Shown piece after piece: positions 1 through 58,503 of a DNA stretch of 58,503 nt (its first letter is position 1; each line of letters opens with the position of its first letter). Where the stretch lies: contig JAUVXM010000009.1 of assembly GCA_030603565.1 (NCBI GenBank), forward strand, positions 1 through 58,503. Direction: 5' to 3'. Source of the DNA: Candidatus Aminicenantota bacterium. Lineage in GTDB: Bacteria; Acidobacteriota; Aminicenantia; Aminicenantales; Aminicenantaceae. The notes below the pieces were generated by a model. That model searched no databases, had not been told where the DNA came from, and saw only the letters and a list, made by a program, of their open reading frames with translations. The translations under genes and the position numbers were made by a program.

Positions 1-17
1 ATCATTGAGGTGAAAAG

Positions 18-350
18 ATGAGCAACAAAGATTTTCTTGATCCCATTACGCCCGGTGAAATTTTACGTGAAGATTTTATGGAACCAACGGGCATTAGTAT
101 GAATAAGCTGTCGCGAGATATTGACGTTCCTCCGAATAGAATAAGCGAGATCGTAAACGGCAAGAGAGGCATAACTGCTGACACAGCGCTCAGGCTGGAG
201 CGTTATTTCGGAGTCGAGGCTCAATTCCGGTTGAATCTTCAGTCTGAGTATGACCTTCGGATAATTAAACGAAAAATCGGGTCCGATATTGAACAACGAA
301 TTCTTCCGGTTAAGAAGCACCCAAGTCAATCCAGACCAGCCGGGGCATAG
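18..350 (+). CDS. higA: HigA-family addiction-module antitoxin (XRE HTH)
   Basis: A 110-residue HTH protein of the HigA/VapI antitoxin family. It would neutralise a HigB mRNA interferase and repress its own operon. The N-terminal ITPGEILREDFMEP block is the family hallmark. It is followed by an XRE helix-turn-helix (about residues 27-65, with SRDIDVPPNRISEIVNGKRG) and the usual DLRIIKRK tail. A Shine-Dalgarno GAGGTGAA at 6-13 sets the start at 18. The toxin higB is normally just upstream and would lie outside the window, so its presence cannot be seen. Only 76 bp separate it from convergent queA, and most of that is a small palindromic repeat. Confidence 0.88.
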   Translation: MSNKDFLDPITPGEILREDFMEPTGISMNKLSRDIDVPPNRISEIVNGKRGITADTALRLERYFGVEAQFRLNLQSEYDLRIIKRKIGSDIEQRILPVKKHPSQSRPAGA

Positions 351-354
351 GTCC

Positions 355-420
355 AACCTAAATCATTCATAAAAAATGTCAATGTGTATGATATCTCGAT
401 TCGTGAATAATCCAGGCTAA
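355..420. repeat. Short (66 bp) member of the CCTGAATTATTCA palindromic element family
   Basis: Imperfect terminal inverted repeats AACCTAAATCATTCAT and GTGAATAATCCAGGCTAA enclose about 30 bp. It fills nearly the whole gap between the convergent stop codons of higA (350) and queA (427). The ends match longer copies at 39646-39904, 44041-44193 and 47588-47976. It could fold into a hairpin and act as a bidirectional terminator, which is inference. Confidence 0.75.
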
Positions 421-426
421 GTTTGT

Positions 427-1458
427 TTAAAGGATAAGCATACAGTCGCCGTAGCTGAAAAAGCGATATTCAGAACGAACTGCCTCCCTATAAGCTTCCA
501 TTATTAAGTCAAAACCGCCGAATGCAGCTGTAAGCATAAGCAGACTTGATTTTGGCAGGTGGAAATTAGTAAGCAGTCTATCAATTACCTTAAATTTGTA
601 ACCGGGATAGATGAAGAGGCGGGTGGAGAAGTCACCTGCTTGAACCTTTCCTTCAGTAAATGCACTTTCAAGCGAGCGGACAGAAGTTGTGCCGACTGCT
701 GTAACGGGACGTGAATCGGATTTAGCTTTATTAATAGTTTGGGCTGTATCAACTTTGATGGTAAATGTTTCTTCGAGCATTTTGTGGTCTTCTATTATAT
801 CCGTACGTACAGGCTGGAATGTGGCCAGACCCACATCAAGAGACAAAGGGGCTGTTATTATCCCCTTGTTTTTTAAGGTTTTAAGCATGTCCGCAGTAAA
901 GTGAAGCCCGGCAGTAGGGGCAGCAATAGAACCTTCTTTTTGGGCAAAAACAGTCTGGTAGCGGTCAAGGTCGAATTCCTTCAGATGTAAGTGTTTTTCT
1001 TTGCGTTTAATATAAGGAGGCAGGGGAGCAAAACCAATTTTCCTAAGCTCTGGGAGTACATTTCCTGAAGGGAAGTTTATCAGCCTGCGCCCTTCTTCTT
1101 TCACTTCTGTTACCTTGCCTTTAAGTGCGGGTGAAAATACAATAATATCATCGGGTGCTACTTTTTTGGCTGGACGGCACAAAACTTCCCAGGTTTGTTC
1201 TTCTCGAGCTTTTAAAAATAGAAACTCTATGTCCTTGCCTTCTTTCTTTCCCCAAGCTCTGGCCGGAATAACCCGGGATTCATTAAAAACAAGCACGTCC
1301 TGTTTTTTTAAGAAGCCGGGGAAATCTCTGAATCCGGCATGGGTAATTTTTCCGGTTTTGCGCTCTAAGACCAGCAGGCGTGACCGGTCTCTGTGAGGTA
1401 AGGGTTTCTGGGCTATTAACCTTTCCGGAAGATTGTAATCAAAATCTTTTAGCTGCAT
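427..1458 (-). CDS. queA: S-adenosylmethionine:tRNA ribosyltransferase-isomerase QueA
   Basis: Transfers and isomerises the ribosyl moiety of SAM onto 7-aminomethyl-deazaguanine in tRNA to form epoxyqueuosine, in queuosine biosynthesis. The 343-residue length is normal. Family signatures are visible: N-terminal FDYNLPERLIAQKPL, the RDRSRLLVL block, the EGSIAAPTAGLHFT motif around residue 175, and the C-terminal LLTNFHLPKSSLLMLTAAFGG. It starts 23 bp after the ruvB stop and is the last gene of the yebC-ruvCAB-queA operon. This gene order is common in bacteria. Confidence 0.97.
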   Translation of the reverse strand: MQLKDFDYNLPERLIAQKPLPHRDRSRLLVLERKTGKITHAGFRDFPGFLKKQDVLVFNESRVIPARAWGKKEGKDIEFLFLKAREEQTWEVLCRPAKKVAPDDIIVFSPALKGKVTEVKEEGRRLINFPSGNVLPELRKIGFAPLPPYIKRKEKHLHLKEFDLDRYQTVFAQKEGSIAAPTAGLHFTADMLKTLKNKGIITAPLSLDVGLATFQPVRTDIIEDHKMLEETFTIKVDTAQTINKAKSDSRPVTAVGTTSVRSLESAFTEGKVQAGDFSTRLFIYPGYKFKVIDRLLTNFHLPKSSLLMLTAAFGGFDLIMEAYREAVRSEYRFFSYGDCMLIL

Positions 1459-1481
1459 GACTGAACCTGAAGACTTTGATC

Positions 1482-2546
1482 TTAATCGTTTTCCTGCTTT
1501 TTATCTTCTTTAAAGAGGTTCTTTTGAGGGAAAAAAGGTTTCTGCGGAGTAAAACCCAGATGTTTATAAGCTTTCTGGGTGACCTGCCGCCCCCGGGTAG
1601 TACGTTCCAGGAATCCGATACGCATGAGAAAGGGCTCATAAATGGATTCGATTGTTTCTTTTTCCTCATCTATTGCAGCTGCAATGGTAGTGATCCCGAC
1701 AGGTCCTCCTCTGAAATTTTCAATTATCGTTTCAAGCATTTTTCTATCAACTTCATCCAGGCCGAGAGAGTCTACTTCCATCATATCCAGGGCTTTGGTA
1801 GCTTCTTTTGCGGTTATCTTGCCTTCAGCAATGACTTCAACGTAATCTCTTACCCGCCTGAGCAGCCGGTTGGCTACTCTGGGAGTTCCCCGGGAACGCC
1901 GGGCGATTTGTTGGGCCCCTGCTTTATCTATGCTGATATTTAAGATCGAGGCTGACCTAATTATGATCTTTTTTAGATCATCCTCATTGTAATAATCAAG
2001 GCGGCTGATTATTCCGAAACGGCTGCGCAGGGGAGCTGTGATACGTCCGGCGCGGGTTGTAGCCCCGATTAAAGTAAATTTTTTTAAACGCAGTTTGTGA
2101 CTGCGTGCACTCGGGCCCTGGCCGATCAAGATGTCAAGGTTAAAATCTTCCATAGCTGAATAGAGGATTTCTTCAACTGACGGGTGCAATCTGTGGATCT
2201 CATCCAGGAAAAGCACTTCTTTTTGCTGCAGGTTTGTCAGAATTGCAGATAGGTCTCCAGTCCTCTCTATAACTGGTCCGGAAGATGGTTTTATGCCAAC
2301 TCCCATCTCTTTTGCGATAAGGAAAGCAAGGCTGGTCTTACCTAATCCGGGAGGGCCGTATAAGAGCACGTGGTCCAGGTGATCGTTCCGTTTACGGGCG
2401 GCCTTGATAAAGATTTTTAGATTGGCTTTTATGTTTTCCTGACCGATAAATTCAACAAAATTTTTAGGCCGGAGATTGTCCTCAAACTGCAGGTCCTCTG
2501 GGGTTCGGACGGGATTCAATAGAGTACTTACATCTTTTTCTTTCAT
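1482..2546 (-). CDS. ruvB: Holliday junction branch-migration helicase RuvB
   Basis: AAA+ motor of the RuvAB complex that drives Holliday-junction branch migration in recombinational repair. Walker A GPPGLGKT at residues 64-71, Walker [10 protein letters not shown], sensor-1 GATTRAG and the C-terminal winged-helix [14 protein letters not shown]...[16 protein letters not shown] are all intact. At 354 residues it is full length, with a lysine-rich C-terminal tail. It lies between ruvA (45 bp gap) and queA (23 bp gap) on the same strand. Confidence 0.98.
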
Positions 2547-2591
2547 TTATACTTTTTATTTTATACCTGAAACTTGAAGAAATTGCCAGTT

Positions 2592-3179
2592 TTACAGTTT
2601 TGCCAGGCGTTTCAGGCCTTCCCGCAAAAGGGCTTCGAAGCCGGCCTTAAGAGAAAGATCTTCAATGGCTGCGTTTATTGTTTTTTCTGCCTCTTTACGT
2701 TTAAAACCCATATTTGTAAGAGCGGATACCAGGTCTTCCTGTTCCTGAGAAATTTTCTGCCCCAGCACTTTTTCTTTTTTGCCTAATTTTTCTTGAAGCT
2801 CAAGGGCTATGCGCATGGCGGTTTTTTTGCCTATTCCGGGAATAAGAGAGATACGGGCTACATCGCCGTCCCGGATAGCGTTTTTAAGGTCTGATACTTC
2901 GATCCCGGAAAGAATATTTAATCCTATTTTAGGTCCGATTCCGGATATACTGATAAGTTTAAGAAATATTTTTTTCTCTTCTTCAGAAGCAAATCCATAA
3001 AGTTTGAGAGAACTATCTGTTGAATGAGTATAAATAAACAATTCAGCCTTCTCTCCTTCTTGGCTAAGTTTAAGATAGGTCGAAAGAGGAACTCCAATAG
3101 AGTATCCGACATCCCTGACGTCAAGGATGATCTTGTTTGGTTTTTTTTGGATCAGCGTGCCTTTCAAATATGCAATCAT
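2592..3179 (-). CDS. ruvA: Holliday junction DNA-binding subunit RuvA
   Basis: Tetrameric junction-binding partner of RuvB. The 195-residue protein has the N-terminal OB-fold (MIAYLKGTLIQKKPNKIILDV), two helix-hairpin-helix motifs (ISGIGPKIGLNILSG and LIPGIGKKTAMRIALEL), and the C-terminal RuvB-contacting UBA-like domain (LVSALTNMGFKRKEAEKTI). It follows ruvC by 11 bp, so the two are very likely co-transcribed and translationally coupled. Confidence 0.98.
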   Translation of the reverse strand: MIAYLKGTLIQKKPNKIILDVRDVGYSIGVPLSTYLKLSQEGEKAELFIYTHSTDSSLKLYGFASEEEKKIFLKLISISGIGPKIGLNILSGIEVSDLKNAIRDGDVARISLIPGIGKKTAMRIALELQEKLGKKEKVLGQKISQEQEDLVSALTNMGFKRKEAEKTINAAIEDLSLKAGFEALLREGLKRLAKL

Positions 3180-3190
3180 TTTTCTCCTCG

Positions 3191-3694
3191 CTATTCATTA
3201 TGTGAATCGGATATGTTTTGTTGATAGATTCTGGAGTTTATGTGGCAGAAGGCGGTAGCCAGGGCATCTGATGCATCTGTTCTTAAGTTTGCTTCCTGCA
3301 GGTTTAAGAGTGTTTTTATCATCTGCTGTACCTGGTTTTTGTCTGCCTGGCCATATCCTGTAACTGCTTTTTTAATTTCCAGGGGAGAATATTCATAAAG
3401 CGGACAGTTAGAGGATGCGACTGCAACCATGATCGCTCCTCGTACCTGGCCTAAGGTTATAGCGGTTTTTATATTTTTAGCATAGAATAAATTTTCGATC
3501 GCTACTTCTTTGGGTTTAAAATTACGGATTAGTTCTTCAATTCTGCTATTTATTTTATATATTCTATCTAGAATGGATAAACGCTGGGAGGGGCGGATAG
3601 TCCCGTAAGATGCTACAGAATAACGATTTTTTGTGTAATCTATGATACCAAATCCTGTAGAACTAAGGCTGGGATCGATTCCGAGAACACGCAT
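3191..3694 (-). CDS. ruvC: Crossover junction endodeoxyribonuclease RuvC
   Basis: Resolves Holliday junctions by paired nicking. The catalytic acidic residues are present: D in GIDPSLSSTGFGIID (N-terminus), E in VAIENLFYAKN, and the C-terminal pair in TDASDALATAFCH. At 167 residues it is of family length. It lies 24 bp downstream of yebC and 11 bp upstream of ruvA. Confidence 0.97.
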   Translation of the reverse strand: MRVLGIDPSLSSTGFGIIDYTKNRYSVASYGTIRPSQRLSILDRIYKINSRIEELIRNFKPKEVAIENLFYAKNIKTAITLGQVRGAIMVAVASSNCPLYEYSPLEIKKAVTGYGQADKNQVQQMIKTLLNLQEANLRTDASDALATAFCHINSRIYQQNISDSHNE

Positions 3695-3718
3695 TAAAAT
3701 ATGTTATGAGCTCAAATA

Positions 3719-4468
3719 TTAATCGGAAAATATGGTGATTTCCTCTTCGTCAATATCAAAATTTGCCCAGACATGCTGGGCGTCATCATGGTCTTCCAAA
3801 GCTTCTATCAATTTCAAACACTGTTGTGCTTTTTTCCCTTCGAGTTTTACATAGTTTTGCGGGACCATATTCAGGTTAGATACTGCAATCTCGATATTGT
3901 TGTCTTTTAAGGCCTTATCGACTGCCTCATAGTTCTCAGGGGACGTAAACACTTCATAATTACTGCCATCTTCGTTTAGGTCCTCTGCCTCTGCTTCTAA
4001 AACGATATCCAATAGCTTGTCTTCCGATATTGTGGATTTTTCCACTACAAAGTAGCCTTTTCTTTTAAACATCCAGGCGACGCATCCGGAGTCTCCCATA
4101 TTCCCCCCGTTTTTTGAGAAAATATGCCGGATTTCTGAAACAGTCCGGTTATTGTTGTCGGTTAGGGTTTCAACAAGGATTGCGACTCCTCCTGGGCCAT
4201 AGCCTTCAAAAGAGTATTCTTCATAGTTAACTCCTTCTAATTGGCCTGTCCCTTTTAAGATAGCTCGTTCAATATTATCTGAGGGCATATTAGCTGCTTT
4301 GGCATCAGAAACAACCTTACGCAGCCTGGAATTTGTTTCCTCATCACCTCCGCCCATGCGAGCTGCGACAGATATCTCTTTTATCAGTTTTGTAAAAAGG
4401 TTCCCTCTTTTGGCGTCAGTTGCGGCTTTTTTATGCTTTATGGAAGCCCATTTTGAATGACCTGACAT
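3719..4468 (-). CDS. yebC: YebC/PmpR-family translation factor or regulator
   Basis: A 249-residue member of the YebC/PmpR/TACO1 family, with the diagnostic start MSGHSKWASIKHKKAATDAKRG and the YEGYGPGGVAILVE-type centre (here EYSFEGYGPGGVAILVE). Members have been described as transcription regulators and, more recently, as factors easing translation of difficult peptide stretches. The sequence does not separate these roles. It is the promoter-proximal gene of the ruvCAB-queA operon. Confidence 0.95.
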   Translation of the reverse strand: MSGHSKWASIKHKKAATDAKRGNLFTKLIKEISVAARMGGGDEETNSRLRKVVSDAKAANMPSDNIERAILKGTGQLEGVNYEEYSFEGYGPGGVAILVETLTDNNNRTVSEIRHIFSKNGGNMGDSGCVAWMFKRKGYFVVEKSTISEDKLLDIVLEAEAEDLNEDGSNYEVFTSPENYEAVDKALKDNNIEIAVSNLNMVPQNYVKLEGKKAQQCLKLIEALEDHDDAQHVWANFDIDEEEITIFSD

Positions 4469-4538
4469 CTTTACACCTCAAGGATTAAATTTGTAAAAAT
4501 TTTATCATAACATAAGACAAAAGGCAAAATATTCCGGG

Positions 4539-5531
4539 TTAAAGTATCCCTTTATCTCTTAACCAGTCATCATTGTAAATAGTGCTTAAATATCTATTGG
4601 CTGAATCAGGAAATATTGTCACTATGCGGCTCTTCCGGTTAAGAGATTGTGCTAGTTTTAGGGCGCCCCAGATAGCGGCCCCGCTTGAGCCTCCGGCAAG
4701 GATAGCTTCCTCATTTGCCAGATTCCTTGTCATTTGAAAAGCATGTTTGTCAGAGATCCTGTAAAAGTCATCTATCACCGAAAAATCAACGCAGCCTATG
4801 AGAAATTCATCCCCCAATCCTTCGATGAGATAAGGTGCGGGCTTGACGATTTTTTTTGAATAAAAATAATCATAAAAAATTGAACCGGCCGGATCAATTG
4901 CGATTACTTTAATGGAAGGATCTTTCTCTTTTAAATATTTTGCTGCTCCGCAGATTGTTCCGCCGGTTCCTATGCCGGCAATAAAATAATCAAGGCGGCC
5001 TTTCATTTGCTTCCAGATCTCAGGTCCGGTTGTCTGATAATGCGACTCATTGTTTTCCCGGTTATTGTGCTGGTCGAGATAATAACTGTCCGATGTTTCT
5101 CTGTCTATTTTTGCAGCCAGATTGTTATAGGATTCAGGGGCTTCTGGGGGAAGGGTGTGGTCTACCATGATAAGCTGCACATTCATCGCTTTAAGGAATT
5201 TTATCTTATCTGCACTGAGGTTGTCCCTGATAATGATTTTTAGCTTATATCCTTTTAAAGCACAGATGCCGGCCAAAGCTATAGCTGTGTTTCCGGAGGA
5301 ATTTTCCACGATTGTAGTGCCGGGGTGCAATCTTCCCTCTTTTTCTGCTTTTTCGAGCATGAATTTGACGGTTCTGTCTTTTACACTTCCAAATGGATTC
5401 ATAAATTCAAGCTTGGCAAAAATGTCGGCCTTAACTTCCTTTGTGGTCCGGTTGAGTTTAACAAGGGGGGTGTTGCCTATAGTGTCTAATATGTTTTTAT
5501 TTTTTTTTAAGGACATTGTATTGCTATGCAT
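4539..5531 (-). CDS. PLP-dependent cysteine synthase / cystathionine beta-synthase-type enzyme
   Basis: Fold-type II PLP enzyme of the CysK/CBS-like group, 330 residues. The PLP-binding lysine is in NPFGSVKDRTVKF, the phosphate loop is IVENSSGNTAIALAG and IAGIGTGGTICG, and ILAGGSSGAAIWGAL is near the C-terminus. It probably makes cysteine (O-acetylserine sulfhydrylase) or cystathionine, and the exact substrate cannot be read. An alternative start is the ATG at 5516; neither start has a strong Shine-Dalgarno. It is divergent from mnmA across a perfect-looking inverted repeat. A sulfur supply role beside a tRNA thiolase is plausible but inferred. Confidence 0.88.
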   Translation of the reverse strand: MHSNTMSLKKNKNILDTIGNTPLVKLNRTTKEVKADIFAKLEFMNPFGSVKDRTVKFMLEKAEKEGRLHPGTTIVENSSGNTAIALAGICALKGYKLKIIIRDNLSADKIKFLKAMNVQLIMVDHTLPPEAPESYNNLAAKIDRETSDSYYLDQHNNRENNESHYQTTGPEIWKQMKGRLDYFIAGIGTGGTICGAAKYLKEKDPSIKVIAIDPAGSIFYDYFYSKKIVKPAPYLIEGLGDEFLIGCVDFSVIDDFYRISDKHAFQMTRNLANEEAILAGGSSGAAIWGALKLAQSLNRKSRIVTIFPDSANRYLSTIYNDDWLRDKGIL

Positions 5532-5548
5532 AATACTGAAAATCAGAA

Positions 5549-5632
5549 AGGGGTCAAGTCTTCATATTCCATATTACCATATTTATATTGTTTTTATTTG
5601 AAGGTAATGTGGAATATGAAGACTTGACCCCT
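5549..5632. repeat. REP-like inverted repeat with GGGGTCAAGTC ends
   Basis: Two 30-bp arms, 5549-5578 and 5603-5632, are reverse complements with one mismatch and enclose a 24-bp AT-rich loop. The outer arm sequence is AGGGGTCAAGTCTTCATATT. The element fills the divergent space between the cysteine-synthase gene and mnmA. Hairpins with such GGGG-rich tips resemble substrates of REP-associated Y1 transposases. No such transposase gene is in this window. Confidence 0.85.
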
Positions 5633-5692
5633 CAGATGACCCAGCAGGGATTTTCTGATAATATAGGGCGTGAGAAAAATAGAGGCTGTTTT

Positions 5693-6739
5693 ATGAAAAG
5701 AGAAAAAGTAGCAGTTGCCATGAGCGGAGGAGTGGATTCTTCGGTTGCTGCTCTTTTGTTAAAAGAAAAAGGCTTTGATGTCTTTGGGATAACTATGGAG
5801 CATTTTCCTCTGCCTGAAAGTATCTCTGCAGGAGAAGAGGCAGCCCAGGTTGCCCACCTATTAAAGATACCTCATCATGTTGTAAAACTTAAAAAGGAGT
5901 TTAAAAAGTATGTGATCGATGATTTCTGCCAAGAATATGAGAAAGGGCGCACTCCTAATCCCTGTATCCGCTGTAATAAATCCCTTAAGTTCGGTTTATT
6001 ACTAAAAAAGGCTAATAAGCTGGGAGCAAGATACATTGCTACCGGTCATCATGCCCGGGTCTTTCATGATTCCGTTACAAAGCGGTTTCTCTTAAAAAAA
6101 GGAAAAGATCGGGAAAAGGACCAGTCCTATTTTTTATATTCTCTAAGTCAAGATCAACTTTCTTTTGTAAAATTTCCGATCGGAGAGCTTACAAAAGATA
6201 AAGTCAGAGCCAAAGCCTGCCAATTTGACCTTCCCTCAGCTAAAAGACCTGAGAGTCAGGAGATATGCTTTATTCCGGATAATGATTATGTAGGCTTTTT
6301 AAAAGATAGAACTCCTCATGTATTCCGTCCTGGGCTGATAATTGCTAAAGATGGCAGAGTTCTTGGCCGCCATAAAGGAATTGTCCACTTTACCATAGGC
6401 CAGAGGAAGGGAATGGGGATCGCAGCTCCAAAACCTCTTTATGTAGTAGAGATCCAGGCAGAAAAAAACACGATAATAGCCGGCACTGAGAAGGAGTTGT
6501 ATAAAAAGGAGCTGCAGGCTTCTTCCCTGAATATAATCTCCCTTCCCAAACTAAGGGGTAATCCGGAGGTTGAAGCCAAAATACGCTATAAACATAGACC
6601 TGCAAAAGCCATAATTAAGCCCTTAAGCTCAAACAGAGCTCTAGTCAAATTCGGTAAGCCTCAGCGGGCAGTCACTCCGGGACAAGCTGTAGTTTTTTAT
6701 GACGGGGATGTGGTAATAGGCGGCGGTATGATTGATTAA
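5693..6739 (+). CDS. mnmA: tRNA-specific 2-thiouridylase MnmA
   Basis: ATP-pyrophosphatase that 2-thiolates the wobble uridine of tRNA Lys, Glu and Gln. The start at 5693 is chosen because the protein then begins MKREKVAVAMSGGVDSSVAA. The open frame extends upstream only through the inverted repeat. The PP-loop SGGVDSS is at about residues 10-16, the catalytic cysteine is in GRTPNPCIRCNKSLKF and the second is in SQEICFIPDNDY. The C-terminal beta-barrel GQAVVFYDGDVVIGGG closes a 348-residue protein of family length. Confidence 0.96.
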   Translation: MKREKVAVAMSGGVDSSVAALLLKEKGFDVFGITMEHFPLPESISAGEEAAQVAHLLKIPHHVVKLKKEFKKYVIDDFCQEYEKGRTPNPCIRCNKSLKFGLLLKKANKLGARYIATGHHARVFHDSVTKRFLLKKGKDREKDQSYFLYSLSQDQLSFVKFPIGELTKDKVRAKACQFDLPSAKRPESQEICFIPDNDYVGFLKDRTPHVFRPGLIIAKDGRVLGRHKGIVHFTIGQRKGMGIAAPKPLYVVEIQAEKNTIIAGTEKELYKKELQASSLNIISLPKLRGNPEVEAKIRYKHRPAKAIIKPLSSNRALVKFGKPQRAVTPGQAVVFYDGDVVIGGGMID

Positions 6740-6866
6740 GGGAGATAGGTCTCGATATTTTCTCTATCAGGTTATTTTGTTATTTGGTCAATTTTATCTT
6801 AATTGTATTTCTCGTAATCTTATAATCCTGCTTGACAATCTTATAATATAAGTGTATTGATATGTT

Positions 6867-7115
6867 ATGAAACGTATTGAATGGAAGCCAAGAGCTCTTC
6901 GTCAGCTCAGAAAGATCAAAAACCATGAGAAAAGAAATCTGATTTATGATGCAGTGGACACCCTAAAATATTTTCCAAAATGTTCGAATATTAAAAAGTT
7001 GAAGAGTAGGAATGAATATCGACTTCGAGTGAGCAATTGGCGAGTGATATTCACTAATTCGTTAAAAATTCTCTATATTGAGGAGGTTAAAAAAAGAAAT
7101 GAGCGCACTTACTAA
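6867..7115 (+). CDS. RelE/ParE-superfamily toxin
   Basis: An 82-residue basic protein with the RelE-fold pattern: EWKPRALRQLRKI, a central helix pair, KKLKSRNEYRLRVSNWRVIF, and a final beta strand ILYIEEVKKR. Family members cleave mRNA on the ribosome or inhibit gyrase; which applies is not evident. It overlaps the following HTH antitoxin gene by 17 bp, giving the toxin-first order typical of higBA-like loci. The start has no clear Shine-Dalgarno. A TTGACA at 6832-6837 lies only 30 bp upstream. Confidence 0.85.
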   Translation: MKRIEWKPRALRQLRKIKNHEKRNLIYDAVDTLKYFPKCSNIKKLKSRNEYRLRVSNWRVIFTNSLKILYIEEVKKRNERTY

Positions 7116-7428
7116 TATCCAGATTATCGAACAAAACGGGAAACCCGCTTTTGCTGTTATCCCCTACGATTTATATTTAAAATTACTTCCAGATGAAACT
7201 GTTTCCATCCCCCATGAAGTCGTTGGGCTTGTCGTGAAAAAAGGGATGAACCTTATAAAAGCATGGCGGGCTTATCTTGGGATGACTCAGGCAGAGGTTG
7301 CTAAAAAAGCCGGTATCAGCCAGGCCGCCCTTTCTCAGATGGAAAAAAGTGAAAATAAATTAAGAACAGCAACACTTGAAAAACTTGCTCGCGTTATGGA
7401 ATTATCTGTCGAACAACTTAAAGATTGA
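7099..7428 (+). CDS. HTH antitoxin with Phd/YefM-like N-terminus
   Basis: Cognate antitoxin of the RelE-like toxin, 109 residues. Residues about 1-45 (MSALTNIQIIEQNGKPAFAVIPYDLYLKLL) resemble the beta-alpha start of Phd/YefM antitoxins. Residues about 55-109 form an XRE helix-turn-helix (GMTQAEVAKKAGISQAALSQMEKSE). The start at 7099 is preferred because GAGGAGG precedes it at 7079-7085; a longer frame begins at 7078. The gene probably represses its own operon. Confidence 0.86.
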   Translation: MSALTNIQIIEQNGKPAFAVIPYDLYLKLLPDETVSIPHEVVGLVVKKGMNLIKAWRAYLGMTQAEVAKKAGISQAALSQMEKSENKLRTATLEKLARVMELSVEQLKD

Positions 7429-7572
7429 AGTGGTCCGGTTGTCAAGATCAAATTTGAATCTTTTTTAAGGTGTATCTCCTTACAATATTGAAAGGATGAC
7501 CCTATTAAGAAAGAGAAAAAGCTGTGGCCCGTCCCCATATCATGACAGGCAGTGATTTGTTATACAGACTTT

Positions 7573-10176
7573 TCAACTCAACTCCTGCATTAAAGTTGAT
7601 TTCCAGGCCTTATATCGCTCATCTTTAATTGCCTGAAAAAACTCGGTAATATCTTCCGGTGATAAAAAGTAAAAATAATATATCCAGTCGATTTTACTCT
7701 CTTTCAATTTCCGGTTCAAAATTTCAAAATGTTCTTTCCCATCTCTATGTTTTGCTCTGTTTTTTTGCTTTGTATCTCCATCAGCTTTAATTTCGACAAC
7801 GAGTATTTCATTTTTTGTTTGCATTTTCAGGAAGAAATCCGGATTGAAATTCTCACGTTTGACATGAGTACTGGCTTTCTCATCCGGTTTGTACGAATAG
7901 GGGAACCAGTAAAATCCCTTGTCCGGTGATTTGATAACTGAGTCAAAAAGATCAATATTATTAAATATAGATCGCATGAATCTGTATTCAGGTTCATACG
8001 ATACATAGAAAAGATTTAAAGGTGTCTTAAATTTATCTTTGTCAATTTCAATCAAATTCTCTTTAAGAAACCTGATCTCGCTTTCACTTCCCCCGTATTT
8101 TTCGACTTTTTCTTTTAATTTGGAGTAATTGTTTTTGTCTTCAATAAATTCATACAAAATGGATTGCTGCTCTTTAGGCAGAGAAGCGGGCAAATCTTTG
8201 CAATAAAAAAGATACCCATTGCTTTTTAATGAGCTTTCATTGAAAAACTGCGGAGTCATTCCATTAGTTTCTCCATCAATTTCTATTTCAATTATCGCAT
8301 CCGGCTTCATTTTCATCCTTGGCGTCTCCCTGCCGAGCTCTCTCAACATCGGGCCAAACGCTTGTTTTGCTTTGGACAGGTTTTCTCTGCTTACAAAAGA
8401 TGGATCATACCCATCTTTTTCAAGGCTACCGACAATAAACTCCTTAATTTTTGAGATAGGCCAATTCTTGGATACTCTGACATCCTTATCTTTTAAGAAG
8501 AGTTTGATCTCCCGCACAGCCTGCTCTACCGGAACAATATTTTTCATCTCAACAGTAAAACGGAAAGAGCCGCTTTCAGAATACAAGCTCGTCTCTTCCC
8601 ATTCTCTGCTTTGGGGAGAAAACTGCACTTTATCCGGTTCTTTAGCAGGCTTTTTCTTGCTTTCAGTTGTGTCCTGTACAGAAGAATATTCTAAATTGTA
8701 CAAAGGGAACAAAAAGCCTGCTTTGTTTTCATCGTAACCCCAACTAAGGCGGTTTTCAATTTCAAGAACATCGTTGTATAAATTGATAATATTTGCTGTC
8801 CATTTTTCATGATTATTGATCTTTACAAAAACCGGATCAGATAATCCATCAGGAATACGAAGACCGCGGCCTAAAACCTGTGATATTAACAGTTTTGAAT
8901 TAAATGCCCTCTGTTCATGCGGCACAATCTGAAAAACATTTTTAACATCCCAACCTTCAGTAAGCATACTGACCGATACAATCCACTCGACCGGATTATC
9001 AGGCTCATCAACCGTTTTTAAAAGAGATAAATTTTCTTTGCGTGTTTTTTCCGGCTGCTCAAGTATGGACTCGACAACGGCCTTTTCATTCTTGTTTGAC
9101 GGAATGCCGGATGTCACCCAAATAACTTTTTTAGCAGCTTGTTCATAAGAAATAGATTCTTTATCCGCTATATATTTGACAAGATCATTCCACACCTCAA
9201 TACACGTGACGATTTTATCGGTAATAACAATTGTGGTCGGCTTCAATTTTCCAGCATAGCTCAGCTGATTTTTGAGATGGTTTTGATAAGTCTCATCAAA
9301 ACCCTTTTCTTTTGTGGACTCTTCCTCAACCTTGTAATCTATCTTTTTTACAATACCGTCTTCCATTGCCTGTTTAATACCGTATCTGTAGATGATATCA
9401 TGGAAATATTCATCGCCGATATACGGTGTGCCTGATAATCCAAGCAGATATTGAAATGCATATTCCTCATTTGTGATAAATCCAAACCATTTTTTTACAG
9501 AGGCGTCAGCTTCACTGTAAATATGGTGGGCCTCGTCGCTTATAACCAGCGTCCGTTCCCCCTTGCCTTTAAAACTGTCTTTAATAGATGAACCTGTCCT
9601 CTGATATGCTGCATGGATATTCTCAACACAGATGTCGCCGTTTAGAATCGGATCATTAGCGCTTTTAATGGCAGGCGAAGGATAATCCGCTTCAAGTTCT
9701 TCAAGAATTTTTGTTAATACGGCATCACCACTGAACCGATCGAATTTCTTCTTTAGTTCTTCTTCAATCGTTAAGGATGGGCACAAAACAAGAACCTTGT
9801 CCACCAATCCTTCAGCCAGCATGATCTGAGCAACCCCATAAATTACCCAGCTTTTACCGGTACCTGTGGCAAGGTCAATAGTGTAGGATTTCTTGTCTTT
9901 TATGCGCACATGCTCAAGATATTCTTTTAAATCCCTGTATTTGTTTTGAAGCTTTTCACTGCTGTTGAAAGTGTAAATAGCAGCCTGTTCGGTATTGGCG
10001 AATTTATCGGTAATAAAAAAGTGTATAGCCTTTCGTATAGCCTCGCGAACATGCTCAAAATCGGCGGTTGTCAGGGCTTCAAGAAAGGCGTCATATTTAT
10101 TGACAATAGACATCACTTTTTGTGAGTAGTCGTCAATCTTAAGAATAAAATCACTGTTTTTATACTCAATGCTCAT
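7573..10176 (-). CDS. Type III restriction enzyme Res subunit (DEAD-box helicase-nuclease)
   Basis: An 867-residue SF2 helicase-nuclease of the type III restriction Res group. Motif I is DLATGTGKSWV (about residues 101-111), motif II ISDEAHH, motif III LGLSGTPYI, and motif VI LISQVLGRGLRIPDG. A PD-(D/E)XK-type nuclease is suggested near the C-terminus by NFNPDFF followed by ILVVEIKADG. Such subunits cut DNA when paired with a Mod methylase. The adjacent upstream gene overlaps by 4 bp and is only the C-terminal part of such a methylase, so the system as seen is probably inactive or orphaned. Confidence 0.88.
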   Translation of the reverse strand: MSIEYKNSDFILKIDDYSQKVMSIVNKYDAFLEALTTADFEHVREAIRKAIHFFITDKFANTEQAAIYTFNSSEKLQNKYRDLKEYLEHVRIKDKKSYTIDLATGTGKSWVIYGVAQIMLAEGLVDKVLVLCPSLTIEEELKKKFDRFSGDAVLTKILEELEADYPSPAIKSANDPILNGDICVENIHAAYQRTGSSIKDSFKGKGERTLVISDEAHHIYSEADASVKKWFGFITNEEYAFQYLLGLSGTPYIGDEYFHDIIYRYGIKQAMEDGIVKKIDYKVEEESTKEKGFDETYQNHLKNQLSYAGKLKPTTIVITDKIVTCIEVWNDLVKYIADKESISYEQAAKKVIWVTSGIPSNKNEKAVVESILEQPEKTRKENLSLLKTVDEPDNPVEWIVSVSMLTEGWDVKNVFQIVPHEQRAFNSKLLISQVLGRGLRIPDGLSDPVFVKINNHEKWTANIINLYNDVLEIENRLSWGYDENKAGFLFPLYNLEYSSVQDTTESKKKPAKEPDKVQFSPQSREWEETSLYSESGSFRFTVEMKNIVPVEQAVREIKLFLKDKDVRVSKNWPISKIKEFIVGSLEKDGYDPSFVSRENLSKAKQAFGPMLRELGRETPRMKMKPDAIIEIEIDGETNGMTPQFFNESSLKSNGYLFYCKDLPASLPKEQQSILYEFIEDKNNYSKLKEKVEKYGGSESEIRFLKENLIEIDKDKFKTPLNLFYVSYEPEYRFMRSIFNNIDLFDSVIKSPDKGFYWFPYSYKPDEKASTHVKRENFNPDFFLKMQTKNEILVVEIKADGDTKQKNRAKHRDGKEHFEILNRKLKESKIDWIYYFYFLSPEDITEFFQAIKDERYKAWKSTLMQELS

Positions 10177-11066
10177 TTGAAGTCCTTTTCCGTTTTAACA
10201 ACTTTCAGTTCGTTCCCATATTTATCAATAAATATCACCATCATCTTCCTGCTAGTGAAATCATCTTCTTGTATGCGAATAACTGCCCGGTCCCTGTCTT
10301 CATTCAGGATGTCATTTGCCCAGAAGACCTTATCGAGGTTGAAATAGTCATCATTGTAATCCGTATCCACAAGAACCATGGAAAGGGTATCAAAATTTTT
10401 AAAATCTTCAGGATCGTAAACAAGTGTGTTTGATTTGAAACTTGATATTTCAATGGAAAAATCCTTTTTACCGGCATTAAACAGGTTTTGCTCTACCGGT
10501 TTTCTACGGTGATAGGATACTTTTACTTGCGGCTGTGAAATAAAATCAAAACCAACCGCGTCTATCACTTCATTGATATCCGTTTCGCTCACCGGCTGTT
10601 TAATGCTGCCCGGTTCCCCCTTTTCAATCAAGGCTTTGAGAACAGATAAAGGGACTTTCAAAAGAACATATGTTGTATTATCGAGCTCGATTTCATCCTC
10701 CATGAAACCCATAGCCGTAATCGGCGCGATAACGTAAAACTTGCCGCCTGCCCTGCCACCGAGAACAGTATGCAGGGTTTTGATATACTCCCGGTCTAGC
10801 AAAAGCTTTTTCTGATTCGGATAGTCCCAGATAAAAGCTGAATGTACGCCGATAAACCCGTCAGCCTCAAAACCGTATATTTTATGCTTATCTGTCCTTA
10901 CGCCAAAAAGCTGCCCCACAAAAGGTTTATATTGCTCCCAGTCCAGATCGAGGATTGCTTTCGCATCATACACACCTGCGCTGAACAGGGTAAATTCTTT
11001 GGCTTTCAGCGCTTTTTCTTTTTCGGCTTTTTCTTTAGGCTGAATAAAAGAGATGAGAAAACGAAC
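10173..11066 (-). pseudogene. C-terminal fragment of type III (adenine-specific) DNA methyltransferase Mod
   Basis: The frame is open from 11066 (a stop codon lies just upstream) to 10173 and matches only the C-terminal part of type III Mod methylases: EFTLFSAGVYDAKAILDLDW, FYVIAPITAMGFMEDEIE, EVIDAVGFDFISQPQVKV and the terminal VIFIDKYGNELKVVKTEKDFK. No FxGxG SAM-binding or DPPY catalytic motif is present. The first ATG is at 10973, giving 266 residues, but no good ribosome site is visible. It overlaps res by 4 bp, as in intact mod-res operons. Sequence upstream to 11300 shows no further methylase parts, so a large 5' deletion is inferred. Confidence 0.72.
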
Positions 11067-11227
11067 TTACATGAGCTGTAAGGCCTGTATACAGGTAAGT
11101 CCCTGCAAAAGCCAAGAAATTACCCGTGTCCAGGCTAGCTCCTGAAACTATGATTCCAGTTTAATAATCTGTTGTAATGGAGGTGAGGGAAAATTATTAG
11201 CCTCTGCCTAATAAATTTGCATAAATA

Positions 11228-11296
11228 TTACATATAATGTAATAAAATTGCTTGTAAAAATCAATTAAAGGTGTATATTTATTACATATAGTGTAA
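11228..11296 (+). promoter_or_regulatory. Paired palindromic operator upstream of the AbiEi gene
   Basis: TTACATATAATGTAA (11228-11242) and TTACATATAGTGTAA (11282-11296) are near-identical palindromes spaced 54 bp start to start. The second ends 12 bp before the AbiEi start codon. AbiEi-type antitoxins are known to repress their own operons by binding inverted repeats, so these are likely its operator. The binding itself is inferred. Confidence 0.6.
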
Positions 11297-11308
11297 GGAA
11301 TGTGTATT

Positions 11309-11920
11309 ATGAACAACATGAAAAAACAAAAACTATTTGAAATTGCCTCACTCCAACAGGGTTATTTTACCGCAAAACAAGCTATTCGTTCTGGGTTTTC
11401 CTATAGAATGCATACCCATTATAAACAAAACGGTGAATGGCTTGAAATTGATAGAGGTATTTTCCGCCTGGCACAATTTCCGAATTCCCCAGATGAGGAT
11501 TATGTCAGATGGTCTCTTTGGAGCAAAGATCGTGATGGCCAACCACAAGCTGTCATTTCCCATGAGTCAGCACTAAGCATTCACGAGCTCAGTGATATTA
11601 TGCCCTCAAAAATTCATTTTACGGTTCCTCCGGGTTTTAGGAAAAAGGCACCAAAAGGATGCTTTATTCACAGGGGGAGAATTTCGAATGATGGAAAAGA
11701 GCAAAGAGAAGGTTTCTTTGTTACGAATCCTCTTCGTACAATAATTGATTCTGCCGAGTCAAATCTCAGTATTTATTATCTTGAACAGGCCATACAACAA
11801 GCTTGCGATAGAGGAATGCTTCAGATTATTGATATTGTGAGTGCTGAAATGTCAGAAAAAGCAAAAGAAAAAATAATGATAGTTTTTAAAATGATGAAAA
11901 ATAGAAGCGAGAAAACCTAA
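11309..11920 (+). CDS. AbiEi-type antitoxin / transcriptional regulator of a type IV TA system
   Basis: A 203-residue protein with the AbiEi layout. There is an N-terminal winged helix (FEIASLQQGYFTAKQAIRSGFSYRMHTHYKQNGEWLEIDRGIFRL), then the conserved SHESALSIHELSDIMPSKIHFTVPPGFRKK core and a TNPLRTIIDSAES segment. The ATG at 11309 is chosen because AGGA at 11296-11299 is correctly spaced; the ATG at 11300 is too close. It overlaps the toxin remnant at its stop (ATGA-type junction). As antitoxin it would counter a nucleotidyltransferase toxin, here broken. Confidence 0.82.
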   Translation: MNNMKKQKLFEIASLQQGYFTAKQAIRSGFSYRMHTHYKQNGEWLEIDRGIFRLAQFPNSPDEDYVRWSLWSKDRDGQPQAVISHESALSIHELSDIMPSKIHFTVPPGFRKKAPKGCFIHRGRISNDGKEQREGFFVTNPLRTIIDSAESNLSIYYLEQAIQQACDRGMLQIIDIVSAEMSEKAKEKIMIVFKMMKNRSEKT

Positions 11921-12105
11921 TGACAGCTGATTTCAAAAAATATGATAATGCGGTTGCTTTCAGGCGGGCGCTTGAGGATAGGCTCAAAAATATTGCTCGA
12001 GAACAGTCAATCCCTTTAGATCGCTTACGAAGAATAGTTACATTTGACCGCTTTCTAGCGAGATTATTTGGATCAAATTTGCTTATAAAAAAAATATCGG
12101 CATGA
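11920..12105 (+). pseudogene. N-terminal remnant of AbiEii nucleotidyltransferase toxin
   Basis: A 61-residue frame starting in the stop of AbiEi. Residues 1-50 (AFRRALEDRLKNIAREQSIPLDRLRRIVTFDRFLARLF) match the start of AbiEii/AbiGii toxins, which normally run to about 300 residues. The GG-x-(n)-DxD catalytic region is absent. The frame ends within the 3' end of the oppositely oriented DUF4143 gene, with a 23-bp overlap. This suggests that insertion of, or recombination with, the DUF4143 gene removed the rest. Confidence 0.75.
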
Positions 12106-13330
12106 AAGAAATATCTCTTTGGCTGTCCATAGAGGAATAATTTTCAGAAGCTACTATTGTTCGGTGGGGAGAATATTTTCCCATAAAACTTAGCAGAGAC
12201 CTTCCAGCTTGGTTAGAGAAAAGAGTGGACTTGATTTCTATAGCTTTGAGCTTCCCTTCAGATTCAAAAACAAAATCCACCTCTGCTTTAGATTTTGTTC
12301 TCCAATAATGAAGGTCAAAGCCCTCTTTTATTAATTGGCCGGCGGCATAGTTTTCATTAAGGCTTCCTCTGTCGGCTCGGTTTTTTAACTCCTGGAAATT
12401 TTTAGTAACAGTATTCATGAAGCCATTGTCGATAAAGAAAATCTTGGGAGTTTTTGCAATTTCTATTCTTTTATTTGTGTAATAGGGAGGAATTTTTTTA
12501 ATCACAAATGTTTTTTCCAAAATACTTATATGTTTCATAAGATTGCTGTAATTAAGGGACGTCAGTTGTCCGAGTTCTTTATAACTGACAAGAGATCCTG
12601 CTTGGAGTGCAAGTGCTTTTATGAGTTTGCGAAGCTCTTCTTCCGAACCCAATTGTAATATATCCCTTATTTCTCTGAGAAAATAAGTGTTGTATATGTT
12701 TTCTAATACAGTAATTTTATCTTCCCTGGTTTCAGACAATATAACTCTGGGATATCCACCGAATACAGCATATTCCTGATAATACTCCAATAGTTTTTTT
12801 AAGATGGGTTTATTATATACAGGAAAAGATTTGCTTTTTCCAGAAAGGTAGAGACGTGATTTTTTTTTGATTTCAGAGTAAATATTTCTAAACAATTTAA
12901 AGTTACGGTATCTAAGGTATTCGCTGAAATTAAAAGGATAGAGATAAAATATAAAGATGCGGCCTACTAAAAAACTAACTGCTTGTAGGGTTAGATCAAG
13001 GACTGAAGACCCGGAAATCAATATTTTTATCTTATAGGTGTCATAGAGAAACTTTAATTTTTGCCCCCCGGCCCGGGCATATTGGAATTCATCAATAAAA
13101 AGATAATCAGCATCTTTTGCATAAAGTTTGTAGAAAGATTTTATGTCATTATTGAACAACTCCAATGCATCTCTGTCTTCAAAATCAATGTAAACAGCAT
13201 TTTTTTGGGTTTTATAAATCTCTTTTAAAATAGTTGTTTTTCCGCACTGCCTTGCCCCTACAATAGCCAGGATCTCCGGCTTGGAAAGATAGCGTCTGAT
13301 TTTCTCTTCTAAATCCCGTTGTATGTACAT
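12083..13330 (-). CDS. AAA_14 / DUF4143 family ATPase
   Basis: A 415-residue member of the widespread AAA_14-DUF4143 ATPases of unknown role. Walker A is AIVGARQCGKTT (about residues 21-32), Walker B is DYLFIDEFQY, and sensor ILISGSS follows. The C-terminal DUF4143 part contains LTSLNYSNLMKHISILEKTFVIKKIPPYY and the nuclease-like KAEVDFVFESEGKLKAIEIKS. It is one of three such ATPases in the window (others at 31256 and 57157), which differ too much to be recent copies. Its 3' end truncates an AbiEii toxin gene. Confidence 0.88.
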   Translation of the reverse strand: MYIQRDLEEKIRRYLSKPEILAIVGARQCGKTTILKEIYKTQKNAVYIDFEDRDALELFNNDIKSFYKLYAKDADYLFIDEFQYARAGGQKLKFLYDTYKIKILISGSSVLDLTLQAVSFLVGRIFIFYLYPFNFSEYLRYRNFKLFRNIYSEIKKKSRLYLSGKSKSFPVYNKPILKKLLEYYQEYAVFGGYPRVILSETREDKITVLENIYNTYFLREIRDILQLGSEEELRKLIKALALQAGSLVSYKELGQLTSLNYSNLMKHISILEKTFVIKKIPPYYTNKRIEIAKTPKIFFIDNGFMNTVTKNFQELKNRADRGSLNENYAAGQLIKEGFDLHYWRTKSKAEVDFVFESEGKLKAIEIKSTLFSNQAGRSLLSFMGKYSPHRTIVASENYSSMDSQRDISFMPIFFL

Positions 13331-13429
13331 GTATGATGTCTTTAGCAGGGTGATTATTCCCTCGAGCTAAATAATAGCAGGGTTATTGTTAAATGTCAAG
13401 AAGAAAAAAAAGTTAAATAAAAGATTTGA

Positions 13430-13723
13430 TTAAGTTTTATCTATTGCTCTAAGCTTTGATTGTATTGAGGCTTCCTTATCCAGTCTGTGGTCGACCTGCA
13501 GGTCGATGTGAATGCGTTTGGCTCCCATGTTTACAAGTTTCTTTTCTGCTTTTTCTATGACTTTGAACAGGGTTGCCAGATCAGGAGCTTCGATAGTAGT
13601 AGACATACCGCCGGTCGAAGTTTTTAATCCTGAGTTTTCTATGACTTTGATGACTTCTTTAACATACCTGCTTACAGAGGCACCCTCGCTTGTGGGAAAA
13701 ATGGCTGTTGATGCAATGATCAT
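13430..13723 (-). CDS. MTH1187-family thiamine-binding protein
   Basis: A 97-residue ferredoxin-fold protein of the MTH1187/YkoF-like family (MIIASTAIFPTSEGASVSRYVKEVIKVIENSGLK and TTIEAPDLATLFKVIEKAEKKLVNMGAKRIHIDLQVDHR). The family binds thiamine or related pyrimidine compounds. It follows the Rrf2 regulator by 9 bp, so they form a two-gene operon. A thiamine link would suit the TPP-dependent IorA encoded next door, but this is inference. Confidence 0.86.
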   Translation of the reverse strand: MIIASTAIFPTSEGASVSRYVKEVIKVIENSGLKTSTGGMSTTIEAPDLATLFKVIEKAEKKLVNMGAKRIHIDLQVDHRLDKEASIQSKLRAIDKT

Positions 13724-13732
13724 TTCTTTCTC

Positions 13733-14152
13733 CTAGTTCACTGAGTTCTCAAGTATATCCTGTAGAGAGATATTTTCGAAGTAATCTTTTAGCATTAAAC
13801 TTGCTTTCTCCCATATATTATGAGGAATACATGTATGGATATTTTCACAGAAATCTTTGTCTTCCACACACTCAACCAGGCAACAGCTTCCTTCCAGAGC
13901 ATGCAGGATCTCACTTAATTTGATCTCAGCCGGATCCCGGGCAAGTCTATAACCGCCTCCTGCACCTCTTATGCTTTTAACCAGCTTGTTGATTTTTAAA
14001 GGGATAATAATTTGCTCCAGGTAACGGATGGATATATCTTCCTCCTGGGAGACATTTTTTAGGACAATTGGGTTCTTGCTCTTTTTATGATGCTGAGCCA
14101 GATTAAGCATTAAGCGGGTGCCGTAACGTCCTTTAGTTGATAATCTAATCAT
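13733..14152 (-). CDS. Rrf2-family iron-sulfur-type transcriptional regulator
   Basis: A 139-residue Rrf2/IscR-type regulator. The winged helix opens with MIRLSTKGRYGTRLMLNLAQHH, the recognition helix is EEDISIRYLEQIIIPLK, and GAGGGYRLARDPAEIKLSEILHALEG is the family signature. A cysteine cluster with C-x6-C-x5-C spacing around residues 96-109 could bind a [2Fe-2S] cluster as in IscR. It is the first gene of the operon with the thiamine-binding protein and is divergent from iorA. It may sense Fe-S status for either operon. Confidence 0.9.
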   Translation of the reverse strand: MIRLSTKGRYGTRLMLNLAQHHKKSKNPIVLKNVSQEEDISIRYLEQIIIPLKINKLVKSIRGAGGGYRLARDPAEIKLSEILHALEGSCCLVECVEDKDFCENIHTCIPHNIWEKASLMLKDYFENISLQDILENSVN

Positions 14153-14164
14153 TTTTTCCTCCTA

Positions 14165-14226
14165 AGCTGGGCTATTCATAAGAAATGTCGATATGTATAA
14201 TATATTTTCTCGTGAATAATCCAAGT
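14165..14226. repeat. Short palindromic element of the CCTGAATTATTCA family
   Basis: CTGGGCTATTCATAAGAAAT on the left and CTCGTGAATAATCC on the right, with ATGTCGATATGTATAAT inside, match the ends of the copies at 355 and 39646. It lies immediately upstream of the Rrf2 gene. A further partial end (ATCGACATTTTTTAGACATAGGTCA) is at 14427-14452. The whole 14153-14475 intergenic stretch therefore consists largely of repeat relics. Confidence 0.65.
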
Positions 14227-14307
14227 GATATGTCTATATTAGAATTGTAAATCAGAAAATATTTTATTTCAACATAATTTTATAGAAATTGTAAGAATAA
14301 TCAAGAT

Positions 14308-14369
14308 AGGAAAATGGGGACAGGGTACTTTTTTGTGCATCAAAAAAAGTACCCTGTCCCCATTTTCCT
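14308..14369. repeat. Perfect inverted repeat with GGGGACAGGGTACTT arms
   Basis: Arms 14308-14334 and 14343-14369 are perfect 27-bp reverse complements with an 8-bp loop. Core motif ATGGGGACAGGGTACTTTTT. It lies between the divergent Rrf2 gene and iorA. The shape matches the REP-like element at 5549 (GGGG-rich arms) and the GGGACATCAT elements at 31034 and 32821, though the sequence differs. It would form a very stable hairpin in RNA. Confidence 0.9.
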
Positions 14370-14475
14370 GGTAAGCTTGACAGTTGCAGGAGGAGATTAT
14401 ATTCTTGTTTGTTAAAAGATGTCATTCATATCGACATTTTTTAGACATAGGTCAAATTAGTAAAAGGATATTTAT

Positions 14476-16080
14476 ATGACAACTAAAATTTTACTCGGGG
14501 ATGAAGCTGTAGCTCTGGGCGCTGTTCATGCTGGGCTCGCAGTCGGCTACTCCTACCCAGGAACTCCAGCCTCGGAGGTAATGGAATATCTTATAAGGAT
14601 ATCAAAGCAGAAAACAGGATTCAGGGCTAAATGGTGTGTAAATGAAAAAGTAGCTTATGAAGAAGCCCTGGGTGTGTCTTTTTCTGGGAAAAGGACCATG
14701 GTTTCCATGAAACATGTTGGCTTGAATGTTGCTGCAGACCCATTTATGAATTCTGCTTTAACCACAATTATGGGAGGCCTGGTTGTGGTTGTAGCGGATG
14801 ACCCCGGGATGCACAGCTCCCAGAATGAACAGGACAGCCGTTACTATTCTCAGTTTGCCCATGTCATCTGTTTTGAGCCTTCTGACCATCAGGAGGCATA
14901 TGATATGACCAGACATGCTTTTGATGTCTCTGAAAAATGGAATATCCCGGTTATGATCCGTTTGGTTACGCGCCTATCTCACAGCCGTTCCAAAGTAAAA
15001 ACTCAGCCCCCCGGAAAAGAAAGTAAGCGTGAGCGCGGAAAAGACAGGGACTGGACCTTACTTCCGGTTAATGCCAGACGCAGCTTTAAAGCTCTTGTTG
15101 AAAAACAGAAAGAATTTGTGAAATTATCCGAGGAGTCTCGATTTAATTCTCTAGTCTTGAATAAAAAAAACCATTCCCTGGGGATTATCGCTTCCGGGAT
15201 CGGCTATAATTATGTAAAAGAAAATATCGAAGACAAGGCCGAGGCTCCTTCTATTTTAAAAATATCGACTTATCCCTTGCCTCAAGCCCAACTTTCCCAG
15301 CTGGTCGAACATGCAGATACAATTCTTATAATTGAAGAAGGTTATCCTTTTATTGAAAGACAGCTAAGAGGCCTGTTTGGCATTAAAGGGAAGTCTATTC
15401 AGGGAAAATTAAGCGGTCACCTTCCCTCAACCGGAGAACTTCAGCCTGATATAGTAAGGAAAGCGATGAACATGGAACCGCGCTCGCGGCAACCAAAGCC
15501 TGAAATAAAACTTGCAGGCCGTCCCCCTCAGCTTTGTAAGGGATGCCCTCATGCAGATACGGTTACAGCTTTAAATCAGGTTCTCGAGTCTTATCCGGAT
15601 GCAGTGGTTTTTAGTGATATAGGCTGCTACACTCTGTCCGCTTTGCCTCCTTATAATGCTGTGGACACCTGTGTATGTATGGGCGCTTCCGTAAGTATGG
15701 CTAAGGGAGGAGCTGAAGCAGGAGTATTTCCCTCTGTGGGAATGATAGGGGATTCAACTTTTGCCCATTCAGGCATTACTCCTTTAGTGGATGCTGCTGC
15801 GGCTAATACAAACATGACTCTTATTATTGTAGATAATGCTTCCGTTGCCATGACCGGAGGGCAGCCTTCTTTTTTATCAGGAGATAAATTACTCAGAATG
15901 ATCGAAGGTGCCGGAGTTGATAAAAAACACATCCGGGTTTTGATTCCTCTTCCCAAGAATTTAGCAGAGAATAAGGGGATTCTAAGAGAAGAGATAGAAC
16001 ACCAGGGGCTGTCTGTTATTGTTGCTTTCCGGGAATGTGTCCAGGAAGTGCGCAAGAAAAAGAAAAAAGGAGCTAAATGA
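14476..16080 (+). CDS. iorA: Indolepyruvate:ferredoxin oxidoreductase, alpha subunit (IorA), lacking the C-terminal ferredoxin domain
   Basis: TPP enzyme that oxidatively decarboxylates aryl-pyruvates to aryl-acetyl-CoA with ferredoxin as acceptor. The pyrimidine-domain signature is YSYPGTPASEVMEYL (about residues 25-39). The PP domain has LCKGCPHADTVTAL, DIGCYTLSALPPY and GDSTFAHSGITPL with the DNASVAMTGGQPS metal/TPP loop. At 534 residues it ends RECVQEVRKKKKKGAK. IorA proteins normally continue into two [4Fe-4S] CxxCxxC clusters, which are absent here. It overlaps iorB by 4 bp. AAGGA precedes the start by about 9 bp. Confidence 0.92.
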   Translation: MTTKILLGDEAVALGAVHAGLAVGYSYPGTPASEVMEYLIRISKQKTGFRAKWCVNEKVAYEEALGVSFSGKRTMVSMKHVGLNVAADPFMNSALTTIMGGLVVVVADDPGMHSSQNEQDSRYYSQFAHVICFEPSDHQEAYDMTRHAFDVSEKWNIPVMIRLVTRLSHSRSKVKTQPPGKESKRERGKDRDWTLLPVNARRSFKALVEKQKEFVKLSEESRFNSLVLNKKNHSLGIIASGIGYNYVKENIEDKAEAPSILKISTYPLPQAQLSQLVEHADTILIIEEGYPFIERQLRGLFGIKGKSIQGKLSGHLPSTGELQPDIVRKAMNMEPRSRQPKPEIKLAGRPPQLCKGCPHADTVTALNQVLESYPDAVVFSDIGCYTLSALPPYNAVDTCVCMGASVSMAKGGAEAGVFPSVGMIGDSTFAHSGITPLVDAAAANTNMTLIIVDNASVAMTGGQPSFLSGDKLLRMIEGAGVDKKHIRVLIPLPKNLAENKGILREEIEHQGLSVIVAFRECVQEVRKKKKKGAK

Positions 16081-16664
16081 TGAAGCAAGATATTATCCTA
16101 GCTGGAGTGGGGGGGCAGGGAATTTTATCAATAGCCTTTGTCCTTGATCATGCTGCGATGAAGCAGCAGGTTGATTTTAAACAGGCCGAAATCCACGGTA
16201 TGGCCCAGCGGGGAGGTGCAGTCCAGTCTCATCTCCGCTTGGCAGAAGGCCGGATTTTCAGTGACCTTATCCCTAAGGGAGAGGCTGATATGATCTTGAG
16301 TGTTGAACCCCTCGAAGCATTACGCTATGTTGATTTTTTAAACCCTGACGGGGTTATTGTGACGAGCAGCAACCCTTATATCAATATTCCGGATTATCCG
16401 GAAATTCAAGAGATCTTGGCAGCTCTTAAATCTTTAAATAACTCTATTATTATTGACACCGGAGCTTTAGCGCGGAAAGCAGGTTCTCCCCTGGCCCAGA
16501 ATATGGTCATGCTTGGGGCAGCCTCTGGCAGGCTTATCTTAAAAGAAAAGAATCTTTTAGAATATATTAAAGTTCTATTTAGAGCGCGTGGAGAAAAAAT
16601 AGTGGAAATGAACCTTAAGGCTTTTTGTTTGGGACGTGAGGCTGCGAATGGTCAAAACCTCTAA
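16077..16664 (+). CDS. iorB: Indolepyruvate:ferredoxin oxidoreductase, beta subunit (IorB)
   Basis: A 195-residue gamma-type 2-oxoacid oxidoreductase subunit, with the N-terminal DIILAGVGGQGILSIAFVLDHAA, the EIHGMAQRGGAVQSHLRL motif and ADMILSVEPLEALRYV. It forms the IorAB complex that converts indolepyruvate, phenylpyruvate and similar acids to acyl-CoA. It starts within the iorA stop (ATGA) and is followed 18 bp later by the acyl-CoA synthetase, so all three are one operon. Confidence 0.93.
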   Translation: MMKQDIILAGVGGQGILSIAFVLDHAAMKQQVDFKQAEIHGMAQRGGAVQSHLRLAEGRIFSDLIPKGEADMILSVEPLEALRYVDFLNPDGVIVTSSNPYINIPDYPEIQEILAALKSLNNSIIIDTGALARKAGSPLAQNMVMLGAASGRLILKEKNLLEYIKVLFRARGEKIVEMNLKAFCLGREAANGQNL

Positions 16665-16682
16665 TTTTTCCAGGAAAATACT

Positions 16683-19025
16683 ATGGGCATAAATTTTCAT
16701 AAAATTGAAAAAATTTTCCAAAACGCCGGAAACGAATACCTTCTGGAACATGAGGTCTATGCTTTGCTACAGGCGGCAGGTATCCGCACTCCGGAGTTTC
16801 TATTTATAGAGAAGGGAAGGGATGTTTCTGCGGAAGACCTGTCCTTCTTTTCTTGCGAAAAATTGGTTTTAAAGATCGTTTCTCCTCAGATCCTGCATAA
16901 ATCGGATGTGGGAGGGATCAAATTTGTAAAAAAAGATGCGGGAGAGATAAACCGGTCTCTTAAAGAGATGCTGTCAAATATCGGCTCTGATTTTAAAGCA
17001 TGGGTACATAAACAGAATAAATCCAGGGGAAGCGGGATATCTTCAGAGCAGGATATGGAAGCTGATATTGAAGGAGTTTTGATCTGTGAAAAAGTCGAGT
17101 ACGAAGAAGAAGGATTTGGCTCTGAGTTGTTAATAGGCCTCAGGACCTCCCGGGAATTCGGCCCTGTAGTTACTCTGGGAGCAGGAGGAGTAGAGGTTGA
17201 ATATATGAATGAGAGGTTAAAAGAAGGCACAGCTGTTTCTATTTCCTCTGCCCATCTGCTCCATAAGGATCAGACTCGGGAGGTACTTAAACAGCAGGCT
17301 CTTTATGATAAACTAACCGGTCCTTTTCGCGGCCGGCCCGCTTTAATTGATAAAGAAGAGCTTGAGGATACATATTTCCGTTTCCATCAGCTTGGTGCCT
17401 ATTTTTCTGCTTTCTCGCCGGATATAGGTTTTGTCATCGAAGAGGCAGAGGTCAATCCTTTTGTAATAAAAGGAAAAAAACTTATTGCTCTGGACGGTTT
17501 ATGCCGTTTTTCCAGGGAAAGATTTAAAGCAAGAAAGCGGCCCTATGAACAGATCAGGCATCTTTTGAAGCCCCAAAGCATTGCCATAATCGGTGTTTCA
17601 GAAAAGGTGAATATTGGGCATATTATCCTGAATAATATTTTGGGAAACGGTTTTCCTGCAGACAAGGTGTATGTGGTCAAGCCCGGGAAAAATGAGATCG
17701 AAGGATGTATGTGTGTTCCGGGGGTAAAAGAGCTGCCGGAAACTGTTGATCTTTTTGTCTTGACAATTGCAGCCGAACAAAGCCTGCAAGTCATAGACGA
17801 TATTATTGAATTTCAAAAAGCCCGTTCGCTCATCATAATCTCTGGGGGCATCGGGGAAAAAGAGGGGACTGAGGGCCTTGAGAAAAAAATAAAGGCTAAA
17901 CTCATAGCCGGAAGGCAGGCGGGAAAACTGGTTCCTGTTGTAAACGGAGGAAATTGTCTGGGCATTTTTTCACGCCCCGGAAATTTTGATACGACTTTTG
18001 TGCCTCAGTATAAATTGTATAGACTCCCCCGTAAAAATACCCGGAAAACTAATCTTGTTTATCTGAGTCAGAGTGGGGCCTTTATGATATCGCGGATGAG
18101 TAAGCTCCCGGATATTGAACCTCTTTATGCTGTTTCCATTGGAAACCAGATCGACCTTACTTTTTCAGATTACCTGCATTATCTTAAACAAGACGACAAT
18201 GCCCGCGTGTTTGCAGTATACATTGAAGGGTTTTTGCCTGGCGACGGCCTGGAGTTTGCCCGGGCAGCAGAAAAAATTACTCAGCAGCCGGGAAAAGCTG
18301 TTGTAGTTTATAAGGCTGGAAGGTCGCCTCAAGGCAAGGCAGCTACTGCCAGTCACACCGCCTCTATTGCAGGCGACTACAGTGTTAACCGGGCAGTCTT
18401 GAAACAGGCCGGAGTGATCGTGGCTGAGAGTATATATGAATTTGAAAGCTATATTAAATGTTTATGCTTTTTGGCGGATAAAAAAATTAGGGGAAATAGA
18501 GTCGGGCTTATCTCCAATGCCGGATTTGAGTGTGTGATCATGTCAGATAGCTTAAAGGGAGAAAAAGAGCTGCAATTGGCTGAGTATGCGGAAGAAACTA
18601 AAATGAAGCTGTCTGAGATACTGGAGCCGCTTGGCATAGACCGGCTTCAAGACGTAAGGAATCCTCTTGATATTACCCCGGTTGCAGATGATAAAACATT
18701 TTGTCAGGCGGTAGAGGCAATATTAGCCGATAAGAATGTGGACTGCGCTGTAATATCGCCCCTTCCCATGTCACCTGCCATGCAGACTCTTGCCCCTTCA
18801 AAATTCCATAAGGAAGACCTATCCCGGGAGGGAAGTACACCCCGAAGATTGATTGATATTTCCAGGAAAACTGACAAACCAATGGTAGTGAGCATTGATG
18901 CCGGAGAGATCTACCAGCCTATGACGGATCTATTAGAGCAGGAAGGAATCCCGGTTTTCCGCCGCAGTGATGATGCTGTTAAATTTCTTCGTAAATACAT
19001 AACGAGTTCCAAGACCTTATTTTAA
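16683..19025 (+). CDS. ADP-forming acyl-CoA synthetase, ATP-grasp (beta) and CoA-binding (alpha) domains fused
   Basis: A 780-residue NDP-forming acyl-CoA synthetase that would turn the acyl-CoA made by IorAB into free acid and ATP. Domain order is ATP-grasp_5 first (about 15-260, with LKIVSPQILHKSDVGGIKF and GPVVTLGAGGVEVEY). The CoA-binding Rossmann domain follows (about 285-420, LKPQSIAIIGVSEKVNIGHIIL). The ligase domains then carry FVYLSQSGAFM-type and KAATASHTASIAGDY sequences; that histidine is the phosphorylated one. The 3' end overlaps the convergent CocE gene by 9 bp. Confidence 0.93.
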   Translation: MGINFHKIEKIFQNAGNEYLLEHEVYALLQAAGIRTPEFLFIEKGRDVSAEDLSFFSCEKLVLKIVSPQILHKSDVGGIKFVKKDAGEINRSLKEMLSNIGSDFKAWVHKQNKSRGSGISSEQDMEADIEGVLICEKVEYEEEGFGSELLIGLRTSREFGPVVTLGAGGVEVEYMNERLKEGTAVSISSAHLLHKDQTREVLKQQALYDKLTGPFRGRPALIDKEELEDTYFRFHQLGAYFSAFSPDIGFVIEEAEVNPFVIKGKKLIALDGLCRFSRERFKARKRPYEQIRHLLKPQSIAIIGVSEKVNIGHIILNNILGNGFPADKVYVVKPGKNEIEGCMCVPGVKELPETVDLFVLTIAAEQSLQVIDDIIEFQKARSLIIISGGIGEKEGTEGLEKKIKAKLIAGRQAGKLVPVVNGGNCLGIFSRPGNFDTTFVPQYKLYRLPRKNTRKTNLVYLSQSGAFMISRMSKLPDIEPLYAVSIGNQIDLTFSDYLHYLKQDDNARVFAVYIEGFLPGDGLEFARAAEKITQQPGKAVVVYKAGRSPQGKAATASHTASIAGDYSVNRAVLKQAGVIVAESIYEFESYIKCLCFLADKKIRGNRVGLISNAGFECVIMSDSLKGEKELQLAEYAEETKMKLSEILEPLGIDRLQDVRNPLDITPVADDKTFCQAVEAILADKNVDCAVISPLPMSPAMQTLAPSKFHKEDLSREGSTPRRLIDISRKTDKPMVVSIDAGEIYQPMTDLLEQEGIPVFRRSDDAVKFLRKYITSSKTLF

Positions 19026-20903
19026 GATCTTCAATTTAAGATGTGAGGCATGTGCTGCTGACCTGTAGATTTTATGGGTCGCCTTCTGAAAATCTGATTC
19101 TTCTGCCTGAAAGATATCCACAAACTTTTGGGGATTGCGGTCGATTACCGGAAACCAGGTGCTTTGGATCTGGACCATGATCCTGTGCCCCTTGAGAAAA
19201 GAGTGGCATTTGTCATGCAAGTCAAACTCGATCTTCGTGACTTCATGCGGGACCATCGGCTCAGGCTTTTCAAAACTGTTTCTGTATTTACCCCTGAACA
19301 CTTCGCCAGCAAGCAGCATCTGAAAATCTCCCATTTTTACGCTGCAGGGATTAGGTTTATTGTCGGGAGCGTCGCTCGGATAAACATCTATCAGTTTTAC
19401 GATCCAGTCAGCGTCGGTTCCTGTTGTAGATACACGGAGGTCGGCTATTATCGGGCCGGCTATGGTTACATCTTTTTGTAAAACATCAGACTGATAAACC
19501 AATACATCCGGACGCCTTGCGGCAAATCTCTGATCTTCTACCATCCAGAGGTGTCCTTGTCTTATGAGAGTTCTCGGGGAAAAAGGCACTGGATTATCCG
19601 GGTCACTGATAAAGGAATCATTTGACTTATCTAAATCTTCTGAAGGGGGAGAAAATGAAAGCTTTCCCTCCGCCTGAAAATAGAGATTCATATCTTCGGC
19701 TTCTTCCGGCGGCCAATGCTTAAAGGATTTCCATTGATTTGAACCTGTTTCAAAAACGTGTGCTTCTGGCATATCCAAGCTTCCTTTGTCCTTTAAGTAG
19801 TAGTTAAAAAAGGGCAGCTCCACTTCTTTTCTGAAGTATTCACTGGTTTTTGAGCCGAACCGGATATTGCCTAAAGCATCACCGTCCATCCGGGCCCACC
19901 CACCGTGAAGCCAGGGGCCGACTACAAGCAAACTCTGGTTTTCCGGATTCTTCTCTTCGATCGAGTAGTAGATGCTCATGGGGCCATAAAAATCTTCAGC
20001 ATCGAACCAGCCGGCGACATTTAGGATAGGATGTTTGATTTTGCTCAGATTCTGGAGGACATTCTGTTCCTGCCAGTACTCATCATAATCACCGTGTTCC
20101 ATATATTCGTTCCAGGTGGGGACACGCTTGTGGAAATATTTTTTATCAACATTTGAGACAGGCCCAAGGTCTAAAAAAAACTTATATCCGTCAGGTGTCC
20201 CATAGTCGAATCTCCAGTCCCGGTTTTCCGAAGGCCCTGAGCGAGCCTGGGCGTTTGACGACAGCCACCCGAAGGTGTACATGAGGCGGAATGCTCCGTT
20301 GTGATGGAAATCGTCTCCGAGCCACATGTCAGAGGGAGACGCCTGGGGGGAGGAAGCTTTAAGGGCTGGATGGGCATCGATCATCCCCATCACTGTCTGC
20401 CAGGCCGGGTAAGAGATGCCCCACTGGCCGACGCGGCCGTTATGGCCCGGAATGTTTTTTAATATCCATTCGATAGTGTCATAAGTGTCGCTGCTTTCAT
20501 CAGTGTCCTGAGCTCCGCTTTTATCCGGCTTGTGGGGTCTCATAACCGTAAAATCTCCTTCTGATTTAAATTTTCCCCTTACATCCTGGTAGACAAAAAT
20601 AAAAGTTTCTTTTGCAAAGGAGTTGTTAGGCCCTAATGTTCGCCTGTACGCATTTTTCTGATAGGATCCGATGGAATAAGGTGTTCGAAAAAGCATGATC
20701 GGATATTCCTGGCTTTTATCAAGGGGTGTATAGACCTGTGTATATAGCTTGACTCCATCCCGCATTGAGATCATATGTTCCGCTTTTAAGTAGTTTGATT
20801 TGATCCTGAATGTCTCTTCTTCTCCGGAAGCACATGATACTAAGAGTAAGGCTAAAATTGTCAGGCAAAAAGGTTTTAAAAAACTGTTTTTAAGCATTTT
20901 CAT
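19017..20903 (-). CDS. CocE/NonD-family serine hydrolase (X-Pro dipeptidyl-peptidase S15 fold), lipoprotein
   Basis: A 628-residue alpha/beta hydrolase. The start at 20903 is set by AGGAGG at 20910-20915; the TTG at 20909 sits too close to it. The N-terminus MKMLKNSFLKPFCLTILALL runs into the lipobox LLVSC, so it is a predicted periplasm-facing lipoprotein. Family signatures are MRDGVKLYTQVYTP, the oxyanion/nucleophile region GQWGISYPAW (serine in GIS), PILNVAGWFDAEDFYG with the catalytic Asp, and LLVVGPWLHGGW with the His. The C-terminal jelly-roll follows. The substrate is an acyl ester or amide, not determinable. Confidence 0.9.
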   Translation of the reverse strand: MKMLKNSFLKPFCLTILALLLVSCASGEEETFRIKSNYLKAEHMISMRDGVKLYTQVYTPLDKSQEYPIMLFRTPYSIGSYQKNAYRRTLGPNNSFAKETFIFVYQDVRGKFKSEGDFTVMRPHKPDKSGAQDTDESSDTYDTIEWILKNIPGHNGRVGQWGISYPAWQTVMGMIDAHPALKASSPQASPSDMWLGDDFHHNGAFRLMYTFGWLSSNAQARSGPSENRDWRFDYGTPDGYKFFLDLGPVSNVDKKYFHKRVPTWNEYMEHGDYDEYWQEQNVLQNLSKIKHPILNVAGWFDAEDFYGPMSIYYSIEEKNPENQSLLVVGPWLHGGWARMDGDALGNIRFGSKTSEYFRKEVELPFFNYYLKDKGSLDMPEAHVFETGSNQWKSFKHWPPEEAEDMNLYFQAEGKLSFSPPSEDLDKSNDSFISDPDNPVPFSPRTLIRQGHLWMVEDQRFAARRPDVLVYQSDVLQKDVTIAGPIIADLRVSTTGTDADWIVKLIDVYPSDAPDNKPNPCSVKMGDFQMLLAGEVFRGKYRNSFEKPEPMVPHEVTKIEFDLHDKCHSFLKGHRIMVQIQSTWFPVIDRNPQKFVDIFQAEESDFQKATHKIYRSAAHASHLKLKILK

Positions 20904-21078
20904 AGGCAACCTCCTTTGATTTCTATATTTCTTTATTTTCCTTCTAATATACTGTTTATATTATATAAATTTAAAATTCCAGTCAATTGGAGGCAGAACT
21001 TAAGCCTCCTCCCCTTTTTTTTCTTTCCATAGGTATTTTTTTTGAGTAATTTGAGCAATTCTGATAGAATCGATATAA

Positions 21079-21885
21079 ATGAAAGTTAAAATATGGGGAG
21101 TCATTTTTTTACTTATTGCGGGAGGTATGGCGCAGATGTGTAAAAACAGGAAGGCAGGGGATATCGACCTTGGTGCTTTGATGCCGCATGATGTCAATGA
21201 ATGGAAATCGCAGGGAGCAGACAAGATTTATACTGAGGAAACAATTTTTGATTATATCAATGGAGCAGGTGAGATATACCGGGCCTATAATTATAAAAAA
21301 CTTCAGGCGCGAAATTTTGCCAGAGAGGGATATCCACAGATCATTGCCGATCTTTTTGATATGGGAGAGGCTAAAAATGCTTTTGGTATTTTTACCCACA
21401 ATCTCGAAGGTGAAAAGGTAGGAATTGGGCAGGGCTCTCTGTACAGTGGGGGGCTGCTTCAATTCTGGAAGGGTAGATATTTTGTTTCTATGTTTGCTGA
21501 GGAGGAAACGAATGAGTCAAAAGCGGCTGTTTTGGCTATGGGGAAAAAGGTCGCTTCTTTGATCAAAGAAGAGGGTGAGTTCCCTTGGATAGTGGGGCTT
21601 CTGCCGGAGGAAAACCTGAAAAAAAATAGTATCCGCTATTTTTATAATCACCTGATATTAAACTACCACTTTTTTTTAGCGGATGATAATATTCTAAATC
21701 TTGCTGGAAATACAGACGCAGTCCTGGGAACATATCAGACTGAGGAGGGGAAATATTGGCTTCTTCTTGTCAATTATCCTGACGAGGCTGATTATATCCA
21801 TCCACTAAATCCATTCTGCCTATCTGCTTCTTTTATTAAACACAACGTCCAAGCTCAGCGGCACGCGTTAGCGTGTCCGCTGTAG
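21079..21885 (+). pseudogene. DUF6599-type secreted protein, 3' end cut by the integron island
   Basis: The first roughly 235 residues resemble DUF6599 proteins: a short hydrophobic start (MKVKIWGVIFLLIAGGMAQM), then EETIFDYINGAGEIYRAYNYKKLQARNFAREGY and DLFDMGEAKNAFGIFTH, a signature of this family of unknown function. Similarity stops near LLVNYPDEAD. The rest (IKHNVQAQRHALACPL) is translated from foreign DNA, the last 46 bp being the attC site at 21840. The family normally continues a little further, so the gene was truncated when the cassette island arrived. It may still be expressed. Confidence 0.7.
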
Positions 21886-21899
21886 TGGCTTGGTTATGC
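21840..21899 (-). other. Integron attC recombination site (minus orientation)
   Basis: Read on the minus strand it has R'' GCATAAC, then CAGCGGACACGC pairing with GCGTGCCGCTG, CCAAGC pairing with GCTTGG, and R' GTTGTGT. The arm next to R'' has one unpaired A between CAGCGG and CACGC. This is the extrahelical base that gives attC sites their orientation, so this site points leftward. It follows the minus-strand DUF4062/ATPase cassette genes, as a cassette attC should. 21900-22090 between it and the gene shows nothing recognisable. Confidence 0.85.
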
Positions 21900-22090
21900 G
21901 CTGTCTTTTCAGTTCGTCTTTGTATTTTTCATATGCCCCTGAATAAGCGCGCCGCAAGGCCTTTTCCGTCATGACTGTCACCATGGTGATCATCATCCTC
22001 GTGTTGATCGTGGTCGTAGTGCTTGGTGATGCTTGTTGTCCTTGTTACCTTCCTCCGTCTGATGCTGGGTGAGTGAGCCATTTGAGCCGT

Positions 22091-23116
22091 TTATGAGCCA
22101 TTTCCGGTTTTGCGTTCGGGTGAGCCGTTTGAGCCATTTTTAAGCCGATTCCCGGTGAGTCGGTAGTGGGCGGATCGGCCGGCCCCTTCGAGTTTGAGAA
22201 GTCCCAGCTTCACCATTTCATCGAGATCCCGCTTGGCAGTCGCGCGCGACACACCGGTCAACTTCTGGTATTCGGTATTCGTGATGCGGAAGTCCGATTT
22301 GAGAAACTGAACGGCTTTGACCTGCCTCTCAATCAGATTCAGTCCCTTCATGCGATCATCGGTGAGCCAGTTGCGCCAAATGGTGACCCGGAAACGGTTC
22401 TCTGCCGGATCGAACTTAGGGTCGGGAAGACCGGCTTTCCGGCACCACTTGACGACGTTCCGGGTGCCGTAGCCGAGCTGGTTTATGTAGCCGGCCAGAT
22501 AGAAGGGTCGGGCGAGGAAGGGATTCACCGGAACCGAGAGGTGCTCCTTGACGAGGTCGTCGACGGTGAGTTCGTCGGGAAGCCCACCGGGATTCATGAT
22601 CTCCACCCGGTCCGCAAAGACGTCGATCTGCACGGAGGCATTGGAATCGTAGTCCCGGTGGACGACGGCATTGACGATAATCTCGCGAATCGCCTCTTTG
22701 GGGATTTCGAGTTTCTCCTCGGCGGCCGTGGTCTCCTCTCGGCCCCCGATGGTGCGGTATAGGCGGGAGAGCACGAAATCAGCCGCGGCGTCGGCTTGCT
22801 CGAAGAGGGTATTTCCAAGGACCTGTTGGCTCGGGATCGGGCGCGTCACCGAAGTGCCGTGATAATGGGAGCACTTCACAACAGCCCCCGGACAGAAGCG
22901 CTGAGGCTTCTTGCCAAAAAGCATCAGGGCTGCGTGAAGAAGTCGGTTCTTGTCGAGCAGACCCAGCTCGGTCAGCACATTCTTCGGCGTCGGCGTCGTC
23001 TCGAAGGAGAACTTCCGCTTCGCGGAGGCTTCAGCGACAAACCAATCGATGCGGTCCGGAGCGATATCGGACAACTTTCCCCCTTTTGCCGGTGTTAGAT
23101 AGAAGGGATATTTCAT
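22091..23116 (-). CDS. RecG-like ATP-binding/HTH protein, C-terminal part of a DUF4062 protein (cassette gene)
   Basis: A 341-residue protein matching the C-terminal two thirds of DUF4062-(HATPase_c_4) proteins: LTELGLLDKNRLLHAALMLFGKKPQRF, then the GHKL-like ATP-binding EAIREIIVNAVVHRDYDSNASVQIDVFADRVEIMNPGGLP, AGYINQLGYGTRNVVKWCRKAGLPDP, and a C-terminal winged helix TNTEYQKLTGVSRATAKRDLDEMVKLGLLK. The tail is built of short repeats (GAGCCATTT/GAGCCGTTT units at 22072-22145). It begins inside the stop of the DUF4062 frame. In relatives the two are one polypeptide. The DNA is clearly GC-richer than the flanks, indicating transfer. Confidence 0.8.
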   Translation of the reverse strand: MKYPFYLTPAKGGKLSDIAPDRIDWFVAEASAKRKFSFETTPTPKNVLTELGLLDKNRLLHAALMLFGKKPQRFCPGAVVKCSHYHGTSVTRPIPSQQVLGNTLFEQADAAADFVLSRLYRTIGGREETTAAEEKLEIPKEAIREIIVNAVVHRDYDSNASVQIDVFADRVEIMNPGGLPDELTVDDLVKEHLSVPVNPFLARPFYLAGYINQLGYGTRNVVKWCRKAGLPDPKFDPAENRFRVTIWRNWLTDDRMKGLNLIERQVKAVQFLKSDFRITNTEYQKLTGVSRATAKRDLDEMVKLGLLKLEGAGRSAHYRLTGNRLKNGSNGSPERKTGNGS

Positions 23117-23586
23117 GGTGCGGTCCTCCGGTTCTGGTCCTGTTGCCAGTAGAGCAAGCTTCTCTGGACCTCGCTGCAGAGGTGGTCCGTGTTGCGGAAA
23201 GTGGTGTAGGTATGGGCGCTGGCTTTCCGAATGAGTGCTTGCATGCGTTTCGCGCGGCGCGCTTTCGGAGTCAGGTTCTTGACGAAAATCAGAGGATCGC
23301 GGCCTATATTGATGGCGTAGTCAAACTCCTGTTCCGGGACTGAAATCCCGTTTTCGTTTAGCTTTCCGTAGCGAAGTCCAAAGATGCCCAAATAGATGGC
23401 ACACTTGTCGATTTCCCCCAGATAGATGTCTGATGGGCTCCGCCGGCTGGCCGGGAGGTTCTCAAAGATGAAGGCATAGAAGAACTGGCTCCAGTAGGGA
23501 TCGTTGTTGATGAACGAGGCCAGCTTGTCCCGTGCGTGGGCAAACTCACGTTGGACACTGCTGATGAAGATTTGCTTTCGCCTCAT
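23113..23586 (-). CDS. DUF4062 domain protein (cassette gene, N-terminal part of a split protein)
   Basis: A 157-residue DUF4062 domain: MRRKQIFISSVQREFAHARD, FFYAFIFENLPASRRSPSDIYLGEIDKCAIYLGIFGLRYG, and ISVPEQEFDYAINIGRDPLIFVK. DUF4062 is a TIR-like/nucleoside-binding-type fold found in defence-associated and regulatory proteins. The start at 23586 is supported by a GGGAG Shine-Dalgarno at about 23595-23599; an upstream in-frame ATG at 23658 adds 24 unrelated residues. It ends by ATGA overlap with the ATP-binding gene. This is either a frameshift of a normally single gene or translationally coupled halves. Confidence 0.82.
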   Translation of the reverse strand: MRRKQIFISSVQREFAHARDKLASFINNDPYWSQFFYAFIFENLPASRRSPSDIYLGEIDKCAIYLGIFGLRYGKLNENGISVPEQEFDYAINIGRDPLIFVKNLTPKARRAKRMQALIRKASAHTYTTFRNTDHLCSEVQRSLLYWQQDQNRRTAP

Positions 23587-23739
23587 GGTCACACTCCCAG
23601 TTTCCCCAGAATCTCTCGCAAGGCTTCGTCCGTCTCCCGCGCTTCGGATACTGAACACAGCATACCATATCCAGGATTACAGCGATTTTCCCTTGCCGTT
23701 ATTGTTTGCCATTAATAACCGTTCCTACATTTTCTCTGC

Positions 23740-24276
23740 GCATAACATATATTATACAGCCGAACTTCTTGTAAAAATACGGTATTTATCGCTACATATC
23801 GCAATATATAGAATTAGTTTTTTTAAGCGTAATCCGATGGTTCCATTCATTCTGTGCCGCAAATAAAACCTCTTGCTGATTTTGCTATACAGCTCAAATC
23901 GCAGCCTAAACTGATATTAACAAAATTATGGAGATTATTCCAATTTTTTATATGGGAATTTATTATCAATGTTGCCCGAACTGGTAAAAACATCGCTTAT
24001 AGAACACCTTAAATGTGTTAGAAGAGTCCATTAACTTGATATTAAAGAAGGATTCGGCCAAGTTAATATGCCGTTCGCTCTGTCAAGAAAATACCCGAAT
24101 GACTCAAGAGAATACGGGACAAGAACTTCTAGGACACAAGAAAAATTATCTGGAATTTTTTATGTGGCTTTGCTAATATCAGTTTAGGTTGCGATTTGCT
24201 TGATCTGCATATCGTAATATGCAGCGATAAATGCCGCATTTGCACAAGTAAATTGGTTGTATAATATATGTTAGGT
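23740..24276. repeat. 537-bp imperfect palindrome: two inverted attI/leader-like arms around an intI fragment
   Basis: The left arm (23740-23960) and right arm (about 24135-24276) are reverse complements with substitutions and one roughly 80-bp difference. Outer parts share ATATATTATACA and ATTTATCGCT; inner parts share CTAAACTGATATTA. Each arm ends outward in a core-site motif: GTTATGC on the minus strand at 23746-23740 and GTTAGGT on the plus strand at 24270-24276. In both, TATAAT precedes the core by 4 bp. Beyond each end a cassette gene is read outward. Integron attI regions would be expected to sit exactly between intI and the first cassette. Confidence 0.85.
23969..24117 (+). pseudogene. 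intI: Fragment of integron integrase gene intI
   Basis: The frame from 23969 reads MLPELVKTSLIEHLKCVRRV, then H, a TAA stop, then LDIKEGFGQVNMPFALSRKY and PNDSREYG. This is the integron-integrase-specific region between the LP-x-L block and the KYPNA-x-EWGWQ block, found in IntI but not in other tyrosine recombinases. The catalytic Arg, His and Tyr boxes, about 170 upstream and 130 downstream residues, are missing. Its direction fits the left arm being its native attI side. It is a dead gene with an internal stop. Confidence 0.82.
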
Positions 24277-24315
24277 GTTAATGTAGAGTAAAGTAAATTG
24301 AAACATTTAGTAATT

Positions 24316-25245
24316 ATGAAACATCTAAAAACATTTCTGTTTTTGTTCTTACTGTTATTATTTATGAGTTCATTACAGGCGTCAGATAATAATTCGAAAG
24401 CGCAGGCTACAAAAGTCATTTTATTGGGGACAGGGAATCCAAATCCAAATCCTGCACATTCCGGATGCTCTGTGGCAATTGTAGTAAATGATACGCCATA
24501 TATTATCGATTTTGGTCCAGGTTTAGTTAGAAAGGCGGCTGCTTTATCGCCCCGTTACGGCGGTAGCATAAAAGCCCTAGATGTTAAGAACCTTAAGAAA
24601 GCATTCCTTACCCACTTGCATTCTGATCATACAACAGGCTACCCTGACTTAATTTTAACACCATGGATCATGGGGAGGGAGGAACCCCTTGAGGTTTTTG
24701 GTCCTGAAGGAATAGTAAATATGACTAAAAATATCTTAGATGCATATCAAGAGGATATTAGATATAGATTATACGGTGATGAGCCAGCGAATAATCAAGG
24801 ATGGCGAGTGAACGCACATGAAATTAAAGAAGGTATGATATATAAAGACAGAAATGTGAAAGTAGAAGCATTTTTAGTTAAACATGGTAGTTGGCCCAAT
24901 GCATACGGTTTTAGATTCACAACTCCTGATAAAACAGTCGTCATTTCAGGCGATACAGCGCCATGTGAAAATATAATAAAATATGGAAAAAATGCGGATA
25001 TTCTTATCCATGAAGTATACTATCAAAAAGGATTTGACAAGAAAACTGAATCCTGGAAAAGATACCATTCCCAGCACCATACTTCAACTCTTGATTTGGC
25101 AGAAATTGCACAAAAGACAAAACCTGATTTAGTAATCTTGTATCATGTTCTTTTTTGGGAAGGAAAAGAGGAAGATATCCTAAAAGAAATTTCAGAAGTT
25201 TATAAAGGCAAAGTAGTGTTAGGGCGAGATCTGGCAATCTATTAA
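24316..25245 (+). CDS. Secreted MBL-fold metallo-hydrolase, RNase Z-like (cassette gene)
   Basis: A 309-residue metallo-beta-lactamase-fold hydrolase with a signal peptide (MKHLKTFLFLFLLLLFMSSLQA). Metal ligands are HLHSDH in LKKAFLTHLHSDHTTG, HGSWPNAYGF with a conserved His, SGDTAPCEN (Asp), and the C-terminal LVILYH. The family includes RNase Z/arylsulfatase-like enzymes, but the signal peptide argues for an exported hydrolase. The start at 24316 is the ATG; a TTG at 24298 is in frame. It lies 40 bp after the GTTAGGT core site and 8 bp before the attC, i.e. it fills one integron cassette. Confidence 0.88.
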   Translation: MKHLKTFLFLFLLLLFMSSLQASDNNSKAQATKVILLGTGNPNPNPAHSGCSVAIVVNDTPYIIDFGPGLVRKAAALSPRYGGSIKALDVKNLKKAFLTHLHSDHTTGYPDLILTPWIMGREEPLEVFGPEGIVNMTKNILDAYQEDIRYRLYGDEPANNQGWRVNAHEIKEGMIYKDRNVKVEAFLVKHGSWPNAYGFRFTTPDKTVVISGDTAPCENIIKYGKNADILIHEVYYQKGFDKKTESWKRYHSQHHTSTLDLAEIAQKTKPDLVILYHVLFWEGKEEDILKEISEVYKGKVVLGRDLAIY

Positions 25246-25253
25246 ATTAGAAC

Positions 25254-25387
25254 ACCTAACAAAAGCATTCACTGGACAAAAGGGCCATGTTTCAAATTAG
25301 TAAAGTTCAGTGCAATTATAGAGTCTAATTTTGAAAGCCAAGGTGAGCGATGCTAAGCCCTTTTGCCAGTGAGCTTTGTCGTTAGAT
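25254..25387 (+). other. Integron attC recombination site (plus orientation)
   Basis: R'' ACCTAAC (25254-25260) and R' GTTAGAT (25381-25387) bound a 134-bp imperfect palindrome. Left CACTGGACAAAAGGGC pairs with right GCCCTTTTGCCAGTG, leaving one unpaired A in the left arm, the extrahelical base that orients an attC. The right end GTGAGCTTTGTCGTTAG closely follows the classic attC pattern. It ends the MBL-hydrolase cassette. 25388-25487 beyond it shows nothing recognisable before the M48 stop. Confidence 0.92.
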
Positions 25388-25487
25388 CTCATAGGTGTCA
25401 CATGGCAACAGACATCCACGCGGTTAATAAAAACCTAATGTCCTTCTATGATTTCTCCAATAAGAGAGTGCTGCATGTGGGAGTAAG

Positions 25488-26924
25488 TTATAATACTTTG
25501 ATAAGAACATTACGCTTGGGGATTTCTCCCAGATCCATACCGTTTATGATGGCGAATCTTGGCCACATGTCTTTTTTGATCTGCGCTTGCTGCAAATAGG
25601 TACGCAGGGTATTTCGGCCGTCGGCCCTGATAATTTTGATCCTGAGCGGCTTCCGGTTCAGGTATTTTGGGTTGGTCAGGTTCTTAAAAGAGCCCACGAT
25701 CGTCCCGAATTGAAAATCATAATTTCCGTAGTCTTCTCTTGTGCTGAACGAGGTAAATGCATAGATATGGGCCTGCTTTCGGATATAGGAGATCCTCATT
25801 TTAAGGTTTGACTGACCCTCCTGGAGGATCTCATAGAGACATTGATAGCAACGTAGTCCGTTGATGTGCATGCTGCTGTCATTGAGGAAGGTAGCTCCCT
25901 GCAGCTTGGATGCCTGTTTTTGCGCGTAATTATGGAGGTCTTCTGTGGTCTCTTCAACCTTGAGGATCACGGCTGCATTTTCGTCCTTTGAGACCAGGAT
26001 AACTTGAGAGCGCTGATTTTGCAGATTCCATTCGTTGGGAATAGCAAAAGAAAAGCGCATCTGGGGGTGATAGAATGTGTTATCCTCGACAAATCCCTGT
26101 TGGGGATCCTCACCGTAAACAACATTTTTAATGCGGTTGAGATAATTATTTTTATTGACCATAAGCTGTTTATCTGTTTCAAGCAGCATGTCAATGGTGT
26201 CCTTGATCCTATTGGCAGTTAAAGGGTGGGTGGAGAGGAAACCGGGCAGACTGTGTCCTCCGCCGGAGAGGTCCCCCATTTTCTCAAGAGCATTGAAAAA
26301 GCCTATTATGTGTTCTGGATTGTATCTGGCGCTCCGCGAGTAATTAACACCGCAGGTGTCTGCCTGGCGTTCATCATGCCGGCTGAATTTTAAAAACATC
26401 AGCTGAATGCCGACATCGGCAAGTCCTGAAATATCTTTGAAGGTCTCACTCAGAGCGCCGCCTACAGCCAATCCTACCTGGACAAGGAGCATCTGGCTCA
26501 ATTTTTTTACAGAATGACGGTGATTGACATGCCCTAATTCGTGGCCAAGGACAGCAGCCAGTTCTGCTTCGGTCTTGAATAGAGCGAGGATGCCGCGAGT
26601 GACATAGATATATCCACCCGGAGCTGCAAAGGCATTGATAACAGGAGTGTCCAGTACGGCAAAGTGATAGTCCAGATGAGGGCGGTGGGTATGAGGGACA
26701 AGCTGCCTTCCCACCTTACTTACATAGTCGTTTAAAGCCGGATCATCATATACGCCATACATAGCGCGTACTTGTTGATCTGTCTGTCTTCCCAGGTCGA
26801 TCTCAGCAGCCTCGGAGTAAAACATCAAATCCCGCTTACCTGTGACAGGGTTTATAGCACATGAAATGGATAGGGCCATAAGTATGAATAGGATGGAAAT
26901 ATATTTTATTTTATTTTTAATCAT
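25488..26924 (-). CDS. M48-family metalloprotease lipoprotein (BepA/LoiP-like)
   Basis: A 478-residue periplasmic zinc protease. Start 26924 gives MIKNKIKYISILFILMALSI followed by the lipobox cysteine (SISC); an upstream ATG at 26954 adds a charged stretch before it. The zinc motif is VLGHELGHVNHRHS, with the third ligand in RHDERQADTCG. Preceding sequence AINPVTGKRDLMFYSEAAEIDLGRQ is typical of outer-membrane-biogenesis M48 lipoproteins. The C-terminal 200 residues are an extra domain ending in a LysM-like NGMDLGEIPKRNVLIKVL. Its 3' end is intact, 101 bp from the attC. Confidence 0.92.
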   Translation of the reverse strand: MIKNKIKYISILFILMALSISCAINPVTGKRDLMFYSEAAEIDLGRQTDQQVRAMYGVYDDPALNDYVSKVGRQLVPHTHRPHLDYHFAVLDTPVINAFAAPGGYIYVTRGILALFKTEAELAAVLGHELGHVNHRHSVKKLSQMLLVQVGLAVGGALSETFKDISGLADVGIQLMFLKFSRHDERQADTCGVNYSRSARYNPEHIIGFFNALEKMGDLSGGGHSLPGFLSTHPLTANRIKDTIDMLLETDKQLMVNKNNYLNRIKNVVYGEDPQQGFVEDNTFYHPQMRFSFAIPNEWNLQNQRSQVILVSKDENAAVILKVEETTEDLHNYAQKQASKLQGATFLNDSSMHINGLRCYQCLYEILQEGQSNLKMRISYIRKQAHIYAFTSFSTREDYGNYDFQFGTIVGSFKNLTNPKYLNRKPLRIKIIRADGRNTLRTYLQQAQIKKDMWPRFAIINGMDLGEIPKRNVLIKVL

Positions 26925-27075
26925 CCTTTTCCTTTTACCTGCTTTTTTTAACAATATTACAATGAAGAAACATTCCAGTCAAAGAGAAATCTGCTTCAGC
27001 TTATCTTAAATAATAAGAGGAAAGCCATTTCTTGTAAATCCGGCGTACTAGCTGATATTTATTGTGATTTTTCCA

Positions 27076-28284
27076 TTATGACCCATATTTTTGAATCACT
27101 GTGCTCAATCTCCTCACGCCTTCTAAGATCTGCTCTTTGGTGGGATAGGAAAAATTAATCCTCATGCTGTTGTGCCTGATGTGTTTTTTGGGAAAAAAGA
27201 TCTCCCCCGGAACAAACGCGACCTTGTCTTCAATGGCCTTCATGAAAAGGTCCATGGTATTGATCTTTTCGGGAACCGTCAGCCAGAGAAACAGCCCGCC
27301 CTCGGGCCTGGTCCAAGTGACTCCCATCTCTTCCGGAAAATTGTCCTCCAAGGCGTCCAGAAAAAAACCAAGCTTTTCCCTGTAGTAGCTGCAGGCATTG
27401 GCAAAGTGGGATTGCAGGTCATAACCCCGAAAAAAAGCCGAGCAGATATCCTGATTGAGTTTCGGTGTGTTGAGAATATTGGCTTCCTTGATAAAGGTGA
27501 ATTTCCTGATAACCTCAGGAGGCCCGATATTGAAACCCACTCGCAGGCCGGGACAGAGGATCTTGGAAAATGTATAAAGCCCGATCACATGACCCTCGTT
27601 GTTATCCAGGGAATAAATGGACGGGATGGTTTCTCCTGTGTATCTCAACTCCCTGTAGGGGCTGTCTTCCACCAGCGGTATTTCATATTCTTTCGCCAGA
27701 TCCAGCAGCGCTATCCTTTTTTCCAGGCTGGTTGTGATCCCCGCCGGATTCTGATAGTCAGGAATTACATAGATAAATTTCGGCTTCTCCCCCCGGTTTA
27801 CAAGTTCCTTGATCCCGGCCTTCAAACCCAAAACATCAGGCCCATCTTCCCTGATATCTCTGGCGATATAGCGAGGTGTCTGCATTTCAAAAGCGGCCAG
27901 AGCGCCGCCAAAGGTGGGGAGATCCGCCACAATATAATCCTCGGGGTCCAGAAAGAGTCTCCCGACCAAGTCAAGCCCATGCTGCCCGGAAGTGGTTATC
28001 ATGATGTTCTCAGGCCCGATGTGGATACCGTCTAATTTGAGATATTCAATGGTGGCCTCGATCAGGTCCTTTTCTCCTGCGATGGGAGAGTACTGGAGCA
28101 CTTTCGCTCCGTTTTCCCTAAGGGACCTTTCCACCACTTCCTGAATAAATTCCATGGGAAAAGTGTCGCTGCTGGGGAGCCCTCCCGCAAAAGAAATGAT
28201 CTCGGGATCGCGCAGATATTTGAGAGTTTTTCCAATGGGATATCCCTCGAATCCCTTCATAATCTTGCTGAAAAGTTCTTTCAT
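27076..28284 (-). CDS. PLP-dependent class I/II aminotransferase (LysN/ARO8-like)
   Basis: A 402-residue fold-type I aminotransferase. Start 28284 follows a GGGAGA site; the longer frame to 28407 reads through a degenerate SDR gene. Motifs: ISFAGGLPSSDTFP (substrate glycine loop), TTSGQHGLDLVGRLFLDPED, YVIPDYQNPAGITTSLEKR and the PLP lysine in GLYTFSKILCPGLRVGF. The group includes 2-aminoadipate and aromatic or branched aminotransferases. It is the last gene after an unrecognised protein and an SDR remnant, 14 bp from the latter, so probably a catabolic operon. It could supply 2-oxoacids for IorAB-type enzymes. Confidence 0.9.
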   Translation of the reverse strand: MKELFSKIMKGFEGYPIGKTLKYLRDPEIISFAGGLPSSDTFPMEFIQEVVERSLRENGAKVLQYSPIAGEKDLIEATIEYLKLDGIHIGPENIMITTSGQHGLDLVGRLFLDPEDYIVADLPTFGGALAAFEMQTPRYIARDIREDGPDVLGLKAGIKELVNRGEKPKFIYVIPDYQNPAGITTSLEKRIALLDLAKEYEIPLVEDSPYRELRYTGETIPSIYSLDNNEGHVIGLYTFSKILCPGLRVGFNIGPPEVIRKFTFIKEANILNTPKLNQDICSAFFRGYDLQSHFANACSYYREKLGFFLDALEDNFPEEMGVTWTRPEGGLFLWLTVPEKINTMDLFMKAIEDKVAFVPGEIFFPKKHIRHNSMRINFSYPTKEQILEGVRRLSTVIQKYGS

Positions 28285-28297
28285 GCCTGTTTCTCCC

Positions 28298-28441
28298 TTA
28301 TTTTTTAACTTGGTAGCGGCCGGGGTCATCAAACACGTCGATGACCTGAACTCGGTTGGAGAGCTGAAGGGCGATCGCTTTTCCCAGTCCCCGGCTGGAG
28401 GCTGCAACCAGAGCCACTTTGTTTTCGATGTTTAAATCCAT
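28298..28441 (-). pseudogene. Collapsed short-chain dehydrogenase (SDR) gene
   Basis: A 47-codon frame with a good Shine-Dalgarno (AAGGGGAAA). Residues 1-28 (IENKVALVAASSRGLGKAIA) are the Rossmann start of an SDR/3-oxoacyl-ACP-reductase-type protein. They are followed directly by VQVIDVFDDPGRYQVKK, probably the original C-terminus. About 200 codons with the YxxxK catalytic motif are missing. It sits between two co-directional genes with normal operon spacing (34 and 13 bp), so an internal deletion in an operon gene is the simplest reading. Confidence 0.6.
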
Positions 28442-28475
28442 GGGATTTCCCCTTAATAATGCATAGATCCTAAGA

Positions 28476-29705
28476 TCATCTGTAGGAAACTTCAGCGAAC
28501 AGGGCTTTATGCCCCCGTTTCATGATCTCTTTGGCATCCTTGTCGCACTGGACACATTTATGATAGATCACGTCCCCGATCAGCTTTGATTTTTCATTCC
28601 TCTCGTCATCCCCGAGAAAGTAGGCCTCCATGGTATCATAAGGCCGTGATTTACCATCGCTTTCGTATTTGATTGTCAGGTCCCGCCCTGCCTCAAAAAC
28701 CTTAAAAGCATTTTCGGTCCAGTTGAAATTTTCCATTCCCAAGTCCGGATTGATCCTGAGGTGAGCGGCAAGCAAGACATCCAGCCCGGATGCTTCCATC
28801 TCCTCTGAGCACTGGATAAAAGTTTCGGTTGTGGCAGCATTCCCGATATTGATCTCATAGATGGGTGTTGTCCCGTCATCCCGGAGATATTCCTTCATGA
28901 TGTTCATGAGCATTCGGAGCTGAATGGTATTCTGCGTGGAGAGGAGCATGGAGATCTTAAAGGTGAGGTTTGGGATCTCCCTTGCGCAATAGCAGGCTGC
29001 TATAATGGTGGACCAGCTCGGGTTGAGGAAAAAATTGCCTCCGGTCTCGAGGCTGGCTCTGAGCACCCCATCAAGATAGACAATGTGATTGTTGTTTCCC
29101 ACTTCCACCCCGCCGAGGTTTCCAAAGGCCGTTCCCATGTTCTTCAGGATGATCTGGCTAAATCCGTTGCCCAGAGCCTTCCGCTCGAATGTCTCGCCCG
29201 TGACCTTTTCCATCCTTACGAAACGCTCCTCGGGCAGAGGTGTTCCGATGATGTTGGTGGAGCAGAACTTGCTGGCTCCCAGAATATTTTCCGCCATGGC
29301 CAGGGTGGAGAGAAGGTCGCCGCTGAATATGTATTGCTCGGTCAGGGCGACAACAGAGATCATTTCCGTGGGAAACAGAACATCCCCGCTCTCTGCGACC
29401 TTTCTCATGCATTCCAGGGTGACGGGCGAGCCTTGGAAACCGGAAACCTGGGCTGTACAGATCCCTTTTTTGTCGAGCTGAAGATTGTGCCGCTCAACAA
29501 AATCTTCTACTTTGGCAAAACTTTTTGCATACTCCTCTGCCTGCTCAAGGGTGGCGCCATATCCTTTTTCCCCTGCTATTTTTTTTCTGGTGGGGTAGTC
29601 CCTCATGGACTCGATCTTCCGTGAAATCTCCTTGGGACCGCCGTAAGAATCCAACAAAGCATCTATAGCCTTGAGATCTTTGTCACTTAATAGATTAAAA
29701 TGCAT
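28476..29705 (-). CDS. Unrecognised cytoplasmic protein, operon partner of an aminotransferase
   Basis: A 409-residue soluble protein I cannot assign. Start 29705 follows GGAGG by 5 bp; the ATG at 29717 overlaps that site. No signal peptide or membrane segment is visible. Distinctive blocks are GICTAQVSGFQGSPVTLECMR, NNNHIVYLDGVLRASLETGG and EINIGNAATTETFIQCSEEM. Cysteines near the C-terminus (HKCVQCDK) could bind a metal or cluster. The alternating helix/strand pattern would suit a TIM-barrel enzyme, but no motif proves it. It is the first gene of the unit with the SDR remnant and aminotransferase. Confidence 0.8.
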   Translation of the reverse strand: MHFNLLSDKDLKAIDALLDSYGGPKEISRKIESMRDYPTRKKIAGEKGYGATLEQAEEYAKSFAKVEDFVERHNLQLDKKGICTAQVSGFQGSPVTLECMRKVAESGDVLFPTEMISVVALTEQYIFSGDLLSTLAMAENILGASKFCSTNIIGTPLPEERFVRMEKVTGETFERKALGNGFSQIILKNMGTAFGNLGGVEVGNNNHIVYLDGVLRASLETGGNFFLNPSWSTIIAACYCAREIPNLTFKISMLLSTQNTIQLRMLMNIMKEYLRDDGTTPIYEINIGNAATTETFIQCSEEMEASGLDVLLAAHLRINPDLGMENFNWTENAFKVFEAGRDLTIKYESDGKSRPYDTMEAYFLGDDERNEKSKLIGDVIYHKCVQCDKDAKEIMKRGHKALFAEVSYR

Positions 29706-29885
29706 GATAGCCTCCATTTATATTCGGTCAGAATATTATATAAATATAAAAAAGCTTTAGCTGATGAGATTGGCAAGCAGTATTTATGCAAATGACTCAT
29801 GTGCTGAGGAATGAAATATATTTTATATTTTAAAAAAAATCAAGCGCAAGATGAAATGAGGGGCAAACTCCTGAGTGTACTATGC

Positions 29886-29914
29886 TTGACATACAGTATA
29901 TCAGTATGTAAGTA
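29886..29914 (+). promoter_or_regulatory. Predicted sigma70-type promoter of the threonine aldolase gene
   Basis: TTGACA at 29886-29891 and TAAGTA at 29909-29914 with a 17-bp spacer. CATAC (29890-29894) and GTATG (29904-29908) form an inverted repeat across the spacer, a possible operator. The -10 is a poor match, so confidence is moderate. The rest of 29706-29983 shows nothing else. Confidence 0.45.
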
Positions 29915-29983
29915 TCATTTTTGTAATACAATCGTGAAACAAACAAGAAATGATTCAGCTTAATAAACCTGAAGGAGCTTAGA

Positions 29984-31015
29984 ATGGACAAGTTTTCAGA
30001 TTTTAGAAGTGATACGGTAACAAAGCCTACCGCAGAGATGCGAAAGGCTATGGCGGAAGCTGAGGTGGGTGATGATGTTTTAGGAGATGACCCTACTGTA
30101 AATAAACTGGAAGAACTTGCAGCTGCTGTAACGGGAAAAGAAGCGGCATTATTTGTGCCATCCGGAACAATGGGGAATTCCATTGCAGTCAAATGCTGGA
30201 CTCAGGAACTGGATGAAGTGATAATCGAGGCCAGATCCCATATTTACAATATGGAGTCTACCCATATGACGTTTATTTCAAGGGTCACTCCCAGGCCTCT
30301 GGCATCAAAAAGAGGAGCAATGGACCCTGAAGAGATTGAGAAAAACATAAAAATACCGTCTGTTCATCTGCCGCGCACTTCACTTATTTGCGTAGAGAAT
30401 ACCCACAATAACTGGGGGGGAGCTGTTGTTCCATTGGCTAATTTAAAGGCTGTAAAAAAAGTTGCTGACCGGCATGAAATAAAAATCCATTTTGATGGGG
30501 CTCGTATTTTCAATGCCAGTATTGCCTCCGGTATTCCGGTCAAAGAGTATGCAGCAGTTGCAGATTCATTGATGTTTTGCCTTTCCAAGGGGTTAGCAGC
30601 ACCGGTAGGATCAATGCTTGTCGGCCCGGGTGATTTTATTAATTACGGCCGCAGAGTGCGAAAGGCTCTGGGTGGTGGAATGCGGCAGGCCGGGATCCTG
30701 GCTGCTGCCGGAATAATAGCGATTACAAAGATGGCTGACAGGTTAAAAGAGGATCATATAAAAGCAAAACGCCTGGCAAAATCCATTTCTGAATTACAGG
30801 CTGTCAAACTCGACCCGGATGATGTTGAAACTGATATAGTTATATTTGGTTTTAAACACCCTGAAATTTCTGTTTCTGACTTTTTGGATAGATTAAAGTC
30901 CAAAGGAATTTTGGCCCTAACTGTGCCTCAGGGAATCCGGATGGTTACAAATAAAGAAGTAGATGATTGTGATGTTGAGCGGGCAATAGCTGCTTTTCAA
31001 GAAATTCTTTCTTAA
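29984..31015 (+). CDS. ltaE: Low-specificity L-threonine aldolase
   Basis: A 343-residue PLP enzyme that cleaves L-threonine/allo-threonine to glycine and acetaldehyde. Motifs: [34 protein letters not shown] at the N-terminus, [34 protein letters not shown] and the PLP lysine in [16 protein letters not shown]. Full length, with a clear GGAG ribosome site. It is monocistronic, with repeat elements beginning 19 bp after its stop. Confidence 0.95.
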
Positions 31016-31033
31016 TTCTTGTCATTAATTCGA

Positions 31034-31112
31034 GGGACAGCACACTTAATTCTGAATTATGTAAACGACTTGTGAATAATCCAGGTTAATTAAGTATGAT
31101 ATCCCCATATCT
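31034..31112. repeat. 79-bp repeat, copy A (GGGACAGCACACTTAATT...ATCCCC)
   Basis: Nearly identical (about five differences in 79) to 32821-32899. Both have ends that are inverted repeats of each other (GGGACATCAT/ATGATGTCCC in copy B) and contain the ACGACTTGTGAATAATCCAGGTTAA end motif of the CCTGAATTATTCA family. The two copies flank 1.7 kb with a DUF4143 gene and a phosphoesterase remnant. The 31113-31255 interval shows nothing else. Confidence 0.85.
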
Positions 31113-31255
31113 ATATTCTTTTTGAGCATCACTAAGCCCAATTTTATGATATTCTCTCTTTCTTGCGGATTTTTTATTGACTGGACTTGTTTTTTATTTG
31201 TATTAGGGGTGATGGAGACTCAGAGGATGGAAATTTGATGAATCGGTCATAGTTA

Positions 31256-32437
31256 TTAAAACCATTTGCTGAGGGGAGTTAGTAGAAAATCTGCAATTGG
31301 AATACCTTGAGCACCTACCAAAAGCTTCCTTTTCGTTTGGAATTCCTTTGAAAACATCTCTATACCTGGCAGAGTAACTTTTCTGTGTCCGGTTTTCACT
31401 TCGAGTGCCACAACATCTTTGCCCTTGGATAAGACAAAGTCTACTTCACGATTCCGGCCTAACCAATAGAATAGCTCAATATTCTCGCTTTTAATAGAGT
31501 TCAACAAGCTGGCTCCTATACATGATTCTACCAGTCGTCCCCAGAACGCATGGTTCTGTTTTGCTGCCTCTAAACTCAGCTGGGATTGTGCTGTTATCAG
31601 GGCTGTATTAAAGACCTGAAGTTTAGGGCTGGAGGCTCTTTGACGAAATCTCTGACTGGCATATTTTGATATACCAGCCAGGAGTCCGGCATCCTCCAGC
31701 AATCTTAAATAATGAGCGAGAGTTGTGGTATTGCCGACATCCTGAAGCTGGCCGAGCATCTTCTGGTAGGAAAGAATTTGGCCTGAATAGGAGCAGCCGA
31801 GTTCAAAAAGACGGTGTAAAAGCGCTGGCTTGTCAACGCGCGTCATAAGGAAGATATCCCTTGAAATTGTTGTTTCTATAAGGGAGTTCTTGATATAGTC
31901 AGACCATCTTTTTTGATCCTGAATGAGTTCTGCGGCTCCCGGGTATCCACCATAGAATATATACTCATCAACACTCCAACCGAAAGCAGTCTTAATTTCG
32001 TTAAAAGACCAATGGGTGATAGGGATTGTCTCAAATCGTCCGGCAAGACTTTCTGTTAACCCTCTCCGTACCAATAAAGGCGAAGAGCCCAGGAGCAGAA
32101 CATGGAGGGGAAGATCGTTTTTTGAATCTTCATCCCACAGTCTTTTAACAGTCTCAGACCAGCCCTCGATTTTATGGGCTTCGTCGAGGACAAACAGTCC
32201 GGATTTTGCAGCCTTGATCTTTAAACGAGCAATTTCCCACTGTTGTTCGATCCAGATACGATGCTTTAGTAAAGGTTCATCTGCAGATGCATAGTGACTG
32301 GGAATATTCAGGTCAGCTATTACCTGGAGTGCCAGGGTAGTTTTTCCTGTTTGTCTGGGTCCAGAGAGTACCTGGATAAATCGCCTGGGTTCAGACAACC
32401 TCTGCTTAATCACGCTGTAAACAGGTCGTTTAAACAT
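31256..32437 (-). CDS. AAA_14 / DUF4143 family ATPase
   Basis: A 393-residue ATPase of unknown role. Walker A is VLSGPRQTGKTTLALQ (about residues 24-39), Walker B is SGLFVLDEAHKIEGW, and sensor VLLLGSSPLLVRRG follows. The C-terminal DUF4143 domain has YSGQILSYQKMLGQLQDVGNTTTLAHYLRLLEDAGLLAGI and the nuclease-like NREVDFVLSKGKDVVALEVKTG. Start 32437 follows AAGGA. It is preceded by a strong promoter overlapped by two palindromes (32460-32509). Confidence 0.9.
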   Translation of the reverse strand: MFKRPVYSVIKQRLSEPRRFIQVLSGPRQTGKTTLALQVIADLNIPSHYASADEPLLKHRIWIEQQWEIARLKIKAAKSGLFVLDEAHKIEGWSETVKRLWDEDSKNDLPLHVLLLGSSPLLVRRGLTESLAGRFETIPITHWSFNEIKTAFGWSVDEYIFYGGYPGAAELIQDQKRWSDYIKNSLIETTISRDIFLMTRVDKPALLHRLFELGCSYSGQILSYQKMLGQLQDVGNTTTLAHYLRLLEDAGLLAGISKYASQRFRQRASSPKLQVFNTALITAQSQLSLEAAKQNHAFWGRLVESCIGASLLNSIKSENIELFYWLGRNREVDFVLSKGKDVVALEVKTGHRKVTLPGIEMFSKEFQTKRKLLVGAQGIPIADFLLTPLSKWF

Positions 32438-32459
32438 TCCATTTTCCTTGTGATAACGA

Positions 32460-32509
32460 ATTACTCAATATTATGAGTAATTTTACTCATAAACATGAGT
32501 AATTGTCAA
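32460..32509 (-). promoter_or_regulatory. Promoter and double palindromic operator of the DUF4143 ATPase gene
   Basis: On the minus strand TTGACA (32509-32504), an 18-bp spacer and TAAAAT (32485-32480). Two palindromes with the same TTACTCAT/ATGAGTAA arms lie at 32460-32481 and 32483-32502, covering the -10, the spacer and the start region. A regulator binding there would block transcription. Confidence 0.72.
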
Positions 32510-32778
32510 TGAAAAATATGAGATTCTCTCTTTCTTGCGGATTTTTTACTGATGTTCACCTGCAGCAGGAAAAAAATGCAGTCGCTGCCTTCGACAAAGC
32601 CATTCAAAAGATAAACCAGCTACAGCCGGATTTTGTAATCTCTGGGGGGGCGGTTTGTGCGAATTGGTGGGATGGACCACATCAAGGGATAGAAGAAGGA
32701 TTCTTGCTGGTTTCAGTTGAGGAAAATAATTTTACCTGGGAATACATCGATTACGGCTGGGACGCAGACAAAAACTGA
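32509..32778 (+). pseudogene. Collapsed calcineurin-like phosphoesterase gene
   Basis: A 90-codon frame joining an N-terminal metallophosphoesterase piece (SCGFFTDVHLQQEKNAVAAF and INQLQPDFVISGG, with the metal-binding D-x-H of strand 1) to a C-terminal piece typical of the same family (GAVCANWWDGPHQGIEEGF, FTWEYIDYGWDADKN). The central 200 or more residues carrying the GDxxD/GNHE motifs are gone. The two parts join at GG, an in-frame internal deletion. It cannot be an active phosphoesterase. Confidence 0.65.
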
Positions 32779-32820
32779 AACTATTCCAATTCGATTTTTA
32801 CAATAATGCCGGACACTATT

Positions 32821-32899
32821 GGGACATCATACTTAATTCTGAATTATGTAAACGACTTGTGAATAATCCAGGTTAATTAAGGATGATGTCCCCATATCT
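32821..32899. repeat. 79-bp repeat, copy B (GGGACATCAT...ATGATGTCCC)
   Basis: Second copy of the 31034-31112 element in the same orientation. Ends GGGACATCATACTTAATT and AATTAAGGATGATGTCCC are inverted repeats. It lies between the phosphoesterase remnant and the NAD(P)HX-repair operon. Confidence 0.85.
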
Positions 32900-32994
32900 C
32901 TTGAAAAAATGGGGGAACTCCAACTGACTTTGGCTTGACGATAGGTCGCCTTCTGATATATCTTGGAATATTAAGAGTGAGAAAGGAGTGAGAA

Positions 32995-34569
32995 ATGAAA
33001 ATAAGCAATGTAGAAGAAATGAGAAACCTGGATAAATCCGCTATAGAAAATTTTGGCATTACTCAGGAATTGCTCATGGAGAATGCCGGAGGAGCGGTTT
33101 TCTTTACCATCCTCAAGGAACATGGCATAGAAAATAAAAAGTTTGCAGTTTTCTGTGGCATAGGCAATAACGGAGGAGACGGACTGGTAGTGGCAAGAAA
33201 AATCCATTCAACAGGTGGGGATGTGCAGGTTTTTCTTCTGGGAGATGAAAAAAAGTTTAAAGGTTCAGCTAAAAAAAACTTTGAAATTGTCTCCGGACTT
33301 CCCCTTGAAATCATCCGTATGGATTCCATAGAATCCATAAAAGATGAAGTAGCAGCATGTGATGCCATTGTAGATGCTCTTTTTGGAACAGGACTTACGC
33401 GGGCTGTAGAAGGTTTGTATAAGGAGGTCATCCGCTTGATCAATCAGAGCGGAAAACCGGTTTTTAGTGTAGATATTCCCTCAGGGATAAGTGGAAACAC
33501 CGGCCTTATCATGGGAGAAGCTGTAAGGGCAGATTTCACAATTACCTTTGGTCTTCCTAAGATAGGAAATATGCTTTACCCGGGATTTAAAAATTGCGGG
33601 AAACTGTATGTAACTCATATTTCATTTCCTCCCTTGCTTTACAATAAAGAATCTCTGAATGTGGCAATCAGTCAGCCTCCAGAGCTTCCTCCAAGAGATG
33701 AAAATGGGCATAAAGGAAGTTTTGGGGATGTCCTTTTTATTGCAGGTGCATCCGGTTATTTGGGGGCTCCCTATTTTTCAGCCTTTTCTTTTCTAAAAGC
33801 AGGGGGTGGATACTCTCGTTTGGCTTCTCCTTCTTCCATTGCTCCCTTTATAGCCACTAAAGGCAGCGAAATAGTTTTTATTCCTCTCGAGGAGACTTCT
33901 TCAAAGAGTATTGCTTTGAAAAATAAAGAAAAGCTTCTGGAAATTTCAGAACAAGTAGATATGGTGGTCATGGGACCGGGGCTTTCTTTAAATGAGGAAA
34001 CACAAGAGTTGGTAAGACAACTGGCAAGAGAAATCAAGAAACCGCTTCTTATCGATGGTGACGGGATTACGGCTGTCTCAGATGAGATAAAATGGATAAA
34101 AGAACGGCAGCATCCGACAATCCTTACACCCCATCTTGGAGAAATGGCTCGGATAGCCGAAATATCCATCAAAGAAGTTTTGGAAAATAAAATCTCCTTA
34201 GTACAAAAGGAAGCCAAAAACCTGAACGCCTATATTGTGCTAAAAGGAGCTCATTCTTTGCTTGGATACCCGGATGAGATGGTCTTTGTCAATATGAGCG
34301 GGAACTCAGGAATGGCCTCAGCAGGTTCGGGCGATGTTCTTACAGGGACCATTGCTGCTATGTTAGGTCTGGGTCTGGGTATAGAGGACGCGCTAAGAAC
34401 TGGAGTTTTTCTGCACGGTTTCTCAGGAGACCTGGCTGCTGAGGAAAAAGGAGAAGATGGCATCACTGCCCAGGATATTCTGGATTATCTTCCTTGGGCA
34501 TTAAAACGCTACAGAGAAGAATATGCTGAAATTGTGGATCATTTTTATAAAAGTCTATATATCGTTTAG
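32995..34569 (+). CDS. nnr: Bifunctional NAD(P)H-hydrate epimerase / ADP-dependent dehydratase
   Basis: Repairs hydrated NAD(P)H. The N-terminal YjeF_N epimerase domain (about 1-210) has MRNLDKSAIENFGITQELLMENAG, CGIGNNGGDGLVVAR and IVDALFGTGLTR. The C-terminal ribokinase-like dehydratase (about 225-510) has GSFGDVLFIAGASGYLGAPYFS, VMGPGLSLNEE, LTPHLGEMARI and NMSGNSGMASAGSGDVLTGTI. Full length at 524 residues, with a GGAG ribosome site. It is 8 bp upstream of the alcohol dehydrogenase, in one operon. Confidence 0.96.
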   Translation: MKISNVEEMRNLDKSAIENFGITQELLMENAGGAVFFTILKEHGIENKKFAVFCGIGNNGGDGLVVARKIHSTGGDVQVFLLGDEKKFKGSAKKNFEIVSGLPLEIIRMDSIESIKDEVAACDAIVDALFGTGLTRAVEGLYKEVIRLINQSGKPVFSVDIPSGISGNTGLIMGEAVRADFTITFGLPKIGNMLYPGFKNCGKLYVTHISFPPLLYNKESLNVAISQPPELPPRDENGHKGSFGDVLFIAGASGYLGAPYFSAFSFLKAGGGYSRLASPSSIAPFIATKGSEIVFIPLEETSSKSIALKNKEKLLEISEQVDMVVMGPGLSLNEETQELVRQLAREIKKPLLIDGDGITAVSDEIKWIKERQHPTILTPHLGEMARIAEISIKEVLENKISLVQKEAKNLNAYIVLKGAHSLLGYPDEMVFVNMSGNSGMASAGSGDVLTGTIAAMLGLGLGIEDALRTGVFLHGFSGDLAAEEKGEDGITAQDILDYLPWALKRYREEYAEIVDHFYKSLYIV

Positions 34570-34577
34570 AGGGGGAC

Positions 34578-35591
34578 ATGAAAGCTTGGATTTTAGAAAA
34601 ACAGTCAAATATAGATGAGAAGCCGTTAAAATTAACTGATGTGCCCTTGCCTGTTCCGGATAAGCGGGAGGTCAGAATCAAAGTTCTGGCAGGTGGAATA
34701 TGCAGAACTGATATCCATATTGCGGAAGGGGATTTAGCCTTGAAAAAATCTCCCTTGATTTTGGGGCATGAAATAGTCGGTGTGGTCGAAAAAACAGGAG
34801 AAGGAGTAAAAAATCTTAGAATCGGAGAAACGGTCGGCATTTCCTGGCTTTACAGCACCTGCGGGAGATGCGAATTCTGCCTGCAAGGAAAGGATAATTA
34901 CTGCCCTGATTTTAAATGCACAGGCTGGGATGTAGATGGTGGCTTTGCAGAATACATCACTATCAAGGAAGACTTTGCTCTTTCCCTGCAGGGAATAAAT
35001 ATGGAGCCGGAGGATATAGCCCCGCTTATGTGCCCCGGCATTGCCGGCTATTGTGCTCTCAAACTGACAGGGGCAGCGCCAGGAGATAAGGTGGGCCTCT
35101 TTGGTTTTGGTCCGACCGCTTATTATGTTTTAAAGGCTGCAAATTATCTGGGAATTAAAGTTTATGTCAGCACAAGGTCTTCAATCAATAAAGAAGAAGC
35201 AAGAAAAAACGGAGCTGCCTGGGTGGGAAATGTAAGGGAGGAAAAACTTCCTACTCGTCTTGATTCAGCCATCCTCTTTCCGCCGGCAGGCGCCCTGGTA
35301 GAGCCTGTTCTTGACCAGGTGGAGATAGGGGGGACTTTGGTCCTTGCCCCTGTAAGTATGTCTCTTATTGAGATAAAGAACTATTCAGATAACTTGTGGG
35401 GGAGAGATATTAAAACTTTGTATAATATAAATAAAGCGGAAGCAGAGGAATTTTTAAAGATTGCCGGAGAGACTGATATGAGCATGGCAAGACGAATTTT
35501 TCCCTTTAAAGAGTTACAGGAAGCAATGATTCAGGTAAAAAAAGGGAAAATCAAAGAACCCAACGCAGTTATCAGCATTTCACCGCAATAA
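34578..35591 (+). CDS. Zinc-dependent alcohol dehydrogenase-family protein
   Basis: A 337-residue medium-chain dehydrogenase/reductase. Catalytic zinc region GGICRTDIHIAEGDL and LILGHEIVGVVEKTGEG; structural zinc cysteines in CGRCEFCLQGKDNYC; nucleotide-binding GAAPGDKVGLFGFGPTAYYV. Pattern CTGWDVDGGFAEYI is typical of the AdhP/AdhT-like subgroup. It probably interconverts an alcohol and aldehyde with NAD(P). It is located between the NAD(P)HX-repair gene and the RACo-like gene (8 and 10 bp gaps). Confidence 0.92.
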   Translation: MKAWILEKQSNIDEKPLKLTDVPLPVPDKREVRIKVLAGGICRTDIHIAEGDLALKKSPLILGHEIVGVVEKTGEGVKNLRIGETVGISWLYSTCGRCEFCLQGKDNYCPDFKCTGWDVDGGFAEYITIKEDFALSLQGINMEPEDIAPLMCPGIAGYCALKLTGAAPGDKVGLFGFGPTAYYVLKAANYLGIKVYVSTRSSINKEEARKNGAAWVGNVREEKLPTRLDSAILFPPAGALVEPVLDQVEIGGTLVLAPVSMSLIEIKNYSDNLWGRDIKTLYNINKAEAEEFLKIAGETDMSMARRIFPFKELQEAMIQVKKGKIKEPNAVISISPQ

Positions 35592-35601
35592 TTGGGATTT
35601 A

Positions 35602-37470
35602 ATGTCTATTATTTTAAAAAAATATAGTAAAGAGATTAATGTCGAGAACCATCCCGGTAAAACCATCCTCGATCTTGCTAGGAATAAAGGGATATTTATA
35701 ACTTCGAGCTGTGGTGGACAGGGAAAATGTGGACGGTGTCTGGTCGATCTGATTGAAGGCCGCTTTCTCAGCGGTGATAAGGAGATTGTTGCATCAGGAT
35801 CCCGCCCTCATAAAGCGCTGGCATGCAGAACCAGAGTGAAGGGAAAACATGCGGTTATCGAGATACCTCAGAAATCTTTAATTGAATTATCCGGTAAGAT
35901 CATCGACGATTTTACGCTCAAATATTGCGATTATGATCCGCCGACAAAAAAGTATTGTCTTTGTGTCCCCCAAGCCGTACTTGAGAATCAGGCGTCGGAT
36001 CGCCAAAGGATGGAAGAGGAGATTATGAAGCGGGCTTCTATCAAGAACATAAGGATCCCCTTGCCGGTTTTGCAAAAATTACCAGCTGCGCTGGCACAGG
36101 GTGATCAAACCATCACTGTAACGCTGGGTTGTATTGATGATTATTGGTTAATGATCGAGATAGAGCCTGGGGATACGACCCAGACCCTTTATTGTATTGC
36201 TGTGGATATCGGCACTACTACTGTTGTGGGCGGATTGATCGATTTAAATAGGGAGGAGATCATAGGCAGAGCCTCTTTGTATAATCAGCAGATGACTGTG
36301 GCAGAAGATGTGATTTCACGGATATCGTCAATCACGTCTCATAAAGAACTCGACTTGTTAAAATCTTTAGTGATCGACGAAACTGTCAATCCCATTATAA
36401 AATATCTCGGCAGCACATACAGGGTCAAAAGAAAAGATATCAGCCGGATAGCCCTTTCTGGAAATACGGTTATGATCCATTTGCTCTTAGGCCTTGATCC
36501 GCAAAGCATTGGAAAAGTGCCATTTCAGCCAGTCATAAAAACACCCGGTTCATTTCTGGCGACAGACATTGGTTTAGAAATTGCCGCCAACGGCATTGTG
36601 GACATCATGCCTTCTGTGTCTGGCTACATCGGAGGTGATATCACCTCCGATATCTATGTATCGAAGCTGCACGAAGAAAAGGAGCTTTCTGTCTTAATCG
36701 ATATCGGCACAAATGGCGAGATAGTAATGTGTGAGAATGGCAATATGGTTGCCTGTTCTACTGCGGCAGGGCCTGCTTTCGAGGGCTATGGTTTATATCA
36801 TGGATGTAGAGCGACTAAAGGAGCCATTGAGAAAATAGTCTTTGATAAAGAGAAAAATATTGAGATAAAAGTTATTGGCGATGACAAAGCTTCGGGAATA
36901 TGCGGTACAGGCGTGATTGATTTTATGGCCGAGGGATTGAGAATCGGACTTCTTAATCAAGCGGGCAGGTTAAATGAGGAATTACTAAAAGAGCTTCAAT
37001 TAGGCTATCTAATTAAAGATAATGGAAGAAATATAAAGGCCTGTATTATAGCAAGAAATGAGTACTCATCTCTCAAGGAACCGATTGTTGTTTCTGAGGT
37101 AGATATTTCAAAAATACTGCAGGCAAAGGCAGCAGTATACGCCGGCATTAAGGTATTGTTAGAAATGCAGAATAAGACATGGCGCGATATAAATAAGCTC
37201 GTTTTGACAGGAGGCTTTGGAAAACATATCAATCCCGGTAATGCTGTTTCAATCGGTCTGCTTCCCCCTGTCCCTGTAGAACGGGTAGAAGTAATTGGAA
37301 ACGGATCGCTTGGGGGGGCTTTTCTTGCCCTTATTGAGTCAGACGCTATAAATTCGATGAATGAGATTTCAGCGAAAATTGATGTTATTGAATTGAATAT
37401 GCAGGAAAATTTTCAAGAGCATTATATCGATGCTATATTTTTACCCAATAGGAATAAAGAAGACTTTTGA
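35602..37470 (+). CDS. RACo-like 2Fe-2S/ASKHA protein (corrinoid-activating ATPase family, DUF4445)
   Basis: A 622-residue member of the family that reductively reactivates corrinoid proteins (RACo/RamA-like). The N-terminal 2Fe-2S domain (about 1-90) has SCGGQGKCGRCLVDLI and a fourth cysteine in ALACRTRV. The linker is followed by the ASKHA ATPase: AVDIGTTTVVGGLIDL (phosphate 1), SVLIDIGTNGEIVM, ASGICGTGVIDF and LVLTGGFGKHINPGNAV. No corrinoid protein or methyltransferase gene is in the window, so the partner is unknown. Confidence 0.9.
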   Translation: MSIILKKYSKEINVENHPGKTILDLARNKGIFITSSCGGQGKCGRCLVDLIEGRFLSGDKEIVASGSRPHKALACRTRVKGKHAVIEIPQKSLIELSGKIIDDFTLKYCDYDPPTKKYCLCVPQAVLENQASDRQRMEEEIMKRASIKNIRIPLPVLQKLPAALAQGDQTITVTLGCIDDYWLMIEIEPGDTTQTLYCIAVDIGTTTVVGGLIDLNREEIIGRASLYNQQMTVAEDVISRISSITSHKELDLLKSLVIDETVNPIIKYLGSTYRVKRKDISRIALSGNTVMIHLLLGLDPQSIGKVPFQPVIKTPGSFLATDIGLEIAANGIVDIMPSVSGYIGGDITSDIYVSKLHEEKELSVLIDIGTNGEIVMCENGNMVACSTAAGPAFEGYGLYHGCRATKGAIEKIVFDKEKNIEIKVIGDDKASGICGTGVIDFMAEGLRIGLLNQAGRLNEELLKELQLGYLIKDNGRNIKACIIARNEYSSLKEPIVVSEVDISKILQAKAAVYAGIKVLLEMQNKTWRDINKLVLTGGFGKHINPGNAVSIGLLPPVPVERVEVIGNGSLGGAFLALIESDAINSMNEISAKIDVIELNMQENFQEHYIDAIFLPNRNKEDF

Positions 37471-37482
37471 TCATACCACGCC

Positions 37483-39588
37483 TCAAAATACCCACGAGAG
37501 TTTGGCAAATAGTGTTCTGCCCTGACCTTCCTCATCTGTATATCTAGTGCTCCCTTCCTGATAAGCAAGCTGCAGGGCGCCAAAGGGGGGCAAAAATCGC
37601 CAGACAAATACGATCTGTACAGTATTTCTAAGTAGTTCAAATTCAGGATTTGTCCATTTGTGGAGGAACCTGTATTTTGATTGATAAAAGAACTTAAAAT
37701 ATAGATCCTTGTTTATATAATAAGTTGTCCTGATGTAATGTATCCAGCTGTTGTCATCAGGATCGGCTGGACTGAACCAGTGTTTATCAAAGTGGTAGCT
37801 AAGATTCCAGCCATCAAGAATTTTAAGATCGATTCCAGCAGAGACTTTTTCTAAGTCTCTGTCATAATTATGTCCGATTGTGTAGGCAAATGATAGAGAC
37901 ATCCCTTTTTTATTATCAAATCCCAGTTTATTTGTTAGCTGATGATTATTGAAATCCTTTTCAAAAAAGGGATCATACTCTGCCTTAAATTCATCCATAT
38001 AGCTGAAGCTGTACTCCCATTTTTTTAAAAATTTGGCTTGTACACTATAATGGCTGTTAAAACTTCTGAGCATACCCTCCTGGCTCCAGTAGCGGTTGTA
38101 ATTAAAGCTGGGACGCAGAGATTCCAGGCCATACCGGTTGATCCAAAATGTATGCCTTATATTTGTATCAAACTCTTTTTTATCATCATCCCGGATGAAA
38201 CCTGTAGAATTTAGATTTTCCATCACTCCTTCACCGCAATGTGAGTAACGAAAGTGAAAATGGCTGAACTGGGAGTCATAAGAAGGGCGGATAAAACCAG
38301 TCCAGGTGCCGTAGTCTGCTGGGCCGTGAGTCTTGACAAGCTGTGACGTCATTCCCAGAACATCAGTAAAAAAAAGAGTAGCAGTAAGTCCTAAAGAACC
38401 ACTGTTTTCTTCCTGATACATCCTGTTTGTTCCAATGATACCGATATTAGACCCATTTTTGAATTCTCGATTAACTCTAAACACAGAAAAAATTGCTTTT
38501 TTACCAGCTTCCACATCAGCAGCTGCTGTGGCAGGATCGGATTGCGTCACAAGTCCGTTTACTTTCCATTTGCCCAATTTTCCGGATACTTTAGCTCCCC
38601 AGGGGATCTCCCCGATACGCCGGGAATAAAACTGACGGATCCTGGTGGAGTAATTCTCTGCTCCTTCCAAGAAAAAAGGCCGCTTTTCCGGGTATCTCAT
38701 CTCGTAACGTGTCAGATTTACTTTTTCAACATCTGCTTCAATTGTGGCATAATCCGGATTTACTGTAGCTTCTACTCTCAGTTTGGTTGTCAGATCATAG
38801 CGCAGGTCAACCCCTGCATCTGCGCTTGCCTTTTCTCCTTTTTGAAATTGGCTCTGTAGGTAAGGAATAACAGTGTATCGTTTTGCTGAGATATCACTGA
38901 AATCCAGATTTGTTATCTTTCCGAATTGTGAAATACGATTAGGAGTAGTTATATTCCGGACTGAAAAGCTTTTTTCCAGTTTTCGGGCAATTCTTCTGGC
39001 TGCATTAAAACCCCAGCTTGATTGCTTTTTGTCGTATTTAAGCGATTTAAAAGGAATCTCGATTTCTGCTGTCCACCCCTTTTCATGGATCAAACACTCC
39101 GAATACCAGGTTTCATCCCAGTTGAAATCAGTAGTTCTTCCATTGTCAGCAATTTTTCCATCCTTTTGGGTGCCAAGAGGATTGACAGAAAATAGATAAC
39201 AATTATTTTTATCAAAAAATGTATCCAACATTATTACAATACCATCATCTTTATTAAAATCGCCATCCCTTTTGGTGATTTTAGCAGTTATCAATTTAGG
39301 TTCCGGGTCTTCACACTCAAATCCGAAGTAGATCGAATGGTTGTCATATATAACTTTTACCGTGGTGGGAAAAGATGCTTTGTCACCATATTTTGGCTCA
39401 AATTGATAAAAATCCTTAAGAGGTATTGCTTTTTCCCAGACAGCCTCATTTAGCCTTCCATCGATCTTGATATTTTCTTGTGACTTATTTGCCGCAATAT
39501 CTTGGGAGAAAACAGGTTTTCCCAAAGTAATTAGAAAAATAAAAAAGAGGGGGAGAATCGTTGACTTGAATTTAGCTATTTTATTCAT
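37483..39588 (-). CDS. DUF5916 outer-membrane protein with N-terminal CBM9-like domain
   Basis: A 701-residue exported protein. Signal peptide MNKIAKFKSTILPLFFIFLI..FS; then a carbohydrate-binding family 9-like domain (IKIDGRLNEAVWEKAIPLKDFYQFEP, VIYDNHSIYFGFECEDP, GTQKDGKIADNGRTTDFNWDETW, about 35-235). The DUF5916 domain follows with the signature RYPEKRPFFLEGAENYS at about 315 and a long beta-strand-rich C-terminus ending in an aromatic residue (LFAKLSWVF), as expected for a barrel. The function of DUF5916 is unknown. Confidence 0.92.
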   Translation of the reverse strand: MNKIAKFKSTILPLFFIFLITLGKPVFSQDIAANKSQENIKIDGRLNEAVWEKAIPLKDFYQFEPKYGDKASFPTTVKVIYDNHSIYFGFECEDPEPKLITAKITKRDGDFNKDDGIVIMLDTFFDKNNCYLFSVNPLGTQKDGKIADNGRTTDFNWDETWYSECLIHEKGWTAEIEIPFKSLKYDKKQSSWGFNAARRIARKLEKSFSVRNITTPNRISQFGKITNLDFSDISAKRYTVIPYLQSQFQKGEKASADAGVDLRYDLTTKLRVEATVNPDYATIEADVEKVNLTRYEMRYPEKRPFFLEGAENYSTRIRQFYSRRIGEIPWGAKVSGKLGKWKVNGLVTQSDPATAAADVEAGKKAIFSVFRVNREFKNGSNIGIIGTNRMYQEENSGSLGLTATLFFTDVLGMTSQLVKTHGPADYGTWTGFIRPSYDSQFSHFHFRYSHCGEGVMENLNSTGFIRDDDKKEFDTNIRHTFWINRYGLESLRPSFNYNRYWSQEGMLRSFNSHYSVQAKFLKKWEYSFSYMDEFKAEYDPFFEKDFNNHQLTNKLGFDNKKGMSLSFAYTIGHNYDRDLEKVSAGIDLKILDGWNLSYHFDKHWFSPADPDDNSWIHYIRTTYYINKDLYFKFFYQSKYRFLHKWTNPEFELLRNTVQIVFVWRFLPPFGALQLAYQEGSTRYTDEEGQGRTLFAKLSWVF

Positions 39589-39645
39589 TGTGTTTATTTT
39601 TTATTAATGTATAACAATATTATGAAGATCCCCCTCAAGTCAAGG

Positions 39646-39904
39646 TAGCCTGAAATATTCATAAAAAATTTCGATATGTATGAGGCATCTTTTCAAATCA
39701 ACATTTTACGCTGATTCCTAAGACATAACGATTGACCATTTTGTTTTTGTTGTAATCTATATTTATAATCGACATTTCTTACCTTACAGGCGAGCCGATT
39801 TTACCGCATCTACTTTGTTGCAGCGGATTCGCGGTGAAGGACCACAGCTTCATCCCCTGCGCCTCGTATCTGCGGCAACCTCGACTCGTGAATAATCCAG
39901 GTTA
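39646..39904. repeat. Palindromic element (259 bp) of the CCTGAATTATTCA family, reverse orientation
   Basis: Ends TAGCCTGAAATATTCATAAA and CGTGAATAATCCAGGTTA are inverted repeats. The right half contains the GC-rich core (reverse complement of GAGGTTGCCGCAGATACGAG...) found also at 43276-43390 and twice at 47600-47900. The left half matches the interior of 44041-44193 (TATTTATAATCGACATTTCT). Thus it joins two modules found separately elsewhere. It occupies most of 39589-39955. Confidence 0.8.
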
Positions 39905-39955
39905 GAAAGAGAAAAACTTGCAATTTTTTTACGATAGAGTTAATGTTTTAACGTC

Positions 39956-40606
39956 ATGATCGAGGAAAACGTAAAGAAGATACTTGCCGAGCTTCCGCAA
40001 GGAGTACAGCTTGAAGCGGCAGCCAAGACTAGAACTCCTGATGATATAAAGCGTGCTATAGATGCAGGAGTTGAAATAATCGGTCAAAATTATATCCAGG
40101 AAGCAGAGCTTTTATTCTCAGCAGTAGGTTCCCTAGCTAAATGGCACTTTATCGGACATCTGCAAAGGAACAAAGTCAATAAAGCAGTCCCCATTTTTGA
40201 TATGATAGAAACCGTAGATTCTGTCCGGCTCGCCAGAGAGATCGATAAACGGGCCTTACAGCAGGGAAAAGTCATGTCTGTGCTGATTGAAATAAACAGT
40301 GGCAAAGAAGAACAGAAATTTGGAGTGATGCCTGATAAAGCTGAAGGATTAATAAGAGAAATATCAGGATTTAAGGGTATAAAGATAGAGGGGCTTATGA
40401 CGATGGGCCCCTTTTCCGGGGACCCGGAAGATGCCCGGCCTTATTTTATAATAACCCGTAAGCTTTTTGAGCAGATCAAAGCTCTTAAACTACCGGGAGT
40501 AGAGATGAGATTCCTTTCGATGGGCATGACCAATTCCTATCAGGTGGCTCTGGAAGAAGGGGCAAATATTGTTCGTATCGGGACTAAGATCTTTGGACCG
40601 CGGTAG
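39956..40606 (+). CDS. yggS: YggS/PLPBP-family pyridoxal-phosphate homeostasis protein
   Basis: A 216-residue fold-type III PLP-binding protein that buffers cellular PLP. The PLP lysine is in EAAAKTRTPDDIKRAI, then IIGQNYIQEAELL, WHFIGHLQRNKVNKAV, EGLMTMGPFSGDPEDARPYF, and the phosphate-binding LSMGMTNSYQVALEEGANIVRIGTKIFG. It starts a run of plus-strand genes (3HCDH-like, dGTPase, membrane protein). Confidence 0.93.
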   Translation: MIEENVKKILAELPQGVQLEAAAKTRTPDDIKRAIDAGVEIIGQNYIQEAELLFSAVGSLAKWHFIGHLQRNKVNKAVPIFDMIETVDSVRLAREIDKRALQQGKVMSVLIEINSGKEEQKFGVMPDKAEGLIREISGFKGIKIEGLMTMGPFSGDPEDARPYFIITRKLFEQIKALKLPGVEMRFLSMGMTNSYQVALEEGANIVRIGTKIFGPR

Positions 40607-40650
40607 TTATTGCAGCAGGACAAAAAAACAGGTAATGTCAGGAGGAAAAT

Positions 40651-41316
40651 ATGGAAGATGAAAAAGAGTTGATACCGGAAATTTTTCCTTTAGAGAAAGA
40701 GCGCAAAGGGGGAGTGGCAAATTTGATATTTGCAGCACTTCTCCTGGAGGCTGCCCATATGGTAGATGAGGGGCTGAATTTAAATGATATTGAGGCGGCA
40801 TCACAAGAGGCTTTTGGTATTAGGGTGGGATATCTGACCCAGATAGACAACATAGGGGCCCCGGTTGTATATGAGTTCTTAGCCTCATTGTCCAGCAAAC
40901 TTGACTCTGCCCACCCACTTAAAGGAAGATATGACAATTTTTTTACTCCTCCAGGCAGTTTAGAGAAAAAAGATAGCCTTATAGCACCCGGTAGGGGAGA
41001 AGATACTGCAGACCTGATGCTTTTGGATATTCTCAAGAATAGATTTTTAGGGGTGGCATTTATGGTTTCTGTAGAGGTGGTAGAGGCCGGACTCCTTAAG
41101 CTGCAGGATATGGATACATTGTGCAAACAGGCATTTAAATGGGAAGAGGGCCCCTTTGCCCTGATGAACCGGCTTGGTCTCGAGGAAGTTATGCGTATAG
41201 TAACCGAGAAGATGGAGATGTCACACCGAAAGGAAATTAATTTTCCTGTTCCCAGGATGCTTATATCTCAGGTCCAAAAAAATGTTCCCTGGCCGCTTAA
41301 CAGCGGAGCCGCCTAA
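40651..41316 (+). CDS. Stand-alone 3-hydroxyacyl-CoA dehydrogenase C-terminal-type protein
   Basis: A 221-residue all-helical protein resembling two tandem C-terminal domains of 3-hydroxyacyl-CoA dehydrogenase: LEAAHMVDEGLNLNDIEAASQEAFGIRVGYLTQIDNIG and FMVSVEVVEAGLLKLQDMDTLCKQAFKWEEGPFALMNRLGLEEV. The NAD-binding Rossmann domain is absent, and no adjacent gene supplies one. A strong GGAGG site sets the start. It may be a structural or regulatory relative. The assignment rests on weak pattern similarity. Confidence 0.55.
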   Translation: MEDEKELIPEIFPLEKERKGGVANLIFAALLLEAAHMVDEGLNLNDIEAASQEAFGIRVGYLTQIDNIGAPVVYEFLASLSSKLDSAHPLKGRYDNFFTPPGSLEKKDSLIAPGRGEDTADLMLLDILKNRFLGVAFMVSVEVVEAGLLKLQDMDTLCKQAFKWEEGPFALMNRLGLEEVMRIVTEKMEMSHRKEINFPVPRMLISQVQKNVPWPLNSGAA

Positions 41317-41331
41317 ATTGTTATAATAAAG

Positions 41332-42372
41332 ATGACAGACTTTTCAATTCGCCATAAATTAGAACAACAGGAAAAAGAGACTCTTTCGCAAAAAGCCTGT
41401 CTCAGTTCTTTATCCCGGGGGAGGGAACGGGAAGAAAAGCTGCATCCCATGCGTACTGCTTTTCAGCGGGATAGAGACCGCATCATTCATTGTAAATCAT
41501 TCCGGCGTCTCAAACATAAGACTCAGGTCTTCCTTACTCCCTTTGGCGATCATTATAGAACCCGCTTGACCCATACTCTGGAAGTTTCCCAGATAGCCCG
41601 TACTATTTCCAAAGCTTTAAGTCTTAATGAAGACCTGACTGAAGCTATCGCACTTGGACACGACCTGGGACACACACCTTTTGGGCATGCAGGGGAAGAA
41701 GCCCTGGCAGAGCTTTACCCTAAAGGTTTCATTCATAGTGCTCAGAGCCTGCGGGTGGTTGAAAAGCTTGAGTACCATGGAAAAGGATTAAACCTTACTT
41801 ATGAAGTCAGAGACGGCATTGTCCATCATTCAAAAGGCAGGGGTAAAATCTTGGATGCTGATGGGGAGGATATGCCTTTAACACTCGAGGGGCAGGTAGT
41901 CAGGATTTCCGATGTGATCGCTTATGTAAATCATGATATTGATGATGCAACCCGTGCCGGGATCATTAAAAAAAGTGATATTCCTTCTCATTTGGTTGAG
42001 ATATTAGGAAAATGGCATGCTAATCGGATAGATAAAATGGTAGAGGATGTAGTCGAATCAAGTATTAAAGCAGAGCTTGCCAAAATTGTTATGACTGAAA
42101 GGATTTATTCAAGCGTAATCGAGTTGCGGGAGTTTCTATATGATAAAGTATATTTCCACAAGCAAGCGCAACATATGTCCCGGCAGGTAAGAAAAATTCT
42201 TACTGACCTTTATGAGTATATTCTGCAAAATCCGGATGATTATATTAAAACTTACCCAAAAAATGACCCTGCAGAAAAAAGAGTCCGGGATTTTATCGCC
42301 GGCATGACAGATCTTTATGCTCTGCGTTTGTATGAGAAATTATTCTTTCCCCGAACCTGGCCAGTACTATAA
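41332..42372 (+). CDS. dgt: Deoxyguanosinetriphosphate triphosphohydrolase-like protein (dGTPase)
   Basis: HD-domain triphosphohydrolase that converts dNTPs to deoxynucleosides and triphosphate. Motifs: RDRDRIIHCKSFRRLKHKTQVF, the HD ligands in RTRLTHTLEVSQIARTI and ALGHDLGHTPFGHAGE, and the last Asp in VRISDVIAYVNHDIDDA. At 346 residues it is the usual length of the type-2 subfamily. It follows the previous gene by 15 bp; no strong ribosome site is seen. Confidence 0.93.
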   Translation: MTDFSIRHKLEQQEKETLSQKACLSSLSRGREREEKLHPMRTAFQRDRDRIIHCKSFRRLKHKTQVFLTPFGDHYRTRLTHTLEVSQIARTISKALSLNEDLTEAIALGHDLGHTPFGHAGEEALAELYPKGFIHSAQSLRVVEKLEYHGKGLNLTYEVRDGIVHHSKGRGKILDADGEDMPLTLEGQVVRISDVIAYVNHDIDDATRAGIIKKSDIPSHLVEILGKWHANRIDKMVEDVVESSIKAELAKIVMTERIYSSVIELREFLYDKVYFHKQAQHMSRQVRKILTDLYEYILQNPDDYIKTYPKNDPAEKRVRDFIAGMTDLYALRLYEKLFFPRTWPVL

Positions 42373-42403
42373 TGAAGTTCGATTTAGGCTGAGGAGAAAA
42401 GAG

Positions 42404-42844
42404 ATGTTAGATAAAGCGAATCTGATCGGGGCAATCCTGGCTCAAATAATCTATACAATCATGATCCTCATTTTTATTTTGCGCCTGATGGATAAACCTA
42501 AGCTCGAACATGGGCTTGGCCTTGTCTTAATGCTCTCAGTGTTTCCCCTTGCTTATCTTTTGGTTACAGCATCTTCGCTGGAACGTCCGTCACTCTACTA
42601 CATTCAGATTTGCCTGATGCTTGCCTTCCTGATTATCGAACTGCTCCTCGATTATATCTTGAAGCTTGATTTCAGAGAAATCCGCTGGATAGTTATTATA
42701 TATGTGACGATATTCTTTGCTGGAACCGGAGGTATGATCGGCGTCGCATCCCATGCCGGCCGGGGTTGGACGATATCGGCAGTTTTACTATTCTTGGTTA
42801 TGGCAGTCCTTTCATTCGTACAACGTGCGATTACCGGATTGTAA
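42404..42844 (+). CDS. Small four-helix integral membrane protein, unrecognised
   Basis: A 146-residue hydrophobic protein with four likely membrane helices: NLIGAILAQIIYTIMILIFI, LGLVLMLSVFPLAYLLVTAS, YIQICLMLAFLIIELLLDYI and IVIIYVTIFFAGTGGMIGV, then a fifth shorter one near the end (WTISAVLLFLVMAVLSFV). Start 42404 is chosen for the GAGGAG site. The upstream frame overlaps dgt. Its function is unknown. Confidence 0.75.
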   Translation: MLDKANLIGAILAQIIYTIMILIFILRLMDKPKLEHGLGLVLMLSVFPLAYLLVTASSLERPSLYYIQICLMLAFLIIELLLDYILKLDFREIRWIVIIYVTIFFAGTGGMIGVASHAGRGWTISAVLLFLVMAVLSFVQRAITGL

Positions 42845-42868
42845 AATAATAATTAAAAAGGATGTATC

Positions 42869-43463
42869 ATACATAGTGGCAATTTTTATGAATAATTCAG
42901 GCGTACCTGAATTATTCACGAGTCGAGGTTGCTGCAGATGTGGATAAAAGCGGGATTAGGGAAAAAGCGGAATTTTACACTGGGGACGCTGAGGACACGG
43001 ATCTTCACGGATGGACGCGGATAAGAGTAATAAGCTTTTTATTTTTGGCTTGCACCCAAAAATAAAAAGCTATTTCCAATTGTGTGCCAAGAGCACAAAA
43101 TGTAAACCTTTCACAATTTCTTTCTATTTTCCATTTACTATTCACTTTTTTCCGCTTTTAGCAGTATGTCAGTACAGCAGTATTTCTTAACAATGAAACA
43201 ATGAAACAATTTACATTTTACTTAATATTATTTACATTGACATTTCTTATGAATAGTTCAGGCGTACCTGAATTATACACGAGTTGAGGTTGCCGCAGAT
43301 ACGAGGCGCAGGGGATGAAGCTGTGGTCCTTCACTGCGAATACCCTGTAACGAAGTAGATGCGGTAAGATCGGCTCGCCCAAAGGGTAAAAAGTGCTGCT
43401 GATAAAATAAGATATTGTTTTTTTTGAATAAAGCAGCGGCAATTTTTATGAATAATTCAGGCT
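42869..43463. repeat. Cluster of end-to-end palindromic elements (CCTGAATTATTCA family)
   Basis: A right end (GGCAATTTTTATGAATAATT, ending 42902) abuts a left end CCTGAATTATTCACGAGTCG (from 42906) across GTA. A second identical-style junction occurs at about 43250-43280 (TTATGAATAGTTCAGGCGTA). So two elements (about 42906-43262 and 43266-43463) are chained head to tail after a partial one. The second has the GC-rich core with GAGGCGCAGGGGATGAAG. 42945-43240 otherwise holds low-complexity AT-rich DNA and one long hairpin. Confidence 0.8.
43033..43071. terminator. Long AT-rich hairpin
   Basis: AGCTTTTTATTTTTGG (43033-43048) and CCAAAAATAAAAAGCT (43056-43071) are perfect 16-bp inverted repeats with a 7-base loop. 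It lies 190 bp after the membrane-protein stop. It could end transcription, but a following T-run is lacking, so it may be only another repeat relic. Confidence 0.4.
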
Positions 43464-44010
43464 AATGAATTGCTTCCACAGCATCAACTAAAATTCTATA
43501 TTTTGCGCGGGTGATGTCTCTTATATCAATATAGGGGTCATTGAGACGTCTTTGATTTCGGTATATGATCCTGATCATGTTTATACTTTCCAAGTCTCCA
43601 AGGTCGAATTTTTCAGGACTTGTATTCCCTCCGCCTATTCCTAAGGAGATCCATTCATCTTCGTCTGTTTTTGTAAAAACCAGATAATGCATTGTCTCAG
43701 CTTGGGCGCCGACTTGCGGCCTCCTTGCATAGATCGCAATGTCATGCCCTTCGCCATTGGTTGCCTTTAATTCCAGGTCCAGGTATCCGAAAAGTTCGAT
43801 TTCAGCGAAGTCCCCATCAGGTCTTTTTAAGGCTGATTTTGGCCGGTGGACAAGTTCCATTGAGGTTGAAGGCAGTACATTAGTGGCAAATTTAAGGCTC
43901 CCTCTAGTAAAGCCTTTTTGGTCCTGCTGCTGTGTATTTTGAGCTGAAAGATAAACTGTTAGAATCAAGGGGATAAACATAAGCAGAATCAATTTTTTGT
44001 AAGTATTCAT
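43462..44010 (-). CDS. Secreted protein of unknown function
   Basis: A 182-residue protein with a signal peptide (MNTYKKLILLMFIPLILTVY, cleavage near LSAQ). The mature part is beta-rich (FAEIELFGYLDLELKATNGEGHDIAIYARRPQ, WISLGIGGGNTSPEKFDLGDL, YIDIRDITRAKYRILVDAVEAIH), like a galactose-binding-type jelly roll. I cannot name the family. Start 44010 has GAGAAGAAA upstream; a TTG at 44031 is in frame. Its TAG stop is part of the palindromic element end TTAGCCTGAATTATTCA. Confidence 0.72.
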   Translation of the reverse strand: MNTYKKLILLMFIPLILTVYLSAQNTQQQDQKGFTRGSLKFATNVLPSTSMELVHRPKSALKRPDGDFAEIELFGYLDLELKATNGEGHDIAIYARRPQVGAQAETMHYLVFTKTDEDEWISLGIGGGNTSPEKFDLGDLESINMIRIIYRNQRRLNDPYIDIRDITRAKYRILVDAVEAIH

Positions 44011-44040
44011 AATTTTCTTCTCTATATTCAATATATCAGC

Positions 44041-44193
44041 TAACCTGAATTATTCATAAAAATTGCCGATATATATGAAACATCTTTTTTAATTAGTATT
44101 TTACACTGATTCTTATATAGATTCAATTTACTATTTCGTTCACAACGTAATCAATATTTATAATCGCCATTTTTTTATGAATAGGTCAGGTTA
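44041..44193. repeat. Complete 153-bp palindromic element of the CCTGAATTATTCA family
   Basis: Terminal inverted repeats TAACCTGAATTATTCATAAA (plus AATTGCCGAT) and ATCGCCATTTTTTTATGAAT (plus AGGTCAGGTTA) enclose AT-rich DNA with no reading frame. No target duplication beyond a possible TA is visible. It occupies most of 44032-44238. The same outer ends bound the element at the right window edge (58366). Confidence 0.85.
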
Positions 44194-44238
44194 ATAGTAA
44201 ATGAAAAAGCATCTTCTTATGTTTCTAAAAAAAAAGAC

Positions 44239-44276
44239 TTGACACTGTAACTAAAAATATATATATTTAGTTACAG
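44239..44276 (+). promoter_or_regulatory. Promoter with overlapping palindromic operator for the DUF6088 gene
   Basis: TTGACA (44239-44244), 17-bp spacer, TATATT (44262-44267). CTGTAACTAAA (44245-44255) and TTTAGTTACAG (44266-44276) are perfect 11-bp inverted repeats spanning the spacer and -10. This is a textbook autorepressed toxin-antitoxin promoter arrangement. Confidence 0.8.
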
Positions 44277-44295
44277 ATAGGAGGTATTAATAGAG

Positions 44296-44904
44296 ATGCA
44301 AACCGTTGCAAATAATATTATAAATCGAATATATGGTCATGGAAGGGGTTGGTGCTTTACCTCTAAAAATTTTTATGACATAGGAAGCCCCGAAGCAATT
44401 CGTATTAACCTGCACCGATTAGAGAAAGAAGGCGTCATCCGCCGGCTCATTCGAGGTCTATATGAATATCCTAAAAAGCATCCGACCATCGGACTCCTGT
44501 CGCCGAACCCTCAAAAAATTGCTAAGGCTATAGCTTTACGTGATGCAGTGCGTATTCAGCCTTCAGGGGCTTTTGCAGCAAATATGTTAGGCTTATCTGA
44601 ACAAGTCCCAGCGAAAATCATCTTTTTAACAGATGGCCCCAGCCGCCGCATTAAAATTGGGAGGCAGGAGATCCTGTTTAAAAAAACAACTCCTCGCAAT
44701 TTGGCGATGAATGGGAAGTCCAGCGCAGCATTGATTCATGCATTAAGACACATAGGTAAAAGGCAAATTAAACAGCAGCATATCGAACATATAAAGAAGA
44801 CAATGGACAGTAGAACAAAAGCGATCTTGAAAAAAGATAGAGTCTTTGCTCCTGAGTGGATGTACCCTGTAATTGATAGAATCGCGGGAGGTTCAAGTGC
44901 TTGA
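44296..44904 (+). CDS. DUF6088 / AbiEi-like antitoxin
   Basis: A 202-residue protein of the DUF6088 type, the antitoxin partner of nucleotidyltransferase toxins. An N-terminal winged helix (IINRIYGHGRGWCFTSKNFYDIGSPEAIRINLHRLEKEGVIRRLIRGLYEYPKK) is followed by IQPSGAFAANMLGLSEQVPAKIIFLTDGPSRRIKIG and LIHALRHIGKRQI. An AGGAGG site precedes the start. It is driven by the operator/promoter at 44239. Its toxin is reduced to a remnant overlapping its stop. Confidence 0.82.
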   Translation: MQTVANNIINRIYGHGRGWCFTSKNFYDIGSPEAIRINLHRLEKEGVIRRLIRGLYEYPKKHPTIGLLSPNPQKIAKAIALRDAVRIQPSGAFAANMLGLSEQVPAKIIFLTDGPSRRIKIGRQEILFKKTTPRNLAMNGKSSAALIHALRHIGKRQIKQQHIEHIKKTMDSRTKAILKKDRVFAPEWMYPVIDRIAGGSSA

Positions 44905-45072
44905 ATTTGCTAAGCGTCCAATCCATGATCGCCTCGTATTTTTTGAGGAGGTTGCAACCAGGCAGAACACAGGCTATCTGAGTTAAAAACCGATTACAGA
45001 GAGATGCAAGAGATGTTTTACGAAACATACCCAAATTTTGATGAACTACTTGAGCAACTAAAAATCCTATAA
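44897..45072 (+). pseudogene. Collapsed nucleotidyltransferase (AbiEii-like) toxin gene
   Basis: From a GTG at 44897, overlapping the DUF6088 stop, the frame reads VLEFAKRPIHDRLVFFEEVA and TRQNTGYLS then stop, the usual toxin N-terminus. One frame over (44983-45072) it continues LKTDYREMQEMFYETYPNFD and ELLEQLKIL, the usual C-terminus. About 200 residues including the GG-x-DxD nucleotidyltransferase core are missing, and the junction is out of frame. Confidence 0.68.
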
Positions 45073-45127
45073 GATAAAATTAATTCCAGTGTGATAAAAT
45101 TTACTCGGGAGGCAATAAGGCAAAAAA

Positions 45128-47323
45128 ATGGTTAACGTTCCCTATTTCAAACGTATTGCCGGAGAGCTCGGCATTCGAGATAACCAGGTAGTAGCTGTAG
45201 CTGCGTTGTTCAAGGAGGGATCCACCGTTCCTTTTATAGCGCGCTACCGCAAAGAGGCGACCGACTCTCTCGATGAGGTGGCTATCACCGCTATCCGTGA
45301 CCGGCTCGAGCAACTGGCGCAGCTGGATAAACGGCGTGAGGCAGTTCTTAAATCTATGACCGAGCGGGAGATTCTGACAGCCGAGCTGGAAGCAGCAATT
45401 GGCGGGGCCGACATCCTCTCCGAGCTGGAAGACCTCTATCTCCCCTATCGTCCCAAGCGCTGCACCCGGGCCTCCATCGCCAGGGAGAAGGGGCTTGAAC
45501 CCCTGGCAGCCATTCTCCTGGATCAGCGCGATAACTGCGATCCGGAGAAAGCAGCAGCCGCCTTTGCCAATGCAGAAAAAGAAGTCAACTCGTGCGAAGA
45601 TGCTCTTGCCGGGGCCCGCGACATCATTGCCGAGAAAATCAATGAAGACAGCACAATTCGGGCCTGTATGCGTGATTGCTTTAATAATTCAGCGACAATC
45701 ACTTCACGGGTAAAGAAGAAGAAAGCAGGCGAGGCAGGAAAGTTCCGTGATTGCTTCGAAAGGGAAGAGAAGGCCCTGGCCGCCCCCAGCCACCGGATTC
45801 TGGCGATGTTTCGCGGTGAGGCAGAAGGTTTTCTCAATCTTCAGGTTCGTCCTCCCGAGGCTGAAGCGCTCCAACTTATCCGCAGTCGCTATGTCAGAGA
45901 AACTAACTCCTCTTCCGATCAGGTCGCGCTCGCGGCAGAGGATGCTTACAGACGACTCCTTGCTCCCTCGCTGGAGAATGAAATTCGTCAAGTACTTAAA
46001 GAGGCAGCCGATACCGAAGCCATCCGCGTCTTCACCGAAAACATACGAGAACTTCTCATGGCCGCTCCTCTTGGACAGAAACGGATCCTGGCTATCGATC
46101 CCGGCTTCCGAACCGGCTGTAAAGTGGTCTGCCTGGATGCCCAGAGCAAGCTCCTTTATGACACTGTGATCTACCCGACCATGGCGAAGAATCGGGTCGA
46201 AGAGGCAAAGAGAATTCTCCTTAAGCTGGTGGACGAGTACCGGATTGAAGCCATTGCCATCGGCAATGGTACTGCCAGCCGCGAGACAGAGAGATTTGTC
46301 CAATCTTGTGGCTTACCAGCCGCCATCATTGTTGTTCAGGTAAACGAGAGTGGAGCATCCATCTACTCTGCGTCAGAGATCGCGCGTAAGGAATTCCCGA
46401 ATCATGATGTGACAGTGCGCGGCGCGGTTTCCATCGGTCGCCGCCTGATGGACCCGCTGGCAGAACTGGTCAAGATTGACCCCAAGTCCATCGGAGTGGG
46501 GCAGTACCAGCATGATGTAGAACAAGGGCGACTTAAAACCGGCCTGGATGATACAGTCATGAGCTGCGTCAATAGGGTGGGAGTGGAAGTCAATACAGCC
46601 AGCCAGCAGCTTCTGACTTACGTCTCAGGGCTGGGCCCTGCGCGGGCAAAGAATATTGTCGAATACCGGGACGAGAAGGGAGCTTTCAAGAGCAAGGCTG
46701 AACTCAAAAAAGTCAAAGGCCTGGGAGCTAAGGCCTTTGAACAGGCTAGCGGGTTCCTGCGGATTCGTGGCGCAAAAAACCCTTTGGATGCGAGCGCTGT
46801 CCATCCTGTGCGCTATGCTCTGGTCAATCGTATATGCAAAGATCTTGGTATAACTGTGGCCGAGCTTGTAAGTAGCGAAGAGAAACGCCGGGAGGTCCGA
46901 TTGCAATCCTATGTAAATAGGGATGTGGGACTCCCCACTCTCCAGGACATCATGAGTGAGCTGGCCAGACCGGGACGTGACCCTCGCAACCGTTTCGAGG
47001 TTTTCTCCTTTGCTGAAGGTATTGATAAGGTCGATGACCTTCAACCAGGAATGCGCTTGCCGGCGATCGTCACTAATGTCACAAACTTTGGCGCCTTTGT
47101 TGACATTGGTGTGCATCAGGACGGACTGGTCCACATCTCCCAACTTGCAGACGGATATGTCTCAGATCCAGCTAAGGTGGTTAAGGTGGGACAAAAGATC
47201 ATGGTTACTGTTAAGGAAATCGATCAGAAGCGAAACCGGATCAGCCTCTCCATGAAGAGTGAGCCTGACAACGCCAAAAATGAAAATTCTACAGTCAGGC
47301 AACTGGCGTTAAAGCAAAAGTAA
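45128..47323 (+). CDS. tex: Tex-family RNA-binding transcription accessory protein
   Basis: A 731-residue Tex protein. The helical N-terminus has AVAALFKEGSTVPFIARYRKEATDSLDEVAI, then a YqgF/RuvC-like nuclease domain (KRILAIDPGFRTGCKVVCLD, about 325). The helix-hairpin-helix region is LTYVSGLGPARAKNIVEYRDEKGAFKSKAEL, and the C-terminal S1 domain (about 640-715) has GMRLPAIVTNVTNFGAFVDIGVHQDGLVHISQL. The protein ends soon after S1. The DNA is visibly GC-richer than its neighbours, suggesting either transfer or expression-related bias. GGGAGG lies 15 bp before the start, rather far. Confidence 0.95.
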   Translation: MVNVPYFKRIAGELGIRDNQVVAVAALFKEGSTVPFIARYRKEATDSLDEVAITAIRDRLEQLAQLDKRREAVLKSMTEREILTAELEAAIGGADILSELEDLYLPYRPKRCTRASIAREKGLEPLAAILLDQRDNCDPEKAAAAFANAEKEVNSCEDALAGARDIIAEKINEDSTIRACMRDCFNNSATITSRVKKKKAGEAGKFRDCFEREEKALAAPSHRILAMFRGEAEGFLNLQVRPPEAEALQLIRSRYVRETNSSSDQVALAAEDAYRRLLAPSLENEIRQVLKEAADTEAIRVFTENIRELLMAAPLGQKRILAIDPGFRTGCKVVCLDAQSKLLYDTVIYPTMAKNRVEEAKRILLKLVDEYRIEAIAIGNGTASRETERFVQSCGLPAAIIVVQVNESGASIYSASEIARKEFPNHDVTVRGAVSIGRRLMDPLAELVKIDPKSIGVGQYQHDVEQGRLKTGLDDTVMSCVNRVGVEVNTASQQLLTYVSGLGPARAKNIVEYRDEKGAFKSKAELKKVKGLGAKAFEQASGFLRIRGAKNPLDASAVHPVRYALVNRICKDLGITVAELVSSEEKRREVRLQSYVNRDVGLPTLQDIMSELARPGRDPRNRFEVFSFAEGIDKVDDLQPGMRLPAIVTNVTNFGAFVDIGVHQDGLVHISQLADGYVSDPAKVVKVGQKIMVTVKEIDQKRNRISLSMKSEPDNAKNENSTVRQLALKQK

Positions 47324-47389
47324 GCGGCACCTATTGTTAGAAATTGAACGAATTTTTTGAAGAGAAATTCAAATAAAAGGAGTCTAAGG

Positions 47390-47560
47390 ATGAAAGGAAT
47401 TGGGAAAATTCAATGCTTTTATCTCAAGTTTAGACCATATTCTCGGAAGCATTGATGCAGGAAGGGAACCGAAAAAAGAAAGCATAAAGATCGGGATAAT
47501 TGGCACCATTTTTCCCATTGATCAACTAGTTGAAAAACTTAAACTCCAAGCAATGCTTAG
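47390..47560 (+). pseudogene. 5' remnant of an unrecognised gene, cut by a repeat
   Basis: A good ribosome site (AAAGGAG) precedes an ATG at 47390, but that frame stops after 21 codons. Shifted by one, the sequence codes for LGKFNAFISSLDHILGSIDA and KIGIIGTIFPIDQLVEKLKL, a plausible protein start that runs into the repeat at 47561. A frameshift plus truncation is inferred. I do not recognise the family. Confidence 0.35.
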
Positions 47561-47976
47561 AACAATTTTTATGAATAACTCAGGGTACCTGAGTTATTCA
47601 CGAGTCGAGGTTGCCGCAGATACGAGGCGCAGAGGATGAAGCTGTGGTATTTCACCGCGAATCCGCTGCAACAAAGCAGATGCAGTGAGATCGGCTTGCC
47701 CGGAGGGTAAAAAGTGATGATAATAAAATAAGTTATTGTTTTTTAAATACTGTATCGGCAATTTTTATGAATAATTCAGAGTACCTGAGTTATTCACGAG
47801 TCGAGGTTGCCGCAGATACGAGGCGCAGAGGATGAAGCTGTGGTATTTCACTGCGAATACCCTGCAACAAAGCAGATGCGGTGAGATCGGCTTGCCCGGA
47901 GGGTAAAAAGTGATGATAATAAAATAAGTTATTGTTTTTTAAATACTGTATCGGCAATTTTTATGAATAACTCAGG
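47561..47976. repeat. Tandem 196-bp palindromic elements (two copies plus a partial end)
   Basis: A right end (47561-47584) is followed by two near-identical units, 47588-47779 and 47784-47976, repeating every 196 bp. Each starts CCTGAGTTATTCACGAGTCG, contains the GC-rich core GAGGTTGCCGCAGATACGAG, and ends CGGCAATTTTTATGAATAA. Only a handful of bases differ between units, so this duplication is recent. No reading frame explains it. Confidence 0.9.
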
Positions 47977-47996
47977 TTAAGTATAGAAACTATAAA

Positions 47997-48296
47997 TTAA
48001 TCAATTTCTAACTCATCAATTCTAAGCAGTCTATGGCCTTCAAATACTGTTAAAATTTCAATTTTATCTTTTTTTATCCTATATATTATCCGATATTTTT
48101 TTACAATAATTTCCCTGATTTCTGGATTTAAAATACCGGGAACTGTTCTTCCAATTTTTGGATTCTGCGAGATTGATTCACCCCGTTCAATTAAATAATT
48201 AATGAATGTTTCGGCTCTTTCTGGATTATCCGTTCCAATGAATTCTTCAATTTCATTTAATTTTTCTAAGGCTTCTCTTGTCCAAATTACTGTCAT
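47997..48296 (-). CDS. RelE/ParE-family toxin
   Basis: A 99-residue ParE/RelE-type toxin: VIWTREALEKLNEIEEFIGTDNPERAETFINYLIER, GRTVPGILNPEIREIIVKKYRIIYRIKKDKIEILTVFEGHRLL. The REIIVKKYRIIYRI strand is the ParE hallmark. It overlaps its antitoxin gene by 4 bp, as expected for a coupled operon. Its stop lies 20 bp from the tandem repeats. Confidence 0.9.
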   Translation of the reverse strand: MTVIWTREALEKLNEIEEFIGTDNPERAETFINYLIERGESISQNPKIGRTVPGILNPEIREIIVKKYRIIYRIKKDKIEILTVFEGHRLLRIDELEID

Positions 48297-48586
48297 TTAG
48301 AATTCCTTATGGCTCTTCTTTCTTTTAATTCTTCTTTCAACTCTTTTGTGCTATAAATATCACCTGATTCAATGTCAGATAATCCCCTATTTACAGAATT
48401 AAGAAATAATTTCTTATGTACAAGTTCATCATATTCAGAAGGTGAAATTAACACTCCAGCAGGTCTTCCATTTTGGGTGATTACTAAAGGATGACCAGTA
48501 TTCTGAACATTCTTGAGACACTTAGACAGACTTATTTTAAATTCTCCTATTGGAATAATATCATTTGACACATTTAAATTGTTCAT
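48293..48586 (-). CDS. Phd/YefM-family antitoxin
   Basis: A 97-residue antitoxin with the Phd/YefM N-terminal DNA-binding fold (IIPIGEFKISLSKCLKNVQNTGHPLVITQNGRPAGVLISPSEYDEL) and a charged, flexible C-terminus (LKEELKERRAIRNSK) for toxin binding. It precedes the ParE-like toxin and is read from the promoter at 48611-48651. Confidence 0.9.
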   Translation of the reverse strand: MNNLNVSNDIIPIGEFKISLSKCLKNVQNTGHPLVITQNGRPAGVLISPSEYDELVHKKLFLNSVNRGLSDIESGDIYSTKELKEELKERRAIRNSK

Positions 48587-48610
48587 ATTTCTACTCCATA
48601 TTTAAACCTG

Positions 48611-48651
48611 TATTTAGGTCTAAATATAACATTCTTTTATGCATTTTTCAA
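48611..48651 (-). promoter_or_regulatory. Promoter and palindrome of the Phd/ParE operon
   Basis: On the minus strand TTGAAA (48651-48646), 17-bp spacer, TATATT (48628-48623). The palindrome TATTTAGGTCTAAATA (48611-48626) overlaps the -10 and start region, a likely Phd operator. The remaining 48661-48774 shows nothing. Confidence 0.7.
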
Positions 48652-48774
48652 GTACTTTATTAGCAGCTATACACGTTCATACACATTAGGGATGTCCATC
48701 CCCATCTAAAGAACCGGTGAAAGGCAAAAGACCACTTTTCACGCATCGAGAAATTATATTTTACACCAGCACTG

Positions 48775-51066
48775 TTAAAAGGTGAATTCCAAGCCAGCAT
48801 AAATGGCTCTCGGTTTGGATGGTCCGTAGACATAACCTGCGTCCCGGTAGATACCTTTGTCCAGATCTTTCTGATAGGAGTTAAAAAGGTTATATGCGCC
48901 AAAAAAGAAGTTAATCGAGTTTTTGTCACCTAGGGAAACAGATTTTGTCATTTTGCCATTAAGTACCCAGAAAGGATCGGATGTCTCCAGGCGGTCTTCA
49001 GGAATATACCCAGCATAATGGGGCACCTTCATGCGGCCGGTGTATTCGAGTGAGAGGTCGATGTCCAAGAGCTTCTGATTTTCGTAGCTGAGGGTGATAT
49101 AGCCGTAGGTGTTGGGCGTTCGGAATAGATCGGTTGATCCAAAGTCCGGCTCAGGCTCGTCTAAGTGACTGCGCTGAACGGTCCATCCCGTCATGAAGTT
49201 TATATACGTGGCAAGCTGGTATCCGAATTCAGCTGAGACTCCGTATACTTTTGAATTCGATCCATTTATTCTCTCGAACACCAATGCGTTTTCCCTAGGA
49301 TCGAATTCCTTCTCTGTAAGAAGAAACGTGTCGGCAAGCAGTGTGTAAAAACCTTCCACGCTCATCTGGATGTTGTTTCCACCAAGCATGCGGCCAAAAT
49401 CCAGTCCCGAGCTTATGCCGTAGGAAAACTCTTGTATCAGATCCGGTGAGTTTTCAATGATCATTCCTTCACCTCCGACTTGGGTGATGTGGAGGTCTTC
49501 GTCAAAAACTTGAGGGGCACGGAAGCCTGTTGAAAGTGTGGTCCTCCAGCTGAGGTCTTTGGCCATATTGAGCAGTAGGCTCAAGCGAGGATTGAATATG
49601 AGGTCTGAGACGAGAGAGTGTTTGCTCAGCCTTAAGCCTGCGAGTAGCGAAACTGTGGAGTTGAATTTGACATCATCCTGCATGAATAAGCCAAACTCGC
49701 GGTAGATGTCGTTGATCTCTCGACCGTAACCGAGAGCCTTGTCTTCGATTTTTTCTCCCTTGAACTGGATTCCCCCAGAGAGCAGGTGTTTCCCCGCTTG
49801 ATAGTTCATCTGGCCGTTTAGAAAAACCACGGGATTTTTAGACGATCCATAGGCGTTCAGATCTTGTTCGGATCCGTAATAGGTTTCACGCTTCGCCTCA
49901 ATAAAGGAGATACCAAGGTTGTAGAAAAGGTGACTGGATAGATAGTGGTTCCATTCTCCTGTGAGGCCGTTGAGATCTGTATCTATGGATTCTGTGATAT
50001 CGGTTTCGTGAGGAGGCAGATCGAATTTGTTCCCGCCGCGCCGATTTTCAGTAATCCGGTAGAAGCTCAACTTTAGTTTTCCGTCTATGCCTGGGAAGTA
50101 GTTAAAGAAATTTAACCCGAAATTCGTGCTCTGCATCTTCCCGACTTCAGAAAAGCCGTCACCGTCAACGTCCACAGGCTGCCGTCTTTTATAGTTAGTA
50201 AAAAGAAATCCTTTGGTGTTGCCATCATTTGTGATGAGGCTAGTCCGGAATCCTGCGTTGGTGAAAGGCTCACCGGATATGGCTTCCTGATGAAGATTAA
50301 GGGTAGAACCATTTTCCATAGGCTCTTTGGTTTGGACATTGATGACACCGGCGACAGCGTTCCCACCGTACAATGCCGAACCTCCACCTTTGACAATCTC
50401 GATCCGGTTGAGCATCTCTGCTGGAATCTGTTCCAAGCCGTAAACACCGATCATGGAACTAAATACAGGAGAGTTATCGATGAGAATCTGCGAATACTTT
50501 CCTCCCATGCCATTGATGCGCACTTGGGTGAAATTGCAGTTTTGGCAGTTGTTTTCAACTCTCACCCCTGTGGTGAGGGCGATGGCCTCAGCCAACTGGG
50601 TAGCCTGTTTTTGATCGATCTGTCGCGCGGAGATAACCAGCGTTTTAACCGGAACCTCCATATAAAGCTTAGGGGTGCGGGTGGCAGTAACTACGATCTC
50701 TTCGGAGAGTTTCTTTATAAGAGTGATGGCAAAGGTCCTGCTGTTTTCTTTGAGTTCAAAGATTTCGGATCTGTAATCCATATATCCGGTGGCAAAGACT
50801 TTGAGGTGGTATTTTCCCGGAGGAATACCCAATAACTCAAAGAATCCTTTTTCATCACTTTCTGAAGTTTTGCTTAGCTCAGGAATAAGAATTGTGGCTT
50901 TGCGTATCAGCGCACCGTCGTATCCCCTGATGATACCAGAGAGTTTTAGGTCTGTAACCTTTCTGGAAAAATCCCTATGGTTGGGCTCTATGTCAGCTCG
51001 TATTTGCTGACAGGGTATGAATATAAACATTCCAAGAATAATAATGACTGTTAAGGTTTTATGCAT
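48775..51066 (-). CDS. TonB-dependent outer-membrane receptor
   Basis: A 763-residue receptor with signal peptide (MHKTLTVIIILGMFIFIP..). It carries an N-terminal carboxypeptidase-regulatory-like domain (IIRGYDGALIRKATILIPEL..GFFELLGIPPGKYHLKVFATGY, about 40-105). The plug (about 125-240) has EEIVVTATRTPKLYMEVPVKT and RIEIVKGGGSALYGGNAVAGVINV. A 22-strand barrel ends in the terminal-Phe signature AIYAGLEFTF. The layout resembles FepA/BtuB-type or metal-complex receptors. It follows the CPAC small protein on the same strand by 93 bp, and AAGGAG precedes the start. Confidence 0.94.
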   Translation of the reverse strand: MHKTLTVIIILGMFIFIPCQQIRADIEPNHRDFSRKVTDLKLSGIIRGYDGALIRKATILIPELSKTSESDEKGFFELLGIPPGKYHLKVFATGYMDYRSEIFELKENSRTFAITLIKKLSEEIVVTATRTPKLYMEVPVKTLVISARQIDQKQATQLAEAIALTTGVRVENNCQNCNFTQVRINGMGGKYSQILIDNSPVFSSMIGVYGLEQIPAEMLNRIEIVKGGGSALYGGNAVAGVINVQTKEPMENGSTLNLHQEAISGEPFTNAGFRTSLITNDGNTKGFLFTNYKRRQPVDVDGDGFSEVGKMQSTNFGLNFFNYFPGIDGKLKLSFYRITENRRGGNKFDLPPHETDITESIDTDLNGLTGEWNHYLSSHLFYNLGISFIEAKRETYYGSEQDLNAYGSSKNPVVFLNGQMNYQAGKHLLSGGIQFKGEKIEDKALGYGREINDIYREFGLFMQDDVKFNSTVSLLAGLRLSKHSLVSDLIFNPRLSLLLNMAKDLSWRTTLSTGFRAPQVFDEDLHITQVGGEGMIIENSPDLIQEFSYGISSGLDFGRMLGGNNIQMSVEGFYTLLADTFLLTEKEFDPRENALVFERINGSNSKVYGVSAEFGYQLATYINFMTGWTVQRSHLDEPEPDFGSTDLFRTPNTYGYITLSYENQKLLDIDLSLEYTGRMKVPHYAGYIPEDRLETSDPFWVLNGKMTKSVSLGDKNSINFFFGAYNLFNSYQKDLDKGIYRDAGYVYGPSKPRAIYAGLEFTF

Positions 51067-51159
51067 AATTTTCTCCTTAAAAATTGCTTGCGTCCTCTGA
51101 ATAAGTGGTTAGGATACACTCTCGCTTTCCAGGCGGATTGCGAGATAAAATTGAGGAAA

Positions 51160-51501
51160 TTATGCAGAAGGCGGGGAACGGGAAGATGGAATGATGATAG
51201 TGTTTGAGGTATATATGAAAGAATATGAGCTTTCAAGCAAACCTGTGCTTGATGGCGGGGGCAGATGGAAAAAATTTATCTGGCTGGTTGTAGAGGTGGA
51301 ATTCAGAAAATGGCAGGCTGGGCAGTCATTATCATCTTGTGTATTGTCTTGGGTATTATTGGGACTGGGAAGATTTTGGTTTGTTTCATAGTCATAAAAG
51401 ACCTGGATGTGGTCCTCAGTATGGAAAAAATTGATGAACAGAGTAACACAAAGGAATGTTAACAGAAAAAACAAATTTAATCCTAATCTGTCTTTTTTCA
51501 T
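51160..51501 (-). CDS. Small membrane-anchored protein with CPACH motif, upstream of TonB receptor
   Basis: A 113-residue protein with one N-terminal membrane helix (LGLNLFFLLTFLCVTLFINF), a His-containing FFHTEDHIQV, and an Asp/Asn-rich stretch with DCPACHFLNS. The C-terminus is Ser/Thr/Pro-rich. A CxxC-H arrangement on the outer side suggests metal or heme binding. Similar short CPxC proteins occur beside metal-related TonB receptors, but I cannot name the family. Confidence 0.65.
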   Translation of the reverse strand: MKKDRLGLNLFFLLTFLCVTLFINFFHTEDHIQVFYDYETNQNLPSPNNTQDNTQDDNDCPACHFLNSTSTTSQINFFHLPPPSSTGLLESSYSFIYTSNTIIIPSSRSPPSA

Positions 51502-51640
51502 CTTGAGTTCACCAATTTAATGAAGTTTTATTCTAAAGAGATGACCAGGGATTGTCAAGCATGATTTTGTCATCTTTTCCTATAAAGAGAAGTTGTCGTT
51601 TTATCCTCAGAAAGTAAACAGCAGTTTGCAACTTATTACT

Positions 51641-51711
51641 TTAGCCTAATATCGAGTTTAGTAGCTTACAGGTGGAAATAAAGAGCTCTTTTTATGAATA
51701 ATTAAGGCTAA
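51641..51711. repeat. Short palindromic element relic
   Basis: TTAGCCTAATATCGAG on the left and TTTTTATGAATAATTAAGGC TAA on the right match the outer ends of the CCTGAATTATTCA family. It lies 66 bp upstream of the PadR promoter. Remaining parts of 51502-51776 show nothing recognisable. Confidence 0.55.
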
Positions 51712-51776
51712 ACAATTGAGAGCACTTCTTATTTTCCTGGGTATGAGTTTTTTCTAAAAAAAAAATAAAATATTAC

Positions 51777-51805
51777 TTGACATAGTGATAACTTAACACT
51801 ATTAT
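51777..51805 (+). promoter_or_regulatory. Promoter and PadR-type operator
   Basis: TTGACA (51777-51782), 17-bp spacer, TATTAT (51800-51805). AGTGATAACTTAACACT (51784-51800) is a near-perfect palindrome filling the spacer, as expected for a PadR autoregulatory site. It is about 107 bp upstream of the PadR start. Confidence 0.75.
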
Positions 51806-51911
51806 TAATTTGTAAATATAATTAAATTTACATTAATAATAAAATGTTATTACTTAGGCAGAGACATACTGACCATAAAAGGCAGAATTTTTTCGGGAGG
51901 AGGTCATCACA

Positions 51912-52280
51912 TTGAACTTTATTAGCGATGCCAATAAAAAGTTTCAAAAGGAGTTGAACTCGGGTACAGCTTCTCTCGTTCTATTAAGTGTGCTCGATCG
52001 GGCCAAGGAACCCATGTATGGATATCAAATCGCTAAACTCATTGAAGCTCAGGATGAGAGTGTTCAGATGATGAAGCAAGGAGCCCTCTACCCTGTGCTG
52101 CGATCCCTAGAAAACAGTGGGTTACTGGAAAGCTATGTCGACCCTTCCATTACAGGTCCGCCGCGGCGGTACTATAAGGTCACCAAGTCCGGTCAGGAAA
52201 CACTGGATGCTTGGGCCAAGATATGGAATCAGACAAAAGCATTTGTCGATACTCTTTTAGAGGAAAACGAACATGTTTAA
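51912..52280 (+). CDS. PadR-family transcriptional regulator
   Basis: A 122-residue PadR-type winged-helix regulator: KELNSGTASLVLLSVLDRAKEPMYGYQIAKLIE, MMKQGALYPVLRSLENSGLLESYVDPSITGPPRRYYKVTKSGQETL, then a C-terminal dimerisation helix. It uses a TTG start at 51912 behind a very strong GGGAGGAGG site; no in-frame ATG fits. It overlaps the HAAS protein gene by 8 bp, a common PadR-HAAS pairing in which both control an ABC exporter. Confidence 0.92.
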   Translation: MNFISDANKKFQKELNSGTASLVLLSVLDRAKEPMYGYQIAKLIEAQDESVQMMKQGALYPVLRSLENSGLLESYVDPSITGPPRRYYKVTKSGQETLDAWAKIWNQTKAFVDTLLEENEHV

Positions 52281-53160
52281 AGACGTCCATGAATACTTGA
52301 GTCAACTTAAAAGAGAACTCAAAGGCAGCGATCCCGCTCTCACCCAGGATGCCCTCGCTGATGCCGAAGAGCACCTAAGAACCGCCCTCGACAATGCCAA
52401 AAAAGAGGCTCCCCACATTTCAGAGACTGAGGCATTGGATGCGATTCTAGAAAAGTATGGAGAGCCTAACGAGGTCGCATCCGCTTACAAAGAAATTGAA
52501 GATCAAATTTCCTCATTCCTCTATCCTCCTCAGCCGTCAAAAACTCGATCTCGCCTGGCTAAATTCTTTAGTATTTATGGAGATTCCCAAGCATGGGCTG
52601 CAGTCTTATATATGCTATTTTCTCTCGTTACAGGCATCCTTTTCGGTTTATGGGCCTTATTCGGAATGCCTCTGTCTTTGATATCACTTATTTTCATTAT
52701 CGGACTTCCGCTGATAGGCTTGTTTCTCCTTTCCCTCAGAGGAATAGCCCTTATTGAAGGCCGTATTGTTGAAGCCCTGCTCGGTATCCGCATGCCACGA
52801 AAGCCTGTGTTTGTGAGTCAAGGGCTCGGGCCTTGGGAAAAATTTAAATCCCTCATAAAGGACCCCGACACCTGGAAATCTCTTGCCTACCTGATACTTT
52901 TATTCCCTTTTGGATGGATCTATTTCGGGCTGAGTGGATTTGCCCTTGCTTGTGCTCTATCATTCATTTTCGCGCCTGTTCTGGAATTGATCTTTCACCT
53001 TCCTTTGGAACTTTACGGTACATCTGCTTTCACACCTATAGGCATGCTCCATTTTGTCTCTATAGGGGGGATTCTATTGTTGTTTTTAATTTTACATATG
53101 GCGAAATTCGTCGGAAGGATACATGGTCGATATGCAAAATTTATGCTTGTTAGAAAATAA
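52273..53160 (+). CDS. HAAS-domain membrane protein (PadR partner)
   Basis: A 295-residue protein. Residues 1-80 form a HAAS signalling domain (MFKDVHEYLSQLKRELKGSD..DALADAEEHLRTALDNAKKE..AILEKYGEPNEVASAYKEIEDQ). It is followed by about six membrane helices, e.g. WAAVLYMLFSLVTGILFGLW, LISLIFIIGLPLIGLFLLSL, LAYLILLFPFGWIYFGLSGF and FVSIGGILLLFLILHMAKFV. In known loci such proteins work with PadR regulators next to ABC transporters, matching the permease remnant just downstream. Confidence 0.85.
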   Translation: MFKDVHEYLSQLKRELKGSDPALTQDALADAEEHLRTALDNAKKEAPHISETEALDAILEKYGEPNEVASAYKEIEDQISSFLYPPQPSKTRSRLAKFFSIYGDSQAWAAVLYMLFSLVTGILFGLWALFGMPLSLISLIFIIGLPLIGLFLLSLRGIALIEGRIVEALLGIRMPRKPVFVSQGLGPWEKFKSLIKDPDTWKSLAYLILLFPFGWIYFGLSGFALACALSFIFAPVLELIFHLPLELYGTSAFTPIGMLHFVSIGGILLLFLILHMAKFVGRIHGRYAKFMLVRK

Positions 53161-53172
53161 CCTACAGCCGGC

Positions 53173-53352
53173 GTGGGAAATATCAACATCAACTCGCCCT
53201 ATGCTTTGTACTATCTCATAACTGTAATGTCTCATTTCGGTCTTCTGATCACAGCCGCATTTTTCGGGAATGCCGCCTACAGAGATTTTAAAGAGAATAC
53301 ATATGGTGGGGGAAATTTTCTCCTCAGCCGATTGTTATGGATAGTTCAGGTT
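53173..53352 (+). pseudogene. Fragment of an ABC-type permease
   Basis: From 53173 the frame reads INSPYALYYLITVMSHFGLL and ITAAFFGNAAYRDFKENTYG, matching the N-terminal membrane region of large ABC-2-type permeases (the FGNAxxRDF motif). It loses similarity at about 53318 and runs into a palindromic-element end at 53345. It is probably the remains of the ABC gene of the PadR-HAAS operon. Confidence 0.55.
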
Positions 53353-53605
53353 AATAATGATACCTTACCTGGGCAATCATTATTCTCTTTTTTTCAATCT
53401 TATATACCAAACGATGTTCTACGTTAATACGGCGGGACCAGTATCCTGATAGATTGTGTTTAAGCGGTTCGGGTTTTCCTATTCCTTCATATTTGTTTCT
53501 TTGTATATCTTTGATCAGTTTATTAATGCGTTTTAATATTTTTTTATCAGTATTTTGCCAATATAGGTAATCTTCCCAGGCGTTATCTGAAAAGATAAGC
53601 TTCAT
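53351..53605 (-). CDS. yoeB: YoeB-family mRNA interferase toxin
   Basis: An 84-residue Txe/YoeB toxin: KLIFSDNAWEDYLYWQNTDKKILKRINKLIKDIQRN, GIGKPEPLKHNLSGYWSRRINVEHRLVYKIEKK, and the C-terminal RYHY with the catalytic His-Tyr end. YoeB cleaves mRNA at the ribosomal A site. It overlaps yefM by 4 bp. Its TAA stop is formed by the first bases of a palindromic-element end (TAACCTGAACTAT). Confidence 0.95.
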   Translation of the reverse strand: MKLIFSDNAWEDYLYWQNTDKKILKRINKLIKDIQRNKYEGIGKPEPLKHNLSGYWSRRINVEHRLVYKIEKKRIMIAQVRYHY

Positions 53606-53853
53606 TCAATCAAATCCCGTTCTTTTCCTCTGCTTGCTTCAAGTTCTTCTATCGACTCTATCAAGCGCATTGCATTCTTGGGATTTTGTAAAAGATAAGC
53701 TGTCTCATTCAAGGATTCATAGTCTTCTAATGAGATCATTACAACTGCTTCATTGCTTTTGCGGGTAATTATGACTGGATCATGATCTTCAGAGACTTTT
53801 TTCATAGTTTTTGCTAAATTAGCTCTTGCTGCAGTGTAAGATATTGCTTTCAT
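53602..53853 (-). CDS. yefM: YefM antitoxin
   Basis: An 83-residue YefM/Phd antitoxin: MKAISYTAARANLAKTMKKVSEDHDPVIITRKSNEAVVMISLEDYESLNETAYLLQNPKNAMRL, closely following the YefM consensus. It neutralises YoeB and represses the operon. A TGTACA-type operator at 53896-53907 overlaps its promoter. Confidence 0.96.
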   Translation of the reverse strand: MKAISYTAARANLAKTMKKVSEDHDPVIITRKSNEAVVMISLEDYESLNETAYLLQNPKNAMRLIESIEELEASRGKERDLIE

Positions 53854-53893
53854 TTATGTAATTTCCTTAATTAATGACAAATATGTACTTAAT

Positions 53894-53921
53894 ATTGTAC
53901 ATGTACAGTAATCTTTGTCAA
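53894..53921 (-). promoter_or_regulatory. yefM-yoeB promoter with TGTACATGTACA operator
   Basis: On the minus strand TTGACA (53921-53916), 16-bp spacer, TACAAT (53899-53894). TGTACATGTACA (53896-53907) is a perfect palindrome overlapping the -10. Known YefM operators use TGTACA core half-sites, so the assignment is well supported. Confidence 0.82.
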
Positions 53922-53929
53922 GCCATAAT

Positions 53930-54016
53930 TTACTTCTTCAGTAATATCTTTTCAAAAAATTTAAGTGCTTCCTGGTCGCCGTCCTGGGCTGATTTAACTT
54001 GAGCTTGTTCGTCCAT
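53930..54016 (-). pseudogene. 28-codon remnant, N-terminus like an ECF sigma factor
   Basis: MDEQAQVKSAQDGDQEALKF followed by FEKILLKK and stop. The first part resembles the region-2 start of ECF sigma factors (xxAQxGDxEAL). It would be another N-terminus/C-terminus join. The rest of 53854-54179 shows nothing besides the yefM promoter. Confidence 0.3.
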
Positions 54017-54179
54017 TTTTTGTTCAGTTCTTCTTTCCTGACATTTTTAAAATATCACATATCATATATAAAAACGTGTGTACTGCCATTTTGGTTGACA
54101 GGAAGATTAATGCGGAAACGGGAATTGCAATTTCTTCGGCCTACCATGACGCTTGCAGCAGTTGAGGAAAGATCTGTGT

Positions 54180-55091
54180 TTAAGTGGACAGGGCATTGAT
54201 CAATTTGTCAAGCGCTTTCTTATGCTTTGCTAAGTCCATTTTACGTATGTTAATGAGCTTCCATTTAATAGCCGGCATTTGAGCCAAATGCTCGATTCCC
54301 AAGCGATTCCACTCTGGCTTGCCTTTTTTTATGGATATGAGAAATTGTTTCTCATCATCATTGAGGGAATGAACAAGTGTCTCAGCCAAGCCCCGCTGTA
54401 TCTGCAGCAAGTCATCGAGAGATACTATGCTTTGGAGCATTCCTTTGAACTGATTCTCGTACAATCCTCTGATATCTTGGAATTTAGGGACTAAAAGTTC
54501 GCTCATTGGTCGGTTGTGTCCGGCAAGATATACGACAAAGGCCTGCCGGATCTCAGGAGTGATACCCGTGTCGTCAAGTAGAAGCTTTACGTCGAACAGG
54601 TCCCTCGGATGCTGTCTATCAAGGGCTGCACAGAGCTTACTGCCATACAAGTCAGCTGTGGACAGTGTTTGAATGCTTACAAAGGCTTCGAAATGCTCCT
54701 GTGCAGTAAGGCAAAGGTCACGGCTCTGAGATGAATGTAAGGATCCCCGGAAAATCAGATTGGGCTCGATTTTAATCACTGCATCGACTGTAGTTATGAA
54801 AATTTTTATAACATAGTCTTTAATCCGGCTCTCACGAACTCGAATATTATGCACATGTTGCTCAAGATCGTTCTTTATCGATAAAAGTGTGTTATGAATT
54901 TCCTGCAGTGCCTCTTGGCGTGGCTTTAAAGGAAGATAGGTCAGGTCGATGTCCACAGATATACGGGGCAACTCACGTATAAAAAAGTTGATGGCAGTGC
55001 CGCCCTTTAGAGCAAAACAGGAATGCCGACCAATCTCGGGAAGGCAGCGGAGCATCAGTCTAGCTTGTGGCTCGTAACGGGGATCAAACAC
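54180..55091 (-). CDS. AbiEii/AbiGii-family nucleotidyltransferase toxin
   Basis: A 303-residue toxin. The GTG start at 55091 overlaps the AbiEi stop by 8 bp and has AAGGAG upstream; the longer frame to 55217 only mirrors the antitoxin gene. The nucleotidyltransferase signature is FALKGGTAINFFIRELPRISVDIDLTY (about residues 28-54, GG and DxD). RHPRDLFDVKLLLDDTG follows. Type IV toxins of this family transfer nucleotides, in studied cases to tRNA acceptor ends, causing growth arrest or phage abortive infection. Of the three AbiE-type loci here this is the only one with an intact toxin. Confidence 0.9.
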   Translation of the reverse strand: MFDPRYEPQARLMLRCLPEIGRHSCFALKGGTAINFFIRELPRISVDIDLTYLPLKPRQEALQEIHNTLLSIKNDLEQHVHNIRVRESRIKDYVIKIFITTVDAVIKIEPNLIFRGSLHSSQSRDLCLTAQEHFEAFVSIQTLSTADLYGSKLCAALDRQHPRDLFDVKLLLDDTGITPEIRQAFVVYLAGHNRPMSELLVPKFQDIRGLYENQFKGMLQSIVSLDDLLQIQRGLAETLVHSLNDDEKQFLISIKKGKPEWNRLGIEHLAQMPAIKWKLINIRKMDLAKHKKALDKLINALST

Positions 55092-55881
55092 CCGGCAGCT
55101 CCTTGCGCTGTGGAACGGATATCTGGTATTTTTTGTTAAACTGACCGCCTTTGTAGATTTGGCGTTTTCCTTTTCCGAGATCGACTCGTGATGATTCCAG
55201 GCGCTCGAACCAGGCATGTCCAGCCGTTTCCGCGCTCCAGAGGAAAAATCGTTTTACTTTGATAGAGCGACAGTTCCCTAAAAGCTTCTGGACTAGGTCA
55301 GGCCGGAGTGTGCTGAGTCCTTCCATCAACTGGTACGCATGCATTATGTCGGCATTATCCCTGGCCTTACGTATTTGTTCCATAATGGCTCTTTCAGCAC
55401 TAGACATAATGACTTTGAAGCCTCCACAGTCCAGCTTAGTGATAGCCTTATCAGGAATTTGTTTAAAAAGGGATAAGCAACTATGTCCCAAGTCAGCCTC
55501 CCATTTGTGATTCCGAAACCATGCCGGCAGCTGCTCCGGCTGATCACTTATTAACATGACTCTCTTCTCTCTCCCAAGAGGAACGAAGTGGGAGCGGCCA
55601 TGCAGCTCCAATGCGGTACGTGCCCCAACATGTATGCTCATACCGAGTTGGGTCTGCAGAGTGTAAAGACCTCCCAACCAATCAATTCTGTCGCCTGCTT
55701 GTGCAAAAGCCCTTGCACCAAAACGCACCAACCATCCGGATTTTACATGCCAGTTAGCCAGCCTGCTGGAGACCTGCATTTGGTTGAGCCATTCCTGAGT
55801 CGCAACTGTACCTCTCGGCCACTTTTGAAGCACCTGGTTTATTTTTGTTGGCTTTCGACTAGTCATCCTTGACATTCTCAT
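55084..55881 (-). CDS. AbiEi antitoxin / autoregulator
   Basis: A 265-residue AbiEi_3-type antitoxin. An N-terminal winged helix (NQVLQKWPRGTVATQEWLNQMQVSSRLANWHVKSGWLVRFGARAFAQ) is followed by the core IHVGARTALELHGRSHFVPLGREKRVMLISDQPEQLPAWF and a C-terminal region with SSAERAIMEQIRKARDN and KVKRFFLWSAETAGHAWFERLE. It is driven by the promoter at 55926-55954. Alternative starts at 55875 and 55866 differ by only a few residues. Confidence 0.88.
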   Translation of the reverse strand: MRMSRMTSRKPTKINQVLQKWPRGTVATQEWLNQMQVSSRLANWHVKSGWLVRFGARAFAQAGDRIDWLGGLYTLQTQLGMSIHVGARTALELHGRSHFVPLGREKRVMLISDQPEQLPAWFRNHKWEADLGHSCLSLFKQIPDKAITKLDCGGFKVIMSSAERAIMEQIRKARDNADIMHAYQLMEGLSTLRPDLVQKLLGNCRSIKVKRFFLWSAETAGHAWFERLESSRVDLGKGKRQIYKGGQFNKKYQISVPQRKELPGV

Positions 55882-55925
55882 GTAATTCTAAACTCATGGC
55901 TAAAGTTAGTTTGCTTTTCTATCTA

Positions 55926-55954
55926 AGTATATAGTAATACTAGTTATTTGTCAA
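55926..55954 (-). promoter_or_regulatory. Promoter of the intact AbiEi-AbiEii operon
   Basis: On the minus strand TTGACA (55954-55949), exact 17-bp spacer, TATACT (55931-55926). AGTAT/ATACT half-sites within the spacer and -10 form a possible operator. Confidence 0.75.
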
Positions 55955-55977
55955 GTAAATTAAACTATCATTGATTA

Positions 55978-56033
55978 GTTATTAATGAGATTGGTTTTGA
56001 TTATAGAAAAGGAGCAGTCCGGGAAATATTTTT
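55978..56033. repeat. 56-bp duplicate of a segment inside the DUF4143 gene (58102-58157)
   Basis: Identical over 56 bp with one difference (G versus A) to 58102-58157, where it encodes part of the third DUF4143 ATPase (INEIGFDYRKGTVREIF). Here it abuts the RND remnant stop. It is same-strand and 2.1 kb apart, so a scar of duplication or of a deleted second copy is inferred. Confidence 0.92.
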
Positions 56034-56535
56034 AGCGCTGCTGTCTGCTTCTTTCAAACACCTGGTACAAGATCGGTATGACAATCAATGAAAGAAATAC
56101 AGAACCAACCAGCCCGCTGATCACGGCCACAGCAAATGGTTGTAAAATTTCTCCACCTGAGCCTAGCTGCAAGGCCAGAGGTAAAAAACCGGCAATTGTT
56201 GTCGTATTTGTCATTAGAATAGGACGAAGACGGACTCTGCCAGCCAGAAGCAAAGCTTCTATTTGTGATTTGCCAGCCTGCCGATACCGGACAGCAAAAT
56301 CTATGAGTAATATTCCATTATTAACCACGATTCCTAAGACAGTAATGGCTCCCATAAAGGATGAAATATCAAAATGAGAGCCGGTGATCCAGAGTCCCAG
56401 AATGACAAAGGTGAATGAAAAAATTGTGCCGATGAATATAGCCAGGGCAGTCCAAAAGCGGTTGAACTCAAAAAGTAGAACCACAAAAACTAATAAGCCA
56501 GCAACCGCCAAGGCAAAAAGTAATTGTTTATTGGA
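56032..56535 (-). pseudogene. C-terminal fragment of an RND efflux permease
   Basis: About 160 residues of the last membrane domain of an HAE1/CusA-type RND pump: LLFALAVAGLLVFVVLLFEF, GSHFDISSFMGAITVLGIVVNNGILLIDF, AGRVRLRPILMTNTTTIAGFLPLAL and PFAVAVISGLVGSVFLSLIVIPILY. Intact pumps have over 1000 residues. It is fused out of frame to the MFP gene remnant at about 56530, showing that roughly 3 kb was deleted. Confidence 0.85.
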
Positions 56536-56845
56536 TGGTGGCTATAAGTTCTCCCTTTTTAACCCGATCCCCCTCTGATAAATTAAGATCTAAAATTCTT
56601 CCTTTGAATTGACTGCTGAGTAATGTTTCCTGTTTCGGAGACAATTTTCCGTAGATTACAATTTTTTCTTGGATAGACCCCATCTTGGCTAAGGCTATCC
56701 GGACAGGGACTTTGTAGTCCGATACGCTTTTTTCAAGATGAATTCGAGCCCCAATTTCTCCTGCGCTCTGACTCTTGGCTTTACAGGAGTGAAATAGGAA
56801 AGGAGCAGAAATTAGCATTATAAACATTACCAACCAATTTTTCAT
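56528..56845 (-). pseudogene. N-terminal remnant of an RND periplasmic adaptor (MFP/HlyD)
   Basis: A lipoprotein start (MKNWLVMFIMLISAPFLFHS followed by C), then VPVRIALAKMGSIQEKIVIYGKLSPKQETLLSSQFKGRILDLNLSEGDRVKKGELIATIQ, the first half of the biotinyl-lipoyl hairpin domain of efflux adaptors. Translation ends 3 residues into the RND-derived sequence. Full adaptors are about 350 residues. Its ATG overlaps the TolC remnant stop. Confidence 0.82.
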
Positions 56846-56973
56846 GGCTTAACTCCTATTTTCCCGATTAATAACTCTATTTCTGCCTGAATTTGGCGAA
56901 TAATTAGTGCCGCTTTTTCCTTAGACACCTTAGCAGCGATAAGAGTTTTTTGGGCCAAGAGCACTTCGGTGAC
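56842..56973 (-). pseudogene. C-terminal remnant of a TolC-family outer-membrane factor
   Basis: The frame ends VTEVLLAQKTLIAAKVSKEK, AALIIRQIQAEIELLIGKIG, VKP and stop, the typical final coiled helix of TolC-like proteins. The stop overlaps the adaptor start (ATGA), so the original order was tolC-MFP-RND. Everything upstream of 56973 is lost. Confidence 0.62.
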
Positions 56974-57009
56974 CTAGTCTTATAGCTATAATTTATAAGG
57001 AGGAGGATC

Positions 57010-57096
57010 ATGAACAAAACAAGAAATTCCTACATCCTGAGTCTTTCTAAAGAAGCATGCTTATCCGATTATTTGGGAAATTATGGAAGTACTTGA
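57010..57096 (+). CDS. 28-codon ORF with strong ribosome site, unrecognised
   Basis: AAGGAGGAGG at 56998-57007 precedes ATG at 57010. The product is MNKTRNSYILSLSKEACLSD then YLGNYGST. The strong site is real, but the short product suggests a gene start left by deletion, or a small peptide. Its stop overlaps the -35 of the next promoter. Confidence 0.3.
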   Translation: MNKTRNSYILSLSKEACLSDYLGNYGST

Positions 57097-57121
57097 CATG
57101 CCCAAATATTTTGACTATACT
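57093..57121 (+). promoter_or_regulatory. Promoter of the third DUF4143 ATPase gene
   Basis: TTGACA (57093-57098), exact 17-bp spacer, TATACT (57116-57121). It is 35 bp upstream of the start codon. Confidence 0.75.
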
Positions 57122-57156
57122 CCAAATAAATACATAATATATTGGAATAGAGTCCA

Positions 57157-58368
57157 ATGAGAGAAACTTTTATTGCCACGTATCGACGGCTATTAACAAA
57201 TATGAACTATAAGACTCATCGATATTTGTTTGATTCTTTTAATATAAAAAGTCGAATGACAGGACTTGTTGGCCCTCGAGGAACAGGAAAAACAACGCTT
57301 CTTCTTCAGTATATTAAAGAAAAAATCCAAGATAAGAATGTATGTATTTATCTATCACTGGATCATATATATTTTACCCAAATAAAATTGATTGATTTTG
57401 TAAGGGATTTATATGAGATAGACGGCATTCGATATTATTTTTTAGATGAAGTTCACAAATATCCTAATTGGAATCAAGAATTGAAAAATATTTATGATTC
57501 ATATCCAGATATCAAAGTTATTTATTCTGGAAGTTCCAGTATGGATTTAATAAGAGGTGCTTATGATTTATCACGAAGAAGTGCAATATTTAAAATTGGA
57601 GGAATGTCATTTAGAGAATATTTAGTATTCCGTTTAAATATAAATCTAAATAGTTTTAACTTTGATCAGATAGTAAAGAAAACTGATGCGGCAGTTGATT
57701 ATCTATCTGATATTGATAGATTAAAAGGTTATTTTATAGAGTATTTAGATTATGGATATTATCCATTTATTTTTGAAGATAAAGAGAACTATCACCAAAA
57801 ATTATTAAATATTATAGATAAGACAATCTACGAAGACATATCAAACTACTACAAATTAAAGACGGAAAATTTAATTAGTTTCAAAAAGATAATGTCATAT
57901 TTAGCAACAATACCTCCGGGAAGCTTAAACCGTAATAATATATCTAATAACATTGGACTTGATTTCAAAACCGTAGATAATTATCTGAACATATTAAATG
58001 AGACTGGATTGGTATGTTTGGTAAAAGAAAATAAAGCAGGAAGTGGTTTATTAAAAGGTACAGATAAAATATATTTGGATAATTCCAATTTATATCGAGC
58101 GGTTATTAATGAGATTGGTTTTGATTATAGAAAAGGAACAGTCCGGGAAATATTTTTCATTAAAATGATAAAAAATTATGGGGAGAAAATTTATTATAGT
58201 AAGATTGGAGATTTTCAGGTAAAAAGTACATATTTTGAGATAGGAGGTAAAAGCAAAACTAAAAAACAAATTAAAGATAATTTAAGGAATTCCTACTTAG
58301 TTAAAGATGGAATCATTTATCCAAGTAGAAATGTCATCCCTTTATATTTATTTGGTTTTTTGTATTAG
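57157..58368 (+). CDS. AAA_14 / DUF4143 family ATPase
   Basis: A 403-residue ATPase. Walker A is GLVGPRGTGKTTLLLQ (about residues 36-51), Walker B is IRYYFLDEVHKYPNW, and sensor VIYSGSSSMDL follows. The DUF4143 part has NNISNNIGLDFKTVDNYLNILNETGLVCLV. It is strikingly AT-rich, unlike the other two copies, which suggests separate acquisition. No Shine-Dalgarno is evident; MNYKTHRYLF at 57202 is an alternative start. The TAG stop is the first three bases of a palindromic element. A 56-bp piece of this gene recurs at 55978. Confidence 0.9.
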   Translation: MRETFIATYRRLLTNMNYKTHRYLFDSFNIKSRMTGLVGPRGTGKTTLLLQYIKEKIQDKNVCIYLSLDHIYFTQIKLIDFVRDLYEIDGIRYYFLDEVHKYPNWNQELKNIYDSYPDIKVIYSGSSSMDLIRGAYDLSRRSAIFKIGGMSFREYLVFRLNINLNSFNFDQIVKKTDAAVDYLSDIDRLKGYFIEYLDYGYYPFIFEDKENYHQKLLNIIDKTIYEDISNYYKLKTENLISFKKIMSYLATIPPGSLNRNNISNNIGLDFKTVDNYLNILNETGLVCLVKENKAGSGLLKGTDKIYLDNSNLYRAVINEIGFDYRKGTVREIFFIKMIKNYGEKIYYSKIGDFQVKSTYFEIGGKSKTKKQIKDNLRNSYLVKDGIIYPSRNVIPLYLFGFLY

Positions 58369-58503
58369 CCTGACCTATTCATAAAAAAATGGCGATGTTT
58401 TTATTATTATTTTCTTTTCAATGATATGCAAGATTTTTTCAAGAATGATTATTGAAACTTTTTTCTTGTTTTTATTTTTAATTTTAATCGCCATTTTTTT
58501 ACT
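58366..58503. repeat. Palindromic element at the window edge
   Basis: TAGCCTGACCTATTCATAAA then AAAATGGCGAT on the left; AATCGCCATTTTTTTA on the right is truncated by the window end. Same ends as the 44041-44193 element. It starts exactly at the stop codon of the DUF4143 gene. The interior is AT-rich with no reading frame. Confidence 0.8.

Follow-up and report, generated by a model that had tools for sequence, protein, structure and literature searches.

Integrons are commonly drawn with one attI and one array, and the question raised by this locus is what to make of an integron integrase (intI) remnant that lies between two inverted attI-like sites with a cassette on either side. The locus sits in a 58,503-nt stretch of DNA (hereafter the window) from a 3.1 Mb Candidatus Aminicenantes genome, in which we observed a decayed integron head consisting of an intI relic between two inverted attI-like arms. 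An earlier, sequence-only reading had proposed that the attI region was duplicated in inverse orientation and that the integrase then decayed, leaving cassettes that read outward on both sides. This proposal is supported by 14 related elements, by the attI of a single-headed integron (L078) and by the orientation of the attCs, and the element is very likely a decayed two-headed, or bidirectional, integron. Its features are as follows.

21840..21899, minus strand: left attC, 60 bp (50 bits, E 7.3e-10; fold z -4.10), whose outward 5' arm carries an extrahelical A
21846..23745, minus strand: left cassette, whose head GTTATGCGCA is complementary to R'' AGCGCATAAC
22091..23116, minus strand: left cassette gene 2, encoding a recG C-terminal-like (HATPase_c_4) protein (E 3.1e-22)
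23113..23658, minus strand: left cassette gene 1, encoding a DUF4062 protein (E 1.3e-19)
23743..23968, minus strand: left attI-like arm (5' arm, on the upstream side of the intI relic), pointing leftward out of the element, defined by the inverted repeat and an end motif shared with other arms
23744..23746, minus strand: left core G/TT (cut between G and TT), the junction of the arm and the left cassette
23966..24118, plus strand: intI relic, matching positions 163-213 of the integron-integrase model TIGR02249 (E 2.4e-8), with one TAA
24120..24140, plus strand: QELLGHK, in which the relic continues out of frame, as read from the nucleotide sequence itself
24169..24272, plus strand: right attI-like arm (3' arm, on the downstream side of the intI relic), pointing rightward out of the element and shorter by about 77 bp, defined by the inverted repeat, the end motif and comparison with L044
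24270..24272, plus strand: right core G/TT (cut between G and TT), the junction of the arm and the right cassette
24271..25381, plus strand: right cassette, whose head GTTAGGTGTT is complementary to R'' AACACCTAAC
24298..25245, plus strand: right cassette gene, encoding a metallo-beta-lactamase fold protein (E 5.5e-16)
25254..25387, plus strand: right attC, 134 bp with a long loop (fold z -4.98), whose outward 5' arm likewise carries an extrahelical A

The anatomy of the window, that is, its arms, cores and cassettes, can be shown directly. The outer inverted arms (23743-23812 and 24204-24273) are 70 nt long and 79% complementary, and the inner ones (23895-23924 and 24169-24198) are 30 nt long and 93% complementary, but the palindrome is interrupted because about 77 bp of the left arm have no counterpart in the right. 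Folded as a single strand, the element reaches a z of -8.2 against shuffled sequences (0/100 shuffles). Both arms end in ...TATAATATATG/TT, where the slash marks the cut, and the outer ends read GTATAATATATG/TT followed by ATGCGC at the left and AGGTGT at the right. The claimed inverted repeat with core-like outer ends was therefore upheld, whereas the claim of GTTRRRY-type cores held only in part, as GTTATGC is not a strict GTTRRRY. Despite a TATAAT within the arm end, no sigma-70 promoter was recognised in the arms and no sigma-70-spaced site in the arms of the window.

Each arm is adjoined by a genuine cassette with an outward-pointing attC. The left head differs from its R'', 1.84 kb outward from the left core, by one mismatch in 10 positions, and the right head matches its R'', 0.98 kb outward from the right core, at all 10; in both attCs the extrahelical A lies on the L'' arm when read outward. 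The score of the left attC carries the caveat that the training set of our attC model included that site, and the right attC is absent from the output of the model, probably because of its long loop. The sequence-only reading had placed one cassette gene ending in an oriented attC on each side, which held for both attCs and for the right gene but failed on the left, where there are two genes. The DNA outside the two attCs carries genes for a DUF6599 protein and an M48 peptidase, each oriented toward the element.

The stretch matched by the relic (positions 163-213) is the integron-specific region of the model, so that one criterion for an integron, the IntI-specific extra domain, is met, and the continuation QELLGHK is what we take to be the IntI C-terminal motif. 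An intI fragment with an internal stop had been noted in the sequence-only reading and was confirmed; a translation without IntI similarity would have refuted that reading, and this was not the case. In L044, a locus from the same genus, intI is 94.6% identical to the relic and the 5' arm is 95.6% identical to the left arm of the window over 225 bp. In the alignment to L044, the DNA between arm and relic (equivalent to L044 2281-2569) and most of the C-terminal part prove to have been lost from the window, whose arrangement is thus a deletion derivative of an arm-intI-arm unit.

The identification of the arms as attI sites rests on L078 (genome G033, same order), an ordinary single-headed integron whose IntI shares 72% identity with the L042 IntI. 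It has an arm of type B upstream of intI, attCs on that side only and no downstream arm, and the arms of the two-headed elements match this ordinary attI. The criterion of an attI beside intI is therefore met, as an arm lies upstream of intI just as in L078. Across the family we found three related arm types, ending GGCTGTATAATATATGTT, CTGTATATTAATAGTT and CAGTATAGTAATTGTT. In type A, the last 18 bp are 97% identical between 5' arms and 98% between 3' arms, compared to 61% and 63% for the inner parts, which shows that the extra (3') core has been kept as well as the original one.

This arrangement recurs in the lineage. Based on inverted repeats and arm-end motifs, 14 two-headed elements are present in nine genomes of the window's taxonomic family (three in G013; two each in G000, G024 and G010; one each in G002, G005, G046, G009 and G022), all data being draft assemblies of uncultured organisms except for one single-contig relative with one arm. 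When intI loci of the family were compared with themselves, eight of them in addition to the window (L018, L042, L044, L045, L046, L047, L048 and L087) showed inverted repeats, 59-197 bp long, that flank intI. Such flanking repeats were found at 0/33 control intI loci, comprising the best-scoring 30 of a phylum-wide search and three from a search of the order (one gene is entered twice, and at seven loci one flank is shorter than 310 bp), and were likewise absent from integrons of the other tested phyla (L079-L083). The sequence-only reading would have been refuted by arms matching known IS or MITE ends that occur without cassettes, but in everything that was found the arms occur with intI remnants, cassettes or both, and not at the ends of any ordinary IS. 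A search of a viral collection returned only remote tyrosine recombinases.

In these elements arm identity ends at GTT, where differing cassette heads start, and where the intI stop is present the 3' arm lies 45-130 bp past it. Arm identity within an element ranges from 41 to 96% (last 100 columns); the L047 arms are 96% identical to each other and the L048 arms 96% identical in the core half. L122 and L118 each pair arms of different type. The cores of L048 are degenerate, the right core of L121 is ATT, and little or no intI is left in L118, L120, L121 and L126. Evidence for cassettes is one-sided or weak for L120, L126 and the left sides of L044, L046 and L121. An inverted repeat in L112 (5396-5476/6780-6860) was considered as a pair of arms and rejected, and L112, which has one arm, was left out of the count because the repeat belongs to a different inserted element. 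Additional arm matches (L169-L175) had no good cores and no attCs. Separately, a further inverted repeat in L087 (10436-10565/13339-13468), with copies 3 kb apart and 88% identical, lies near two heads on one contig, and in L117 two attI-like arms that differ in type point the same way (5416 and 7496, both plus) with a cassette between them.

Outward attCs are shown on both sides of the heads. Our attC model was built from 13 sites, and its covariation exceeds that of slid and shuffled controls. In L042/L077 (L077 coordinates), attCs at 2679, 4275, 5552 and 7804 are all on the minus strand to the left of the head and those at 12546, 13272, 14053 and 16951 all on the plus strand to its right, with a weak fifth at 15349; L084 has two attCs on the minus strand at left and three on the plus strand at right, and all other near-arm sites with E <0.04 point outward. 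Because the 13 training sites were mostly chosen by looking outward, we retested orientation without the model, using single-base bulges at positions 20-27 in unconstrained folds. Of the 9 left sites, 7 carried the bulge on the outward 5' arm and none on the other arm, and of the 16 right sites, 11 carried it on the outward 5' arm and one on the other, the remainder having no such bulge; both control sites from L078 agree. In addition, for 18 of 35 arms the cassette head complements the R'' of the attC that ends the same cassette, compared to a mean of 2.3 and a maximum of 8 in 500 swaps. The cassettes thus satisfy the criterion of ending in an attC with R'', L'', L' and R' and extrahelical bases, whereas that of a single attI with a one-way array is not met, given two inverted arms and divergent arrays. 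A single attI with an array in one direction is typical of integrons but does not strictly define them.

How such an element arose can be followed in part from its least decayed form. In L042/L077 both arms surround a full-length intI (model positions 2-315) with one stop (TAA), and the order in which duplication preceded decay fits this locus. The sequence-only reading had suggested searching related genomes for a version with an intact intI; the arms around the full-length, one-stop gene are the closest answer, as none of 94 genomes from the order yielded an intact intI with an arm on either side. All the two-headed intI genes recovered are broken, in most cases by a deletion within the gene that differs between elements and typically joins residues 35-53 to 145-258, and present-day activity of two-headed integrons is therefore not shown. 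The arm tree is mixed: the L046 and L048 arms pair within their element (support 0.999 and 1.000), in several elements the 5' arm and the 3' arm belong to separate clades, and the 5' arm of the window pairs with that of L044, whose 3' arm pairs with an arm of contig C91. There is no trace of a second, inverted intI in L042. We infer that the second arm came from either an inverted duplication or a tail-to-tail fusion of two integrons that lost one intI, between which we cannot decide, and either event followed by recombination between copies would yield the mixed tree.

Decay has taken several courses. Several relics (in L045, L046, L047, L048, L087 and L122) retain the last ~110-125 residues, starting near 190-203, and this C-terminal fragment is mostly an open frame although the N-terminal part is gone. 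L121 (1777-1832) and L126 (4079-4133) are minimal heads with two cores ~50 bp apart, one shared internal dyad and no intI, and L121 still has its right cassette with an outward attC (2287-2355). Both minimal forms are of attC-like size and fold well.

We propose an ancestor in which a single intI was flanked by two attI-like sites that were copies of the same attI region in inverse orientation. IntI joins attC and attI such that the cassette reads away from attI (PMC8618304, PMC8946536). Here IntI would recombine the folded bottom strand of the attC of an incoming cassette with either attI at G/TT, cutting between G and TT, so that a cassette caught at the left would read leftward and one caught at the right rightward, giving two divergent arrays from one integrase. 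In the window, intI later collapsed through deletions, leaving one cassette per side. That one IntI served both arms is inferred, as is its recombination of attC with attI, in the absence of an assay; integration at the second arm is inferred from the cassettes sitting there and was not observed. That each arm drives its own array is also an inference, as the arms may contain promoters but none has been shown.

Several other explanations could be offered for the same structures. Terminal inverted repeats around a recombinase gene, several copies and internally deleted forms are features of DNA transposons and MITEs, and the arms might accordingly be the ends of an intI-carrying transposon with MITE-like deletion derivatives, for which cassettes were incidental targets. 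Several copies per genome, retention of the arms while the interior is lost, and deleted forms down to two cores ~50 bp apart would agree with this. However, the arm is an ordinary attI in L078, upstream of intI and beside a cassette array, both flanks are cassettes in outward register precisely at GTT, and the region between the arms contains no transposase gene and no recognised gene apart from intI or its relics. We therefore regard a transposon as very unlikely, with the reservation that target-site duplications and occupied and empty sites were not compared. We give still less credence to a single giant attC-like hairpin, folded as a single strand and recombined at its ends, which the sequence-only reading had raised as its alternative. 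The strong fold of the window, the resemblance of its ends to R''/R' and the size and folding of the minimal L121 and L126 speak for it, but core-to-core distances run from ~50 bp to 1.7 kb, L042 holds a full-length intI inside, and an attC would be expected within a one-way array whereas the arrays here diverge from both ends.

It is also very improbable that two unrelated integrons lie back to back by chance without forming a two-headed unit. The mixed arm types of L122 and L118 and the 5' and 3' arms that fall in different clades would suit this, but the unit is found in nine genomes with the 3' arm 45-130 bp past the intI stop where one is present, and the near-identical arms of L047 and of the L048 core half, along with the pairing of the L046 and L048 arms in the tree, argue against it. 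Rather than competing with the two-headed reading, a back-to-back fusion may be how the unit originated. Finally, draft metagenome assemblies are prone to error and inverted repeats are difficult to assemble, so that the inverted copies might be assembly or chimera artefacts; this can be all but excluded, as the arms have diverged, the flanks differ and the pattern occurs in nine separate genomes from several genera.

The two-headed integron thus remains the preferred reading, and it can be set against known systems. With chromosomal integrons (PMC8618304) it shares an IntI-type integrase, an attI-like site upstream of intI, attC hairpins with extrahelical bases and cassettes reading away from attI, but these lack the second, inverted attI-like arm downstream of intI and the second array. 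Most Spirochaetota IntIs are encoded in reverse orientation (PMC9668308), and their integrons likewise depart from the usual order of intI and array, but, as far as is known, have one attI and one array (PMC9668308) rather than two, inverted. Clusters of attCs without a neighbouring integrase (CALINs) resemble the window in having no working integrase beside the attCs; unlike in CALINs, the cassettes of the window belong to an identifiable platform, because both attI-like arms and the intI relic remain. The features shared with transposons and MITEs are offset by attI ends, cassette flanks on both sides and the lack of a recognised transposase. In the open-access literature that we searched, which excludes subscription papers and preprints, we found no description of an integron that combines two arrays with a pair of inverted attI sites, and within these limits the two-headed integron appears to be an undescribed, bidirectional variant of the integron, the main weakness being that every example is broken.

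Cassettes on both sides of one integrase alter what counts as the ends of an integron, and annotation that presupposes a single direction could split two-headed elements. As the way an array is oriented with respect to replication is reported to determine attC folding and cassette excision (PMC8946536), a two-headed integron, which always has one array each way, provides a natural test of the effect of array orientation. A bolder reading, which we consider unlikely, is that the paired, inverted attI sites turn the head itself into a unit that is mobile or self-folding, and that heads including the minimal ones were moved or maintained by IntI in trans, spreading as integron-derived miniature elements; were this true, miniature heads would seed new bidirectional arrays.

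As to the contents of the arrays, the first left cassette of L042 (2943-4510, minus strand) encodes a CBASS-type defence pair (cyclase and Cap15/2TM effector), and the first right cassette (6239-7598, plus strand) a Pycsar-type pair (PycTM and PycC). In L130, downstream of one arm, the complement of the cassette head, AAAACCTAAC, recurs exactly three times from 5399 at intervals of ~1 kb, suggesting related cassettes in a row.
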